Shown: one piece after another, positions 1-64,000 of the stretch | How positions within the stretch are numbered: position 1 is the first letter of the stretch | Layout: the number at the start of each line of letters is the position of its first letter | Origin: Bacillota bacterium | GTDB lineage: Bacteria; Bacillota; Clostridia; Oscillospirales; Oscillospiraceae | DNA length: 64,000 nucleotides | Assembly: GCA_021768085.1 (NCBI GenBank) | Contig: JAETOJ010000003.1 | Span: 1 to 64,000 of the forward strand | Direction: 5' to 3' | The notes under the pieces: model-generated | The model's input: only the letters and a program-made list of their open reading frames with translations | Told to the model about the DNA's origin: nothing | Database searches by the model: none | Translations under genes and position numbers: made by a program

Positions 1-1613
1 TCCGGCGCTGTCCAAAGACCGATGGTGCTGTAGTAGATGTCCACCCGCTGATGCCGCTTGCCGTCTATCTTCTCCGGCTTGGATACCACGATCTTGTCAA
101 TGAACTCGTGGACGATTTCAGGTGTCAACTCCGTCAGCCGGGTCACCTGTCTGGCCCGCTGGATGAACTTCTGCAAATCATTGTCTTTGTCGGCGGTAGC
201 GTTCAAGCTGTCCTCCAACGCTGGAATATCCGCTTTTAACTGCCGCTGCTCATTTTCCAGTGATACCGTCAGCGTGGCAAAACGTTCCTCGGACAGCAGG
301 CCCTTGGTCATGTCTTCGTAGCTTTTCTGGATAAGCTGGTCAATCTCTGCCACCCGCCGCTTGGCATTGTCCAACTCCCGGCGCTTGGCGGTCAGTTCTT
401 TCTTCTCTTGCAGACCGAACCGCTCCATCTGCTCCTGGGCAAACCGCTTTTCATAGACCTGGATGTACCACAATAGCCGCTGCAAACCCTCCAACACTAA
501 CTGCTCCACAACACTTTCCCGGATATAGTGCGCGGAGCATACACTGGAATTCTTACGGTAGCTGGAGCAGAAGAAAAATGCTCCTTCTCGCTTATAGTTG
601 TTGGTGCTGCTGTAATACAGTTTCTCCCCACAGTCAGCGCAGTAGAGAAACCCAGAGAACATACTCACGATGCCGGTACGGTCTGGTCTGCGGCGGTGTT
701 GACGAAGGTTTTGGACAAGGGCAAAGGTTTCCCGGTCAATGATGGCGGGGTGGGTGTCGGAAAACACTTTCCAATCCTCCTGCGGCCTGTCCAACTGCTT
801 TTTCAGCTTGAAAGACTGGCGGCAGGTACGGAAATTCACAGTATCACCCACATACTCCTGCCTGTCCAGAATACCCGCCACCGTGCCGGAACTCCAGTTA
901 CAAGGGTAGGCGGGAGGCTTTGTAGAGCAATTTACACCCACACTTTGAAAATACTCACTGGGAGTCATCACGCCCTCAGAGCGCAGTTTCTTGGCGATTT
1001 GAGTAGGCCCCAGGCCGCTGATCGACAACTGGAAGATTTGCCGCACCACCTTTGCCGCCGACTCGTCCACGATCCACTTGTTCTTGTCCTCCGGGGCTTT
1101 TTTATAACCGTAGGGGGCGCTGGTGGTCAGGGGTATCCCGGCGTTGCCACGGCTCTGCATAACACGGCGTACCTTATCGCTCGTATTTTTCGCGTGCCAT
1201 TCATTGAACAAATCCTGCATGGGCACAATGTCGCTTACTCCGTTGGCGGTGTCAATGTTGTCCATGATGGCAATATAGCGGATATTCAGCCGGACAAAAT
1301 CTTCTTCCAGAAGCTGGCCTACCACAAGACGGTTGCGGCCCAGCCGGGAGTGATCTTTTACAACGAGATTTGCCACGAGCCCCTGCTCGGCCAGTTCCAT
1401 GATCTCCATGAAAGCCGGCCTTGCGAACGTAACCCCTGAGTAACCGTCATCAAACATGAATCGGGGATTTGGCAGGTGGTTGTCTGCGGCGAATTTCTCC
1501 AAAATAGCTTTTTGATTCTGGATGCTGCCTGAGATACCCTCTTTTTCGTCATCACGGGACAATCTGGCATAGAGGACAGTGATTCTCTGTCCATTTGGCT
1601 GCTTTTTCTTCAA
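1..1613 (-). CDS. Large serine recombinase (TnpX/TndX-like), 3' end cut by window
   Basis: About 537 codons are open without a stop from a TTG start at 1613, which has AAAGGAG six bases upstream. The N-terminal resolvase domain has the catalytic serine in YARLSRDD (Ser19) and the SRLGRNRL motif of serine recombinases. A recombinase domain follows (PYGYKKAPEDK, QIFQLSISGLGPTQIAKKL), then a zinc ribbon with CADCG near residue 325 and a second cysteine pair near 350. A coiled coil (about residues 370-470) precedes the C-terminal segment. The enzyme would cut and join the element ends by a phosphoserine linkage. The last residues before the window edge (VDIYYSTIGL) are typical of the C-terminus, so little is missing. 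Confidence 0.93.
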   Translation of the reverse strand, partial: MKKKQPNGQRITVLYARLSRDDEKEGISGSIQNQKAILEKFAADNHLPNPRFMFDDGYSGVTFARPAFMEIMELAEQGLVANLVVKDHSRLGRNRLVVGQLLEEDFVRLNIRYIAIMDNIDTANGVSDIVPMQDLFNEWHAKNTSDKVRRVMQSRGNAGIPLTTSAPYGYKKAPEDKNKWIVDESAAKVVRQIFQLSISGLGPTQIAKKLRSEGVMTPSEYFQSVGVNCSTKPPAYPCNWSSGTVAGILDRQEYVGDTVNFRTCRQSFKLKKQLDRPQEDWKVFSDTHPAIIDRETFALVQNLRQHRRRPDRTGIVSMFSGFLYCADCGEKLYYSSTNNYKREGAFFFCSSYRKNSSVCSAHYIRESVVEQLVLEGLQRLLWYIQVYEKRFAQEQMERFGLQEKKELTAKRRELDNAKRRVAEIDQLIQKSYEDMTKGLLSEERFATLTVSLENEQRQLKADIPALEDSLNATADKDNDLQKFIQRARQVTRLTELTPEIVHEFIDKIVVSKPEKIDGKRHQRVDIYYSTIGLWTAP

Positions 1614-1696
1614 AATGGGCTCCTTTCCGCAGCCGAGTGTGATATGAATTGCAAGGTGTTATTATTATACCACACCCGTCGCAAAACTTCAACACT

Positions 1697-1969
1697 TTAA
1701 CGTGCGATATTTCGATTGAGGATGCGGATTACTTTCTTCTCCATGGGTTCAGCGGTGTCACCGCTGAAATGGGCGTTGACGGTGTAGATGGTGCCGCCGA
1801 CCTCCCTCTCAAAGCTGATAGGCAGACTGTATTGATGTTCTTTCAGCCAGTTCAGCCGTTCCTCATGGGACAGACCGGCAAGAAAAACCGCCGTTTCATC
1901 TATCCGCTCCATCACTTCATCGTAAATTTTCGCTTCCTGCTCAGTCAATTCCAACTTGATAATATTCAT
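1697..1969 (-). CDS. Transposon-encoded protein TnpW family
   Basis: The 90-residue protein carries the TnpW signature near its C-terminus (GGTIYTVNAHFSGD, then a helix ending IRILNR). The N-terminal half is an added helical part (LTEQEAKIYDEVMERIDE). Its ATG overlaps the stop of the relaxase gene (ATGA at 1966-1969), so it is translationally coupled to it, and the recombinase gene follows 83 bases downstream. TnpW proteins are small partners of this element type with no proven function. Family call is fairly sure, role unknown. Confidence 0.75.
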   Translation of the reverse strand: MNIIKLELTEQEAKIYDEVMERIDETAVFLAGLSHEERLNWLKEHQYSLPISFEREVGGTIYTVNAHFSGDTAEPMEKKVIRILNRNIAR

Positions 1970-3306
1970 CTGCTTATCGCTCCTCTCGTTCTCTCCTGTC
2001 CTATCTGGCGGTGCTGTTCCTCGTTGGTGTAAACCATGTCCATTGTGTCTTGAATTTTGGCGGAGCGTTCCTCAACGCCTGTATTCAGCTTCAATTTCTT
2101 TCGACAAGCAAAAATTTGAGCGGTTATAGCCTGTTTTTCGCCCCGTAACCGCTCTTTTTCAGCGGGTGACGCTCTGCGTATCTTATTTTGTAGCTTTGTC
2201 CGCTGGTCGGTCAGCGTGTCCAATTCACTTTGAATGGTTTCACGGGCTGAAAGAAGATCGTCCAGCGTTTCAATGCGGTTTTTCGCCAGATAATCCACCT
2301 GGGCGGTGATCGTGTCCAGCTTTCGCAGTTCCTCTTTCATAAACGGGCTGGTGGGCTGATAGGTCGTGCCTTTTGGCAAAATACCAAGTTGGTACTCCCA
2401 ATAGAGGAATAGGCGGTAAATGTGGGAAGTCCGTTGGAACGGCACATAGACCCGCAGTTCCTCCGGCAGCTCCGGAGCAAAGTTGACGGTGGGGCGCTTG
2501 TTGCCAAAGCTGGCCCGTGTGCCCAGGCTACGCCTGATGTTCTCCGGCGTCCACCGCTCATCCAGGGTGTCCAGACGGGTGAAGTGTTGGTACTGCGGTA
2601 GGCGTATCCTCCAGTGTTTCCCTGTGAAGTCGGTGAGATAGCCCTTGCGCCGGAGATACTTCTCCATCATCTCCACGGTTCGGCTACCGTTTACCGCTTC
2701 CCGCACATCCGCCCGGTAGATGTTGTAGCGGGTGGGCTTGCCGTTTTGTTCGTCCAGCCAGACGGGGCGGCTGGGGGCCTTGCGGCCATGCTCAATGACG
2801 GACAGACCGTATTCCCGGCAGAGCCGGTCTGAGGTATCCCGGAGGCGCTGCTGCTCGGCCTTGGAGTAGTTATACTTTTTGCCGTCCCGGAACGAAACAG
2901 AATTGAAGCAGAAATGATTGTGCAGGTGGCCTTTGTCCAGGTGGGTGGTGACGATGATCTGGAACTTGTCGCCCCACATCTCCTGTGCCAGCTTCACGCC
3001 GACTTCATGGCACCGCTCCGGGGTGACTTCTCCCGGCTTGAAGCTCTGATAGCCATGCCAGGCGATGTAGTTGTCCTCTTTGCCGTACCGCTGTTTGGTC
3101 AAGATCATTTGCCGCAAAGCCGTTTGCTTCAGGCAGTTGATGGCGGTGACAAAGGAGCCGTCCTCGGTTTTCTGCGGGTTCTGGATGTACGAAAACACAT
3201 TGAAGAAATCTTCGGTGCCCCTGGGGACAGTTTTCTCCGGGTTCTCCACGTAGGCGATCAGGTCGCTGAGACTGCCTTTGATGTGCCATAGGCTGGTGGT
3301 CGCCAT
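1966..3306 (-). CDS. MOBP-type relaxase/mobilization nuclease
   Basis: The 446-residue protein has the relaxase N-terminal domain (MobA/VirD2 type). The metal-binding triad lies in HLDKGHLHNHFCF (His127, His129, His131). A likely nucleophile tyrosine lies in the first 45 residues (FSY or IAY). It would nick oriT and stay joined to the transferred strand. The C-terminal third is coiled coil rich in Lys, Arg and Glu. The ATG at 3306 sits in TGATG with the stop of mobC; a GTG one codon earlier is possible but GGGGGT at about minus 7 fits the ATG. It is between mobC and tnpW in one operon. Confidence 0.92.
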   Translation of the reverse strand: MATTSLWHIKGSLSDLIAYVENPEKTVPRGTEDFFNVFSYIQNPQKTEDGSFVTAINCLKQTALRQMILTKQRYGKEDNYIAWHGYQSFKPGEVTPERCHEVGVKLAQEMWGDKFQIIVTTHLDKGHLHNHFCFNSVSFRDGKKYNYSKAEQQRLRDTSDRLCREYGLSVIEHGRKAPSRPVWLDEQNGKPTRYNIYRADVREAVNGSRTVEMMEKYLRRKGYLTDFTGKHWRIRLPQYQHFTRLDTLDERWTPENIRRSLGTRASFGNKRPTVNFAPELPEELRVYVPFQRTSHIYRLFLYWEYQLGILPKGTTYQPTSPFMKEELRKLDTITAQVDYLAKNRIETLDDLLSARETIQSELDTLTDQRTKLQNKIRRASPAEKERLRGEKQAITAQIFACRKKLKLNTGVEERSAKIQDTMDMVYTNEEQHRQIGQERTRGAISR

Positions 3307-3596
3307 CACGCCACCCCCTGCAACAGCAGGACGAGCCGTTCAACCCGAGAACATTCTTCTGCTATCTCCGGGCAGTAGACCGCCAGCCGTTCCAGCTTGT
3401 CATGGACTTCATATAGGGCGTCCAGCAGCTCCCAAAACTCGGGCGGCTGCTTGGGGCGGGGTTGTCGGCCCAAGCAAATCTGCCGGAAGTATTCGGATTG
3501 GGTCAGGCCGCACAGGGCGGCGTCATGTTCCAGCTTGGCCTTTTCTTCTTCGGTCAGTCTGATTTTCAGCCGTACTTTTTCATCGTTGGTGCTCAA
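3306..3596 (-). CDS. MobC-like relaxosome accessory protein
   Basis: The 96-residue protein has a ribbon-helix-helix-like N-terminus (KVRLKIRLTEEEKAKLEHDAALCGLTQ, quoted in parts: KVRLKIRLTEEEKAKLE then CGLTQSEYFRQ) and a helical tail, as in MobC proteins that bind oriT and help the relaxase. The start is TTG at 3596 with GGAGG seven bases upstream. The gene overlaps the relaxase start by one base. It faces the long hairpin at 3852-3927, which fits a role at a nearby oriT. Confidence 0.8.
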   Translation of the reverse strand: MSTNDEKVRLKIRLTEEEKAKLEHDAALCGLTQSEYFRQICLGRQPRPKQPPEFWELLDALYEVHDKLERLAVYCPEIAEECSRVERLVLLLQGVA

Positions 3597-3851
3597 AATA
3601 ATTCCTCCATTCTATCAAATTTCCACCGTGGGAGGGGGTATTCAGGGGTCTCCCCTGGAAATGGATTTTGCCCCATGGGGGGCGAAATCCGATGCTCGCT
3701 ATCCCCGTGGACAGGGCAGCAGCGGGTAACGGCGTTCTGCCGCCACGCAGAATTTTCCTCCTACCCCCTACTACAACTTTTAGTGCCCAAAACGGAACTT
3801 TTTTCTTGAGCCATTTTCAAAAATTTTGTTTCCCTCGGGCAAATAAAGAAA

Positions 3852-3927
3852 CCGGCTACATACACAACCGCACCAGCAGGATGCCCTCACCCCGCTGGTG
3901 TTCGTTTTGGTTTGTGTATGTAACCGG
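3852..3927. other. Long two-stem hairpin, candidate oriT
   Basis: The outer arms 3852-3867 and 3912-3927 match at 15 of 16 bases (CCGGCTACATACACAA against CCGGTTACATACACAA in reverse complement). An inner perfect 7-base stem (CACCAGC 3871-3877, GCTGGTG 3894-3900) closes a 16-base loop. There is no T-run after it, so it does not look like a terminator. It lies upstream of mobC and the relaxase, where oriT is usual in this family. The oriT role is inference. Confidence 0.45.
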
Positions 3928-4009
3928 CTTTATCTGTATCAATCAGATCAGCCTATTCAGTTGGCACTCCCATGAGGGAGTATTGTAGGATACCACATGG
4001 GAAAGCGGT

Positions 4010-4038
4010 TTGTCAATTACAAATTGGCGGATTTTATA
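4010..4038 (+). promoter_or_regulatory. Possible promoter of the cargo operon
   Basis: TTGTCA (4010-4015) and TTTATA (4033-4038) are 17 bases apart, about 65 bases before the MmeI-like gene. The arms of an inverted repeat, AGGATACCA (3987-3995) and TGGTATCCT (4067-4075), flank it and might be operator half-sites. Confidence 0.35.
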
Positions 4039-4103
4039 GATTGCTCTGGAAAAATGCAGCCTCCTATGGTATCCTGTAAAAAAGCAACTGGGGGAACACC
4101 GCC

Positions 4104-6872
4104 ATGACAGATACACAACGCCGCGCCGCCGCGAAACAGTTTGCCGCCGACTGGCAGGGCAAGGGCTACGAGAAAGGCCACAGTCAGACCTTTTGGCTGT
4201 CCCTGCTGCAAAAGGTCTACGGGGTGGAGGAGCCGGACAAGTTCATCACCTTTGAAGATCAAATCATGCTGGATCACACCAGCTTCATCGACGGCTTTAT
4301 CCCATCCACCCATGTCCTGATCGAACAGAAAAGCCTGGGGAAAGAGCTGAACAAGCCCATCAAGCAGTCGGATGGTTCCCTTCTGTCCCCGTTCCAGCAG
4401 GCCAAACGCTACGCCGCCGAGCTGCCCTACTCCCAGCGGCCCCGGTGGATCGTGACCTGCAACTTTGCCGAGTTCTACGTCTACGATATGGAACGGCCCA
4501 CCGGCGACCCGGAGGTCATCAAGCTGTGCGACCTGGAAAAGGAATACTACCGCCTGCAATTCCTGGTGGATACCGGGGACACCAACATCAAGAAAGAGAT
4601 GGAAGTCTCTCTGCAAGCGGGCGAGATCGTGGGCGTCCTCTATGACGCCCTACTGAAGCAGTACAAAGACCCGGAGGCCGAGGACACGCTGAAAAGCCTG
4701 AACGCCCTGTGCGTCCGGCTGGTGTTCTGTCTGTACGCCGAGGACGCCGGCATCTTCGGCAGCAAGAGTATGTTCCACGACTATCTCCGGGACATTCCCG
4801 CCAGCGGCGTCCGCAAGGCGCTGGTGGAGCTGTTCCGCACCCTGGACCAGAAGCCGGAGCAACGGGACAAGTATCTGGCGGATGACAACCCGGCGCTGGC
4901 AGCGTTCCCCTACGTCAACGGCGGGCTGTTCAGCGACGAAAACATTGAAATCCCGCCCTTTACCGAGGAACTGAAAACCCTGCTGCTGGAAAAGGCCAGC
5001 GAGGACTTCAACTGGTCGGCCATCAGCCCCACCATCTTCGGGGCGGTGTTTGAGAGCACCTTGAACCCGGAGACCCGGCGCTCCGGCGGGATGCACTACA
5101 CCAGCATTGAGAACATCCACAAGGTCATTGACCCGCTGTTCTTGGACGGCCTGCGCTCCGAGCTGGAGGAAATCAAGGAAATTGCCGTGGACAAGACCCG
5201 CAAGGCCAGACTGAGCGCCTTTCAAAGCAAGCTGGCGGGGCTGACTTTCCTTGACCCTGCCTGTGGTTCCGGCAACTTCCTGACGGAGACCTACCTGTCC
5301 CTGCGGAAGCTGGAAAACGAAGTCTTGCGGTGCTCCACCGATCAAATCAGCATGGATTTGGACGGCATTATCCAGGTGTCTATCGGCCAGTTCTATGGCA
5401 TTGAGATCAATGACTTCGCCGTGACCGTAGCAAAGACCGCCCTGTGGATCGCGGAGAGCCAGATGATGAAGGAGACCGAGGACGTGGTGCATATGTCCCT
5501 GGACTTCCTGCCGCTGAAATCCTACGCCAATATCACCGAGGGCAACGCCCTGCGGCTGGATTGGGAGAGCGTGGTGCCGAAAGCTAAGCTGAACTATATC
5601 ATGGGCAATCCGCCGTTTGTGGGCGCTCAATATATGAACAAAGCGCAGAAAGCTGACTTAATGAGCACTTTCTGCGGAAACAAGAAAGCTGGGGTTTTGG
5701 ATTTTGTAGCCGGTTGGTATTATAGAGCGTCCGAATTAATGGCCAATTCATCTATACGAACAGCTTTTGTATCCACAAATTCTATCACACAAGGTGAGCA
5801 GGTATCTGCCCTATGGAAACAGCTCTATGAAAGATTCAATATTCACATTGATTTTGCCCATCGCACTTTTAGGTGGGATAGTGAAGCCAGCATAAAGGCC
5901 CATGTGCATTGCGTGATTATAGGATTTAGTGTGGCTGAAAGTAGTACAGTAAAGCGAATTTTTACTGCCGAAAGATACCAAGAAGCACAGAATATTAATC
6001 CATATCTTATGGATGCTCCTACGATTTTTATAGAAAGTCGAAAAAAGCCGCTCTGTGATGTTCCAGCTATTACTAAAGGATGCCAGCCAACCGATGGAGG
6101 CAACCTAATCATTGAAGCTTCAGATATTGAAGAATTTTTGAAAAAAGAGCCAAATGCCAAACAATATATTAAAAAATTGGTTGGGGCAAGGGAATTTATA
6201 AACAATCAAGACAGATGGTGCTTGTGGCTTGTTGGCATAAGCCCAGCGGAATTGCGGAAAATGCCGCTGGTCATGCAACGAGTAGAAAAAGTCCGTGAAA
6301 TGAGACTAAACAGTTCTGATGCAGGGACAAGGAAACTTGCTGAAACACCGACACTTTTCCGTGAAACATATAATCCAAAGTCGTTTATTATCGTCCCAAG
6401 TGCTTCTTCTGAGCGAAGAAAGTATATTCCTCTTGGATTCTTGGGAGAAGATACGATTTCAACAAACCTAAATCTGATTATCCCAGATGCAACAATATAT
6501 CATTTTGGTATTTTAACCTCTAACGTACACATGGCTTGGATGCGAGCGGTATGCGGCCGCCTGAAAAGCGATTACCGTTACTCCAAAGATATTGTCTACA
6601 ACAACTTTCCCTGGCCCACCCCCACCGACGCACAGAAAGCCAAAATTGAGCAGACCGCCCAGGCCATTCTGGACGCCCGGGCGCTGTACCCGGACGCCAG
6701 CCTTGCCGACCTCTACGACGAGATCGCCATGCCCCCGGAGCTGCGGAAGGCCCACCAGCAGAACGACCGGGCCGTCATGCAGGCGTATGGGTTCGATGTG
6801 GCGACGACTACTGAAACAAGCTGCGTGGCGGAGCTGATGCGGATGTATCAGAGGTTGACAGAACAAAATTAG
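4104..6872 (+). CDS. MmeI-like type IIL/IIG restriction-methylation fusion enzyme
   Basis: The 922-residue protein joins DNA cutting, adenine methylation and site recognition in one chain. The N-terminal PD-ExK nuclease shows Asp63 and EQK at residues 74-76. A helical spacer follows. The methylase has the SAM motif DPACGSGNF near residue 384 and the catalytic NPPF near 501, as in N6-adenine methylases. The specificity domain fills the region up to about 815, and a conserved tail (SKDIVYNNFPWP) closes the chain. Codons 1-505 and 815-922 are GC-rich, but the middle is AT-rich, a sign that the specificity region was exchanged. GGGGG lies nine bases before the ATG. The DUF2971 gene follows after eight bases. 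Confidence 0.9.
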   Translation: MTDTQRRAAAKQFAADWQGKGYEKGHSQTFWLSLLQKVYGVEEPDKFITFEDQIMLDHTSFIDGFIPSTHVLIEQKSLGKELNKPIKQSDGSLLSPFQQAKRYAAELPYSQRPRWIVTCNFAEFYVYDMERPTGDPEVIKLCDLEKEYYRLQFLVDTGDTNIKKEMEVSLQAGEIVGVLYDALLKQYKDPEAEDTLKSLNALCVRLVFCLYAEDAGIFGSKSMFHDYLRDIPASGVRKALVELFRTLDQKPEQRDKYLADDNPALAAFPYVNGGLFSDENIEIPPFTEELKTLLLEKASEDFNWSAISPTIFGAVFESTLNPETRRSGGMHYTSIENIHKVIDPLFLDGLRSELEEIKEIAVDKTRKARLSAFQSKLAGLTFLDPACGSGNFLTETYLSLRKLENEVLRCSTDQISMDLDGIIQVSIGQFYGIEINDFAVTVAKTALWIAESQMMKETEDVVHMSLDFLPLKSYANITEGNALRLDWESVVPKAKLNYIMGNPPFVGAQYMNKAQKADLMSTFCGNKKAGVLDFVAGWYYRASELMANSSIRTAFVSTNSITQGEQVSALWKQLYERFNIHIDFAHRTFRWDSEASIKAHVHCVIIGFSVAESSTVKRIFTAERYQEAQNINPYLMDAPTIFIESRKKPLCDVPAITKGCQPTDGGNLIIEASDIEEFLKKEPNAKQYIKKLVGAREFINNQDRWCLWLVGISPAELRKMPLVMQRVEKVREMRLNSSDAGTRKLAETPTLFRETYNPKSFIIVPSASSERRKYIPLGFLGEDTISTNLNLIIPDATIYHFGILTSNVHMAWMRAVCGRLKSDYRYSKDIVYNNFPWPTPTDAQKAKIEQTAQAILDARALYPDASLADLYDEIAMPPELRKAHQQNDRAVMQAYGFDVATTTETSCVAELMRMYQRLTEQN

Positions 6873-6880
6873 GAGAGAAT

Positions 6881-7759
6881 ATGGATATACCAAAACTTTA
6901 TAAATACCGATATTTCAATGAAAAATTGGTTTCAAGGGATGGGTTTCCAGACGGAGAACAAATACCTCAATGGCACCAGGTTTTGTATGATGGCATAATA
7001 ATTCCTGCCGCTCCAGAGACATTCAATGACCCATATGACTGTGATTTTTTGCTTGAAGATGGCTTTTTGAACAGCAGTGCAGCAAGGAGTATGTTAATAG
7101 AGTTGCTCGCGGAACGCTGCGCCATTACGTCAGAAGAAAAAATTTCTATTCGCAATAGCGATAACTTAGAAAAAACGTTAAAAGAAGTTCTCTGGAAACA
7201 CTTCAGGGCAAGAAGTCGCGGTTTGACAAAAAAACTAATGGAAACATCAATTAGCACTATACAAAGAGTAAAAGAATTACTCCGTGTTGCCTGTTTTTCT
7301 GAAATCAACGATTCTATTCTTATGTGGAGCCACTATGCGGACAATCATAAGGGCTTTTGTATCGAATACGATTTAAGTGATTGGGATTGTAGCGATCACT
7401 TAAAGCCTGTGCAGTATGTAAATGAACGGCACTATATCCGAAGCAATTTTGCTGATAATCTCTCTCCAAATGCTGGAAGAGAGATTATGGATGCAGCTTT
7501 ATTTAAGTCGGCTGAATGGAGTTATGAAAAAGAATGGCGACTTGTAATGTCAGCTGTGGAAATTATAAAACCCAAATTCAAAGGTACAATTCCTGCCCTT
7601 TTCCTTGAAGATTTTATTACCGCTGTATATATAGGCACAAAAGCAGAGGAGAAGTATTGTGCGAAAATTTGTGAACATTATCGTAAAACCGATGTAAAAG
7701 TGTATCGAATGCAAATGCAAACAGATTGCTATAAGTTGCGACCAGTGCAAATACAGTGA
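6881..7759 (+). CDS. DUF2971 family protein
   Basis: The 292-residue soluble protein has the DUF2971 marks: an N-terminal LYKYRYF, FNDPYDCDF near residue 47, CFSEINDSILMWSHYADNHK near 140, GFCIEYDL, and EKEWRLVM near 220. The function of the family is unknown; its members are often found beside restriction and abortive-infection genes. It has AGGAGAG nine bases before its ATG. The gene is AT-rich, unlike the chromosome, and lies between the restriction gene (8 bases) and the SIR2-like gene (about 12 bases), so all three are likely co-transcribed. Confidence 0.85.
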   Translation: MDIPKLYKYRYFNEKLVSRDGFPDGEQIPQWHQVLYDGIIIPAAPETFNDPYDCDFLLEDGFLNSSAARSMLIELLAERCAITSEEKISIRNSDNLEKTLKEVLWKHFRARSRGLTKKLMETSISTIQRVKELLRVACFSEINDSILMWSHYADNHKGFCIEYDLSDWDCSDHLKPVQYVNERHYIRSNFADNLSPNAGREIMDAALFKSAEWSYEKEWRLVMSAVEIIKPKFKGTIPALFLEDFITAVYIGTKAEEKYCAKICEHYRKTDVKVYRMQMQTDCYKLRPVQIQ

Positions 7760-7771
7760 GAGGATATGCCA

Positions 7772-9700
7772 ATGCGTATTGGAAAAGCACGGGAAATTAC
7801 TCCCGATATGGAGAGATTGATTACCCTTATCCGAAACAAAGAAATAATACTATGGGCGGGGTCTGGCCTGTCTTTATATGCTGGCTACCCTTCTGGAACT
7901 ACATTTTGTGATATTATTTACAACGCTGCGAAGTCAGAAAGTGATAAAGCAATTCTGGCAAAGCACAAGTCGGTACTTATGAATATTGCTGAGGAATTTG
8001 AACAACTTTACTCAAGAGACGAACTGATTGGTTTGGTATCAGAATATTTTGATAAGGCCCCAAGCGTCAACCCACACGCCCACTATCTTTGTACGCAAAT
8101 ACCGCAGATTGATACTATTATTACTACGAACTATGATCGTTTGTTCGAGCATGTGTATGGGGATAAACTTTGCACTGTGGTAGGTACTCAATACAAAGCC
8201 CCTGATAAAAAGCCAGTTACTTTGTATAAAATACATGGTGATTCTTCTGACAGTGCGTCGGTTGTCCTTACAAGCAAAGATTATGCAAAATTTTATGAGG
8301 GCTTAAACTCTTTAATATGGAACAAGCTGAAAGTTATATTGGCAGAACATTCTGTATTGTTTATTGGGTACTCACTTGAAGATAAGAATATCGAGGACAT
8401 ATTTGAAAAGGTACTGTCTCAAGTCGATACATCCAAGTCAGAATTCTTTATTGTTGTTCCAACATTGGCAGAGCATAAACTTCGCCATTTCAACACCATT
8501 TGCAAAACAACGCATATACCCATTGATGGGGAGGAACTGTTGTCACTTGTTGAAAAAAGCATTAGAGAAAACATAGTTTTTGATGCGATAGATAAGAAAA
8601 TCAGTATCGATGAAGCCCAAACAGTCGCCTATAGACATGGTGTTCAACCGATATGGCGTTCAAGTCCAAGTGGTGAGAAAACGAGAATTGAAATTGACGA
8701 TTATATTGTAAATCCGTTTGGGTCTTTAATCTCCCAAGGAATGACGATTACTTCGTCTGCGGAAACTTATAGCCAGATGGAACACTTTATTGAGGACTGT
8801 GACTGTCATGAAATGATTTTGCCGCCGGAATGCTTAACTTTATTTGAAAATGTGAATGGGATCAATATTCCCAAGAATATTACTGCGAATGAAAATGGGG
8901 AAAGTGTTGTCAAGATTGAAAAGCCTGAGCAAATTGATGAAGTCATTCTAACTGTTGAAAATCATGATGTATATAGAGATTCTATTGTGCTTCGCTCTTT
9001 CTGGGGAAGTAAACGAAGACGAATGGTCGTTCAACTACCTACTATAAACATTTCCTTACTATTTGAAGGTACCTCTGTAAATATTAACCTTTCATTTTCT
9101 GATGAACGCTCTGCCAAAGAGACATTGGATGATATTACTCTTATTGACTTGTGGCATAAGGGCAATACGTTGGTATTTTCTAAAATATTAGGGAATGAGA
9201 TGGTGGCAATTCTTAAAATGCCGCCCATCGAAGATAAACCTGTCCTTGAAATATTATCGAATTATGTAAATAAGAATACAAAAGTTTACGGTCAAATTTT
9301 GAAACTTGAAAATTACCTTGAAACAGAATTTTTATTGCCGAAAAATCTTACTTATGCCGATAAATATGCTATAACAAAAGTATTATCAGCTTTTGAGCCT
9401 GTGGAAGTTGAAGATACCCGTTGGAACTTAGATTTACAATTGAACTGTGATAAACAATTATATGAAGCACTAAAAACCCCGTCCAACTATCCAATGAAAA
9501 TGACCGAAGAAATCGAAGAAAGTATCCACTTGTTTGGTCACGAGTATATTATTAGAGAGCAACAGTTCAGCATTCTTCGACCAGTTATAGGAAACACAGA
9601 TCAAGTTAGAGATACCCTTTTGTCTGAGGAAAAAGCCATTGCAAAAATAGTAAGTTCTACTGGAAGACTTATGTTACGGTGCAAAATGGAACAAGAATAG
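7772..9700 (+). CDS. SIR2-like NAD-binding protein, probable defence effector
   Basis: The N-terminal 270 residues form a SIR2-like domain (SIR2_2 type). Numbered from the upstream ATG at 7766, it has WAGSGLSLYAGYPSG at 30-44, TTNYD at 119-123, KIHGD at 154-158 and FIGYSLEDKNI near 198-208. Asn121 and His156 correspond to the catalytic pair of SIR2 NADases such as ThsA. The C-terminal 370 residues match no domain that I recognise; they look beta-rich and may sense the trigger. I chose the ATG at 7772 because GAGAGG is eight bases away, while it is two from the ATG at 7766. NAD depletion on phage infection is the likely role, by family analogy. Confidence 0.82.
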   Translation: MRIGKAREITPDMERLITLIRNKEIILWAGSGLSLYAGYPSGTTFCDIIYNAAKSESDKAILAKHKSVLMNIAEEFEQLYSRDELIGLVSEYFDKAPSVNPHAHYLCTQIPQIDTIITTNYDRLFEHVYGDKLCTVVGTQYKAPDKKPVTLYKIHGDSSDSASVVLTSKDYAKFYEGLNSLIWNKLKVILAEHSVLFIGYSLEDKNIEDIFEKVLSQVDTSKSEFFIVVPTLAEHKLRHFNTICKTTHIPIDGEELLSLVEKSIRENIVFDAIDKKISIDEAQTVAYRHGVQPIWRSSPSGEKTRIEIDDYIVNPFGSLISQGMTITSSAETYSQMEHFIEDCDCHEMILPPECLTLFENVNGINIPKNITANENGESVVKIEKPEQIDEVILTVENHDVYRDSIVLRSFWGSKRRRMVVQLPTINISLLFEGTSVNINLSFSDERSAKETLDDITLIDLWHKGNTLVFSKILGNEMVAILKMPPIEDKPVLEILSNYVNKNTKVYGQILKLENYLETEFLLPKNLTYADKYAITKVLSAFEPVEVEDTRWNLDLQLNCDKQLYEALKTPSNYPMKMTEEIEESIHLFGHEYIIREQQFSILRPVIGNTDQVRDTLLSEEKAIAKIVSSTGRLMLRCKMEQE

Positions 9701-9724
9701 TCATATTTTCTTATGGAGTAAATA

Positions 9725-9762
9725 CCGAGCCGGTGAGAATTAATTCATTCTCACCGGCTCGG
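9725..9762. terminator. Bidirectional terminator between cargo operon and tnpV
   Basis: A perfect 16-base stem (CCGAGCCGGTGAGAAT, 9725-9740, and its complement 9747-9762) closes a 6-base loop between the convergent SIR2-like gene and tnpV. Confidence 0.8.
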
Positions 9763-9768
9763 TTGACA

Positions 9769-10137
9769 TCAAGCGTAGATCAGTTCATTATAAATGATTT
9801 TCTCTGCCCGGTTTCGGATATTGTTCATTAGCCTTACCCACTCCATCTGATCCTCGGCTTTGAGCTGCTCTGTAATGCCCTCCTGCTCCGCCAGTTGCTT
9901 GACCAACTGAAAAAACATGGCTTCCGCCTGAGCGTCAATTTCAGACAGGTGACCGTCCAATTTACCGCTAAGCAACAGAGCGGTGTAGATAGGTTTCCGA
10001 TGCGTTTTCAGGTAGTGTTTCCGTCGTTGGCCCCAGATACCAACAGAAATGTTTTCAGGTGGGAGTAAATCAGGCAGGAAATAATCGCCATCCTGATGAT
10101 AGGTTCCGCCCATTTGTTCAAAAAATGCCTTTTCCAT
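9769..10137 (-). CDS. Transposon-encoded protein TnpV family
   Basis: The 122-residue protein matches TnpV throughout: GDYFLPDLLPPENISVGIWG, RRKHYLKTHRKPIYTALLLS, then GKLDGHLSEIDAQAEAMF and AEDQMEWVRLMNNIRNRAE. TnpV is a small conserved protein of Tn4451-like elements and related conjugative elements; its role is unproven. It is the last element gene before the host tRNA array, so it helps place the right border. Confidence 0.88.
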   Translation of the reverse strand: MEKAFFEQMGGTYHQDGDYFLPDLLPPENISVGIWGQRRKHYLKTHRKPIYTALLLSGKLDGHLSEIDAQAEAMFFQLVKQLAEQEGITEQLKAEDQMEWVRLMNNIRNRAEKIIYNELIYA

Positions 10138-10204
10138 GATGTAGTCCCCCGATATATTGAATTTCCTTGCAATTCAATCACTCTCGGCTGACATGACAAA
10201 AATT

Positions 10205-10237
10205 TTGGGAGGAACTTCCTTACGAAGTTCCTCCCAA
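10205..10237 (-). terminator. Terminator of the tRNA array
   Basis: A perfect 14-base stem (10205-10218 with 10224-10237) closes a 5-base loop and on the minus strand is followed by AAAATTTTTG. It lies 40 bases after tRNA-Lys in the direction of transcription. Confidence 0.75.
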
Positions 10238-10277
10238 GTGCGGGATTTTTGCTTACATCTCGTTTGTCAACGAGACT

Positions 10278-10353
10278 TGGTGACCCAGCGGGGACTCGAA
10301 CCCCGGACCTTCGCCTTAAAAGGGCGTTGCTCTACCAACTGAGCTACTGGGTC
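10278..10353 (-). tRNA. tRNA-Lys (TTT)
   Basis: The 76-base cloverleaf has acceptor GACCCAG/CTGGGTC, A73 and an encoded CCA (10278-10280). The anticodon loop is CTTTTAA, giving TTT. The T arm GGGGTTCGAGTCCCC is complete. It is the last tRNA of the array. Confidence 0.95.
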
Positions 10354-10531
10354 AAATTCAATTTTGCGCCCCCACAAAGCCGTCTATCGGCCTTACGGGA
10401 AGCGGAACCAAGTGGACTTTCCCTAAACGGGGTCGTCTGGCCGCCGCAACCTGGAGAACAGAGGGACAATGGAATGGAGTGCGGGACACCCGCTGGACGT
10501 CCCACACGGAACGGACTTTGCCCTAACGGGC

Positions 10532-10563
10532 CCCCGGGCCGCCGCCCTTCAGGTGGCCTGGGG
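10532..10563 (+). repeat. GCCCTTCA-loop palindromic repeat, copy with GGCC stem
   Basis: A 12-base stem CCCCGGGCCGCC pairs with GGTGGCCTGGGG around loop GCCCTTCA. The stem differs from other copies in both arms yet still pairs (two G-T). It is preceded by ACTTTGCCC, as other copies are. Confidence 0.7.
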
Positions 10564-10638
10564 ACAGAAGGGACAAGGGAGCGGAGAGTAGGATACCCGC
10601 AGGGTACAACACATGGAACGGCTTTGCCCTAACGGGGC

Positions 10639-10670
10639 CCCCGCAAAGCCGCCCTTTAGACTTTGTGGGG
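10639..10670 (+). repeat. GCCCTTCA-loop palindromic repeat copy
   Basis: CCCCGCAAAG (10639-10648) pairs with CTTTGTGGGG (10661-10670). The loop part is CCGCCCTTTAGA. TTTGCCCTAACGGGG precedes it. Confidence 0.7.
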
Positions 10671-10700
10671 AAGCGAAGAAATTTCCTGTCCGGCGCAGCT

Positions 10701-10723
10701 TTCCGCCGCCCTTCAGGCGGGAA
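10701..10723 (+). repeat. GCCCTTCA-loop palindromic repeat, short variant
   Basis: TTCCGCC and GGCGGGAA flank the conserved loop GCCCTTCA (10708-10715), and GAAGCGGAGCGG follows as in other copies. The stem is a third, unrelated pairing. Confidence 0.5.
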
Positions 10724-10750
10724 GCGGAGCGGTAAGGGGAATTTCTGAGC

Positions 10751-10825
10751 TGGCTGGGATGGCTGGACTCGAACCAGCGAATGCGGGAGTCAAAGTCCCG
10801 TGCCTTACCACTTGGCTACACCCCA
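10751..10825 (-). tRNA. tRNA-Gln (TTG)
   Basis: The 75-base cloverleaf has acceptor TGGGGTG/CATCCCA, G73 and encoded CCA. The anticodon loop CTTTGAC gives TTG. The D arm GCCAAGTGGTAAGGC and T arm CTGGTTCGAGTCCAG are intact. Confidence 0.95.
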
Positions 10826-10878
10826 ATATAGAAGTGAGGCAAGGGCCGGAGCGGACGCTCCGGCCCTCAGCCACGGTA

Positions 10879-10955
10879 TGGGGTGGGTAATGGGGCTCGA
10901 ACCCACGACACCCGGAACCACAATCCGGTGCTCTGCCAGCTGAGCTATACCCACC
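10879..10955 (-). tRNA. tRNA-His (GTG)
   Basis: The 77-base gene includes the extra G at -1 that faces C73, the hallmark of tRNA-His. Acceptor GTGGGTA/TACCCAC, anticodon loop TTGTGGT, encoded CCA. Confidence 0.96.
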
Positions 10956-11043
10956 ATATGCAATTTAGAAGCTACCCAAACGAACCCCTGAAAGGCCAGC
11001 AAGCGGGGTTATGCCGGGAAAGGGCGACTTTGCCCAATGGGGC

Positions 11044-11075
11044 CCCCGCAAAGCCACCCTCCAGGCTTTGTGGGG
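11044..11075 (+). repeat. GCCCTTCA-loop palindromic repeat copy
   Basis: CCCCGCAAAGCC (11044-11055) pairs with GGCTTTGTGGGG (11064-11075), loop ACCCTCCA. CGACTTTGCCC precedes and AAAGGAATGGAGCGGAATTT follows. Confidence 0.75.
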
Positions 11076-11114
11076 AAGAGAGAAAGGAATGGAGCGGAAT
11101 TTCTTCCGACGCCT

Positions 11115-11191
<77 letters not shown>

Positions 11192-11253
11192 GTATCAAAA
11201 GAGAAGACGGGGCAGGGAAACGGAACCAAGCGGACTTTGCGCCCAAACGGGGC

Positions 11254-11285
11254 CCCCGCAAAGCCGCCCTTCAGGCTTTGTGGGG
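11254..11285 (+). repeat. GCCCTTCA-loop palindromic repeat, best copy
   Basis: CCCCGCAAAGCC (11254-11265), loop GCCCTTCA, GGCTTTGTGGGG (11274-11285). GCGGACTTTGC precedes and AAGGAATGGAGCGG follows, so the full unit is about 80-100 bases. Confidence 0.8.
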
Positions 11286-11359
11286 AAAGGAGGAAGGAAT
11301 GGAGCGGGTGGAGTCCTCGCCGAAGGCGGGGACGGAACGGAGCGGAATTTCTTCCGACG

Positions 11360-11433
11360 TGGAGCGGGTGATGGGAATCGAACCCACGCGACCAGCTTGG
11401 AAGGCTGGGATTCTACCATTGAACTACACCCGC
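11360..11433 (-). tRNA. tRNA-Gly (TCC)
   Basis: The 74-base cloverleaf has acceptor GCGGGTG/CACCCGC, T73 and encoded CCA. The anticodon loop CTTCCAA gives TCC. It is the first tRNA of the array. Confidence 0.95.
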
Positions 11434-11466
11434 ACAAAGGGCGCATCCACAAATGTCAGCCTGGAT

Positions 11467-11495
11467 ATGATAGCATAAACCCCATCCGTTGTCAA
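11467..11495 (-). promoter_or_regulatory. Promoter of the tRNA array
   Basis: On the minus strand TTGACA (11495-11490) and TATCAT (11472-11467) are 17 bases apart, 34 bases before tRNA-Gly. Confidence 0.75.
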
Positions 11496-11522
11496 TCCCC
11501 TCACACAAAAAACCCGGAAAAA

Positions 11523-11550
11523 GGCCCGCGCAGCCGCCGCCGCGCGGGCC
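11523..11550 (-). terminator. Terminator of the histidine kinase gene
   Basis: GGCCCGCGC (11523-11531) pairs with GCGCGGGCC (11542-11550), and TTTTTCC follows on the minus strand, just after the kinase stop. Confidence 0.75.
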
Positions 11551-11555
11551 CATGC

Positions 11556-13886
11556 TCACAGGCGCAGAATGGGCAGCCCCTCCGGATCCTCCCCCGCCAG
11601 GGGCAGGGTCACCGTGGCCTTGAACAGATCCCCGTCTATGCTGATCTCAAATTTCCCGTGCTGGAGCTCCGTCAGCGACTGGGCGATGGACAGCCCCAGT
11701 CCGCTGCCCGAGGCGTTGCGGGACTCGTCCCCCCGGACAAACCGCTCCATCAGCCGCTCCGCCGGGATATCCAGCGGATCCCGGGAGATGTTCTTCACCG
11801 ACAGCACCGCCCGGCCCCCGTTCTCCCGCAGCTCCACGTACACCCGGGTGCCCGGCAGGGCGTATTTGGCGCAGTTGGTCAGCAGGTTGTCCAGCACCCG
11901 CCACAGGTGCCGGCCGTCCGCCTCCACCCAGACGGCCTCCTCCGGCAGGGTGCGCACCACCGTCAGCCCCTGGGCCTCTAAGCGCTCGCCGCACTCCGCC
12001 AGGGCCTGATCCGCCAGCTGCTTGAAGTCCAGCCGCTCCCAGTTCACCGTCAGGTTGCCCGTGGACGCCTTGGACGCCTCCACCAGATCCTCCGTCAGCT
12101 TCTTCAGCCGCTGGCTCTTGCGATCCAGCACCTCGATATACTCCCGGGCCTTGGGATCCTGTATGTCCACCTTTTTCAGCAGATCCACGTAGTTGATGAT
12201 GGAGGTCAGCGGCGTTTTCAGATCATGGGACACGTTGGTGATGAGCTCCGCCTTGAAGTGCTCGCTACGCATCCGCTCGTCCACCGCCGTGGAGATGGCG
12301 TGGCCCAGGTTGTTCAGCTCGTCGGCATGGCCCCTCAAGTCCGGCAGCATCCGCTGGGTGTCGATCTGGTAGCCGGGATTGCCGCCGATGATCTCCTGGG
12401 TGCCGCGGCGGATCTTCTTCCACTGGTAGGCCCAGGTACACAGGTAGGCCGCCGCCAGGAGAGTTCCCAGCAGCCACGGCCCGGCGGCCCACCGGATGGT
12501 AGCCAATGTGAAGATCGGGTATGCCATACAGCCTATCACCGCCTTCCAGATCAGGGGAACGGCCTGAACGGCCCGTCCCAATGCCCCGGCCAACCGCCAC
12601 AGCGTATGCCAGCACCACGCGCAGACTGCCCACGTCCAGGTGTTGCGCAGCAGGGTGTGGGCCTTGGCCCGGGCGCACACCGTCACCAGCGCCGCCAGGC
12701 CCATGGCCGCCGCCGCGGCCACCCCAAATCCCACGCCGATGAGCTGCATAAACATGGGGAAGTCCCCGTAGGCATCGGCCACAATGACAATGCCCAGCGC
12801 CACCGCCCCCACGCCGCCCAGCAGCAGCAGGGTCAGCAGCACATCCCCGGGCATCCGGTGGAACCAGTTGAGGTAGACCCCCTCCACCCCCCGCTTGCGG
12901 CCCGCGCCGCAGCACAGGTACACCGTCAGCAGCACCCCCAGCGTGCCCAGCATGATGGTGGCGGCCAGATATCCCTCCCGGGCGGCCTGCCACTCGGCCA
13001 GCTTGTCGGCGGCCCGCTTGTACTGATCGTCCACCCGGAGGGCTTCGTCCACCCAGAAGATAAGGCTTGCGTTGGTCTCCTCCCGCTCCGCGGCGGCCTC
13101 CGGGGTGAGCGTCCAGGTCAGGCTCTCCGGCTCGAAGATGTAGCCAAACTCGTTGGCCTCCAGGCAGGCCCGGATGGTGGGGTAGTAGATGTAACGCTCC
13201 CCGTCCGCTTCCACCACCCGCAGCGCATAGGTATCGCCGTTCTCGTCGGCCAGGATCTGATCTCCCCCAATGGCAACGGGGTCGCCGCCGCTGTCCACCA
13301 GTTGGGCGGACACACCCTCCTCTTTCGCCTTTCGGGCGGCATCCACCCAGATGGGCAGCAGGTCGCGCCAGTCGGAGTGATAGCGCACGCCGGCGTAGTC
13401 CTTGGCGTTGACGCTGCTGGCCGGGTGCTCCTCGTTATAATATTCCCAGCCGGTACTGATGCTCTGGGTTTTGCCTGTTCCCCGGCGGAATTCCACCCCG
13501 TAGTCGGTGTCCACCTTGGTGCTGTCCTCCTGGGTATTGCCGTAGATCACCTTGCCGTCCTTGTCCAGCAGCTGCCAGCGCAGGTTGGTGGCCCCGGCGT
13601 CAAACTCCGCCTCATACCGCTCAATGGCCCGCCGCTCCGACAGATCCAGCCCCTCCCCCGCCGCCTGTTTGTCCTTCAGATCCACCAGATAACGCACCAT
13701 AAAATAGTCCTGCCGCACCAGATATTTCTGGGTATAGCCGCTGCTCTCGTCATAGAAGTAGGCATCGCCCCACAGCGCGTCGAAGTTGGCCATCTGGTAC
13801 CAGGACATGATTGCGGTGGCGGTGAACGCCGCCACCGCCGCCATGAAGGCCAGGGCCTTCATGGCCATATTTTCCCGCCATTTCAT
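11556..13886 (-). CDS. Membrane sensor histidine kinase
   Basis: The 776-residue kinase starts at the ATG that overlaps the stop of the response regulator (ATGA, 13883-13886), with GGAG eight bases before. It has a first membrane helix (about 9-27), a long outer domain of about 290 residues, then a cluster of five or six membrane helices (about 310-500). HisKA shows the phospho-acceptor in NVSHDLKTPLTSIINY, and the ATPase domain has an N box (NLLTNCAKYA) and GSGLGLSIAQ. It passes phosphate to the partner regulator. The signal is unknown. The large outer domain plus membrane cluster is an unusual layout shared by some Clostridial kinases. Confidence 0.92.
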   Translation of the reverse strand: MKWRENMAMKALAFMAAVAAFTATAIMSWYQMANFDALWGDAYFYDESSGYTQKYLVRQDYFMVRYLVDLKDKQAAGEGLDLSERRAIERYEAEFDAGATNLRWQLLDKDGKVIYGNTQEDSTKVDTDYGVEFRRGTGKTQSISTGWEYYNEEHPASSVNAKDYAGVRYHSDWRDLLPIWVDAARKAKEEGVSAQLVDSGGDPVAIGGDQILADENGDTYALRVVEADGERYIYYPTIRACLEANEFGYIFEPESLTWTLTPEAAAEREETNASLIFWVDEALRVDDQYKRAADKLAEWQAAREGYLAATIMLGTLGVLLTVYLCCGAGRKRGVEGVYLNWFHRMPGDVLLTLLLLGGVGAVALGIVIVADAYGDFPMFMQLIGVGFGVAAAAAMGLAALVTVCARAKAHTLLRNTWTWAVCAWCWHTLWRLAGALGRAVQAVPLIWKAVIGCMAYPIFTLATIRWAAGPWLLGTLLAAAYLCTWAYQWKKIRRGTQEIIGGNPGYQIDTQRMLPDLRGHADELNNLGHAISTAVDERMRSEHFKAELITNVSHDLKTPLTSIINYVDLLKKVDIQDPKAREYIEVLDRKSQRLKKLTEDLVEASKASTGNLTVNWERLDFKQLADQALAECGERLEAQGLTVVRTLPEEAVWVEADGRHLWRVLDNLLTNCAKYALPGTRVYVELRENGGRAVLSVKNISRDPLDIPAERLMERFVRGDESRNASGSGLGLSIAQSLTELQHGKFEISIDGDLFKATVTLPLAGEDPEGLPILRL

Positions 13887-14584
13887 GACATTTTCTCCAT
13901 TTTGTACCCCAGCCCCCACACCACCTTGAGATACCGGGGATTGGCGGGGTCGATTTCGATTTTCTCCCGCAGGTGCCGGATGTGGACGGCCACGGTGTTC
14001 TCGCTGCCCAGGGCGGGGTCGTTCCACACCTGCTCGTAGATCTGGGCGGTGGAGTACACCCGGCCCAGGTTCTTCATCAGCAGCCGCAGGATGTTGTACT
14101 CAATGGGGGTGAGGCTCACCGGCTCGCCGTCCACCGTCACCGCCTTGGCCTCGTCGTCCATGACGATGGTGCCGTTGCGCAGGGCGCCGTCCTCCGTCTC
14201 CGCCGCGGCCTTGCCCCCCAGGGTGGTGTACCGCCGCAGCTGGCTTTTCACCCGGGCCAGCACCTCGATGGGGTTGAAGGGCTTGGTGATATAGTCGTCC
14301 GCGCCGATGTTCAGCCCCAGCACCTTGTCGGTGTCCTCGCTCTTGGCGGTGAGCAGGATGATGGGAATGTTGCCCTCCTCCCGCAGCTTAGCGGTGGCCC
14401 GGATCCCGTCCAGCCTGGGCATCATCACGTCCATGAGGATGAGGTCGATATTCTCCGTGCGCACCGCGGCGATGGCCTCCTCCCCGTTGTAGGCCGACAC
14501 CGTGCGGTAGCCCTCGCTGGTGAGGTAGATCTCCAGCGCCGAGACGATGTCCTTATCGTCATCGCAGATCAGAACCGTATACAT
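13883..14584 (-). CDS. OmpR/PhoB-family response regulator
   Basis: The 233-residue protein has a receiver domain with the acidic pocket DDD (8-10), phospho-acceptor in LILMDVMMP (Asp52) and Lys in ITKPF. A winged-helix DNA-binding domain follows (SLTPIEYNILRLLMKN, VHIRHLREKIE, VVWGLGYK). It is the first gene of a two-gene operon with the kinase. AGGGGGG lies seven bases before the ATG. Confidence 0.95.
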   Translation of the reverse strand: MYTVLICDDDKDIVSALEIYLTSEGYRTVSAYNGEEAIAAVRTENIDLILMDVMMPRLDGIRATAKLREEGNIPIILLTAKSEDTDKVLGLNIGADDYITKPFNPIEVLARVKSQLRRYTTLGGKAAAETEDGALRNGTIVMDDEAKAVTVDGEPVSLTPIEYNILRLLMKNLGRVYSTAQIYEQVWNDPALGSENTVAVHIRHLREKIEIDPANPRYLKVVWGLGYKMEKMS

Positions 14585-14621
14585 CAGCAGTCCCCCCTAT
14601 TACAACTACTATACTATTATC

Positions 14622-14650
14622 ATACTATCAGGCCGCCCATTAAGCCGCAA
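14622..14650 (-). promoter_or_regulatory. Possible promoter of the two-component operon
   Basis: TTGCGG and TAGTAT on the minus strand are 17 bases apart. Just upstream, CTTAAA and TTTAAG form an inverted pair (about 14662-14678) that could be a regulator site. Confidence 0.4.
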
Positions 14651-14686
14651 GGGGGAAAATCCTTAAATTCCGTTTAAGAAGGATAA

Positions 14687-14714
14687 AACCGCTCCGGACG
14701 GATCCGGGACGGTT
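14687..14714 (-). terminator. Imperfect terminator hairpin after the CmpB-like gene
   Basis: AACCGCTCCGGA (14687-14698) and TCCGGGACGGTT (14703-14714) pair with two mismatched positions, and TTTTATCC follows on the minus strand. Confidence 0.5.
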
Positions 14715-14726
14715 CTATCTCGCTTC

Positions 14727-15431
14727 TCAGTCATACCACCCGATCTCGCTCAAGATGCCCATGTTGGGGTAGCGGGCGTGGAGCACACCGTCGGGAAAGG
14801 CGGCGTCCAGAAAACGGCTGACGGCCCCCAGGGCAGGCTCTCCCTCCCGGCGGCGCTCCATGCGCCCCAGGGCGGCGGCGGTGACAACGGTGCTGAACAT
14901 CAGAAAGGCAGCGGCGCCCATGGCGATCCGCCGGCCCCGCTCCCGGGGGATGCGGCCCACAAATCGGCACAGCGCGGGACAGACCGTCCGCACCCACAGC
15001 ACCGCCGCCGCGCCCCAGAACAGGCAAAACACCAGGTTCACCCGCCCGTTCAGGTTCAGCGGCAGATGCCGGTAGTCCCAGAAGCAGGCCCCGAACAGCA
15101 CCTCCTGGATCAGGGAGCATATGTACTCGTACACGCCGCCCAACACCGTTCCCGTCAGGAAGATCTGGGCGTTGGAGCGCTGATCCATCCGGTGGAACAC
15201 CAGGGTGAGCAGCACCGCCCCGGCCCCCCAGACAATGCTGAACTGGCCGTAGAGCAGGCTGCTGCGGCTGGTCAGCTCCCCCCGGGTCACCAGCCAGAAT
15301 ACCACCTCCACCAGATCCCCCACCACCCCAGCGATGAGGAACAGCCAGAACACCCAATAAAGGGTTAGGGGACCGTGTCCGGTATTCAGCGCGTTCTCCT
15401 TTTCACGCTGTTGGGCGATTTCTCTGATCAT
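14727..15431 (-). CDS. Putative ABC transporter type IV membrane protein (CmpB family)
   Basis: The 234-residue protein has about five membrane helices (WVFWLFLIAGVVGDLVEVVFW near 22-42, then near 65, 90, 130 and 165). GGVYEYICSLIQEVLFGACF and WDYRHLPLNLNGRVNL are the marks of the CmpB/type IV permease family (PF06541). The start at 15431 has AAGGAGG with good spacing; a start six codons upstream is open but has no site. Transported substrate unknown. Confidence 0.8.
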   Translation of the reverse strand: MIREIAQQREKENALNTGHGPLTLYWVFWLFLIAGVVGDLVEVVFWLVTRGELTSRSSLLYGQFSIVWGAGAVLLTLVFHRMDQRSNAQIFLTGTVLGGVYEYICSLIQEVLFGACFWDYRHLPLNLNGRVNLVFCLFWGAAAVLWVRTVCPALCRFVGRIPRERGRRIAMGAAAFLMFSTVVTAAALGRMERRREGEPALGAVSRFLDAAFPDGVLHARYPNMGILSEIGWYD

Positions 15432-15538
15432 GTTATCCCTCCTTGGCACGGGGCGGTCACTTTATATTATCAGCATAGCATAAGCCCAGTTGAAAAATGC
15501 GAAAGGAAATCTAAAAGTTTTTTTAAGTTTGCGACAGC

Positions 15539-15568
15539 AAGGCCCGCGCCCCAGCGGGCGCGGGCCTT
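15539..15568. terminator. GC-rich hairpin, possible terminator after the HIT gene
   Basis: A perfect 13-base stem (AAGGCCCGCGCCC, 15539-15551, with 15556-15568) closes a 4-base loop. It is downstream of the HIT gene on the minus strand but lacks a direct T-run. Confidence 0.5.
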
Positions 15569-15582
15569 TACCAAAACGGGCC

Positions 15583-15612
15583 CCTGCAAAGCCGTCCTTC
15601 AGGCTTTGCGGG
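15583..15612 (+). repeat. GCCCTTCA-loop palindromic repeat copy
   Basis: CCTGCAAAGCC pairs with GGCTTTGCGGG around GTCCTTCA. GGGAGCGGA follows, as in the tRNA-region copies. Confidence 0.7.
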
Positions 15613-15686
15613 AAAAGGAGGGGCAAGGGAGCGGACGCAGCTTTCGCCGAAGGCGGAATCTGCGCTGAGCGGACTTTGCCCCGACG

Positions 15687-16025
15687 TCAACCCGGAGGCC
15701 AGGTCATATCCCGGCCCGCCAGCACGTGGAAGTGCAGATGAGGCACGGACTGGCCCGCCTGCTCGCCGCAGTTGGACACCACCCGGAAGTCGGTGACGCC
15801 CAGCTCCTTCGTCACCTTGGCGATGACCTCGAAGCAGTGGGCGGCGATGGCGGAATTATCCGCCGTAATGGCCCCGCAGGACGCGATGTGGGTTTTAGGA
15901 ATCACCAGAAAGTGGACGGGGGCCTGGGGATCGATGTCGTAAAAGGCCAGGCATTGATCATCCTCATAGACCTTTTTAGAGGGAATTTCCCCCTTGACAA
16001 TTTTGCAGAACAGGCAGTCGGACAT
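15687..16025 (-). CDS. HIT family protein (HinT-like)
   Basis: The 112-residue protein has the histidine triad HLHFHVLAG (His96, 98, 100), the N-terminal CLFCKIVKGEIPS of the HinT branch and VIPKTHIAS. HinT proteins hydrolyse nucleoside phosphoramidates. It is the last gene of the alaS transcript, with the cupin gene 13 bases upstream. A partial loss of the usual C-terminal GGR is seen (ends AGRDMTWPPG, which is the normal form). Confidence 0.93.
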   Translation of the reverse strand: MSDCLFCKIVKGEIPSKKVYEDDQCLAFYDIDPQAPVHFLVIPKTHIASCGAITADNSAIAAHCFEVIAKVTKELGVTDFRVVSNCGEQAGQSVPHLHFHVLAGRDMTWPPG

Positions 16026-16038
16026 AGTGGATCCTCCT

Positions 16039-16368
16039 TTACTGTTGGGGTACGACGGCGAAGAACTCCAGATCGCCGTCGCTGTTGTTGATGAGGGAAT
16101 GGGCCTGCCCCTTGGGGCAGTAGTGGCAGTCCCCGGCCTTCAGCGGCTCCTCGCCGCCCTCCACCTTCACCTTCCCCGTGCCGGACAGGATATAGATGAT
16201 CTCGCTGCTGGTCTCGTGGGCGTGGTAGCCGATGGACGAGCCGGGAGGCAGGATGCCGTGGAGGATGCGGTTCAGGCCGTCCACGTGCATCTGGGCGCGG
16301 ATCTCACCCTCGCCGTCCAGGAAGTGGGGGATGGTCTCCACATCCATCTTGGAAAAGTCGATGAGCAT
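16039..16368 (-). CDS. Cupin domain protein
   Basis: The 109-residue single cupin has motif 1 GYHAHETSSEIIYILSG and motif 2 GDCHYCPKGQAHSL, with the metal ligands His, His, Glu and His. Such small cupins bind a metal and act as enzymes or sensors; the substrate is unknown. Its ribosome site (GAGAGGAG) overlaps the stop of the DUF4250 gene upstream, so the two are coupled. Confidence 0.88.
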   Translation of the reverse strand: MLIDFSKMDVETIPHFLDGEGEIRAQMHVDGLNRILHGILPPGSSIGYHAHETSSEIIYILSGTGKVKVEGGEEPLKAGDCHYCPKGQAHSLINNSDGDLEFFAVVPQQ

Positions 16369-16381
16369 GATGGTTCTCCTC

Positions 16382-16561
16382 TCAAAGGGGTTTGAATTGG
16401 TTGGCGGCGGGGTCGTAGGCGTACCCCGCCCCGGACAGCTTCTCCGCCAGCTCCGCCTCGCTCACATCCAGCCCGCCGCACAGGGCGGACAGGCTGGGGT
16501 ACTCGTCCCGGAGCTTGGTGTTCACATAGCTGAGCAGGATATAAGGATCCTGGGGGAGCAT
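16382..16561 (-). CDS. DUF4250 domain protein
   Basis: A 59-residue protein runs from ATG 16561 to TGA 16382. It starts MLPQDPYILLSYVNTKLRDE and ends YAYDPAANQFKPL, which matches DUF4250, a small conserved protein of Clostridia with unknown role. AAGGAGG lies seven bases before the ATG. It lies between the 102-residue gene and the cupin gene, in one operon. Confidence 0.85.
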   Translation of the reverse strand: MLPQDPYILLSYVNTKLRDEYPSLSALCGGLDVSEAELAEKLSGAGYAYDPAANQFKPL

Positions 16562-16576
16562 GAGGATTCCTCCTTG

Positions 16577-16885
16577 TTAAAGCTTCATCTCATGAAAAAT
16601 GCCATACCAATAGACTTGATTTCGAGTGATTGCCTTGGCCTCAGATGACACGTGCTCACCCTGTTTTCTTCTCTGATACAAGTCGAACATAACTTCGCAG
16701 TTGTGCTTATCCAATGACCTTATCCCCTGAATTTGAGATGAATCTGTATGATTTCTGGCTTTGGAAATATGCACCTTGTCGTCCTGCCCAGACACATAAA
16801 ACCACAATCCACTGCCCTTAAAGGGAATCGTTTGAACGTCCCTTGGCTTCTGGCCGAAGCTGTTAACTATGGCCTCCCAAAGCAT
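16577..16885 (-). CDS. Unrecognised small protein downstream of alaS
   Basis: A 102-residue frame starts one base after the alaS stop, so it could be coupled to it; GGGGG at minus 8 is a weak site. I recognise no family. It has a beta-rich first half (TIPFKGSGLWFYVSGQDD) and a basic helix (VMFDLYQRRKQGEH). Its base composition is clearly more AT-rich than the genes around it, so it may be an inserted gene or gene end. It could be a non-functional frame, but length and position favour a real gene. Confidence 0.5.
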   Translation of the reverse strand: MLWEAIVNSFGQKPRDVQTIPFKGSGLWFYVSGQDDKVHISKARNHTDSSQIQGIRSLDKHNCEVMFDLYQRRKQGEHVSSEAKAITRNQVYWYGIFHEMKL

Positions 16886-16886
16886 C

Positions 16887-19562
16887 TTATACCCCCAACT
16901 TCATGGCCACCACGTTGTCCACCATAGCCAGCGCGTTGTCCAGCATGAGCACGTCCTTGCCGCCGCCCATGGCAGAGTCCGGCTTGCCACCGCCGGAGCC
17001 ACCCGCGATGGCGCACACCTGCTTGATGATGTCCCCGGCCTTGACGCCCTTCTTCACCGCCTCCTTGCCGCAGGCGCACAGGAAGGTGATCTTGTCGTCG
17101 TTGACCGCCGCCAGCACCGCCACCACGTTGGCGTCCTTCTCCCGGAGCAGGTCGCCCATCTGGCGCAGCCGCTGGCCGTCCGCCTCGGGCACGGTGGCGG
17201 TGAGCACCTTCAGCTCGCCCACCTCGTGGGCGCCGAACAAGATCCGGTCGGTCTCCCCGGCGGCCTCCTTGGCCTTGAACTTCTCCACCATCTGGTGCAG
17301 GTTCCGGATCTCGCCCATGACGGCCTCCGCCTTCTCCCGCAGCTCCCCGGGCTTGGCCTTGAGCACCGCCGCCGCCTGGTTGATGCGCTCCTGCACCTCG
17401 CCGTAGAAGGCCAGGGTCTCCCGGCCGGTGGTGGCCTCGATGCGGCGCACGCCGGAAGCCACGGAGAACTCACTCTTGATGCGGAAGGCCCCCACCATGG
17501 CGGTATTGCTGAGGTGGGTGCCGCCGCAGAACTCCACGGAGTACCCATCCCCCATGTCCACCACCCGGACGGTGTCGCCGTACTTCTCGCCAAACAGGGC
17601 GATGGCGCCCTTTTTCTTGGCCTCCTCAATGGGCAGCACCTGGGTATCCACCGGGTAGCCCGCCAGGATGGCATCGTTGACGATCCGGCCCACCTGGGCC
17701 ACCTGCTCCGGGGTCATGGCCTCGAAGTGGGTGAAGTCGAAGCGCAGCCGGTCGGGCTCCACCAGGGATCCGGCCTGGTGGACGTGATCCCCCAGCACCT
17801 CCCGCAGGGCCTTGTCCAGCAGGTGGGTGGCGGTGTGGGCCCGCTTGACGGCGGCCCGGCGCTCCATGTCAATGGCGGCGGTCACCGTATCGCCCACCTT
17901 GAGCACGCCTTCAGTCATTTTGCCGTAGTGCATATATTTGCCGCCCTTGTTCTTCTGCACGTCGGTGACCTCGAAGCTCACCTTGTCGGCAAAGATCACA
18001 CCATGGTCGGCCACCTGACCGCCCATCTCGGCGTAAAACGGGGTCCTGTCCAGCACCACAATGCCCTCCACGCCGGGCATCAGCTCCTCGGCCAGCTCGT
18101 TCTCCACCACCAGGGCCACCACTTTGGCGTCCTCAATGGCGGTGTGCTCATAGCCGTCAAACTCCGTCTCGGGCACGTCCTTGCCGAACTCCACCCCGGC
18201 CCAGCCCAGGTCACCCAGGGCCTCCCGGGCCTTCCGGGCCCGCTGGCGCTGCTCGTCCATCAGCTTGTGGAACTCCGCCTCGTCCAGCTCCAGGCCCTGC
18301 TCCTGCGCCATCTCCAGGGTCAGATCCATGGGGAAGCCGTAGGTGTCGTACAGCTTGAAGGCATCCGCGCCAGAGAAGGTCTTTTCCCCCTTCTCCTTGT
18401 GGCCCGCCAGCATCTCGTTGAAGATCTTGAGGCCGCCGTCGATGGTCTTGGCGAAGTTCTCCTCCTCCACCCGGATCACCTTGGTGATATAGTCCTGCCG
18501 CTCCCGCAGCTCGGGGTAGTGGCCCTCGTTCTCGTGGATGACGGTGTCGCACACCTGGTACAGGAAGGGCTCGTTGACGCCTAAGAGTTTGCCGTGGCGG
18601 GCGGCCCGGCGCAGCAGGCGGCGCAGCACGTAGCCCCGGCCCTCGTTGGAGGGCAGCACGCCGTCGCAGATCATGAACACGGCGGAGCGGATGTGGTCGG
18701 TGATGACCCGCAGGGACACGTCCTTCTCCCTGGATTCGCCGTAGTGGGCATGGGTGATTTCGGACACCTTGTTGGTGATGTTCATGACGGTGTCCACGTC
18801 AAACAGGGAGCCCACCCCCTGGCACACGCAGGCCAGGCGCTCCAGGCCCATGCCGGTGTCGATGTTCTTCTGCTTCAGCTCGGTATAGTGGTTGTTCCCG
18901 TCGTTGTCGAACTGAGAGAACACCACGTTCCACACCTCGATATAGCGGTCGCAGTCGCAACCCACGGTGCAGCCGGGCTTGCCGCAGCCGTACTGCTCGC
19001 CCCGGTCGTAGTAGATCTCGGAGCAGGGGCCGCAGGGGCCGGAGCCGTGCTCCCAGAAGTTGTCCTCCTTGCCGAACTTGAAGATCCGGTCGGCGGGTAT
19101 GCCGATCTCCTCGTTCCAGATGCGGAAGGCCTCGTCGTCGGCGGGCGTCGTCTCATTCCCCGCGAACACAGAGGGGTACAGGCGGCTGGGATCCAACCCC
19201 ACCCACTCCTTGGATGTGAGAAACTCCCAAGCCCAGTGGATGGCATCCTTCTTGAAGTAGTCGCCGAAGGAGAAATTGCCCAGCATCTCGAAGTAGGTGC
19301 CGTGGCGGTCGGTGTGGCCGATGTTCTCGATGTCGCCGGTGCGGATGCACTTCTGGCAGGTGGTGACCCGGTGGCGGGGGGGCTCCTGCTCGCCGGTGAA
19401 GAAGGGCTTCATGGGGGCCATGCCGGAGTTGATGAGCAGCAGGGACGCATCGTTCTGGGGAATGAGCGAGAAGCTGGGCAGGCGCAGGTGGCCTTTCGTC
19501 TCGAAGAACCGCAGGAACATCTCCCGCAGCTCGTTCAGGCCGTAGGGTTTGGGATCGTACAT
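16887..19562 (-). CDS. alaS: Alanyl-tRNA synthetase
   Basis: The 891-residue class II synthetase joins alanine to tRNA-Ala. It shows the N-terminal catalytic core (LREMFLRFFETKGHLRLPSF, NSGMAPMKPFF, RIGTDIENIGHTDR in the form RTGDIENIGHTDRH), the editing domain zinc motifs HTATHLL and CGGTHLSNTAMVGAF, and the C-Ala domain with the glycine-rich GGSGGGKPDSAMGGG. I chose ATG 19562 because GGAGG lies eight bases upstream; another ATG five codons earlier overlaps that site. A T-box leader controls it. Four small genes follow on the same strand. Confidence 0.97.
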   Translation of the reverse strand: MYDPKPYGLNELREMFLRFFETKGHLRLPSFSLIPQNDASLLLINSGMAPMKPFFTGEQEPPRHRVTTCQKCIRTGDIENIGHTDRHGTYFEMLGNFSFGDYFKKDAIHWAWEFLTSKEWVGLDPSRLYPSVFAGNETTPADDEAFRIWNEEIGIPADRIFKFGKEDNFWEHGSGPCGPCSEIYYDRGEQYGCGKPGCTVGCDCDRYIEVWNVVFSQFDNDGNNHYTELKQKNIDTGMGLERLACVCQGVGSLFDVDTVMNITNKVSEITHAHYGESREKDVSLRVITDHIRSAVFMICDGVLPSNEGRGYVLRRLLRRAARHGKLLGVNEPFLYQVCDTVIHENEGHYPELRERQDYITKVIRVEEENFAKTIDGGLKIFNEMLAGHKEKGEKTFSGADAFKLYDTYGFPMDLTLEMAQEQGLELDEAEFHKLMDEQRQRARKAREALGDLGWAGVEFGKDVPETEFDGYEHTAIEDAKVVALVVENELAEELMPGVEGIVVLDRTPFYAEMGGQVADHGVIFADKVSFEVTDVQKNKGGKYMHYGKMTEGVLKVGDTVTAAIDMERRAAVKRAHTATHLLDKALREVLGDHVHQAGSLVEPDRLRFDFTHFEAMTPEQVAQVGRIVNDAILAGYPVDTQVLPIEEAKKKGAIALFGEKYGDTVRVVDMGDGYSVEFCGGTHLSNTAMVGAFRIKSEFSVASGVRRIEATTGRETLAFYGEVQERINQAAAVLKAKPGELREKAEAVMGEIRNLHQMVEKFKAKEAAGETDRILFGAHEVGELKVLTATVPEADGQRLRQMGDLLREKDANVVAVLAAVNDDKITFLCACGKEAVKKGVKAGDIIKQVCAIAGGSGGGKPDSAMGGGKDVLMLDNALAMVDNVVAMKLGV

Positions 19563-19601
19563 GGGAATTACCTCCATCTATGTTGATTTGTCTGATCACG
19601 G

Positions 19602-19828
19602 ATAAAAAAGAAAACGCCCCTGCCAAGCTCAGGGGTGAGCCACACGCCCACGGTACCACCCTGATTTCCTTCTGGCAAGGACACTCAATCGCCCGGTAAC
19701 GGGGGCGGCCGTCCCGGTCGTCCCGGGGGCGCTCGGGAGTGGCTTGTCCGGCGGCACACGCGAGGGCTTGCACTGTCCCCTCTCGCTTGGGCGCGGCGGG
19801 CCGGACTTGGTTCCGTCATTGCCCAATT
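19602..19828 (-). promoter_or_regulatory. T-box leader (tRNA-Ala sensing) of alaS
   Basis: The leader carries the conserved T-box AGGGTGGTACCGTGGG (minus strand, 19662-19647). Directly after it a terminator forms from CCCCTG and CAGGGG with TTTTCTTTTTT (about 19636-19602). Upstream GC-rich stems (19690-19800) would hold the specifier, presumably an alanine codon. Uncharged tRNA-Ala would pair with the T-box and stop termination, so alaS rises when charging is low. Confidence 0.9.
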
Positions 19829-19856
19829 ATTTTATCATATTTTTTGCCGTTGTCAA
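19829..19856 (-). promoter_or_regulatory. Promoter of the alaS transcript
   Basis: TTGACA and TAAAAT on the minus strand are 16 bases apart, just before the T-box leader. Confidence 0.7.
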
Positions 19857-19871
19857 CGGGAAAATCGTGAA

Positions 19872-19904
19872 AAAGGGGCCCCGCACCGTGCGCAGGGCCC
19901 CTTT
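19872..19904 (-). terminator. Terminator after the sigma/anti-sigma pair
   Basis: AAAGGGGCCC (19872-19881) pairs with GGGCCCCTTT (19895-19904), with an inner GC-rich part, directly after the stop at 19909; TTTTTCACG follows on the minus strand. Confidence 0.7.
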
Positions 19905-19908
19905 GCGT

Positions 19909-20730
19909 TTACTCGAAGCTATCCAAAACTGCCTGGACCTCCGGCCAGAGACGCTCCGGGTCTTCCAGCTCACCATCGACGCTGACCTCATACATATTCC
20001 CATCCTTGATGAAGAAGCTGATGCAAGTGCTGTAGTTCTCACCCCCCACCATCGTGCGGTCAATGGTAAAGGACTCCGCCACGCAGCCGTTGGGCATCTG
20101 GTAGTTATCCAGCCGCTCCATCACGGCGTCGGGGCCGCCTCCGTACAAAGGTCCCACCTTCTCTGGATCCTGACCCCAGTGCTCTGTCAGAACTCGCAGC
20201 CAGATTTCGATGCGGCCATCGGGTGACTTGCTTACCACATCGCTGCCCCAGATATTTTGCTTCTCATCGTGGTAGAGCATCACAGTGTAGCCGCCCTCCC
20301 AGTCCTGCGCCCATGTGCAGGGAATGTTTTCCCCCAGATAAGAACGCACCTCGTCAAAGCTGGAAAACTCTCTGTCCACGCGGCCTTTTGGGTTCTCTTT
20401 CCCCGCCTTCCGGAACCCATCACCAAACCGGCTCAAGGGATAGGTCGCCAGCTTGCCCGTGACCGTATAGCCGTCAAACCTCCCCTTTCCGTCGATGTTG
20501 GGTGTCAGGCGGGGCGATAGGATACCGCCCAGGGCCGCAAACGCCGTCCCCGCCAGCGCCAGACACATCGCCGCCGCAATCAGCGCCGTCCTCAATGGCC
20601 GGAACCGCTTCCCCTTTACAGGCTCCCGCCTCTGCTGTTCCATCAAATTTTTCATAATACGCTCCTTTCCCGCCCCGGAAAAGCGCAGCCCGTCCAGCGC
20701 CTCCCGGTAGTCCTGTTCAAGTCGTCCCAT
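19909..20730 (-). CDS. Membrane protein partner of ECF sigma factor (probable anti-sigma)
   Basis: The 273-residue protein has a basic cytoplasmic N-terminus (about 45 residues), one membrane helix (ALIAAAMCLALAGTAFAALGG) and an outer domain of about 200 residues that I do not recognise. It overlaps the sigma gene by 14 bases and has GAGGGAGAGC before its ATG. Position and layout fit a membrane anti-sigma factor that holds the sigma factor until a cell-envelope signal; no known anti-sigma motif (zinc HxxxCxxC) is seen. Confidence 0.7.
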   Translation of the reverse strand: MGRLEQDYREALDGLRFSGAGKERIMKNLMEQQRREPVKGKRFRPLRTALIAAAMCLALAGTAFAALGGILSPRLTPNIDGKGRFDGYTVTGKLATYPLSRFGDGFRKAGKENPKGRVDREFSSFDEVRSYLGENIPCTWAQDWEGGYTVMLYHDEKQNIWGSDVVSKSPDGRIEIWLRVLTEHWGQDPEKVGPLYGGGPDAVMERLDNYQMPNGCVAESFTIDRTMVGGENYSTCISFFIKDGNMYEVSVDGELEDPERLWPEVQAVLDSFE

Positions 20731-21205
20731 AGCGCTCTCCCTCCAGCATGGTTTTCAGCTTTTTCCGCCCCCGGCTCAGGTGGGCGGACACCGCCGCCCC
20801 GCTGCGCCCCGTCAGGGCCGCGATCTCATCAATTGAATACCCCTCGTAATAAAACAGGTAAATCGCCTCCCGGTAGTGCTCCGGCAGGGCCATCACCGCC
20901 TCCAGCACCTCCGACCGGGGCGGCTCCGGGGCCGCCGTCTCCGCCGCCGCCTCCAGGGGCACCGCCCTGCGCCGGAAGGCGCGCAGCTCGTCCTTGCAGG
21001 CGTTCACCGTGGCGCGGATCACCCACGCCTTCTCGTGTTCGGGGCTGTGGAAGGCCCGCTCCGCCGTCAGCAGCTTCAGCAGCACCGTCTGGCAGATGTC
21101 CTCCCCGTCCTGGGTGGACTTGAGGTAGGTGTAGCTCAGCCGCAGGATCAGGTCGGAGTAGGTATTCACCAGCCGCTCCGCCTCCCGCGGGTCGATCTCT
21201 CTCAT
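20717..21205 (-). CDS. ECF-type RNA polymerase sigma factor
   Basis: The 162-residue protein has sigma region 2 (DLILRLSYTYLKSTQDGEDICQ, in part: LILRLSYTYL and DGEDICQTVLLKLL) and region 4 (LPEHYREAIYLFYYEGYSID and IAALTGRSGAAVSAHLSRGR). I chose ATG 21205 (MREIDPREAERLV) because AAGGAG lies eight bases upstream; the longer frame upstream has no site. It would direct polymerase to promoters controlled through the membrane protein encoded next. Confidence 0.9.
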   Translation of the reverse strand: MREIDPREAERLVNTYSDLILRLSYTYLKSTQDGEDICQTVLLKLLTAERAFHSPEHEKAWVIRATVNACKDELRAFRRRAVPLEAAAETAAPEPPRSEVLEAVMALPEHYREAIYLFYYEGYSIDEIAALTGRSGAAVSAHLSRGRKKLKTMLEGERYGTT

Positions 21206-21360
21206 GGGTATCTCTCCTTCAAAGGCGCCTTCACTGACAATACGATTGAGGGGGACGGATCCTGACAGGGCGGGCGGATTTTTTCCGCCTGGGATTAACA
21301 AACCCGGAACATCCGCCGATAATATTTATATAAGGTATAAGTTGGAAAGGAGGGGCAGGC

Positions 21361-21921
21361 ATGGAGCTGCGAAGCACACGGGAGATGCGCCGGAACGAAC
21401 AGATTGCCAGGACGACAGCGAAAAAGGCGGAGGCGTCCGCCCCGGCCCGGAAGGCCCCCGCCCAGCCCGCCGCGGACAAGGTCACCCTGTCCCGGCAGGC
21501 GGTGAGCTACCTGGAGGAGCAGAACCGCCGGATGTGGCAGTACCAGCAGGAGCGGGAGCAGCGGCGGCAGTCCCGCCTGGACAGCGAGCTCTCCGCCCTG
21601 GACACGGCCAAAAGCCGTCTGAAGCGGATGGAGGATGAGCTGGACATCCTGAACAAATGCCAGAAGATCGCCGCGTCCATCATGAAGGGCAACCGGGTGC
21701 CCCTGGAGGATCTGCGCTATCTGATGGAGCACGATCAGGCGGGCTACAAGCTGGCCATGGCCATGCGGCGGCACAATCCCGACCCGGAGGACGAGGAGAG
21801 CGTGCTGGACGACGAGGACAGGAACGGCGCGGTGGAGGGCTCCGGCGGCGGGGAGGCGTTCCCCGGGCTGTCCGTTCCGGCTCCAGGCGGCGGAACCCCG
21901 GATACAGGCATGGTGGAATGA
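21361..21921 (+). CDS. Unrecognised coiled-coil protein
   Basis: The 186-residue soluble protein is preceded by AAAGGAGG. It has a disordered start rich in Ala and Lys, a segment DKVTLSRQAVSYLEEQ, a long coiled coil (about 50-105, with WQYQQEREQRRQSRLDSEL) and an acidic, glycine-rich tail (PEDEESVLDDED). I do not recognise the family. It is alone on the plus strand between the sigma gene and clpB, with its own terminator. Confidence 0.7.
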   Translation: MELRSTREMRRNEQIARTTAKKAEASAPARKAPAQPAADKVTLSRQAVSYLEEQNRRMWQYQQEREQRRQSRLDSELSALDTAKSRLKRMEDELDILNKCQKIAASIMKGNRVPLEDLRYLMEHDQAGYKLAMAMRRHNPDPEDEESVLDDEDRNGAVEGSGGGEAFPGLSVPAPGGGTPDTGMVE

Positions 21922-21924
21922 GCT

Positions 21925-21960
21925 AAAACCCCCGTCCGGCAGATGCCGGACGGGGGTTTT
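21925..21960. terminator. Bidirectional terminator
   Basis: A perfect 16-base stem (AAAACCCCCGTCCGGC, 21925-21940, with 21945-21960) closes a 4-base loop, with T-runs on both strands, between the coiled-coil gene and clpB. Confidence 0.92.
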
Positions 21961-21963
21961 GCT

Positions 21964-24558
<2,595 letters not shown>

Positions 24559-24621
24559 GGAAATTCACTCCTTTTCCGGGGATCGCGGGCTGTGTTCACA
24601 CCACATCTGCTTGTATTGCGG

Positions 24622-24657
24622 ATTTGTAGGGGAGGGGCAGGCCCCTCCCCTACAAAT
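24622..24657. repeat. Perfect 17-base inverted repeat in the clpB leader
   Basis: ATTTGTAGGGGAGGGGC (24622-24638) and its exact complement (24641-24657) are separated by AG. Such GTAGGGG palindromes are a common type of dispersed repeat in gut Clostridia. In clpB mRNA it would form a strong hairpin about 65 bases before the ATG. Confidence 0.75.
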
Positions 24658-24737
24658 GGCGGCCCACGCTCCATTCTGTAGTTTCATCCTGTAGTATACC
24701 CCGCCCGCCGGAGATTTCATGAACTGGGTGTAAACAA

Positions 24738-24764
24738 TTAGCACTCTCAACGCCAGAGTGCTAA
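24738..24764. promoter_or_regulatory. CIRCE operator (HrcA site)
   Basis: TTAGCACTC, nine bases, GAGTGCTAA: an exact match to CIRCE. It lies upstream of clpB and 11 bases before the -35 of the divergent MFS promoter, so HrcA could affect both. Confidence 0.95.
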
Positions 24765-24775
24765 TCCCTTTGTCC

Positions 24776-24804
24776 TTGACATCGGGCGGTTGATCTGATA
24801 CTAT
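24776..24804 (+). promoter_or_regulatory. Sigma-A promoter of the MFS gene
   Basis: TTGACA (24776-24781) and TACTAT (24799-24804) are 17 bases apart. Confidence 0.8.
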
Positions 24805-24838
24805 CAATACAATTCTACACAGAGAGGGGGCGCGTTCC

Positions 24839-24925
24839 ATGGGCTGGACAAACGGCGTGATTTTGGAATTTTTTGGCTGCACCCTTGCCGTCCAGGGGAT
24901 TGGTGCGCCCTTTTTCAGGAGCTGA
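24839..24925 (+). CDS. Possible 28-residue leader peptide
   Basis: An ATG with GAGAGGGGG eight bases upstream opens a 28-codon frame (MGWTNGVILEFFGCTLAV...) that ends at a TGA inside a short hairpin (GGAGCTG, AA, CAGCTCC; about 24918-24933). It lies between the promoter and the MFS gene. It may be a leader that controls the MFS gene, or chance. Confidence 0.35.
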   Translation: MGWTNGVILEFFGCTLAVQGIGAPFFRS

Positions 24926-24991
24926 ACAGCTCCGTGCAAAGAGGTTGCGCCGATCCTGTTCTGTATTTTTCAGAAAGGACGGCGTATTTTT

Positions 24992-26098
24992 ATGCCTAAA
25001 AACGGAAGAAATCTCAACTTATCCCGGCAGAAGCGGTCTCTCCTGCTGCTGGAGTGGGCCACCGGCTTCCGTCCGGCGGGCAGCGTGTGGGTGCTGCTGC
25101 TGGGCCTGCGGGGCTTCTCCTTGGTGGAGATCGGACTGGTGGAAAGCCTGTTCCATGTGGTAAGCCTGTGCGGCGAGCTGCCCTCCGGCCTGCTGGCCGA
25201 CCTGCTGGGCCGAAAGCGCACCCTTCTGCTCAGCCAAACCATGTTTGCCCTGTGCGCCCTGCTGATGGCGGCCTCCAACGGTATGGCCGGGGTGTGCGTC
25301 GCCATGGCGGCCACCGCCCTGGCCTATAACCTCCAGTCCGGCACCCGGGAGGCCATCACCTACGAATCCATGCTCCAGGCGGGGCGGGAGGAGGGCTACC
25401 TGCGCTTCTCCTCCCTGCAAAACGGCCTGTTCCGGCTCAGCGACGGCGGGGCCATGCTGCTGGCGGGGGCCACAGTGCTGCTGGGCTGGCGGGCGGCCTA
25501 CCTGCTGGACGCCGCCGTGGCCGCCCTGGGTCTGTGCGGGGCGCTGGCCCTGACGGAGCCGGAGCGCCCCCGGGCTGAGCACCACGTCTCGTCCTTCCCC
25601 GCCGCCCTGGCGGAGGTGTTCCGGGCGGCCTGGGCCGTGCTGAGCCTGGACAAAACCGCGCGGCGGATCATGGCCCTCAACGCCCTGGTGGGGGCGGGGG
25701 CCACCCTTACCCGGTTCTTTCTCCAGCAGCGGGTGGGGGAGGCCGTCCCCCTCCCCGCCCTGCTGGGCCCGGCGCTGTTTGTGCTGGGGCTGGGCGGAGC
25801 GCTGGCGGGACTGATCACCGGAGCGCTGGATCGGCTGCCCTACGGGAAGGTGGTGCTGCTCACCGGAGCTGGGGTGACTGCCTGCGTCCTGCTGGCCCGG
25901 GGACGAGCGCTGCCCCTGCTGCTGCTGGCGGGGCTGCTGGCCGGCCTGCTGGACGATGCCCTCCAACTGGTGAGCGACAAGCGGCTCAACGCCCGCTTCC
26001 CCTCCTCCGCCCGGGCCACCCTGGTATCGGTGTCGTCCATGGTGTTCAGCCTGACCATGATCCCTCTGTCCCCTTTGTTCGGCTGGCTGTTTTCTTAA
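24992..26098 (+). CDS. MFS transporter
   Basis: The 368-residue membrane protein has 10-12 hydrophobic helices and the MFS loop motif between helices 2 and 3 (GLLADLLGRKRTLLLSQ). The first helix (EWATGFRPAGSVWVLLLGLR) and GxLADxxGRK suggest a drug or small-molecule efflux pump; substrate unknown. AAGGA lies 12 bases before the ATG, which is far. It is divergent from clpB and ends at a strong terminator. Confidence 0.85.
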   Translation: MPKNGRNLNLSRQKRSLLLLEWATGFRPAGSVWVLLLGLRGFSLVEIGLVESLFHVVSLCGELPSGLLADLLGRKRTLLLSQTMFALCALLMAASNGMAGVCVAMAATALAYNLQSGTREAITYESMLQAGREEGYLRFSSLQNGLFRLSDGGAMLLAGATVLLGWRAAYLLDAAVAALGLCGALALTEPERPRAEHHVSSFPAALAEVFRAAWAVLSLDKTARRIMALNALVGAGATLTRFFLQQRVGEAVPLPALLGPALFVLGLGGALAGLITGALDRLPYGKVVLLTGAGVTACVLLARGRALPLLLLAGLLAGLLDDALQLVSDKRLNARFPSSARATLVSVSSMVFSLTMIPLSPLFGWLFS

Positions 26099-26099
26099 T

Positions 26100-26140
26100 A
26101 CAAAGCGCCGCCGGGAGTCTCTCTCCCGACGGCGCTTTGT
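26100..26140. terminator. Bidirectional terminator between MFS gene and radC
   Basis: ACAAAGCGCCG-CCGGGAG and CTCCCG-CGGCGCTTTGT form a long stem with one bulge around TCTCT. Confidence 0.88.
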
Positions 26141-26147
26141 GTGTTCT

Positions 26148-26846
26148 TTAATCCCTTAGCACTCCCGAGTCCGCCATGGACACCATATCGTCGTCGGCGA
26201 AAATGCAGTGATCCACCAGCTCGATCCCCGCCTCCCAGAGCACCCGCCTCAACCGCAGGGTGGTGTCCAAATCCTCCGGCGACCAGAGGGCCACCCCAGA
26301 CACGTGGTTGTGGGCCAGCACCACCCGGCTGGCGTTGCAGTTCAACGCCGTTTCCAGCACCTTCCGGGTGGTAATCTGCACCGAGTCCGCAATGCCCTCC
26401 CCCAATTTTTTGGTGACGATCAGCTTACTCTTGCCATCCAGGCACACCAGGTAGGCCAGCTCATTGCGCTGGCCAAAGAACAGCGGGAGCAATAGATCCC
26501 GAAGCTGCCAGGAGCTGAGGTACTGCTCACCCACTCTGCTGCTGTCCGCCAAATACCGGGCCGCCACTGCCGGGATCAGCCGGATGAACACCGCCGTGCT
26601 ATAACCCACCCCGTCCACCTGCATGAGCTGCTCATGGGTGGCGTGGAACACCCCCGCCAGCGAGCCAAAGTGATCCATCAGCCGGTGGGCCAGAGGATTC
26701 ACGTCCCCCTGGGGAATGGCGTAGAACAGCAGCAGCTCCAGCACCCGGTGATCCGGCAGACCGGCCAGCCCATTGGCCAGAAACTCATCCTTCACCCGTT
26801 TCCGGTGTCCGGTGTGTATGCCGGACGGCTTCTTCTCTCCGGCCAC
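26148..26846 (-). CDS. radC: RadC/DUF2466 JAB-domain protein
   Basis: The 232-residue protein has a helix-hairpin-helix-like N-terminus (LMQVDGVGYSTAVFIRL) and a JAB metalloprotease-like domain with HNHVSGVALWSPEDLD (His-x-His and Asp ligands). The name RadC is historical; a direct DNA repair role is not proven. It starts six bases after the pyrE stop. Confidence 0.92.
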   Translation of the reverse strand: MAGEKKPSGIHTGHRKRVKDEFLANGLAGLPDHRVLELLLFYAIPQGDVNPLAHRLMDHFGSLAGVFHATHEQLMQVDGVGYSTAVFIRLIPAVAARYLADSSRVGEQYLSSWQLRDLLLPLFFGQRNELAYLVCLDGKSKLIVTKKLGEGIADSVQITTRKVLETALNCNASRVVLAHNHVSGVALWSPEDLDTTLRLRRVLWEAGIELVDHCIFADDDMVSMADSGVLRD

Positions 26847-26852
26847 TGCCGG

Positions 26853-27527
26853 TCACCCCCGGGGCCCGTATTGTGCCAGATAGTCCTCCATCCGGCCCAG
26901 CATGGCGTCGTCGATGTATACCTTACCGTCCACCGCCTTGTTGTGGAGGCAGTCCATGACGTCCCGGATGGTGACGATGGGATAGACCTGAATGCCGTAG
27001 TCCTGCCGCAGCTCGTCCAGGGTGGTGCAGTCCCGGGTGCCCCGCTCCATCCGATCCACGCTGACGAACAGGGCGGCGAAGGTCACGTCCGCCACCGACT
27101 TGAACAGCTCAATAGTCTCCCGCACAGCGGTGCCCGCGGTCACCACGTCCTCGATGATGGCAATCCGGTCGCCGGTCTGGGGCTTGTAGCCCACCATAGC
27201 CCCGCCCTCGCCGTGATCCTTGGCCTCCTTGCGGTTGAAGCAGTAGGGCAGATCCCGGCCATAGCCCCGGTACAGGGAGGACGCGGCGGCCACCGCCAGC
27301 GGGATGCCCTTGTAGGCGGGGCCGAACAGGGCGTCGATGCCCTGGGGCATATGCTCCTGGATGCAGGCGGCGTAGTAGTCGCCTAAACGGGCGGCCTGGG
27401 CGCCAGTCTTGTAGTTGCCGGTGTTGACGAAATAGGGGGTTTTGCGCCCTGACTTGGTGGTGAAGTCCCCGAAGGTGAGCACGCCGGAGCGCACCATAAA
27501 GTGGATGAATTCCTCCCGATAGGTCAT
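26853..27527 (-). CDS. pyrE: Orotate phosphoribosyltransferase
   Basis: The 224-residue enzyme joins orotate and PRPP to form OMP in pyrimidine synthesis. The PRPP motif is IAIIEDVVTAGTAVRET; FGPAYKGIPLA, FNRKEAKDHGEGG and SGRKTPYFVNTG mark the PyrE family. It is the first gene of a pyrE-radC pair; no other pyr gene is in the window. Confidence 0.95.
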   Translation of the reverse strand: MTYREEFIHFMVRSGVLTFGDFTTKSGRKTPYFVNTGNYKTGAQAARLGDYYAACIQEHMPQGIDALFGPAYKGIPLAVAAASSLYRGYGRDLPYCFNRKEAKDHGEGGAMVGYKPQTGDRIAIIEDVVTAGTAVRETIELFKSVADVTFAALFVSVDRMERGTRDCTTLDELRQDYGIQVYPIVTIRDVMDCLHNKAVDGKVYIDDAMLGRMEDYLAQYGPRG

Positions 27528-27603
27528 GCGGATCTCTCCCTTTCTGTAGTTGCGGCATATTGGGAAAAATTATATCATCTTTTCCTGGCGGAGGCAAGGG
27601 CAT

Positions 27604-28332
27604 TCATCCACCGGGCCGGCGGTACTCCCTGGGCAGGACGCCGAATACCCCCTTAAACGCCGCCGAGAACCGGCTGGGGCTGTCGTAGCCCACGGCCTCG
27701 GCGATCTCAGCCACGCTCCGATCCGTCTCCCGGAGGAGCTTGGCGGCCTGCTCCATGCGGTGGCCCTTGATATGGGCCGCCAGGGAGGTACCATAGGCCG
27801 CCTTAAAGGCCGCCTTTAACGTAGTCGGGTTGATGTGGTACTGCCGGGACAGCTCCTCGATGGTAAAGCGCCGATCCATGTGCCGGAGGAGTTCCTCATG
27901 GATCTCCCGAACAAGCTCCATCTGTCCCGGCGGAGCGTCCGCCGGAGCGTCCCCGCACGGGCCGCACTGCTCCGGGCAGGTGATCTCCATCACCCGCTCC
28001 ATCATCTGGTGGAGCAGGCGGCTGCACTCCGTGTCCGCCGCCCGGTAGTAGACCTCCTTGCCCACCCGGCGGCTGACGATAAGACCGCTGTTTTTTAGCG
28101 GCCGGAGGTGATGGGATATGGCGGGACTGGACATCCTCATCATAGCGGACAAATTGACCACGCACTCCTCACAGTGGCACAGCAGCCAGAAGATCCGCAG
28201 CCGCGTGGTGTCGTCCAGCTGCTTGAACACGTCCGCCACCGCCTCAAAGCGTCCCACGCAGTCCAGTTGCTCCTGAAGCCGGTGGGCGTCCCGCCCCTCG
28301 CCGTGGCGGTGGGGCAGTTTGATCTCCTCCAT
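27604..28332 (-). CDS. ArsR-AraC fusion metal-responsive regulator
   Basis: The 242-residue protein joins an ArsR/SmtB winged helix (about 28-115) and an AraC-type double HTH (about 140-240, with VAEIAEAVGYDSPSRFSAAF). Cys52, Cys54 and Cys57 lie in LLCHCEECVVN at the metal site used by CadC/SmtB relatives, and a second cluster CPEQCGPC (119-126) lies in the linker. I chose ATG 28332 (GAGGAG eight bases upstream). It is divergent from the HMA-P1B ATPase operon and probably represses it until zinc, cadmium or lead binds. Confidence 0.88.
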   Translation of the reverse strand: MEEIKLPHRHGEGRDAHRLQEQLDCVGRFEAVADVFKQLDDTTRLRIFWLLCHCEECVVNLSAMMRMSSPAISHHLRPLKNSGLIVSRRVGKEVYYRAADTECSRLLHQMMERVMEITCPEQCGPCGDAPADAPPGQMELVREIHEELLRHMDRRFTIEELSRQYHINPTTLKAAFKAAYGTSLAAHIKGHRMEQAAKLLRETDRSVAEIAEAVGYDSPSRFSAAFKGVFGVLPREYRRPGG

Positions 28333-28404
28333 GGCCCGCGCTCCTCTCTGTTCGCCCAAACGGAAATTCTTTTCGCCCATTCGGCAGGGAATGGGCCGGG
28401 AGCA

Positions 28405-28433
28405 TTGACTTGCGCCCCTGTTCGCATTATACT
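28405..28433 (+). promoter_or_regulatory. Promoter of the metal efflux operon
   Basis: TTGACT and TATACT are 17 bases apart; transcription should start near 28440, inside or at the edge of the 26-base palindrome. Confidence 0.8.
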
Positions 28434-28441
28434 ACGGCCAT

Positions 28442-28467
28442 AACCATTAAGCAAGCGTTTAATAGTT
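28442..28467. promoter_or_regulatory. ArsR-family operator
   Basis: A 26-base near-palindrome (AACCATTAAGC ... GTTTAATAGTT) matches at 9 of 11 positions per arm. The site covers the transcription start of the efflux operon, the usual place for SmtB/CadC repression. The reading as operator is inference. Confidence 0.65.
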
Positions 28468-28497
28468 ATAAGGAAATATTCTGGGAGGATCGCCGGT

Positions 28498-28716
28498 ATG
28501 AAAAAGACTTACAAAATCGAAGTGGACTGCGCCAACTGCGCCAACAAGATGGAGGAGGCCGCCCGGAGCACCCCCGGCGTCCAGGGGGCCACTGTGAATT
28601 TCATGACCCAGAAGCTCATCGTGGAGTTCGCCGAGGGGCAGGAGCCCAAGGCCGTGATGGCGGCCGTCCTGTCCGCCTGCAAACGGGTGGAGCCGGACTG
28701 CGAGATCTTCCTGTAA
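28498..28716 (+). CDS. Heavy-metal-associated (HMA) domain protein
   Basis: The 72-residue protein is one HMA domain with the metal site DCANCANK (Cys11, Cys14). It would hand metal to, or regulate, the P1B ATPase encoded 15 bases downstream, which lacks its own N-terminal HMA domain. GGGAGG lies before the ATG. Confidence 0.92.
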   Translation: MKKTYKIEVDCANCANKMEEAARSTPGVQGATVNFMTQKLIVEFAEGQEPKAVMAAVLSACKRVEPDCEIFL

Positions 28717-28731
28717 GGAGGAACCCTTCCC

Positions 28732-30750
28732 ATGCAAGAACTGATCCTCAACAGCCTGCTGGCCGCGGTGGTGCTGCTGGCCCTGGTTCTACGGTGCTAT
28801 GTGGGCACGCGGCCGGACAGCGGCATGACCCAAAAGCAGAAAACCATGCTGACCCGCATCCTTGCCTCCTCCGCCCTGCTGCTGGCCCTTCAGCTTGTCC
28901 CGGCAGCGGTCTTCGCCCGGCTGGACGGGGCGCTGTTTTCCGGCGCGGGGCGCTGGATCCGGTTCGCCCTGTACCTGGCCGACTACTTCCTCATCGGCTA
29001 CGACATCCTGCGCAAGGCCGTCCGGGGCGTCCTCAACCGGCAGGTGTTCGACGAGAACTTCCTCATGGCGGTGGCCACAGTGGGGGCCATGGCCCTGGCC
29101 ATCTACGAGAACGGCGACTATCTGGAGGCCATCGCCGTCATGCTGTTCTACCAGATCGGCGAGTGGTTCCAAAGCTACGCCGTGGGCCGGAGCCGCCGGA
29201 ACATCAGCGAGCTGATGGATATCCGTCCCGACTACGCCAACGTGGAGCGGGACGGCCGGCTGGAGCGGGTGGATCCTGACGAGGTGGAGGTGGGCACCGT
29301 CATCGTCGTCCAGCCCGGGGAGAAGGTGCCCATCGACGGCGTGGTGACAGAGGGCAGCGCCAGCCTGAACACCAGCGCCCTCACCGGCGAGAGCCTGCCC
29401 CGGGAGGTGAACCCAGGGGACGAGGTGATCAGCGGCTGCGTCAACATGACCGGCGTGCTGAAGATCCAAACCACCCGGGAATTTGGGGAGTCCACCGTGT
29501 CCAAAATCCTGGATCTGGTGGAGAACGCCAGCTCTCGCAAGTCCAAATCGGAGGACTTTATCTCCAAGTTCGCCCGGATCTACACCCCCGCCGTCTGCTA
29601 CAGCGCCCTGGCCCTGGCTGTCCTGCCCCCCCTGGCGCGGGCGCTGGCCCTGGGCCTGTCCCCGGACTGGGGCACCTGGCTGTACCGGGCCCTCACCTTC
29701 CTGGTGATCAGCTGCCCCTGTGCCCTGGTGATCAGCATCCCCCTCAGCTTCTTCGCCGGCATCGGCGGGGCCAGCCGGGAGGGCGTGCTGGTGAAGGGCT
29801 CCAACTACCTGGAGCTGCTGTCTCAGACCCGGACGGTGGTGTTCGACAAGACGGGCACCCTGACCCAGGGGGTCTTTGAGGTGAACGGCGTCCACCACAG
29901 CCCGCTGGAGGAGGAGAAGCTCCTGGAGTACGCCGCCCTGGCAGAGAGCGCCTCCTCCCACCCCATCAGCAAGAGCCTCCAGCGGGCCTACGGCAAGGAG
30001 CTGGATCGCAGCCGGGTCACCGGCATCGAGGAGATCAGCGGCAACGGTGTCATCGCCAACGTGGACGGCGTGGCGGTGGCCGCCGGCAACAACAAGCTAA
30101 TGCAGCGGCTGGGGGTTCCCCACATCGACTGCCACCAGACCGGCACCATCATCCACGTGGCCCTGGACGGCAAGTACGCCGGGCACATCGTCATCTCCGA
30201 CCGGGTGAAGCCCCAGGCCAAGGCGGCCCTGTCCGCCCTGAAGCGGGCGGGCGTGTCCAAGACGGTGATGCTCACCGGCGACAGCCGGAGGGTGGCGGAG
30301 CAGGTGGCGGCGGAGCTGGGGGTGGATCAGGTGTGCGCCGAGCTGCTGCCAGCGGACAAGGTGGCCAAGGTGGAGGAGCTGCTGGCGTCCCAGACGGGCA
30401 AGGCCAGGCTGGCCTTTGTGGGGGACGGCATCAACGACGCTCCGGTGCTGTCCCGGGCGGACATCGGCGTGGCCATGGGGGCCATGGGCTCGGACGCGGC
30501 CATTGAGGCGGCGGACATCGTCCTCATGGACGACGACCCCATGAAGATCGTCAAGGCCATCAAGATCTCCCGGAAGTGCCTGGGCATCGTCTATCAGAAC
30601 ATCGTGCTGGCCCTGGGGGTGAAGGCCGTCTGCCTGATTTTGGGGGCGGTGGGCGTGGGCAATATGTACCTGGCCATTTTCGCCGACGTGGGCGTGATGA
30701 TTCTGGCGGTGCTCAACGCTATTCGGTGCCTGTTTGTCCGGAAGCTGTGA
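28732..30750 (+). CDS. Zn/Cd/Pb-type P1B ATPase
   Basis: The 672-residue efflux pump has about eight membrane helices, the metal-site CPC in VISCPCALVISIP near residue 328, actuator TGES (ALTGESLP), the phosphorylated Asp in DKTGTLTQG near 371 and GDGINDAPVLSRAD near 563. Lys in LGVKAV (helix 7) and Asp in FADVGVM (helix 8) fit the P1B-2 group that exports zinc, cadmium and lead. It lacks the N-terminal HMA domain, supplied by the gene before it. Confidence 0.94.
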   Translation: MQELILNSLLAAVVLLALVLRCYVGTRPDSGMTQKQKTMLTRILASSALLLALQLVPAAVFARLDGALFSGAGRWIRFALYLADYFLIGYDILRKAVRGVLNRQVFDENFLMAVATVGAMALAIYENGDYLEAIAVMLFYQIGEWFQSYAVGRSRRNISELMDIRPDYANVERDGRLERVDPDEVEVGTVIVVQPGEKVPIDGVVTEGSASLNTSALTGESLPREVNPGDEVISGCVNMTGVLKIQTTREFGESTVSKILDLVENASSRKSKSEDFISKFARIYTPAVCYSALALAVLPPLARALALGLSPDWGTWLYRALTFLVISCPCALVISIPLSFFAGIGGASREGVLVKGSNYLELLSQTRTVVFDKTGTLTQGVFEVNGVHHSPLEEEKLLEYAALAESASSHPISKSLQRAYGKELDRSRVTGIEEISGNGVIANVDGVAVAAGNNKLMQRLGVPHIDCHQTGTIIHVALDGKYAGHIVISDRVKPQAKAALSALKRAGVSKTVMLTGDSRRVAEQVAAELGVDQVCAELLPADKVAKVEELLASQTGKARLAFVGDGINDAPVLSRADIGVAMGAMGSDAAIEAADIVLMDDDPMKIVKAIKISRKCLGIVYQNIVLALGVKAVCLILGAVGVGNMYLAIFADVGVMILAVLNAIRCLFVRKL

Positions 30751-30782
30751 TGGGGCGGAGGAAACCGCGCCTATTTTGAAAG

Positions 30783-30812
30783 GCCGCCCGGGGTGGGAAC
30801 GCCCCGGGCGGC
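30783..30812 (+). terminator. Hairpin after the P1B ATPase
   Basis: GCCGCCCGGGG pairs with CCCCGGGCGGC around 8 bases; the T-run is weak (GGTTTC). Confidence 0.6.
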
Positions 30813-30887
30813 GGTTTCATCAATCGCCGCTTGAAGTCGAAATTTGGCAGTGGAATCAAGAACAATTCCAGTTTTGGAGGGAGAACT

Positions 30888-31469
30888 ATGGCATTTCAGC
30901 TGATTTCCGTGGCGATCCTGCTTGCTTTTTACGGCTGTTATTTTGTAAAAATGCTTCGCCAGAAAAAACGGGGAATACAGACCAACCAGCTTGGAAAGGG
31001 CAAAGTCGGTTTTGTAAAATTCGTGGAGCTTGCAGTGAGAGCTGCGGCCCTTCTTGTTTTCGCGGCGGGGCTGATCAGTATCTTGATCGGGACAAGTCAT
31101 AGTCCTGTCCTTGTCCGAGTGATCGGCGCGGTGATGAACGTTGCGGGAACCATCGTATTTATTTCCGCGGTGCGGACGATGGGTGACAGCTGGCGGGCGG
31201 GAGTTTCCACAACCGATCAAACGGAGCTTGTAACAAGCGGCATTTATCAATTTAGCCGCAACCCCGCTTTTTTAGGCTTTGATCTTTTGTATATTGGCAC
31301 ATTATTGATGTTTTTCAACTGGATTTTGTGCGCTCTGACCATTTTTGCCGTAATCATGTACCACGTGCAGATCGTCAAGGTCGAGGAGCATTTTTTGCTT
31401 GCCGCATTTGGAGACGAGTATCTGCAATATCAGAAAAAGGTCTGCCGTTATCTTGGCCGAAAAGGATAA
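30888..31469 (+). CDS. Isoprenylcysteine/phospholipid methyltransferase-like membrane protein
   Basis: The 193-residue protein has five or so membrane helices and the family C-terminal block: GIYQFSRNPAFLGFDLLYIG, then VKVEEHFLLAAFGDEYLQY, where SAM is bound. Substrate unknown. ATG 30888 has GGAGGG seven bases upstream. The gene is more AT-rich than its neighbours and may be acquired. Confidence 0.85.
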   Translation: MAFQLISVAILLAFYGCYFVKMLRQKKRGIQTNQLGKGKVGFVKFVELAVRAAALLVFAAGLISILIGTSHSPVLVRVIGAVMNVAGTIVFISAVRTMGDSWRAGVSTTDQTELVTSGIYQFSRNPAFLGFDLLYIGTLLMFFNWILCALTIFAVIMYHVQIVKVEEHFLLAAFGDEYLQYQKKVCRYLGRKG

Positions 31470-31484
31470 ATACCGGCTGCCCCC

Positions 31485-31513
31485 TTGCAATCTCTTGACA
31501 TTTCCTATATAAT
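31485..31513 (+). promoter_or_regulatory. Promoter of leuS
   Basis: TTGCAA and TATAAT are 17 bases apart. A TTGACA within the spacer is too close to the -10 to be the -35. Confidence 0.65.
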
Positions 31514-31552
31514 GTTTTGACCTGAGAAAAACCACCCAAGGGAGTGTTCACA

Positions 31553-33973
31553 TTGAAATACGATTTTGCCGCCATCGAGCCCAAATGGCAAAAGCGCTGG
31601 GAGGAGGCCAAGGTGTACGCCGCCGAGGACAACAGCGCCAAGCCCAAGTTCTACGGTCTGGTGGAGTTCCCCTACCCCTCCGGCCAGGGGCTCCATGTTG
31701 GCCATCCCCGGCCCTACACCGCCATGGATATCGTCACCCGGAAAAAGCGGATGGACGGCTGCAACGTGCTGTTCCCCATCGGCTTCGATGCCTTCGGCCT
31801 GCCCACGGAGAACTACGCCATCAAGAACCACATCCACCCCGCCAAGGTGACGAAGGACAACATCGCCAACTTCACCAGCCAGCTGAAAATGCTGGGCTTC
31901 GGCTTCGACTGGGACCGGGTGGTGGACACCACCGACCCCAGCTACTACAAGTGGACCCAGTGGATCTTCCTCCAGCTCTATAAGAAGGGGCTGGCCTACA
32001 AGGCCACCATGCCGGTGAACTGGTGCACCTCCTGCAAGTGCGTGCTGGCCAACGAGGAAGTGGTGGAGGGCGTGTGCGAGCGGTGCGGCTCCCCCGTCAT
32101 CCGCAAGGAAAAGTCCCAGTGGATGCTGAAGATCACCGAGTATGCCCAGCGGCTCATTGACGACCTGGACGATCTGGACTTCATCGAGCGGGTGAAGATC
32201 CAGCAGCGCAACTGGATCGGCCGCTCCACCGGCGCGGAGGTCACCTTCAAGTCCACCGCCGGGGACGATATCGTGGTGTTCACCACCCGGCCCGACACCC
32301 TGTTCGGGGCCACCTATATGGTGCTGTCCCCGGAGCATGAGCTGGTGCGGAGCTGGCTGGAGGCAGGCAGGCTCAGTAATGCCGACGAGGTCAAAGCGTA
32401 TCAGAAGGCCGCCGCCTCCAAATCCGACCTGGAGCGCACCGAGCTGAACAAGGAAAAGACTGGCGTGTGCCTGGACGGCGTGCGAGGGATCAACCCCGTC
32501 AACGGCCGGGAGATTCCCATTTTCATCTCCGACTACGTGCTGTCCACCTACGGCACCGGGGCCATCATGGCCGTCCCCGCCCACGACGACCGGGACTGGG
32601 AGTTTGCGAAAAAGTTCGGCTGTGAGATCATCGAGGTGGTGTCCGGCGGGGAGGACGTGCAGAAGGCCGCCTTCACCGCCAAGGACGACACCGGGATCAT
32701 GGTCAACTCCGACTTCCTCAACGGCCTGACCGTGAAGGACGCCATTCCCGTCATCACCAAATGGCTGGAGGAGAAGGGCATCGGCACTGCCAAGGTGAAC
32801 TACAAGCTCCGAGACTGGGTGTTCTCCCGCCAGCGGTACTGGGGCGAGCCCATCCCCATGGTGTACTGTGAGAAATGCGGCTGGCAGCCCCTGCCCGAGG
32901 ATCAGCTGCCCCTGCTGCTCCCCGAGGTGGAGAGCTACGAGCCCACCGACGACGGCGAGAGCCCCCTGTCCAAGATGACCGACTGGGTCAAAACCACCTG
33001 CCCCTGCTGCGGCGGCCCCGCTAAGCGGGAGACGGACACCATGCCCCAGTGGGCGGGCTCCAGCTGGTACTTCCTGCGCTATATGGACCCCCACAACGAC
33101 AAGGCCCTGGCCTCCAAGGAGGCGCTGGACTACTGGTCCCCGGTGGACTGGTACAACGGCGGCATGGAGCACACCACGCTGCATCTGCTCTACTCCCGGT
33201 TCTGGCACAAGTTCCTGTACGACATCGGCGTAGTGCCCACCAAGGAGCCCTATCAGAAGCGCACCAGCCACGGCATGATTCTGGGCGAGGGCGGCGAGAA
33301 GATGTCCAAGTCCCGGGGCAACGTGGTCAACCCCAATGACATCGTGGCTGCCTATGGCGCGGACACCCTGCGGCTGTATATCATGTTCATCGGCGACTTT
33401 GAGCAGGCCGCCGTGTGGTCGGACAACGCGGTGAAGGGCTGCAAGCGGTTCCTGGACAAGGTGTGGAACCTGGCGGAGAGCTGCACCGACAGCCTGGACT
33501 ACACCAAGGAGAACGAGGCGGGCATTCACAAGTGCATCAAGAAGGTGGCGGACGACATCGAGTCCATGAAGTTCAATACCGCCATCGCCGCCATGATGAC
33601 GCTTGTCGGCGATTTTCAGAAGAATGGCTGCTCCCGGGGGGACATGAAGACCCTGATCACCCTGCTGTCCCCCTTCGCCCCCCACATCGCCGAAGAGCTG
33701 TGGGAGATGCTGGGCGGCACAGGCTTCGTGTGCCAGCAGCCCTGGCCCACCTATGATGAGAGCAAGACGGTGGCGGACACCGTCCAGATGGCGGTGCAGG
33801 TGAACGGCAAACTGCGCGCCAACATCGTGGTCCCCGCCGACGCCGACAACGACGCCATCGTGGCCGCCGCCCAGGCCGACCCCAAGGTACAGAAGTTCAC
33901 CGAGGGCATGGCCCTGGTCAAGACGATTGTGGTGCCCAAGCGGCTGGTGAACCTGATTGTGAAGCCAAACTGA
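31553..33973 (+). CDS. leuS: Leucyl-tRNA synthetase
   Basis: The 806-residue class I synthetase has the HIGH-type HVGH at 48-51, the CP1 editing domain with [38 protein letters not shown] and the KMSKS loop near 583 ([12 protein letters not shown]). The zinc module shows [13 protein letters not shown]. The start is TTG 31553 ([12 protein letters not shown]), with AAGGGAG eight bases upstream; a GTG at 31544 overlaps that site. No T-box is seen: only about 35 bases lie between the likely start of transcription and the gene. Confidence 0.96.
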
Positions 33974-34037
33974 GGAGCGGTGAGCCCATCGACAGCGGGT
34001 GGGGGAACCATTTCCAAAAAAACCCCATATTTTGCGG

Positions 34038-34066
34038 TTGACAAGAAGGACTTTTTCACATATAAT
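34038..34066 (+). promoter_or_regulatory. Perfect-consensus promoter of rpsU
   Basis: TTGACA, 17 bases, TATAAT: an exact sigma-A consensus 80 bases before rpsU. Confidence 0.92.
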
Positions 34067-34145
34067 AGTCCTGTTAAAGCCATCGCCAATGGCCCTTAAA
34101 GCGTCCTGGAATTAACCGGACGCCTCGGAGGGAGGGAAATCATAG

Positions 34146-34328
34146 ATGTCCGAAGTTCATGTCCGCGAGGGCGAGTCTCTGGAGAACGCGCTGAAGCGTT
34201 TCAAGCGTTCCTGCGCCAAGTCCGGCGTGCTGGCTGAGGTGCGTAAGCGCGAGTTTTACGACAGCCCCAGCGTCAAGCGCCGCAAAAAGAGCGAGGCGGC
34301 CCGCAAGAACCGCAAGAAGTTCTACTAA
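34146..34328 (+). CDS. rpsU: 30S ribosomal protein S21
   Basis: The 60-residue basic protein matches S21 in full: [50 protein letters not shown]. It acts at the mRNA-binding platform of the small subunit. GGAGGGA lies before the ATG. It is a single-gene transcript with its own strong promoter and terminator. Confidence 0.97.
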
Positions 34329-34336
34329 GACGGCGA

Positions 34337-34370
34337 AAACAGCGTTCCGTGAAAGCGGAACGCTGTTTTT
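34337..34370 (+). terminator. rpsU terminator
   Basis: AAAACAGCGTTCCG pairs with CGGAACGCTGTTTT around TGAAAG, followed by T-rich sequence. Confidence 0.92.
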
Positions 34371-34414
34371 CTGAGAAGCGCGAAGAAGCGCAGCAATTCA
34401 AAGGAGGGGTCGTC

Positions 34415-34978
34415 ATGGCCCAGCTCACCAAAGCCGCCATCATCGACGCCTTTGTCCGTCTGCTTCAGCAGACGCCCATGGATCAGATCACGGTACAGGC
34501 CGTCACGGCGGAGTGCGGCATCAGCCGCAACACCTTTTATTACCACTACAGCGATATCTATGCCCTGCTAAAGGCCATGCTCCGGCGGGACATGGACGAG
34601 TTGCAGCGCCAACGTCAGCCGGGGGAGCACGCCAGCGAGGGCCTACGGCGGCTCATCGGCTACATCTCCGCCCGGCAAAGGATGTTCCTTCACATCTACG
34701 GCGCTGTGGGCCATGCCGCCATGGAGGACTACCTGCTGGAGGCCTCCGGAGAGCTGTTTATGGCCTATCTGCGGGACTCGGCGAAGGGCCTATCCCCGTC
34801 GGAGGAGGATCTGGATTTCATCTGCCGCTCCTTCCAGTTCATGCTCATCGGCATCCTGCTCAGCTGGGTGCGCCACGGGATGAAGGGGGATCTGGCCGAC
34901 CTGCTGGAGCGGGCGGAGCGCCTGTTCTTCCACGGCACCCGGCGGCTTTTGGAGGAAAACAGCCCTACTTTTTCTTGA
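34415..34978 (+). CDS. TetR/AcrR-family regulator
   Basis: The 187-residue regulator has the TetR HTH (AIIDAFVRLLQQTPMDQITV, AVTAECGISRNTFYYHYSD) and a helical C-terminal domain that resembles the DhaS-like group. ATG 34415 has AAAGGAGG eight bases upstream. No obvious target gene lies next to it. Its stop TGA lies inside a 13-base hairpin. Confidence 0.9.
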   Translation: MAQLTKAAIIDAFVRLLQQTPMDQITVQAVTAECGISRNTFYYHYSDIYALLKAMLRRDMDELQRQRQPGEHASEGLRRLIGYISARQRMFLHIYGAVGHAAMEDYLLEASGELFMAYLRDSAKGLSPSEEDLDFICRSFQFMLIGILLSWVRHGMKGDLADLLERAERLFFHGTRRLLEENSPTFS

Positions 34979-34991
34979 AAGAAAAAGTAGG
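34964..34991. repeat. CTACTTTTTCTT inverted repeat over the tetR stop
   Basis: CCTACTTTTTCTT (34964-34976) and AAGAAAAAGTAGG (34979-34991) form a perfect 13-base stem. The TGA of the tetR gene is at its tip. This palindrome is of a type seen in many Clostridial intergenic regions. Confidence 0.75.
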
Positions 34992-35080
34992 CAAAAAGAA
35001 CTTTATGCCCGCTTCCAACCGTGCGGGTGGATTTAACATATCCGCCCGTTACGGGGCGGGGCGCTGGGCGGAAACGGAAT

Positions 35081-35113
35081 AAGGCGGGAGGATGTTCGGC
35101 GTCCTCCCGCCTT
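35081..35113. terminator. Terminator of the pcrA transcript
   Basis: AAGGCGGGAGGA pairs with TCCTCCCGCCTT around 9 bases, directly after the membrane protein gene (minus strand). Confidence 0.8.
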
Positions 35114-35117
35114 TTCT

Positions 35118-35444
35118 TTACCAGAGCACGAACCCGATGACAAGCAGCACAGCGACAATCCCCCGGATGATGTGGTGGGAGAGGCGGACGTTTCCCGCAT
35201 ACCTCCCGTTGGCATAGGCCGCGGCGCAGATCAGCAGACAGCCCACGCCGGCAGTGGAGGCGTCCGACACGTTGACGCTCAAGGTCAGATGAAAGATGGC
35301 CGCAAGGATCACGCAGAGGCCGCCGCAGGCCATAGCAATGGCAAAGCCCCGGGTGGCGGGATCGTCTGAGTTGAACCGAGTGGCCGCCGCGATGAGATGT
35401 AACAGTCCGAACAAAATAGCCAACACGCTGACCGCCATGTGCAT
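35118..35444 (-). CDS. Small four-helix membrane protein
   Basis: The 108-residue protein has four hydrophobic helices (MAVSVLAILFGLLHLIAAAT, FAIAMACGGLCVILAAIFHL, GVGCLLICAAAYANG, IIRGIVAVLLVIGFVLW). I do not recognise a family with certainty. It starts 12 bases after the pcrA stop and shares its transcript. Confidence 0.75.
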   Translation of the reverse strand: MHMAVSVLAILFGLLHLIAAATRFNSDDPATRGFAIAMACGGLCVILAAIFHLTLSVNVSDASTAGVGCLLICAAAYANGRYAGNVRLSHHIIRGIVAVLLVIGFVLW

Positions 35445-35456
35445 TGCAATTCCCCC

Positions 35457-37943
35457 TCACAGTTTTTTCATGAGCTGGGCAGTGAACTTCAGCATCAGCC
35501 GCTTGGTGCCCACCCCGTCGAAGGCGATCTCCAGCAGGGTGTCGCCCCCCACCTTCTGGGTGGAGGTCACCATACCCCGTCCAAACGCCTTGTGCTCCAG
35601 CATATCCCCCTTCTGGTACTCCGGCAGGCCCGCCCCGGGGGCGGACACCGCTGACTGGAAGGCGGGCCGGGCCGGAGCCCTCTGAGGCCGCCCCGGCGTA
35701 TAGGTGCTCCGCCGCTCCCCAGCCCCGTAGGCGCCGCCACCCTGGCGGTAGGGCTCCCGGTAGGTGGACACACGGGGCGTCTGGTCGAACTCGTCCCAGT
35801 CCCCGCCTGTGGGGGTGGGATCTAAGTAGGAGCGCCCCGACTGCTCCAGCAGCTCGGCCGGGATCTCCCCGGCGAACCGGGAGGGCCGGTTGGTGCTGGT
35901 GCGGCCAAACAGCATCCGCTGGCCGGCGCAGGTGAGGTACAGCCGCTCCTTGGCCCTTGTCAGGGCCACGTAGCACAGCCGCCGCTCCTCCTCCATCTCC
36001 TCCGCCTCCCCGATGGCCCGCAGGCCGGGGAAAATGCCCTCCTCCATACCAACCACGAACACCGTGGGGAACTCCAGCCCTTTGGCGGAGTGCATGGTCA
36101 TCATCACCACCGCGTCCTCGTTGGGGTCGTGGCTGTCCAGGTCGGTATACAGGGCGATCTCGTCCAGGAAGCCCGCCAGGGAGGGCTCCCCGCCGGCGTT
36201 CTCCAGGTAGCTGTTGATGGAGGTGAGCAGCTCCCTCACGTTCTCCAGCCGGGAGCGGCTCTCAATATCGTTTTTGGTCTGGAGCATGGCAGCGTAGCCC
36301 GTCCGGGCCACCACTTCCTCATAGAAGTTGGGCAGATCCATGGTCTGGGACAGCTCCGTCAGCTCCTCCATCATGGCGGTGAACTGGCCCAGCTTGTTGG
36401 CCGCCTTTTGCAGCTCCGGATAGTCCCCGGGATGGGCGATCACCTCCCACAGGGACAGCCCCCGATCCGCCGCGATAACCCGGGCTTTTTCCACGGTGGT
36501 GGGGCCGATACCCCGGGGCGGGTTGTTGATGATCCGGGTGAGCCGCAGATCGTCGGCGTGATTGTGGACGGCGCACAGGTAGGCCAGCATATCCTTGACC
36601 TCCGCCCGGTCGAAGAACCGGGTGCCGCCGATGACCTTGTAGGGGATGCCGCCCCGCTTGAAAGCCACCTCCAACTGGTTGGACTGGGCGTTCATCCGGT
36701 AAAGGACGGCGTGGGTGTTCCACTTGATCCCGTCCCGGAAGTCCTCCATCAGCCGGTCGGCCACGAAGCGGGCCTCGTCGTTCTCGTTCATGGCAGTGTA
36801 GAGGTGCACCTTCTCCCCCTCCGCCCCCGCCGTCCACAGCTCCTTGCCCTTGCGGCCAACGTTGTGGCGGATGACGGCGTTGGCCGCGTCCAGGATGTTC
36901 TTGGTGGAGCGGTAGTTCTGCTCCAGCCGGATGGTGCGGCAGCCCTGGTACTGCTCCTCGAAGGACAGGATATTCTCGATGGTGGCCCCACGGAAGCGGT
37001 AGATGGACTGGTCGTCGTCCCCCACCACGCAGATGTTCTCCCGACCCCCCGCCAGCAGGGAGGACAGCAGATATTGCAGATTGTTGGTGTCCTGGTACTC
37101 GTCAATGAGAACGTAGCGGAATTTTTTCTGATAATATTCCAAAACGTCGTCATGTTGCTGGAACAGCCGGACGGTGTGGAGGATGATGTCGTCAAAGTCC
37201 AGCGCCCCCGCCTCCCACAGGCGCTTTTCGTAAGCGGCGTAGAGCCTGGCGATCTTGGTCAGCCGGAAGTCGCCGGACTGCTCGGCATCCTCCAAAAAGT
37301 CCTCGGACAGCCGCAGCTTGTCCTTGGCAGCGGAGATGGTGCCCAGCACAGAGCGGGGGGGGAACTGCTTGTCGTCGAAACCCAGCTCCTTGATACAGTC
37401 CTTCATCACCCGAATGGAGTCATCGGTGTCGTAGATGGTGAAGGAGGAGGGGAAACCCAGCTTCTCAATGTCCCGGCGGAGGATGCGCACGCAGGCGGAG
37501 TGGAAGGTGGACGCCCACACGTCCCGGGCGGAGGCCCCCAACATCTTCTCCAGCCGATCCTTCAGCTCCCCGGCGGCCTTGTTGGTGAAGGTGATGGCGA
37601 TGATGCTCCAGGGGGCGGCGGGCTCCAGGGCGCACAGGCGGTCGGCCTGGAGGCGCTTTTCCTTGTCAGGGCTTGCGGCATAGGCACGGAGGAAGTCCAG
37701 GTCGTCCTGCGTCACCCATCCGGGCACGTCGTCCGAGTCGGAGCCCCGGCCGTAGCGGATCAGGTTGGCCACCCGGTGGATCAGCACGGTGGTCTTGCCC
37801 GAGCCCGCCCCCGCCAGCAGCAGCAGCGGCCCCTCGGTGGCCAGTACTGCGCGGCGCTGCTCGGGGTTAAGGTTTTGATAGTTTAAGCCGATGACCTCCC
37901 GGCGGAGGCGGCAGAATTCCAGCTCCTGATCTGGCGTCAGCAT
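35457..37943 (-). CDS. pcrA: UvrD/PcrA-type DNA helicase
   Basis: The 828-residue superfamily 1 helicase has the Q motif (LNPEQRRAV), Walker A AGAGSGKTTV near 45-54, DEYQDTN, QSIYRFRGA, LEQNYRS, HSAKGLEF and ALTRAKERLY. The C-terminal part ends in a Tudor-like fold (YQKGDMLEHKAFGRGMV), which in PcrA binds RNA polymerase. It unwinds DNA in repair and replication. An insert after Walker A (SDSDDVPGWVTQDD) is longer than in the Bacillus protein. Confidence 0.95.
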   Translation of the reverse strand: MLTPDQELEFCRLRREVIGLNYQNLNPEQRRAVLATEGPLLLLAGAGSGKTTVLIHRVANLIRYGRGSDSDDVPGWVTQDDLDFLRAYAASPDKEKRLQADRLCALEPAAPWSIIAITFTNKAAGELKDRLEKMLGASARDVWASTFHSACVRILRRDIEKLGFPSSFTIYDTDDSIRVMKDCIKELGFDDKQFPPRSVLGTISAAKDKLRLSEDFLEDAEQSGDFRLTKIARLYAAYEKRLWEAGALDFDDIILHTVRLFQQHDDVLEYYQKKFRYVLIDEYQDTNNLQYLLSSLLAGGRENICVVGDDDQSIYRFRGATIENILSFEEQYQGCRTIRLEQNYRSTKNILDAANAVIRHNVGRKGKELWTAGAEGEKVHLYTAMNENDEARFVADRLMEDFRDGIKWNTHAVLYRMNAQSNQLEVAFKRGGIPYKVIGGTRFFDRAEVKDMLAYLCAVHNHADDLRLTRIINNPPRGIGPTTVEKARVIAADRGLSLWEVIAHPGDYPELQKAANKLGQFTAMMEELTELSQTMDLPNFYEEVVARTGYAAMLQTKNDIESRSRLENVRELLTSINSYLENAGGEPSLAGFLDEIALYTDLDSHDPNEDAVVMMTMHSAKGLEFPTVFVVGMEEGIFPGLRAIGEAEEMEEERRLCYVALTRAKERLYLTCAGQRMLFGRTSTNRPSRFAGEIPAELLEQSGRSYLDPTPTGGDWDEFDQTPRVSTYREPYRQGGGAYGAGERRSTYTPGRPQRAPARPAFQSAVSAPGAGLPEYQKGDMLEHKAFGRGMVTSTQKVGGDTLLEIAFDGVGTKRLMLKFTAQLMKKL

Positions 37944-38076
37944 TCCAATCCATCCTTTATATCAAGTGGAGACATTATATCAGACCGCGGGGAAAAAGTA
38001 CAGAGATGTTCTGTTGCCAGCAGGAGGCCGGCGTGATAAAATGTGGGAGCACGACAACCGTATGGGGGGATTGGCC

Positions 38077-38547
38077 ATGGAGCAGATATCGCTGGTTATC
38101 ATGACACGGGAACTCTGTCATCAGCTGTATCAAGGTTGGGAAAACGATCCGGCCATCTATCTGGATATGGGCCTGTTCTCGCCCTACCGCTACAGCAAGG
38201 ATGCGGTAGACCGGTATTTTGACGCAAAGCAGACGCCGGATCGCGTCCTCTTTGCCATTTTAAAAGACGGCGCGCCGGTGGGAGAGCTGCACCTAAAACG
38301 GATCGACCGGCAAAAAAAGGAGTGTACCCTCAGCGTCCATATGCAGAACGACGGAGTAAAGGGCCGGGGCTATGGAACGCAGGCGGAGCGGCTGGCCCTT
38401 CGGTACGCCTTTGACGTTTTGGGCCTGGAGGCGGTCAACGCGGACACCGTGGTCAAAAACACCCGCAGCCAGCACATCCTGGAGAAGCTGGGCTTTCAGC
38501 ATATCAGGGACGAGGGGGAGTTTCGATATTACCGCTATCAGCGGTGA
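38077..38547 (+). CDS. GNAT-family acetyltransferase
   Basis: The 156-residue protein shows the RimJ/RimL-like GNAT pattern: GELHLKRIDRQKKECTLSVH, the acetyl-CoA loop NDGVKGRGYGTQAERLALRY, then NADTVVKNTRSQHILEKLGF. Substrate unknown. ATG 38077 is preceded by GGGGGG; an ATG five codons upstream is possible. It converges with rnj at a shared terminator. Confidence 0.85.
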   Translation: MEQISLVIMTRELCHQLYQGWENDPAIYLDMGLFSPYRYSKDAVDRYFDAKQTPDRVLFAILKDGAPVGELHLKRIDRQKKECTLSVHMQNDGVKGRGYGTQAERLALRYAFDVLGLEAVNADTVVKNTRSQHILEKLGFQHIRDEGEFRYYRYQR

Positions 38548-38549
38548 GC

Positions 38550-38588
38550 AGAAAGAACGCCGGGGCACCAGGCCCCGGCGTTCTTTCT
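38550..38588. terminator. Bidirectional terminator between GNAT gene and rnj
   Basis: AGAAAGAACGCCGGGGC (38550-38566) pairs perfectly over 17 bases with 38572-38588. Confidence 0.92.
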
Positions 38589-38595
38589 GATCCAA

Positions 38596-40257
38596 TCACA
38601 CCTCCATGATCACAGGCAGGATCATGGGGTTCCGTTTGGTTTTCTTGTAAAGGTAGTTGGACAGGGTGCCCTTCATCTCCGATTTGATGGTGGCCCAGTC
38701 CCGGATGCGCCGATCCTGGCAGCGATCCAGGGCGTCCACCGCCACCTGCCGCAGCTCCTCCATCAGCTCCTCCGACTCCTTGACGTACACGAAGCCCCGG
38801 GTGATGATGTCCGGCCCGGAGATCACCGAGCCGTCCTCTCCGGACATGGACACCACCACCACGATCATGCCGTCCTGGGCCAGGTGCTGCCGATCCCGGA
38901 GCACCACCGCCCCCACGTCGCCCACGCCGTAGCCGTCCACAAACACCTTCCCCGCAGGCACCGTGCCGTTGAGCTTGACGCTGTCCCGGGTGAGCTCGAT
39001 GACCCGGCCCACGTCGCTGATGACGATATTGCGGGGATCCATGCCCATCACGTCCCGGGCCAGCTTGGCGTGGGTTTTCAGGTGCCGCTGCTCCCCGTGG
39101 ACGGGGATGAAGAAGCGGGGCCGCACCAGGGCGTGCATGATCTTCAGCTCGTCCTGGCAGGCGTGGCCGGACACGTGGAGGGGCAGCTCCCGCTCGTTGA
39201 CCACCTCCGCCTCCCGGCGGTACAGCTCGTTGATCACGTTGCCCACTGAGTCCTCGTTGCCGGGGATGGCGGAGGCGGAGAGGATCACCCGGTCGCCGGG
39301 CTGAATGTCCACCTGGCGGTGGGTGTTGAAGGCCATCCGGGTGAGGGCGGACATGGTTTCGCCCTGGCTGCCGGTGCTGATGATGCACACCTTGTTCTTG
39401 GGCAGGGTCTTGATCTGGGCCAGATCCACCACCGTCCCGGCGGGTATGTTCATATAGCCCAGCTCGGTGGACACCTTCATGGCGTTCTCCATGCTCCGCC
39501 CGGTGACGGCCACCTTCCGGCCGTACTTGGCCGCCACGTCAATGATCTGCTGGATCCGGTCGATGTTGGAGGCGAAGGTGGTGACGATGATCCGCTCCTC
39601 GCAGCCCCGGAACAGGGCCTCGAAGGAGGCGCCCACCGAGCGTTCGCTCTTGGTGAAGCCGGGGCGCTCCACGTTGGTGGAGTCGCACAGCAGGGCCAGC
39701 ACCCCCTCGTTGCCCAGCTCGCCCAGCCGGGTCAGGTCGGCCATGCCGCCCTGGATGGGGGTGGGGTCGATCTTGAAGTCGCCGGTGTGGACGCACACGC
39801 CGATTGGGGTGCGGATGGCGAAGGCCACCGCGTCGGCGATGGAGTGGTTGATGTGGATGAACTCCACGGAAAATTTGCCCGCCTTGACGGTCTCCCCCGC
39901 CTCGCAGGTGATGAGCTTCACCTTGTCGGTGAGCCGGTGCTCGTCCAGCTTCAGCTTGATGAGCCCCGCGGACATCCGGGTGGCGTAGATGGGGGCGTTT
40001 ACGTCCCGCATCAGGTAGGGGATGGCGCCGATGTGATCCTCGTGGCCGTGGGTGATGAAGATGGCCCGAATCCGATCCCGGTTCTGGATCAGGTAGGTAA
40101 AGTCAGGGATCACCACGTCGATACCGTACATATCGTTGTCCGGAAAGCCCATGCCCACATCCACCACGATCAGGTCGCCGCCGTACTCGTAGACGGTGAG
40201 GTTCTTGCCGATCTCGTTGAGACCGCCCAGAGAAATGATTTTCAGTTTTTCTGCCAT
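38596..40257 (-). CDS. rnj: Ribonuclease J
   Basis: The 553-residue metallo-beta-lactamase/beta-CASP nuclease has the zinc motif THGHEDHIGAIP, HINHSIADAVAFAI, VHTGDFKID, LLCDSTN and the C-terminal HVSGHACQDEL, HGEQRHLKTHA. It cuts and trims RNA 5' to 3' and matures rRNA. ATG 40257 has AAAGGAG five bases upstream; the longer frame upstream has no site. Confidence 0.95.
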   Translation of the reverse strand: MAEKLKIISLGGLNEIGKNLTVYEYGGDLIVVDVGMGFPDNDMYGIDVVIPDFTYLIQNRDRIRAIFITHGHEDHIGAIPYLMRDVNAPIYATRMSAGLIKLKLDEHRLTDKVKLITCEAGETVKAGKFSVEFIHINHSIADAVAFAIRTPIGVCVHTGDFKIDPTPIQGGMADLTRLGELGNEGVLALLCDSTNVERPGFTKSERSVGASFEALFRGCEERIIVTTFASNIDRIQQIIDVAAKYGRKVAVTGRSMENAMKVSTELGYMNIPAGTVVDLAQIKTLPKNKVCIISTGSQGETMSALTRMAFNTHRQVDIQPGDRVILSASAIPGNEDSVGNVINELYRREAEVVNERELPLHVSGHACQDELKIMHALVRPRFFIPVHGEQRHLKTHAKLARDVMGMDPRNIVISDVGRVIELTRDSVKLNGTVPAGKVFVDGYGVGDVGAVVLRDRQHLAQDGMIVVVVSMSGEDGSVISGPDIITRGFVYVKESEELMEELRQVAVDALDRCQDRRIRDWATIKSEMKGTLSNYLYKKTKRNPMILPVIMEV

Positions 40258-40582
40258 AATAACTCCTTTATAATTTGAGTAAAATTTTTTTGCGCAAGAC
40301 ACGGAGGGCGGATCAAGCTGTCCGCCCTGCCGTCCCTATGTAGATGGCGGAGGGAGCTGGGCATGACAAAAGTCCGACGCGAGCCTGCCGCGCCCGGCCC
40401 GCGCGGGCGGCGGACAGCCCCCGGTTCGCCCCCACCCGGCCCTGTCTCGCCGGGATGGGGCGTCCGGGCCGTCCGGCCCCGCGCCCTGTGCCCATCCGCT
40501 CTGCCTATCAAACACCGCTGCCGCCAGCGGTTTACGCCTCGTCGGCACAAGCTGCGCTCATCCGCTCCGCTGTGCCTCCTCT

Positions 40583-40614
40583 CCCCACAAAGCCTGAAGG
40601 GCGGCTTTGCGGGG
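40583..40614 (-). repeat. GCCCTTCA-loop palindromic repeat, inverted copy
   Basis: Read on the minus strand: CCCCGCAAAGCC, GCCCTTCA, GGCTTTGTGGGG. It is identical to the copy at 11254-11285 in this core and also has the ACTTTGCCC flank. Confidence 0.8.
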
Positions 40615-40664
40615 GCCCCATAAGGGCAAAGTCCGCTCGACTCCGTTTCCTTGCTTCTCCCCTA

Positions 40665-40692
40665 CCCACAAAAGTAAAGGGCGCTTTTGCGG
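40665..40692 (-). repeat. GCCCTTCA-loop repeat, AAAAG-stem variant
   Basis: CCCACAAAAG and CTTTTGCGG pair around a TAAAGGGCG loop (GCCCTTTA in the other strand). Both stem arms changed together relative to the main form. Confidence 0.65.
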
Positions 40693-40838
40693 AGCCCCAT
40701 TGGCTGGAGAGGAACCGTTTCCGGCAGTATACCACACCCCGGGGGAAAAGTACAGCTTTTTTTGTCGAACGGCAGCCCAATTCGGCGGGCCGTATCGGCG
40801 GCGCCTTTGGGCAAATTATCCTCCCCGTTTCAAAAAAT

Positions 40839-40907
40839 GTAAAATGTGCTTGACACAGAATGTAAAGCGTGCTATACTCCAATCGTAAAGCGAACTTTAC
40901 ATCACTT
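40839..40907 (+). promoter_or_regulatory. Three 23-base-spaced operator repeats with promoter
   Basis: GTAAA starts at 40839, 40862 and 40885, exactly 23 bases apart, and each opens a half-palindrome (GTAAA, six bases, then TTGAC, TATAC or TTTAC). The first two repeat units contain the -35 TTGACA (40850-40855) and -10 TATACT (40873-40878), 17 bases apart. The third lies at the start of transcription. Binding of the Xre protein encoded next would block the promoter. Confidence 0.75.
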
Positions 40908-40963
40908 CCATCAAGGGGGAGTTCATCATGGCGCACACAACCTGCGCCGTCAGGAGGGATGAC

Positions 40964-41167
40964 ATGGAAAACCGCATCGCCGCCCTGCGCAAGGAGCGGC
41001 GGATTTCCCAGGCGGAGCTGGCGGAGGCGGTGGCCGTCACCCGGCAGACCATCATCTCGCTGGAGAGCGGACGGTACAACGCCTCCCTCCTGCTGGCCCA
41101 CAAGATCGCCCAGTATTTCAATACCACCATTGAGGACATTTTTCTGTTTGAGGAGGAAACGTCATGA
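40964..41167 (+). CDS. Xre-family HTH regulator
   Basis: The 67-residue protein is one HTH_3 domain (IAALRKERRISQAELAEAVA, VTRQTIISLESGRYNASL) with the C-terminal NTTIEDIFLFEEE of small YozG-like regulators. ATG 40964 has AGGAGGG seven bases upstream. It overlaps the next gene by four bases and probably controls its own operon through the GTAAA repeats. Confidence 0.93.
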   Translation: MENRIAALRKERRISQAELAEAVAVTRQTIISLESGRYNASLLLAHKIAQYFNTTIEDIFLFEEETS

Positions 41168-41415
41168 AGCGCAGCTGTAATTTTAACATAAACCCCGCCT
41201 TTGCCGTCGGCGTCATCCTGCTGTGGATCGGCATTTTCGTCCGCAGCGTGCTGGAGCTGGGCGGCCCTATGGGCGCCGCGGCCCATTTCCTGTGCGGCGC
41301 GGGGTGCGGGCTGGCCTTCATCGGCCTGCTGTACGGCTCCCCCAAGACCCGGCCTCTGTTTGACAGGTTCCACGCCTTCAAGCTGCGGCTCCTGGGGCGG
41401 GACGCCGCCAAATGA
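41164..41415 (+). CDS. Small membrane protein of the Xre operon
   Basis: The 83-residue protein has two hydrophobic helices (AFAVGVILLWIGIFVRSVLE, HFLCGAGCGLAFIGLLYG). Its ATG overlaps the Xre stop (ATGA). No family recognised; small membrane partners of Xre regulators of this type are common in Clostridia. Confidence 0.8.
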   Translation: MKRSCNFNINPAFAVGVILLWIGIFVRSVLELGGPMGAAAHFLCGAGCGLAFIGLLYGSPKTRPLFDRFHAFKLRLLGRDAAK

Positions 41416-41427
41416 GGAGGAAACGCC

Positions 41428-41889
41428 ATGCTGATGCGGATGTTTGACACGTCGGACTACGACCGCTCCCTGCGCCGCCGCCGTCTGATGGCTTTTGGCC
41501 TGCTGGCGGTGGGGATCACGGGCCTCCTGTGCTATATCTTCCTTATTCACAACAGCGAAGTGCTGTCCGACTATGCCCGGGGCTTCTATCTGGGCGCGGC
41601 CAGCGGTATGACCATCGGCGCGGTGGTTCTCCTGGTTCGGATGCAGTACCTGCTCACCCACCCGGAGGCCCGGAAAAAGACCAAGATCCAGGAGCAGGAT
41701 GAGCGGGAGAAGGCCATCATCAACCAGGCCTTCCAGTTCGCCGGGATGTTCACCTTTTTCGCCGCCGTGGCCTCCATGTTCGTGCTGGTGGCGGTGAGCA
41801 AGACGGCGGCCCTGGCGGTGTTCGGCGTCATCGTGGTGTATGCCGTCAGTTGGCCGCTGGCCAGCCTGTACCTGTCCAAAAAGCTGTGA
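41428..41889 (+). CDS. Four-helix membrane protein of the Xre operon
   Basis: The 153-residue protein has four membrane helices in two pairs, with a charged loop between (EARKKTKIQEQDEREKAIIN). This layout is that of proteins encoded with YozG-like regulators. GAGGA lies before the ATG at 41428; a second ATG two codons on is possible. Function unknown. Confidence 0.82.
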   Translation: MLMRMFDTSDYDRSLRRRRLMAFGLLAVGITGLLCYIFLIHNSEVLSDYARGFYLGAASGMTIGAVVLLVRMQYLLTHPEARKKTKIQEQDEREKAIINQAFQFAGMFTFFAAVASMFVLVAVSKTAALAVFGVIVVYAVSWPLASLYLSKKL

Positions 41890-42791
41890 GCGCCCGGTAT
41901 CTGACGCTGAACATCACCCCCGAGCTGGCGGGGCTGGAGGTGAACACCCTCCTGCGCCGCACCCTGGGGCTGTCGGGCACGGTGCTGCGCCGAGTGAAGT
42001 GGCTGGAGGACGGCATCACCCTGGACGGGGCGCGGGTAAACGTCCGCGTCCGGGCGCGGGAGGGGCAGACGCTGGCGGTTCGCTTAACCGACCCCATCCC
42101 CCCCGCCGAACCAGTTCCCACAGAGGGTCCGCTGGATATCGTCTATGAGGACGCCGACCTGGTGGTGCTGAACAAGGCCCCCGGGGTGCTGGTGCACCCC
42201 AGCCACGGCCACTTTGACGATACGCTGGGTAATTTTTTGATGTATCATTACAAACAGACCGGGGAGGCGGCCGGCTTTCACCCCGTCCACCGGCTGGACA
42301 AGGGCACCTCCGGCCTGCTGGTGGTGGCCAAGCACCCCCACGCCCAGGAGAGGCTGAAGAACCAGCTCCACACCGGGGACTTCCGGCGCGTGTATCTGGC
42401 GGTGTGCGACGGGGCGCCTCCCGCCCCTTCTGACACTGTGGACGCCCCCATCGGGCGGGCGGAGGGTTCCCTCACCCGGCGGGCGGTGCGCCCGGACGGA
42501 CAACCCGCCCGCACTCATTATCAGGTGGTGGGCCGCCTGGGCCCCCGGACGCTGGTGGAGCTGGAGCTGGACACCGGCCGCACCCACCAGATCCGGGTGC
42601 ACATGGCCCACATCGGTTGCCCCCTCACCGGGGACTTCCTGTACGGGGCGGAAAACCGGGCGCTGATCAGCCGCCCCGCCCTCCACTCCGCGGCGCTGGA
42701 GCTGACCCACCCCATCACCGGGAAGCGGCTGCGCTTTGCCGCCCCCCTGCCCGCCGACCTGGCGGCGCTGATTCCGAAGGAGAATATGTGA
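41886..42791 (+). CDS. RluA-family pseudouridine synthase
   Basis: The 301-residue enzyme has an S4-like N-terminus (LRRTLGLSGTVLRRVKWLED) and the RluA catalytic motif HPVHRLDKGTSGLLVVAK with its Asp, then ELDTGRTHQIRVHMAHIG. It converts uridine to pseudouridine in rRNA or tRNA; exact target unknown. The GTG at 41886 overlaps the stop of the previous gene (GTGA); the frame is open upstream but inside that gene. Confidence 0.88.
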   Translation: MSARYLTLNITPELAGLEVNTLLRRTLGLSGTVLRRVKWLEDGITLDGARVNVRVRAREGQTLAVRLTDPIPPAEPVPTEGPLDIVYEDADLVVLNKAPGVLVHPSHGHFDDTLGNFLMYHYKQTGEAAGFHPVHRLDKGTSGLLVVAKHPHAQERLKNQLHTGDFRRVYLAVCDGAPPAPSDTVDAPIGRAEGSLTRRAVRPDGQPARTHYQVVGRLGPRTLVELELDTGRTHQIRVHMAHIGCPLTGDFLYGAENRALISRPALHSAALELTHPITGKRLRFAAPLPADLAALIPKENM

Positions 42792-42970
42792 TGAAAAAAT
42801 TACAGCTTGTAAGCCTCACCGTGCTGGGCCTGTCGGTGATCCTGTGGACGGCGGGGCGGATGTTCTTCCCCCTGCCGGACTGGGCGGTGCGGGGAAACGG
42901 CGTTGTCATGCTGATCGCCATGGCCCTGCTGGTGTTTTCCAGCGTCCGGCTCAGGCTGAAAAATTCATGA
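42791..42970 (+). CDS. Small two-helix membrane protein
   Basis: A 59-residue protein starts at an ATG that shares its A with the rluA stop (TGATGA). It has two hydrophobic helices (LVSLTVLGLSVILWTAGRMF, GVVMLIAMALLVFSSVRL). No family recognised. Coupling to rluA supports it as real. Confidence 0.7.
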   Translation: MKKLQLVSLTVLGLSVILWTAGRMFFPLPDWAVRGNGVVMLIAMALLVFSSVRLRLKNS

Positions 42971-43050
42971 AAAAGGCCGGAGCCCTGTTGACAGCGCCTC
43001 GCCGCGCGCCTATCATAAGTTCCACCACAACGGAGAAAGGAAGAATCCCC

Positions 43051-43233
43051 ATGGCAAAAAACGACCGCTTCCAAGTCATCCAGACGGAGGGCAACGGCCT
43101 CACCGCCCCCCAGCGCGTCATACTGCTGGACACCGCCACCGGCGTACAGTACCTGTTCGCCTCGTCCGGCAACGCGGGCGGGCTGTGCCCCCTGATCGAC
43201 CGGGACGGCAAGCCCATGACCTGGGACACGTAA
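43051..43233 (+). CDS. DUF6440 family protein
   Basis: The 60-residue protein has the pattern of DUF6440: DRFQVIQ, LLDTATGVQYLFASSGNAGG and CPLIDRDGKPMTWDT. Function unknown. AAAGGA lies nine bases before ATG 43051. A strong terminator follows. Confidence 0.82.
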   Translation: MAKNDRFQVIQTEGNGLTAPQRVILLDTATGVQYLFASSGNAGGLCPLIDRDGKPMTWDT

Positions 43234-43236
43234 AGG

Positions 43237-43277
43237 GAAAAGCCTTTCCCCTTTTCTGGAAGGGGGAAGGCTTTTTC
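43237..43277 (+). terminator. Terminator after the DUF6440 gene
   Basis: GAAAAGCCTTTCCCCT pairs with AGGGGGAAGGCTTTTTC. Confidence 0.88.
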
Positions 43278-43347
43278 ATTTCCTCCTGTGACATCCCCTG
43301 CCAAACCGCGTCTTTATGGGTGAAGGGCCTTTCGAGGAGTTGATACC

Positions 43348-43908
43348 ATGGACGACAACGAGATCATCGCGCGGTTCCTCGCCCGGGACGAGGACGCCAT
43401 CCAGGCCGCCCAGCGGCAGTACGGCGCCTACTGCGCCGCCATCGCCAACGGCATTTTGAACGACCCCGGCGCGGCGGAGGAGTGCGTCAATGACACCTGG
43501 CTGAAGTGCTGGCAGTCCATCCCGCCCCAGCGCCCCCGGTCGCTGAGGGGCTACGCGGGGCGGATCGTCCGCAACCTGGCGCTCAGCGTCCGGCGGGCGG
43601 ACAACGCCCAGAAGCGGGGCGGCGGACAGGTGCAGCTGGCCCTGGACGAGCTCAGCGAGGTGGTGTCCGGCGGCGAGACCCCGGAGGGCGCGCTGGATCG
43701 GCAGGCGTTCCGGGCGGCGCTGGACGGCTTTCTGGCGGACTTGCCGGAACGCAGCCGGAGCCTGTTTCTGCGCCGCTACTGGTATCTGGACAGCGTGGAG
43801 CAGCTGGCCAGGCGGTTCCACATGAGCAAAACCCAGGTGACCACCACGCTCCACCGGCTGCGGGTGAAGCTGCGCGCCCATCTTGAACAGGAGGGATTTG
43901 AAGTATGA
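43348..43908 (+). CDS. ECF-type RNA polymerase sigma factor
   Basis: The 186-residue protein has region 2 (YCAAIANGILNDPGAAEECV, NDTWLKCWQSIPP) and region 4 (LPERSRSLFLRRYWYLDSVE, ARRFHMSKTQVTTTLHRLRV). The pair with the next gene repeats the layout at 20.7 kb, but the proteins are of a different sigma group. It overlaps the partner gene by four bases. Confidence 0.9.
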   Translation: MDDNEIIARFLARDEDAIQAAQRQYGAYCAAIANGILNDPGAAEECVNDTWLKCWQSIPPQRPRSLRGYAGRIVRNLALSVRRADNAQKRGGGQVQLALDELSEVVSGGETPEGALDRQAFRAALDGFLADLPERSRSLFLRRYWYLDSVEQLARRFHMSKTQVTTTLHRLRVKLRAHLEQEGFEV

Positions 43909-44924
43909 AGAACCACGAGCTTTTGGATCTGCTGGGCGAGGTAAACGAGGACTATGTGCTGGAGGCGGGGAACAACGTGGTAAAACCCCGGTTCCGCTGG
44001 AAAACCATCGCGGCCTGCGCCGCCTGTGCCGCGCTGGTGCTGGGAGCCTACCCGGTGTACAGGGCTGTCAACCCGCCGCTCCACGAGTATACGGTGCTGG
44101 AGGGCGGCGGTATGACTACCCTGGACGATGTGAAAGCCCCAGCGGGTGGGGAATCCGACCCCAACACCATTCCCGGCGGGGCCTATGTAGGCGGCGACAA
44201 GGGGGAAACGGGCATTGACGGCTCCGAATACGCCGTCCCCGGCCAGGACGCCCCCGGCCAGGAAAAGGCCGCAGCCCAGTATGATGCTCTCATGAAAAAC
44301 GGCGGCATCAACGCGGCGGCCCCCAATCCGGACTGGTACGGCGGAGCCTGGATCGACAACAGCTTTTACCCGGAGGCCAAGCTGGCGGTGTCCATCGTGA
44401 ACGGCTTCCGCACCAGCGAGCTGGAGGCGCAGATCGAGGAGTGGTGCGGCGGTGAGGTGGTGTTCCAGGATGTCAAATATGCTCTGACCTATTTGTATGC
44501 GCTTCAGGACTCGGTTGTGGACGTCTTTACCGGCGGCAGTGACGGGCTGAACTGCGGCGTCGGCGTGGACGTGATGGCCAACTGCCTGGGAGTGGATCTG
44601 TACAGCAACGGGCAGACCATCCCCGACAGCATCCTGGCACAGCTGGCCAAGCTGGATCCGGCGGGGGACGCCATCCGGGTGCGGCTGTTCACCGGCAAAC
44701 TGGACACCTTGACAGACGATATGGTGAAGGGCCCCGCCCCGGCCCCCGTTGACCCGGAGACCCGGGCCACCCCCGCCGTCACCGAGGACGGCGAGCCGCT
44801 CTACCACGGGGAGGACGCGCCCATTGCCGGCGGCGCCACCCAGTCCCAGAACGGGACGCAGAAGTGCGGCGAGACGGAGGAGGGCAAACCGGCCCATTAT
44901 GACCTGCTCCCCCTGGACAAATAA
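43905..44924 (+). CDS. Membrane protein partner of ECF sigma factor (probable anti-sigma)
   Basis: The 339-residue protein has a short cytoplasmic part (KNHELLDLLGEVNEDYVLEA), one membrane helix (TIAACAACAALVLGAYPVYR) and a large outer part, with a Gly/Pro-rich linker and a Pro/Thr-rich, disordered C-terminus. The start, LLDLLGEVNEDYVLEA, is typical of proteins coupled to this sigma group in Oscillospiraceae. It likely holds the sigma factor at the membrane; the signal is unknown. Confidence 0.75.
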   Translation: MKNHELLDLLGEVNEDYVLEAGNNVVKPRFRWKTIAACAACAALVLGAYPVYRAVNPPLHEYTVLEGGGMTTLDDVKAPAGGESDPNTIPGGAYVGGDKGETGIDGSEYAVPGQDAPGQEKAAAQYDALMKNGGINAAAPNPDWYGGAWIDNSFYPEAKLAVSIVNGFRTSELEAQIEEWCGGEVVFQDVKYALTYLYALQDSVVDVFTGGSDGLNCGVGVDVMANCLGVDLYSNGQTIPDSILAQLAKLDPAGDAIRVRLFTGKLDTLTDDMVKGPAPAPVDPETRATPAVTEDGEPLYHGEDAPIAGGATQSQNGTQKCGETEEGKPAHYDLLPLDK

Positions 44925-44958
44925 ATTTTCCTTCCCTTTTTGGGAAAAAGCGGTTATA

Positions 44959-44995
44959 ATACGGTCAGCCGGAGCATTCCCCCGGCTGACCGTAT
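44959..44995 (+). terminator. Strong terminator before the rhomboid gene
   Basis: ATACGGTCAGCCGG pairs perfectly over 14 bases with CCGGCTGACCGTAT and is followed by TTTTT. A TATAAT at 44955-44960 overlaps its 5' arm, and the rhomboid gene starts 23 bases after it, so it could act as an attenuator as well as ending the sigma operon. Confidence 0.82.
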
Positions 44996-45017
44996 TTTTT
45001 ACCACGAGGTGACCCAT

Positions 45018-45608
45018 ATGGCCCGCGACGATATGCACCGCCCCACCATGAAGATCTCCTACAACGCCCCGGTGGCCCTCACCTTCGCCCTGATCTCCCT
45101 GCTGGCGCTGGTGGCCAACTACTTCACCAACGGCTGGGTGAACGCCAACCTGTGCTCCGTCTACCGCTGCTCCCTGCTGGCCGACCCCCTGGGCTTCTTC
45201 CGCTTCTTCGGCCACGTGCTGGGCCACAGCGGCTACGCCCACTACATCGGCAACATGGTGCTCATTCTGGTGCTGGGCCCCAACCTGGAGGATCGGTTCG
45301 GCAGTTGGAACGTGCTGTGGGCCATCCTGTTCACCGCCCTGGTGTCCGGGCTGGTGCAGTTCATCTTCTTCCCCGGCACCGCCCTGCTGGGGGCATCGGG
45401 CATCGTGTTCATGATGATCCTGCTGTCCTCCTTCGGCGGGGTGAAGAACGGCACCATCCCCACCACCCTGATTTTAGTGGCCATTTTCTATCTGGGCGGC
45501 GAGCTGTGGGACGCCATCTTCGTCCGGGACAACATCTCCCAGCTCACCCATATCATCGGCGGGCTGTGCGGCACTGTGCTGGGCTTTGCCCTGTCGGGCA
45601 AGCGGTGA
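45018..45608 (+). CDS. Rhomboid-family intramembrane protease
   Basis: The 196-residue protein has about six membrane helices. Catalytic Ser127 lies in LLGASGIVFMM and His178 in LTHIIGGLCG; HSGYAHYIGNM holds the conserved His and Asn79 of the oxyanion site. It would cut membrane proteins within the membrane; substrates unknown. GAGGTG lies before ATG 45018. Confidence 0.88.
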   Translation: MARDDMHRPTMKISYNAPVALTFALISLLALVANYFTNGWVNANLCSVYRCSLLADPLGFFRFFGHVLGHSGYAHYIGNMVLILVLGPNLEDRFGSWNVLWAILFTALVSGLVQFIFFPGTALLGASGIVFMMILLSSFGGVKNGTIPTTLILVAIFYLGGELWDAIFVRDNISQLTHIIGGLCGTVLGFALSGKR

Positions 45609-45626
45609 GTGCTCCCTTCCAACTGC

Positions 45627-45669
45627 AAAAACGGCGTCCCCATCCGCCTTGGACGGGGACGCCGTTTTT
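45627..45669. terminator. Bidirectional terminator after the rhomboid gene
   Basis: AAAAACGGCGTCCCC pairs with GGGGACGCCGTTTTT. It also ends the minus-strand nitroreductase-glgX transcript. Confidence 0.9.
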
Positions 45670-45675
45670 TACACG

Positions 45676-45813
45676 TTATGCTCGGGGCACGGCCGCCCCG
45701 GAGGTGTAGGTCAGGGACAGGGATTGTCGGTCTTTGATCTCCATCTTGGGCACGGTGTCCAGCTCGCCCTGCCATTCATCGTGCAGCCGCAGGGATTCCG
45801 CAGCATATCCATT
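45676..45813 (-). pseudogene. Remnant of NAD-dependent malic enzyme (N-terminal part)
   Basis: After the glgX stop the minus strand encodes, with no start codon in frame, ESLRLHDEWQGELDTVPKME then IKDRQSLSLTYTSGAAVPRA and a stop. This matches residues about 5-45 of bacterial malic enzymes (pattern SLxLHEEWxGKxEVxxKxxV, then DLSLAYTPGVAEPC). An ATG just upstream is out of frame by one, so a frameshift and a 3' deletion have removed the gene. About 400 residues are missing. Confidence 0.7.
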
Positions 45814-45828
45814 GCGTGATCCTCTCGT

Positions 45829-47937
45829 CTATTTTGCCTCGAACACCAGCACGCTCCGAGGGCCAATGGCGAAGGCGTTCCCATTTTGGGGATAGACCCC
45901 CTGCTCCTCTTGCCAGGTGCTCACCGCCAGTCGCCAGGACATGGAGGCCGGCAGCTGGGGCAGCTCCGCCCGCAGCTCCTCCCAGTAGGCGTTGGACGCC
46001 ACGTACACCAGCTGGGGGCCGCTCTCCCGCTCCCAGCCGGCGAACAGCACCCCCACGTATCGATCCTCGGGGCCAAAGCTGCCCTGACCGGGCGCCACAC
46101 CGTGGAAGCTCACGTCCGGGAAACCGCAGGCCCCATTGCTCACATTGGCCCGGAGTACCCGGTGCTCCTTCCGGAACCGAATCAGATAGCGGAAAAACTG
46201 GTACAGCCCCTGGTTTTTCTCCAGCAGGCGCCAGTCCAGCCAAGAGGTGAGGTTGTCTTGACAGTAGGCGTTGTTGTTGCCATACTGGGTGTTGCCGAAC
46301 TCGTCCCCCGCCAGGAACATGGGAGTGCCCCGGGAGCACATCAGCAGGGTGACGGCGTTTCGGATCATCCGCTGGCGCAGGGCGTTCACCCCGGGATTTT
46401 CCGTCTCGCCCTCCGCGCCGCAGTTCCAGCTGTTGTTGTCGTTGGATCCGTCAGTGTTGTTCCAGCCGTTGCGCTGGTTGTGCTTCTCGTTGTAGGCGAA
46501 CAGGTCGTGGAGGGTGAAGCCGTCGTGGCAGGTGAGGAAATTGATGGAGGCGTTGCGGCGGGCCTGGGTGTCGTACAGATCCATGGAACCGGCCATGCGC
46601 AGGGCGGCGGCCTGGGCCAGCCCCCCGTCCCCCTTGATATACCGGCGCATATCGTCCCGGTAGCGGCCATTCCACTCCGCCCAGCGGTTCCAGGCGGGGA
46701 AGGAGCCCACCTGGTACAGCCCCCCCGCGTCCCACGCCTCGGCGATGAGCTTTACGTCCCCCAAAATAGGGTCGAAGGCCATGGCCTGGAGCAGGGGCGG
46801 GGACATCATGGGTGCGCCGTGCTCGTCCCGGCCCAGGATGGAAGCCAGATCAAACCGGAAGCCATCCACCCGGTAGGTGGTCACCCAGTAGCGCAGGCAG
46901 TCCAGAATCATCTGGTGCACCACGGGGTGGTTGCAGTTCAGAGTGTTGCCGCAGCCGGAGAAATTGTAGTAGTACCCCTCCGGGGTGAGCAGATAGTAAA
47001 TGTTGTTGTCAAAGCCCTTGAAGGAGAAGAAGGGCCCCATCTCGTTGCCCTCGGCGGTGTGATTGAACACCACGTCCAGGTAGACCTCGATACCTTTCTG
47101 CTTGCAGGCCTGGATGAGCCGCTTCAGCTCGTTCCCCTCTCGGTTGTACTCGGTGGAGGCGGTATAGCTGGTGTTGGGGGCAAAGAAGCTCACCGTGTTG
47201 TAGCCCCAGTAGTTGTAAAGCTTCTGCCCGTCCACCTCCCGGTAGTCCAGCATCTCGTCAAACTCGAAGATGGGCATCAGCTCGATGGCATTCACCCCCA
47301 GCTCCTCCAGGTAGGGCAGCTTTTCCATCAGCCCCTCGAAGGTGCCAGGGCAGCGCACATTGGAGGAGTCGTCCATGGTAAAGCCCCGGACATGGAGCTC
47401 GTAGATGATGAGATCTTCCATGGGGATGAGAGGGTTGCGGGTGCTGCCCCAGTCGAAGTCGTCCTTCACCACCCGGGCCTTGTAGTGCTGACCGTGGGGC
47501 TGGGTTTTACCCCAGGCGCTCTGGCCGGTGACCGCCTTGGCATAGGGATCCAGCAGATAGCGGCTCTTGTCAAAGACGAGGCCCTTTTGGGGCTCATAGG
47601 GACCGTCCACCCGGTAGGCGTACTCGAACTCCTGGATGTTCAGCTTGAACACGATCATGGAGTACACGTTGCCGATCCGGTAGTGCTCTGGGAAGGGCAG
47701 CACGGCGTAGGGCTCGTCCTGCTCCCGGTGGAACAGCAGCAGCTCCACTGAGGTGGCCCCCCGGGAGTGGACGGTGAAGTTCACGCCGCCGGGGATGGCG
47801 GTGGCACCGTTGATGTCGTAGAAGCCGGGGCGCACGTCGAACCCGGCGATGTGATCCAGGGGAACCAGATGGATGGCTCGGGGAAGCACCGCGCTGACGG
47901 CGGGGATGTCCGCCCTGGGCGTTTTCTTCTCAGCCAC
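45829..47937 (-). CDS. glgX: Glycogen debranching enzyme / isoamylase-type GH13
   Basis: The 702-residue enzyme has a CBM48-like N-domain (GGVNFTVHSRGATSVELLLF), then the GH13 barrel: VYLDVVFNHTAEGNEMGPFF, DGFRFDLASILG with the nucleophile Asp, LIAEAWDAGGLYQVG with the acid Glu, and FLTCHDGFTLHDL. It cuts alpha-1,6 branches of glycogen or starch. It overlaps the nitroreductase stop by eight bases. No other glycogen gene is in the window. Confidence 0.93.
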   Translation of the reverse strand: MAEKKTPRADIPAVSAVLPRAIHLVPLDHIAGFDVRPGFYDINGATAIPGGVNFTVHSRGATSVELLLFHREQDEPYAVLPFPEHYRIGNVYSMIVFKLNIQEFEYAYRVDGPYEPQKGLVFDKSRYLLDPYAKAVTGQSAWGKTQPHGQHYKARVVKDDFDWGSTRNPLIPMEDLIIYELHVRGFTMDDSSNVRCPGTFEGLMEKLPYLEELGVNAIELMPIFEFDEMLDYREVDGQKLYNYWGYNTVSFFAPNTSYTASTEYNREGNELKRLIQACKQKGIEVYLDVVFNHTAEGNEMGPFFSFKGFDNNIYYLLTPEGYYYNFSGCGNTLNCNHPVVHQMILDCLRYWVTTYRVDGFRFDLASILGRDEHGAPMMSPPLLQAMAFDPILGDVKLIAEAWDAGGLYQVGSFPAWNRWAEWNGRYRDDMRRYIKGDGGLAQAAALRMAGSMDLYDTQARRNASINFLTCHDGFTLHDLFAYNEKHNQRNGWNNTDGSNDNNSWNCGAEGETENPGVNALRQRMIRNAVTLLMCSRGTPMFLAGDEFGNTQYGNNNAYCQDNLTSWLDWRLLEKNQGLYQFFRYLIRFRKEHRVLRANVSNGACGFPDVSFHGVAPGQGSFGPEDRYVGVLFAGWERESGPQLVYVASNAYWEELRAELPQLPASMSWRLAVSTWQEEQGVYPQNGNAFAIGPRSVLVFEAK

Positions 47938-48460
47938 GGGCCGCCCCCCCTTCCCCGCGCAGCCAAGTCACCCGCTCCGGATCGTAGAAACCCCGGGCCG
48001 GGGGATCCTCGTCAGGCACCCCCACGGCGATGAGGGCCACCGGCACGGACTGGGTGCCCAGTAGCTCCTGGAGCTTGGAAATACGGGGGCTGGGCCAGCA
48101 GCCGCACCAGCACGTGCCATACCCCAGCGCCGCCGCCTGGAGCAGCAGGTTTTCCACCGCCGCCCCGCAGTCCAGCGGCCAGTAGCCCGCCACCTTCCCC
48201 GCCTGAGCCTCCGGCCGGCCGCACACCACGATGGCCAGGGAGGCGGTGTCCAGCATGGAGGCAAAGGGGTGGGCATAGCGCAGCTTGGCCTTCAGCCCCT
48301 GATCCTCCACCACGAAGAACTCCCAGGGCCGGGTATTCCGGGCGCTGGGGGCCATCATAGCCGCCTCCAGCATGAGCTTCACGTCCTCCTCGGGCACCGG
48401 GGCCCCGGGCTTGTACTTGCGGATACTCCGCCGCGCGCGGATGGTCTGGGTGCAGTCCAT
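47930..48460 (-). CDS. Nitroreductase family protein
   Basis: The 176-residue flavoprotein begins IRARRSIRKYKPGAPVPEED, the FMN-binding start of the family, and has APSARNTRPWEFFVVED and DCGAAVENLLLQAAALGYGT. It would reduce quinones or nitro compounds with NAD(P)H. AAAGGAGG lies seven bases before the ATG. It is upstream of glgX and shares its transcript. Confidence 0.93.
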   Translation of the reverse strand: MDCTQTIRARRSIRKYKPGAPVPEEDVKLMLEAAMMAPSARNTRPWEFFVVEDQGLKAKLRYAHPFASMLDTASLAIVVCGRPEAQAGKVAGYWPLDCGAAVENLLLQAAALGYGTCWCGCWPSPRISKLQELLGTQSVPVALIAVGVPDEDPPARGFYDPERVTWLRGEGGAARG

Positions 48461-48488
48461 GGTAAAGCCTCCTTTAAAGTTTAAAAAA

Positions 48489-48512
48489 CCGGGCGGGCTT
48501 CCGCCCGCCCGG
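48489..48512. terminator. Terminator after the P-loop gene
   Basis: CCGGGCGGGC, loop TTCC, GCCCGCCCGG, then TTTTTTAA on the minus strand. Confidence 0.8.
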
Positions 48513-48533
48513 TCAGGGTTTGCTTCCGTGATC

Positions 48534-48944
48534 TCAGAAATATTTCTTCACGCCCTCGCTGGCCTTGGACGCGTCCTCGCTGATGGACACGGTGTACTTG
48601 ATGCCACTTTTCTGGGAGAAGGCCTCCAGCCAGTCCAGGAAGGGCTCCACGTCCTCATTGCCCACGGTGGGCACCAGCTTGTTCAGGCTCTCGATGAACA
48701 CGTGGGTGATGTCGTAGTTGCTGGCGTACAGGCCGTACAGGAAGCCCCGCAGGGTGTCATAGTTGGGGATATTGTAATCAGAGGTATCGACCAGCCGGAT
48801 CGAGTAATGGATGTCATAGTTCAGTTTAGAGTTGTGGGCGATGGCCACCACGTTGCCGTGCTCGGTATCCACCGCTGTATTGATGAGGTCGATCATCTGC
48901 TTGGTTTTTCCGGTGCCCTTCTGGCCCATGATTACCTTGACCAT
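48534..48944 (-). CDS. Small P-loop ATPase-like protein
   Basis: The 136-residue protein starts with a Walker A motif (MGQKGTGKTK) and a Walker-B-like ITHVFIESLNKL. Its pattern (VVAIAHNSKLNYDI, PNYDTLRGFLYGLYASNYD) is that of a small conserved Clostridial protein with no known role. AAGGAG lies before the ATG. It is a single-gene unit. Confidence 0.78.
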   Translation of the reverse strand: MVKVIMGQKGTGKTKQMIDLINTAVDTEHGNVVAIAHNSKLNYDIHYSIRLVDTSDYNIPNYDTLRGFLYGLYASNYDITHVFIESLNKLVPTVGNEDVEPFLDWLEAFSQKSGIKYTVSISEDASKASEGVKKYF

Positions 48945-49090
48945 TTTGGATCACTCCTTACTTGAGTATAGAGGGGAGTCCCTCTTTGATAGTTCCATGT
49001 TACCATGATCCGGCGGAAATTTCAATACAGGAAAACAAAGTTCATGGAAAATTCGGAAATCCTCGCGGAAGGCGAAACGGGCATCCAGGG

Positions 49091-49119
49091 TTGCAAGGCT
49101 GCGGCAAATAGAGTATACT
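49091..49119 (+). promoter_or_regulatory. Promoter of the asparaginase gene
   Basis: TTGCAA and TATACT are 17 bases apart, about 35 bases before the gene's ribosome site. Confidence 0.7.
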
Positions 49120-49159
49120 TGTCCCGCACGCTCCAGCAGACAACACAGGAGGCGCTGAC

Positions 49160-50164
49160 ATGAAACGCATTTTACTGCTGTCCACCGGGGGCACCATCGC
49201 CTCCCGGCTCACCGACGAGGGGCTGGCCCCTGGGCTGGACGGCGAGGCCCTCACCCACTACCTGGGTGGCCTGCCCGACAGCTATGACCTCACCGTCCGG
49301 GACATCCTCCACCTGGACTCGTCCAATATCCAGCCGGAGGAATGGCGGCTCATCGCCCGCCACGTCTACGACGCTCGGAACGACTTTGACGGCATCGTCA
49401 TCTCCCACGGCACCGACACCATGGCCTACACCGCCTCGGTGCTCAGCTATATGGTGCGGGGCATCCCTGTCCCCGTGGTGCTCACCGGGGCCCAGCTGCC
49501 CATCGAGCACCCTCTCACCGACGGGCTGGACAACCTGCGCACCGCCTTCGCCATGGCGGCCTCCGGCCACCCTGGGGTGTTTCTGGCCTTTGACCGACGG
49601 GTGATGCTGGGCTGTCGGGCGGTGAAAACCCACACCACCGCCTTCGGCGCCTTCGACAGCGTGAACTGGCCCCTGGTGGCCCAGGTGAACGGCGCAGGGC
49701 TTACCCTCCGGGAGGACGCCATCCCGGCGGTGGACGACCCCTGCGTGCTGCGGGACGCTCTTTGCGAGCAGGTGTTCCTCATCAAGCTCACCCCCGGCCT
49801 GGATCCGGAGATCTTCGATATGCTGCTGCGGATGCACTACCGGGGGGTGGTCATCGAGGCCTTCGGGGCCGGCGGGCTCCATTTCATCCGCCGGAACCTC
49901 ATTGAGAAGCTCCACGCCGCCGCCCAGGCGGGGATGGCTGTGGTGGTGTGCAGCCAGTGCCTGTACGAGAGCAGCAACTTCACCCTCTACCAGGCAGGGC
50001 AGAAAGCGCTGGCGGAGGGAGTCATCCAGGGCTACGACATGACCACCGAGGGGGCGGTCACCAAGCTGATGTGGGCCCTGGGCCAGACGGACAGCCTGGA
50101 CGAGGTGCGGGCCCTGTTCGCGAAAAGTTTGTGCGGGGAGGTTGGAAGTACGCGGCCGCACTAA
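49160..50164 (+). CDS. ansA: L-asparaginase (type I-like)
   Basis: The 334-residue enzyme has both catalytic threonine motifs: LSTGGTIASR (Thr12) and ISHGTDTMAYTA (Thr85, Asp86), plus VLTGAQLPIEHPLTDGLDN. It splits asparagine into aspartate and ammonia. No signal peptide is present, so it is the cytoplasmic form. CAGGAGG lies before the ATG. Confidence 0.94.
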   Translation: MKRILLLSTGGTIASRLTDEGLAPGLDGEALTHYLGGLPDSYDLTVRDILHLDSSNIQPEEWRLIARHVYDARNDFDGIVISHGTDTMAYTASVLSYMVRGIPVPVVLTGAQLPIEHPLTDGLDNLRTAFAMAASGHPGVFLAFDRRVMLGCRAVKTHTTAFGAFDSVNWPLVAQVNGAGLTLREDAIPAVDDPCVLRDALCEQVFLIKLTPGLDPEIFDMLLRMHYRGVVIEAFGAGGLHFIRRNLIEKLHAAAQAGMAVVVCSQCLYESSNFTLYQAGQKALAEGVIQGYDMTTEGAVTKLMWALGQTDSLDEVRALFAKSLCGEVGSTRPH

Positions 50165-50170
50165 ACAAAC

Positions 50171-50197
50171 GCGGGGACGGTTGATATCCGTCCCCGC
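50171..50197. terminator. Terminator between ansA and the DtxR-type gene
   Basis: GCGGGGACGG, loop TTGATAT, CCGTCCCCGC between the two convergent genes. Confidence 0.75.
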
Positions 50198-50202
50198 TGC
50201 TC

Positions 50203-50577
50203 TTATTCCAGCCCCATGTCCCGGTTGATGTGCGCCCGGAGGGCGTCAAAGGACTCCACGCTGAGGTCATGCTCGATCCGGCAGGCGTCGGCGGCGGCGG
50301 TCTCCTCTGCCACTCCCAGGTGGATCAGCCACTTGGTGAGCAGCAGGTGCCGCTCATAGATCCGTTCGGCGATCTCCAGGCCCTCGTCAGTGAGGGTGAG
50401 GAAGCCTCCCTCGTCCATCACCACGAAGCCCCCCTCCCGCAGCAGGCTCATAGCGCGGCTGACGCTGGGCTTGGAGAAACCCAGCCGCTGGGCCACGTCA
50501 ATGGAGCGCACCGGCCCCTGCTCTCCCAGGGCCAGGATGGCCTCCAGGTAGTTTTCCGCGGACTCGTGTATGTTCAC
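50203..50577 (-). CDS. DtxR/MntR-family metal-dependent regulator
   Basis: The 124-residue protein has the winged helix ESAENYLEAILALGEQGPVR, LGFSKPSVSRAMSLLREGGF and the dimer/metal domain IYERHLLLTKWLIHLGV, CRIEHDLS, where His, Cys and Glu bind metal as in MntR. I chose GTG 50577 because GGAGGT lies seven bases upstream and MntR proteins begin IHESAENYLE; an upstream ATG has no site. It probably senses manganese or iron. Its targets are unknown, but mntP lies 7 kb away. Confidence 0.9.
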   Translation of the reverse strand: MNIHESAENYLEAILALGEQGPVRSIDVAQRLGFSKPSVSRAMSLLREGGFVVMDEGGFLTLTDEGLEIAERIYERHLLLTKWLIHLGVAEETAAADACRIEHDLSVESFDALRAHINRDMGLE

Positions 50578-50645
50578 CCAATCCACCTCCAAACCAGGCC
50601 CCGCCCGGGCAGGCGGGTTTGCCAATGCTTACCAGGGATAAAGAC

Positions 50646-50674
50646 AGTATATCATACTCCCCCGTCCATGGCAA
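50646..50674 (-). promoter_or_regulatory. Promoter of the DtxR-type gene
   Basis: TTGCCA and TATACT on the minus strand are 17 bases apart. Confidence 0.6.
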
Positions 50675-50692
50675 CGGGTATTCTTGCAGCCG

Positions 50693-50721
50693 TTGCAATT
50701 TTTTCCCGAATATGGTATGAT
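50693..50721 (+). promoter_or_regulatory. Promoter of the ATP-grasp gene
   Basis: TTGCAA and TATGAT are 17 bases apart, directly before the ribosome site of the gene at 50763. Confidence 0.7.
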
Positions 50722-50762
50722 GCTTTTGATTTTGATACGGCCCAGGGCCGGGGAGGTTTTTC

Positions 50763-51791
50763 ATGGGAAACGTGAAATTTTTGATTCAGCGGGTGCTGGA
50801 TATGAACTACAAGGCCATGCTGGACACCATCAGCCAGATCCATGAGCGGACGGGCCGCTCCCGCTGGTGGATCTTCCAGGATATGCGGCGGTGCGCCACC
50901 CAATACGGCGCGGGCTACGTGGACTACAACCTGTTCGAGCTGTATGACCTGACCCCGGAGCTACGGGACACTTACCTGACCCGGGGCCGGAACAACGAGA
51001 TCGTGGTGAAGTATAACAGCAAGACCGCCATGGACGAGCTGGACGACAAGGCGAAATTCAACACCCGCTTCGCCGACTTCCTCCACCGGGACTGGGTGCA
51101 CGTCACCGGGGAGAACAAGGAGGAGGTGCTGGACTTCCTCCGCCGCCACGATACCTTTATGTCCAAGCCCACCCACGGCTGCTGCGGCCGGGGGATTGAG
51201 AAGCTGAACACCGCCGACTCCCCCTCCCTGGACGCGCTGTATGAGCGCCTGCTGCAGCAGGCCCCGGATCTGGAGCTGGAGGAGCTTATCGTCCAGCACC
51301 CCGCCCTAAGCGCCATCTACCCCGGCTCCATCAACACCGCACGAATCGTCACCCTCCGGGGCAAGCAGGGCAAGGTATATTTCATCGCCGCCCTGCTGCG
51401 CATCGGCAACGGGAAGTTCGTGGACAACTTTGACAACGGCGGGATGCTGGCCCCGGTGGATCTGGACACGGGCACCATCACCGGGGTGGCGGTGGACAAG
51501 TTCAAGCACGTGTACGAGAAGCACCCCGCCACCGGCGCCGCCATCCAGGGCTGCGTCATCCCCGACTGGGACAAGGCCAAGGAGCTGGTGACCCGGGCCG
51601 CCCCCCTCATCCCGGAGGTGCGGTACGTGGGGTGGGATGTGTGCTTCACCCCCGACGGTCCCTGCCTGGTGGAGGGCAACCAGTACCCCGCCCACGACCT
51701 CTACCAGCACCCGGTGCAGACCCCGGATCGGGTGGGGATCATGCCCCGCTTCCGGGCGGTGGAGGCCGAGGAGGCCAAATTGGACAGCTAA
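50763..51791 (+). CDS. Sugar-transfer associated ATP-grasp protein
   Basis: The 342-residue protein matches the family PF14397: FLHRDWVHVTGENKEEVLDF, FMSKPTHGCCGRGIEKL, ELIVQHPALSAIYPGSINTA, FIAALLRIGNGKFVDNFDNG and VRYVGWDVCFTPDGPCLVEG. ATP-grasp enzymes join a carboxylate to an amine or thiol; members of this family sit in capsule and sugar loci. Here it is alone, so its substrate is unknown. Confidence 0.88.
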   Translation: MGNVKFLIQRVLDMNYKAMLDTISQIHERTGRSRWWIFQDMRRCATQYGAGYVDYNLFELYDLTPELRDTYLTRGRNNEIVVKYNSKTAMDELDDKAKFNTRFADFLHRDWVHVTGENKEEVLDFLRRHDTFMSKPTHGCCGRGIEKLNTADSPSLDALYERLLQQAPDLELEELIVQHPALSAIYPGSINTARIVTLRGKQGKVYFIAALLRIGNGKFVDNFDNGGMLAPVDLDTGTITGVAVDKFKHVYEKHPATGAAIQGCVIPDWDKAKELVTRAAPLIPEVRYVGWDVCFTPDGPCLVEGNQYPAHDLYQHPVQTPDRVGIMPRFRAVEAEEAKLDS

Positions 51792-51922
51792 CGTTTCGGC
51801 CTCGGGCAAAGAGCCCGGGGCCGTTTCCCGCCCTTTGGTCGGATCCGTCCGGAAGGTTTTTCCTCTCGCCGGAATTTTCCGCTTCTCCAGCGAAATTTTT
51901 GTGAAAATCGCAGAGGAACCCC

Positions 51923-52153
51923 TTGACAGCCCCGGCGGCTCTTTGTTAGAATTGAAACAGCGAATCCCCAAACCCACCCGGCCCGGCTACTCCCTTGGGC
52001 GCAAACCGCCCATAGCCTCGCCGAGGAGAAAAAAAGGAGGAAAATCCGCGAACCGGCGGTGCGGCAATGTGGAGACTTGCCGTAAGGTCCACGGGGTAAA
52101 CCCCCTGTGGGCGAGGGCGCGCTGCGGAGGCGGCGTGTCTACGGTTCACCGCT
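51923..52153 (+). promoter_or_regulatory. Promoter and structured leader of the MsmK-type gene
   Basis: TTGACA (51923-51928) and TAGAAT (51947-51952) are 18 bases apart. The leader of about 190 bases holds AAAAAAGGAGG (52030-52040) with no gene of useful length after it, a stem GGCAA/TTGCC (52063-52081), a hairpin CCACGGGG-TAAA-CCCC-GTGG (52089-52110) and CGGTTCACCGC just before the ATG, which can pair with either GAACCG or GCGGTG near 52050-52062. No ribosome site lies within 15 bases of the ATG. The leader may be regulatory. Confidence 0.5.
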
Positions 52154-53293
52154 ATGGCAACTTTGAGTTTGAGAGGCATCAAGAAGATCTACGACGGCGG
52201 CGTGACGGCTGTCCACGACTTCAATCTGGAGATCGCGGACAAAGAGTTCATCGTGCTGGTCGGCCCCTCCGGCTGCGGCAAGTCCACCACTCTGCGTATG
52301 GTGGCCGGCCTGGAGGAGATCAGCGAGGGTGAACTTTACATCGGCGACAAGCTCGTCAACAACGTGGAGCCCAAGGATCGCGACATCGCCATGGTGTTCC
52401 AGAGCTACGCTCTGTACCCCCACATGACGGTGTATGAGAACATGGCCTTCGCCCTGAAGCTGCGCAAGCTGCCCAAGGACGAGATCGACCGCCGTGTAAA
52501 GGAGGCGGCGGAGATCCTGGACATCACCCAGTACCTGGAGCGTAAGCCCAAGGCTCTGTCCGGCGGCCAGCGCCAGCGTGTGGCCATCGGCCGTGCCATC
52601 GTCCGTGAGCCGCAGGTCTTCCTGATGGACGAACCCCTGTCCAACCTGGACGCCAAGCTGCGTAACCAGATGCGTGCCGAGATCATCAAGCTGCGCCAGC
52701 GCATCGACACCACCTTCATCTACGTCACCCACGATCAGACCGAGGCTATGACCCTGGGCGACCGCATCGTCATCATGAAGGACGGCTTCATCCAGCAGAT
52801 CGGCACCCCGCAAGAGGTGTTCGACAACCCGGTGAACGTCTTTGTGGCCGGCTTTATCGGGATGCCCCAGATGAACTTCTTCAACGCCCGTCTGGTGAAG
52901 TCCGGCAGCGGCTACGCGGTGAAGGTGGCCGGCGCCACCATGGAGATCGCCGACAAGATCCAGAAGCAGCTGGCGGCCAAGAACGTCCCCGAGAAGGACA
53001 TCATTCTGGGCATCCGCCCCGTGCACGTGTCCTTCGCCGAGGGCTCCGCCGCCCACACCATCGCCGCCCGGGTGGACGTGTCCGAGATGATGGGCAGCGA
53101 GATCCATCTGCACGTCACCGCCAAGGAGGATAACGGCAGCGAGAAGGACGTGGTGCTGGTGGTTTCCACCACCGACCTGCCCGAGAGCTTCCGGGCCGGC
53201 ATCCCCTACGGCACCACCATCCACTTCACCTTCCCCGGCGAGCTGGTCCACCTGTTCGACAAGGAGACCGAGCGCAACCTGCTGGCCGACTAA
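52154..53293 (+). CDS. MsmK/UgpC-type sugar ABC transporter ATPase
   Basis: The 379-residue ATPase has Walker A GPSGCGKSTT, Q-loop VFQSYALYPHMT, signature LSGGQRQRVAIGRA, Walker B VFLMDEPLSNLDA, H-loop VTHDQTEAM and the C-terminal TOBE/MalK regulatory domain (ILGIRPVHVSF). No permease or binding protein lies beside it; such orphan MsmK proteins power several sugar importers. Its codons use CGT for Arg more often than neighbours do, a sign of high expression. Confidence 0.93.
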   Translation: MATLSLRGIKKIYDGGVTAVHDFNLEIADKEFIVLVGPSGCGKSTTLRMVAGLEEISEGELYIGDKLVNNVEPKDRDIAMVFQSYALYPHMTVYENMAFALKLRKLPKDEIDRRVKEAAEILDITQYLERKPKALSGGQRQRVAIGRAIVREPQVFLMDEPLSNLDAKLRNQMRAEIIKLRQRIDTTFIYVTHDQTEAMTLGDRIVIMKDGFIQQIGTPQEVFDNPVNVFVAGFIGMPQMNFFNARLVKSGSGYAVKVAGATMEIADKIQKQLAAKNVPEKDIILGIRPVHVSFAEGSAAHTIAARVDVSEMMGSEIHLHVTAKEDNGSEKDVVLVVSTTDLPESFRAGIPYGTTIHFTFPGELVHLFDKETERNLLAD

Positions 53294-53321
53294 GGGTTCG
53301 TCAGCCTACCATAGCAAAGAG

Positions 53322-53345
53322 GCCCCGCCGCTTTCGCGGCGGGGC
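53322..53345. terminator. Terminator between the MsmK gene and the ABC exporter
   Basis: GCCCCGCCGC, loop TTTC, GCGGCGGGGC, TTTTC. Confidence 0.88.
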
Positions 53346-53350
53346 TTTTC

Positions 53351-56300
53351 TTACTCTACGGTTTTCAAGCTCTCCACCATATCCACCTTTTTCAGCCTGA
53401 AGTGGGCCGCGATATTGACAATTACAGAGAACACCACCGTCAGCGCCGCCGCCAGCACGTAGGCGTAGGGGGGCGCGGTGCGGCCGAACATCACGATGTC
53501 CACCTCCACCGTCAACACCATCCAGGCGTGGAGGAACCGGCCCATCACCAGCCCCAGAACGATGCCGAACAGGGTGAGGAACACGTTCTCCCGGTAGACA
53601 TAGGCGGTGATCTCCTTGTCGAAGAAGCCCAGCACCTTCAGGGTGGCCAGCTCCCGGGTGCGCTCGGTGATGTTGATGTTGGTCAGGTTGTAGAGCACCA
53701 CAAAGGCCAGCGCCGCCGCCGCCGTGATGATGATCACCACCGCGTAGTCGATGGCCTCCATGCTGTTGGTAAAGCTGTCCCGGATGGCGGCGATGTAGGA
53801 GTGGGAGGTCACCGCGTCCATGGCCATGAGCTGGGCGGACACCTCGTCCGACTGTGCCCCGTCCCCGTACTTCAGCAGGATCAGGTTCTGGGCCGGGGTC
53901 TCGCCCAACAGCCGCTCATAGCAGGCCGCCGACAGATAGACGTTGTGCTGGACATAGTGCTCCACAATGTCGTCCACCCGCACGTCCACCCGGCCGTCCT
54001 TGTCCAGGGTGATGGTGTCGCCCACCTCCACCCCCAGCAGCTCGGACAGCTTTTCCGTGATGATGGCGCCGTCCTCCGACAGGGCCACCGGCTCATCGTC
54101 CTGCCGGTGGCGCAGGTTCATGAACCGGGTGAAGCCCTCAAAATCGTCGATGGCGTACAGCCCCACGTCGTAAGCCACTCCGCGGTTGGACGCCTCCGCC
54201 GTGTGCTGGCTGGTGAGGTGCCACCGCTCCACCTTGCCGCTGTTGTCCAGATAGTCCGCCACCGCCGCCAGCTCGTCCGGGGCCGCGTCCTCGTCCAGCC
54301 CCACCGTGGCGTCGTAGAGGGAGATCTCATCAAACTGCTTATTGAGGATGGCGAAAATGGACTCGTGGAGCCCGAAACCGGTGACAATCAGAGCGGTGCA
54401 GCCGCCGATGCCGATCACCGTCATCCAGAACCGCCGCTGATAGCGGAACAGGTTCCGCATGGTCACCTTCCAGGTGAAGGTAAGCCGCTTCCAGATAAAG
54501 CCCACCCGCTCCAGCAGCACCCGCTTGCCCGCCTTGGGGGCCTTGGGGCGCATCAGGTTGGCGGGGGTGGCGATGAGGGTGGACAGGCAGGCCCACAGCG
54601 CCGCCCCGGTGGTGCACAGCACCGCCGCCAGCACCGCCAGCACGCACAGTACCGTCTGCTCCCGGAACTCCAGAGGGGGCATGGCGTACATGATGTTGAA
54701 GGCGTTGGCGATCACCGCCGGGATCAGGGTGGCCCCCACCGCCAGCCCCAGGATACCACCCAGGAGGCTGGCCAGGAAAGCGTAGCCGATGTACTTTTTA
54801 GAGATGGATAGCCGGGAAAAACCCATGGCCTTCAGCGCGCCGATCTCGGTGCGCTGCTCCTCCACCATCCGGGTCATGGTGGTTAGGCAGGCCAGCGCCG
54901 CCACCAGGAAGAAGATCACCGGGAAGATGGTGGCCAGGTTGCTCACCCGCTCCGTGTCCTGGTCAAAGCCCACGAAGCCCGCGTTGGTGTTCCGTCCCAG
55001 GACGTACCACTCGCACTCCTCCACCTTGTCCAGCTCGTCCCGGGCGTCGTTTAGCTTCTGCTGGGCGTCGGCGATCTTCTCGTCCGCCTCGGCCTTGCCA
55101 TCCTCGTACTCCTTCAGGCCGTCGGCGTACTCACTCTCGCCGTCCTTTAGCTTTTGCAGCGCGTCGGCCAGCTCCTGCTCGCCGTCCCGCCGAGCCTGGG
55201 CCAGCTCGGCCTGACCGTCTTGATAGTCCCGGCGGCCGTCGGCGATCTCCCGCTCGGCGTCCGCCAGCTGCCGCCCGGTGTCATCCAGGGTGGCTCGGGC
55301 GCTGTCCAATTCCGCCTTGGAGGCGTCCAGCACTGCCTTGCTGCCGTCCAGCTGGGCCTTTACCCCGTCCAGCTGGGCCTTCACCGGGGCCAGCTGGGCA
55401 TAGCCCTCGTCCAGGGCGGCCTGAGCCCCGTCCAGTTGGGCCTTCTGCTCCGCCAGCTGGGCCTTCACCTGCTCATAGGCCGGGGTGCCCTCCACTTGCT
55501 TCAGCGCCGCCTCGTACTGGGCCAGCCCCTCGTTTACCTGGGCCTGCTGCCCGTCCAGGGCAGCCTTGTTCTTCTGGTACTCCGCCAGCCCGTCCTCGTA
55601 CTGGGCCAGCCCCGACTGGTACTGGGCCAGCCCGTCCTCATACTGATCCAGCCCGTCCTCATATTGGGCCAGCCCGTCCTCGTACTGGGCGCGGCCATCG
55701 TCCAGCTCCTTCTGGGCGTCATTCAGCTTTTGCAGGGCGTCCGCCAGCGTCCGCCGGGCGTCGGCCAGCTCCCGCTCCAGGGTGTCCTGCCCCTCCCGGT
55801 AGTCCGCCCAGCCGTCGTCCAGCTCCTTCCGGGCGTCGTTTAGCTCCTTCTCTGCGTCGGCCAGCTCCTGATCCGCCTCCGCTTTCGCGTCATCCAGCTC
55901 GGCCTGGGCATCGTTCAGCTCCTTCTGCGCGTCCCCGATAAGGGTGTCGTACCGGAGCTGGGCCCGCTCCTCCGCCAGCCCGTCCAGGCTGTCCAGAAGG
56001 GCCTCCGCCCGATCCTCGTACTCGTCGCTGTAGCTGTTCAGCTCCTTGAGCCCCTGGCCGGTGAAATAGGCGGCGGTGTAATAGTCATAGGTGAAATTCT
56101 CCCCCGGCACAAACAGGAAGGCGTCCACCGAGCCGCTGCCCAGGGAGGAGGTACCCCGGTCGGTGCCCACGTACAGGGGACAGTTCACCACGCCCACGAT
56201 AGTGTAGGTGGTGCGCACCAGATCCCCCTCGTGATCCTTGTCCAGCACCAGCTCCACCGTGTCCCCCACGTCCAGCCCCAGCTCCACCAGCAGCAGGCCC

Positions 56301-56695
56301 TCGGTGACGCACTCGTCGGCTGATTCCGGCAGGCGGCCCCGCTTCACCTCCAGCAGGTTGAGCCGCTCCGGCATGGAGCGCACAGTGACGATGCAGTCCA
56401 CTGCCGTGGCGTCCACCGTCCAGGCGCCCTCCACCTGATCCACGCCCTCCGCCGACCCCAGCGCGTCCAGATCCTCCTGGGTCAGCCCCAGGGTGGACAG
56501 CACCCAGCCATCCATGAGGCTGGTGCGGTCGTAGTAGTTGTCGGCGGTAAATTTCATATCCGGGGCGGTGGCCCGCAGGCCGGACAGGAAGGCCACCGCC
56601 AGCGCTGACAGCACCAGGATGGACAAAAATCGGCTGAAGGTATGCCTGATCTCCCGGGCGGCGTCGGTGGTCAGGCGGTTTTTATGGGCTACCAT
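53351..56695 (-). CDS. FtsX-type ABC transporter permease with long coiled-coil outer domain
   Basis: The 1114-residue permease has an N-terminal membrane helix (FLSILVLSALAVAFLSGL), a MacB-like outer domain, then about 320 residues (240-560) of coiled coil with near-perfect repeats of the type LAQYEDGL, followed by the FtsX domain with three helices (ATIFPVIFFLVAALACLTTM onward) and a second FtsX domain at the C-terminus. Such proteins move lipids or peptides, or pass force across the envelope. It overlaps the ATPase gene by seven bases. Confidence 0.9.
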   Translation of the reverse strand: MVAHKNRLTTDAAREIRHTFSRFLSILVLSALAVAFLSGLRATAPDMKFTADNYYDRTSLMDGWVLSTLGLTQEDLDALGSAEGVDQVEGAWTVDATAVDCIVTVRSMPERLNLLEVKRGRLPESADECVTEGLLLVELGLDVGDTVELVLDKDHEGDLVRTTYTIVGVVNCPLYVGTDRGTSSLGSGSVDAFLFVPGENFTYDYYTAAYFTGQGLKELNSYSDEYEDRAEALLDSLDGLAEERAQLRYDTLIGDAQKELNDAQAELDDAKAEADQELADAEKELNDARKELDDGWADYREGQDTLERELADARRTLADALQKLNDAQKELDDGRAQYEDGLAQYEDGLDQYEDGLAQYQSGLAQYEDGLAEYQKNKAALDGQQAQVNEGLAQYEAALKQVEGTPAYEQVKAQLAEQKAQLDGAQAALDEGYAQLAPVKAQLDGVKAQLDGSKAVLDASKAELDSARATLDDTGRQLADAEREIADGRRDYQDGQAELAQARRDGEQELADALQKLKDGESEYADGLKEYEDGKAEADEKIADAQQKLNDARDELDKVEECEWYVLGRNTNAGFVGFDQDTERVSNLATIFPVIFFLVAALACLTTMTRMVEEQRTEIGALKAMGFSRLSISKKYIGYAFLASLLGGILGLAVGATLIPAVIANAFNIMYAMPPLEFREQTVLCVLAVLAAVLCTTGAALWACLSTLIATPANLMRPKAPKAGKRVLLERVGFIWKRLTFTWKVTMRNLFRYQRRFWMTVIGIGGCTALIVTGFGLHESIFAILNKQFDEISLYDATVGLDEDAAPDELAAVADYLDNSGKVERWHLTSQHTAEASNRGVAYDVGLYAIDDFEGFTRFMNLRHRQDDEPVALSEDGAIITEKLSELLGVEVGDTITLDKDGRVDVRVDDIVEHYVQHNVYLSAACYERLLGETPAQNLILLKYGDGAQSDEVSAQLMAMDAVTSHSYIAAIRDSFTNSMEAIDYAVVIIITAAAALAFVVLYNLTNINITERTRELATLKVLGFFDKEITAYVYRENVFLTLFGIVLGLVMGRFLHAWMVLTVEVDIVMFGRTAPPYAYVLAAALTVVFSVIVNIAAHFRLKKVDMVESLKTVE

Positions 56696-57390
56696 TCGAT
56701 CTCCTCCACGGGGGTGGGGGCCTCGTTGCGCTCCATGGCCGCCACCCGCCCGTTCTTGATGTGGATCACCCGGTCGGCCATGGGGGTCAACGCGGTGTTA
56801 TGGGTGATGACGATGACCGTCATGCCCCCCTCCCGGCAGGTGTCCTGGAGCAGCTTCAAAATGGCCTTGCCCGTCACATAGTCCAGCGCCCCGGTGGGCT
56901 CGTCGCACAGCAGCAGCTTGGGGTTCTTGGCCAGCGCCCGGGCGATGGCCACCCGCTGCTGCTCCCCGCCGGAGAGCTGGGCGGGGAAGTTGTCCAGCCG
57001 GTGGCCCAGCCCCACGTGCTCCAGCACGTCCCGGGCGTCCAGGGGGTGGCGGCAGATCTGGGCGGCCAGCTCCACGTTTTCCAGGGCGGTGAGGTTCTGC
57101 ACCAGGTTGTAGAACTGGAACACGAAGCCGATGTCGTGCCGCCGGTAGGCGGTGAGCTGCTTGGCGTTGTAGCCGCTGACTACCGCGCCGTCCACCGTGA
57201 TGGTGCCGCCGGAGCAGGCGTCCATGCCGCCCAGCATATTCAGCACCGTGGTTTTCCCCGCCCCGGAGGGGCCCACGATAATGGTAAACTCGCCCTTCTC
57301 CACCGCGAAGTCCACCCCGTCCACGGCCTTGATGGTGATCTCGCCCATCCTGTACTCTTTTTTCACGTTCTCAAAGGTTATGTAGCTCAA
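56689..57390 (-). CDS. ABC transporter ATPase (LolD/MacB-like)
   Basis: The 233-residue ATPase has Walker [16 protein letters not shown]-loop [20 protein letters not shown], signature [15 protein letters not shown] and Walker [13 protein letters not shown], as in LolD/MacB-type partners of FtsX permeases. It is first in a two-gene operon with the permease. Confidence 0.95.
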
Positions 57391-57582
57391 CGCATTTCAC
57401 CGTCCATTGCTGCCCCCTGGCGGGCCGTTCCCCGGCCTGCCGCGGGACATTGTGATTGTATTCACTATAATCTTTTCGGCGGAGAGAAGCAACCGCCCCG
57501 GCGAAAAATTCAAGATTTGTTCAAAGATTTCCCCAAAATTTTGCCATTCCGTGCGAACTGACCCAATTTTTTCAGGTTGCGG

Positions 57583-57612
57583 TTGACTAACTCCCTCCCG
57601 GTGGGATACAAT
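57583..57612 (+). promoter_or_regulatory. Promoter of mntP
   Basis: TTGACT and TACAAT are 18 bases apart, just before the riboswitch. The 200 bases before it (57391-57582) hold no gene. Confidence 0.65.
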
Positions 57613-57618
57613 GCCGAT

Positions 57619-57824
57619 ACCGGTAAGGGAGTAGTCGGCGGCGTATGCCGCGGCCTGGTCAACATACTGGCGGCACAGCCGCCTGGTCAGGCATAAGGGG
57701 CCCCCGCAAAGCGCCCTTAAATGGGGCCCCCGCAAAAGCGCACTTCAGCTTTTGTGGGGATACGGAGCTTGCCCCGACGAGACGAGACTTACCCGCAGTG
57801 GGTGCGGGTGAAGTCTCTTTTTTT
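57619..57824 (+). ncRNA. yybP-ykoY manganese riboswitch with repeat insertion
   Basis: The RNA begins GGTAAGGGAGTAGTCGGCGG, with the GGGAGTAG typical of yybP-ykoY, has GTCAACATACTGG and CCTGGTC in the second leg, and ends GACGAGACGAGACTTACCC; GGTAAG (57622-57627) and CTTACC (57788-57793) form P1. The last P1 strand is shared with a terminator (GAGACTTACCCGCA, then TGCGGGTGAAGTCTC, TTTTTTT; 57784-57824). Metal binding would keep P1 and allow mntP expression. Between the legs lie one and a half copies of the GCCCTTCA-loop repeat (57695-57759). Confidence 0.85.
57728..57759 (+). repeat. GCCCTTCA-loop repeat copy inside the riboswitch
   Basis: CCCCGCAAAAGC (57728-57739), loop GCACTTCA, GCTTTTGTGGGG (57748-57759). 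A 5' half copy (GGGGCCCCCGCAAAGCGCCC) lies just before it at 57697-57716. Confidence 0.78.
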
Positions 57825-57872
57825 ATTGTCCCGCATACCTTCAAACAGAACAAAAGAAGGGATGACGTACAA

Positions 57873-58433
57873 ATGGGATTTGCTGAACTGTTCGTACTGG
57901 CGGTGGGCCTGTCCATGGACGCCTTCGCGGTGGCCGTGTGCAAGGGGCTGTCCATCCGGGAGCTGAAGCTCCGCCACGCGGCCATCGTGGGGGCGTGGTT
58001 CGGGGCGTTCCAGGCACTGATGCCCGCGGTGGGCTGGCTGCTGGGCTCTGCCTTCGCGGATCGGATCGCGGCCATTGATCACTGGATCGCCTTTGTCCTG
58101 CTGGCCCTCATCGGCGGCAACATGATCCGGGAGGCCCTGTCCTCCGAGGAGGAGGAGCGGGATCCCTCCCTGGCCCCCATGGCCATGCTGCTGCTGGCGG
58201 TGGCCACCTCCATCGACGCGCTGGCGGTGGGCATCACTTTCGCCTTCCTTCGGGTGGACATCCTCCCTGCCGTCACCCTCATCGGGGCGTGCACCTTCCT
58301 CCTGTCCGCCGCAGGGGTGAAGATCGGCAACCTGTTCGGCGCGCGGTACAAGTCCCGGGCGGAGCTGGCCGGCGGCGTGGTGCTGGTGCTCATCGGGCTG
58401 AAGATTCTGCTGGAACATCTGAATGTCCTTTAA
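57873..58433 (+). CDS. mntP: Manganese exporter MntP
   Basis: The 186-residue membrane protein has six helices in two repeats, each with the metal-site Asp: VGLSMDAFAVAVCKG (Asp16) and ATSIDALAVGITFA. It pumps Mn2+ out of the cell. It follows the manganese riboswitch, so it should be made when manganese is high. GAAGGG lies about 10 bases before the ATG. Confidence 0.94.
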   Translation: MGFAELFVLAVGLSMDAFAVAVCKGLSIRELKLRHAAIVGAWFGAFQALMPAVGWLLGSAFADRIAAIDHWIAFVLLALIGGNMIREALSSEEEERDPSLAPMAMLLLAVATSIDALAVGITFAFLRVDILPAVTLIGACTFLLSAAGVKIGNLFGARYKSRAELAGGVVLVLIGLKILLEHLNVL

Positions 58434-58469
58434 AAACAGCCCCCATCGCCTGCGATGGGGGCTGTTTTT
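58432..58469. terminator. Bidirectional terminator between mntP and rpoC
   Basis: A perfect 18-base stem (AAAAACAGCCCCCATCGC, 58432-58449, with 58452-58469) with T-runs on both sides. Confidence 0.95.
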
Positions 58470-58483
58470 GCCTTAGCTTGGAG

Positions 58484-62389
<3,906 letters not shown>

Positions 62390-62406
62390 GATCTCACCCT
62401 CCCTTC

Positions 62407-64000
<1,594 letters not shown>

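Follow-up and report, generated by a model that had tools for sequence, protein, structure and literature searches.

Organization of the mntP leader

The window analysed here, a stretch of 64,000 nucleotides from a Bacillota bacterium, carries at 57622–57824 a yybP-ykoY-type Mn2+ riboswitch with its terminator, which lies in the leader of mntP (57873–58433), a gene for a putative manganese efflux pump (PF02659, Pfam E 7.2e-54); the leader features described below and the gene are on the + strand. A promoter-like site (57583–57612), recognized from motif positions, consists of TTGACT (57583–57588), an 18-nt spacer, and TACAAT (57607–57612), and these motifs suggest where transcription of the leader would start. 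The 5' strand of the switch helix P1.1, GGTAAG (57622–57627), can form all six pairs with the 3' strand CTTACC (57788–57793). L1, one of the two docking loops (GGGAGTAG, 57627–57634), was located by its motif and the Rfam match, and is followed by the predicted hairpins P2 (57638–57651, with the strands 57638–57642 and 57647–57651) and P3 (57653–57692); the latter contains the Mn2+-sensing loop L3 (TCAACATACTG, 57659–57669), which is also found in relatives, and CAACATACTGG is located at 57660–57670. Thus, P1 and the remaining core motifs, which the earlier note on this DNA had described as intact, were all found. Between P3 and the closing strand GACGAGA (57781–57787), which together with the P1.1 3' strand occupies 57781–57793, an insert of 88 nt (57693–57780) takes the position of P4. 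The intrinsic terminator, GAGACTTACCCGCA..GTCTC-TTTTTTT (57784–57824), has 57788–57793 in common with P1.1.

Assignment to the yybP-ykoY class

According to the available excerpts of two papers, Mn2+ docks L1 with L3, whereby P1.1 is stabilized and the terminator is prevented (PMC6754395, PMC11087558), an adenosine of L3 contacts the metal (PMC6754395), and the RNA forms a four-way junction with P1 stacked on P2 and P3 on P4 (PMC11087558, PMC6754395); this order of helices (PMC11087558) puts P4 after P3 and ahead of the closing strand. The window leader agrees with the yybP-ykoY riboswitch (RF00080), as described there, in having both L1 (GGGAGUAG) and L3 (CAACAUACU), including the metal-contacting adenosine, in the dual use of the P1.1 3' strand (57788–57793), which also belongs to the terminator and takes part in both predicted folds, and in the Mn2+ homeostasis gene encoding MntP downstream of the aptamer. 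It differs from the riboswitch of those excerpts in its score below the cut-off, in a P4 that consists of repeat sequence, and in having relatives mostly without room for P4.

RF00080 was the top Rfam match of the window leader (26.7 bits, E 1.2e-5), which did not reach the gathering score of 45, a database cut-off and not a structural feature. Among 18 loci, namely, that of the window and those of 17 relatives, five matched RF00080 at E <= 0.5 with 26.7–34.3 bits, three of the five being compact leaders that have only a short linker at the P4 site; 13 gave no match at this threshold, and none passed the cut-off. We considered and dropped the repeat as the cause of the low score; since the listed compact relatives (29.7–34.3 bits) also fall below the cut-off, the low score is a property of the lineage rather than of the insert. 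A search of the whole own genome yielded no clear second RF00080 copy, the two matches given scoring 14.6 and 8.4 bits, and the window's own copy was missed by it too. Further Rfam matches in the leader, to the HDV ribozyme, mir-975, guanidine-III, and U6, were regarded as chance (E 1.8–9.3). Elsewhere in the window, a malK-I RNA was detected at 51972–52159 (123.8 bits).

A dispersed repeat within the aptamer

The insert originates from a dispersed hairpin repeat. In the own genome, the 17-base repeat pattern had 23 matches with up to two mismatches, versus three for the reversed pattern, and 17 clean copies outside the riboswitch (73–112 nt) were used to build a repeat profile. These copies begin with GGGGC, continue with a first hairpin (CCCCGCAAAGCC / GGCTTTGTGGGG), AGAGGAG, and a second hairpin with or without an inner hairpin, and end with CGACG(A). 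Against the profile, the window leader gave a main match with E 8.8e-10 and a partial one with E 0.057, the best of 200 shuffled leaders reaching 3.4. The partial copy (57697–57722) comprises the leading GGGGC and the 5' arm of the first hairpin; the second copy (57723–57780) has the complete first hairpin (57728–57739 / 57748–57759), the 3' arm of the second hairpin, TTGCCCC (57769–57775), without its 5' arm, and the 3' end GACGA (57776–57780). The aptamer's own closing GACGAGA starts only at 57781. The earlier proposal of a repeat lying within a Mn2+ riboswitch is therefore borne out, the repeat-derived insert being situated between P3 and the closing strand, that is, in the aptamer; its edges, previously given as 57695–57759, had to be corrected to 57693–57780.

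The closest relative, G028 (locus L027 on a syntenic contig), has the 7-nt linker CTTTCAC where the window has the 88-nt insert, with MntP being 97% identical and the flanking aligned blocks 95.8% identical. Within the window, GGGGCCCCCGCAAA occurred seven times with up to two mismatches (six exact), compared with 2.2 expected, and no shuffle out of 100 reached seven. The other exact copies (10634, 11039, 11249, and, on the minus strand, 40606) sit in blocks alignable with G028, 10634 at a block edge, so that, of the exact window copies, only that in the riboswitch departs from G028. At the copies common to both genomes at 11098 and 40560, G028 has an additional 38 and 27 nt, respectively, which resemble the inner hairpin and are missing in the window.

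Across all fetched loci, a candidate second hairpin was present in 125 of the 132 distinct copies, of types including GGCACAG/TTGTGCC, GGCGCAA/TTGCGCC, and GGAAGGA/TTCTTCC. Seven or eight of its eight pairs were formed in 68/125 copies, in comparison with 142/660 when the 5' arm was taken from another copy (35/660 had no candidate). For the first hairpin, covariation was not demonstrable (114/132 copies with 7–8 of 8 pairs versus 565/660 dealt combinations), because most copies came from a pattern that fixes one arm. A repeat 20-mer was found in at least 110 stretches, and among the 80 matches listed, 37 were titled Oscillospiraceae. Terminal inverted repeats, a trait of MITEs, were not seen by eye in the 17 own-genome copies, whose ends (GGGGCCCCCGC / YCGACGA) are not inverted copies of each other; the linker, inspected for a target-site duplication, was altered in all 10 enlarged leaders described below. 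REP and REPIN elements are marked by a RAYT-type (Y1_Tnp) transposase in the genome. A single Y1_Tnp match was reported in the own genome (L071:1501–1773); it has an in-frame stop, is separated by about 1 kb from the nearby repeat copy, and is at most a candidate RAYT. No transposase was found tied to the repeat, and a literature search with 12-base stretches of the repeat gave, among the matches listed, none on bacterial repeats.

Rfam searches over 17 own-genome loci with other repeat copies detected only tRNAs and a tmRNA and no further leader RNA. Copies occupy spacers within a tRNA cluster and also adjoin a tmRNA gene (window 10634, 11039, and 11249; L008). In L109, L139, and L144, copies stand immediately 5' of short genes that by eye resemble phage structural genes. 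A near-identical copy resides in a block shared by L102, L104, L116, L118, L120, L122, and L148, the records being titled Christensenella, Mediterraneibacter, Traorella, Clostridium clostridioforme, Fournierella, Blautia, and Lachnoclostridium; in two of these loci, examined for ORFs, the neighbouring genes by eye resemble those of a mobilizable element.

Compact and enlarged mntP leaders in the genus

Among the 42 genomes of the genus, 41 had mntP (no match in G002), and as the match in G009 was cut by a contig end, 40 leaders were read. A riboswitch was present in 33 of them; the other seven (L050, L040, L041, L042, L044, L064, and L065) had no GGGAGTA within 460 nt upstream, the last 260 nt also being checked by eye. 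One genome, G005, lacks it despite a very close tree neighbour, G027. In 23 of the 33 riboswitches, hereafter designated compact, only 6–8 nt separate P3 from the closing strand, leaving no room for a P4 hairpin (the linkers of G063 and G022 were read by eye). Among the literature matches listed, no description of a yybP-ykoY riboswitch without P4 was found. The remaining 10 are enlarged at the P4 site: G000 (the genome of the window), G016, G017, G018, G023, G029, G032, G033, G062, and G064.

The repeat profile matched eight of the 10 enlarged leaders at E <= 2.1e-8, whereas E was no lower than 0.45 for the 23 compact leaders and no lower than 3.4 for 200 shuffles. The leader of G017 matched with E 0.039, and that of G016, in which a stretch of 34 nt resembles a remnant, had no profile match. 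Thus, the comparison with relatives did not reveal a normal variable stem of this region, none of the compact leaders being repeat-like. All enlarged leaders belong to genomes carrying the repeat family: the core motif was present in 18 of the 33 riboswitch genomes, including the 10 enlarged ones, and absent from 15, none enlarged (Fisher p 0.0005, with kinship ignored). Related variants occur in three of the 15 motif-less genomes (G020, G060, and G035), and counting them gives 10/21 versus 0/12 enlarged. Over the 40 mntP loci (122 kb), eight repeat matches exceeded 20 bits, each in an enlarged leader and all in the mRNA sense.

Switch parts and predicted folds

L1, L3, and the terminator are kept in all 10 enlarged leaders, and all six P1.1 pairs can form in these as well as in 21 of the 23 compact ones (five pairs in G020 and G036). 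The L3 variant CACACTG occurs in one enlarged and six compact leaders; the terminator of compact G020, missed by the search pattern, is visible by eye. The second pair of P1.1 is A-T in 30 of the riboswitches; the window and the compact leaders of G028 and G022 have G-C. Because these two compact leaders share it, this two-sided change to G-C arose before the insert or independently of it and gives no sign of selection after the insertion.

For the window aptamer, the predicted pairing was 0.97 for P1.1 and 0.97 (outer) and 0.81 (inner) for P3, the insert bases having a predicted mean pairing of 0.58 among themselves and 0.04 with the aptamer. Within the insert, GGGGC (57697–57701) of the partial copy is predicted to pair with GCCCC (57771–57775) of the second copy at 0.88–0.91 without the terminator and 0.82–0.85 with it, so that two broken copies would make one closed arm (57697–57775), a predicted P4 that is built by the insert and would complete the four-way junction. 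Of the two outcomes considered earlier, a lengthened stem or altered folding, the milder one thus fits the predictions better than misfolding does, in the form of an arm added at the P4 position. Through the repeat end GACGA, the native GAC is also preceded by another, and hence the helix above L1 could form in either of two registers, of which the one with 57778–57780 appears in the minimum-energy fold. When the window insert was shuffled, only 3/100 (P1.1) and 4/100 (P3) shuffles matched the observed values.

The other enlarged leaders gave mixed predictions. P1.1 was high in G016 (0.95) and G023 (0.94), nearly absent in G017 (0.00) and G029 (0.02), and 0.23–0.46 in G064, G062, G018, G033, and G032; P3 was close to 0 in G029, and in G033 it did not reach 0.5. 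In the shuffle test, only G018 (6/100) and G032 (3/100) stood out, both for P1.1, most others being no better than their shuffles; the P3 measure of this test failed for G023 and G062 by taking the wrong partner. Such low values do not show failure, since the folding calculation ignores L1–L3 docking and the metal, and several compact leaders are likewise low. By eye, the minimum-energy folds have a single closed arm only in the window and G016, the other eight having adjacent hairpins or, in the case of G029, a complex fold. We therefore dropped the suppositions that every insert restores the four-way junction and that inserts are generally selected for self-containment, the latter being supported by the shuffles for the window and not for most others.

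Number of insertions and their probable effect on the switch

In a 40-row tree of MntP and its neighbour, an ABC ATPase, all 10 enlarged leaders fall in one 18-species clade, most genomes of which carry the repeat (support 93/74; clade not starred). The enlarged state changes seven times on the tree (6–8 in bootstraps), five changes being forced by starred, well-supported branches, and it is weakly clustered, as shuffled labels averaged 9.1 changes and 25/500 had as few as seven. The compact linker CTTTYAYGAYGAGAC occurs in five of the seven compact leaders in the clade, in five of the 16 riboswitches outside, and in none of the 10 enlarged leaders. This distribution, together with the tree changes and the differing second-hairpin types of the species' inserts (GGAGCAA, GGCACAG, GGGGCAG, and GGCGCG), favours several insertions over one. 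That the clade had just one, old insertion and later regained compact leaders through interspecies recombination seems unlikely, though this view has some evidence in its favour. The left junction GGC-ATAA-GGG is common to the window, G029, and G032, and the 44 nt from the promoter flank to L1 are identical in the window and G028, although their aptamer cores (58 columns) differ by a 2-nt gap and at 15 of the 56 aligned bases; in similarity to the window core, G028 ranks 24th among 32. Leader segments may have been exchanged between species, or the window's core may evolve fast, and such replacement could obscure the insertion count. However, most left junctions differ, as do the second-hairpin types, and the window core without the insert bases most resembles compact G022 (0.88) and G063 (0.86), ahead of enlarged G029 (0.85).

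We consider it probable that the leader is a working switch in which the repeat is mainly tolerated, at a repeatedly used insertion site in the P4 position, with a fourth arm added. The leader would be a transcriptional Mn2+ ON-switch of the yybP-ykoY type, and most of the genus would use a three-helix aptamer (P1, P2, and P3) with a 6–8-nt linker instead of the canonical P4. In the 18-species clade, repeat copies would have arrived several times in the linker between P3 and the closing strand, the window being one case, in which the remnants of two copies presumably fold as one arm (GGGGC/GCCCC around a hairpin) and leave L1, L3, P1.1, and the terminator free. The insert would create a four-helix junction, and the roughly 81 nt of extra RNA that follow the Mn2+-sensing loop and precede the switch strand would delay the switch decision. 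The position, repeat identity, and recurrence of the insert and the presence of the switch parts are observed, the leader folds are predicted, and from these we infer Mn2+ binding, tolerance of the insert, and the delay. This reading is weakened by the RF00080 score below the cut-off, the weak P1.1 and P3 predictions in several enlarged leaders, and the weakly clustered label.

The arm might instead have been selected, P4-less lineages regaining P4 from repeats because Mn2+ docking becomes better, or the response is shifted, when P4 stacks on P3 or when transcription takes longer. The seven changes (five forced) at one site, the confinement of repeat matches above 20 bits to these leaders within the 122 kb, the single closed arm in the window and G016, and a window insert that surpasses 97/100 (P1.1) and 96/100 (P3) shuffles agree with such selection; nevertheless, it appears rather improbable, as eight of the 10 enlarged leaders lack one closed arm, besides the window only G018 and G032 stand out from the shuffles, for P1.1, and compact leaders persist among close relatives of enlarged ones. 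A bolder proposal is that the repeat family supplies replacement helices, the P4-less riboswitch of one clade having repeatedly captured copies, of which the window's two were remodelled into a closed P4 that restored the four-way junction, slowed the decision, and changed the Mn2+ sensitivity; we regard it as distinctly improbable. That the insertion damages the riboswitch, with the leader decaying towards constant ON or OFF expression, would suit the seven of 40 leaders that have no riboswitch and the weak predicted P1.1 in seven of the 10 enlarged ones, but is very improbable in view of the parts kept in all 10 (P1.1, L1, L3, and the terminator) and the P1.1 prediction of 0.97 in the window. 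Tolerance of the repeat in a working switch hence remains our preferred reading.

Relation to known systems

The repeat is short, dispersed, and strongly folded like MITE, REP, and BIME elements, as characterized in the available excerpts of PMC3049150 and PMC10969869, and like REPINs, and differs from them all in that neither a terminal inverted repeat nor a transposase tied to it was seen. Among the literature matches listed and the excerpts available, no report of a repeat inside an aptamer was found, the closest precedent being a BOX repeat between two T-box riboswitches in the pneumococcal trp operon (PMC3049150; PMC10969869). There, too, according to the excerpt of PMC3049150, a small structured repeat lies in a leader whose riboswitches seem still functional; the BOX element, however, stands between two aptamers, whereas the present repeat lies within one and recurs in several species. 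Thus, the insertion place inside one aptamer and its recurrence appear to be new, the riboswitch class being already known. The leaders of near relatives provide naturally occurring variants of one riboswitch that either have or lack an extra arm, so that effects of junction architecture and of RNA length ahead of the switch strand on metal sensing are testable with native sequences, and they suggest a route by which small repeats enlarge a regulatory RNA without breaking it.

Finally, RF02617 (SSRC10, 'Streptococcus sRNA 10') matched the compact leader L056:1346–1457 over its full length, including the terminator (44.1 bits). This family is filed as an sRNA gene and, in contrast to the compact leader, the window's enlarged leader gave no match to it. 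Because compact mntP leaders are matched full length, RF02617 may in fact represent the leader of a Mn2+ riboswitch that lacks P4. The compact leader L038:1328–1445 was also matched over its full length (43.6 bits), the scores of both being below the cut-off of 56.
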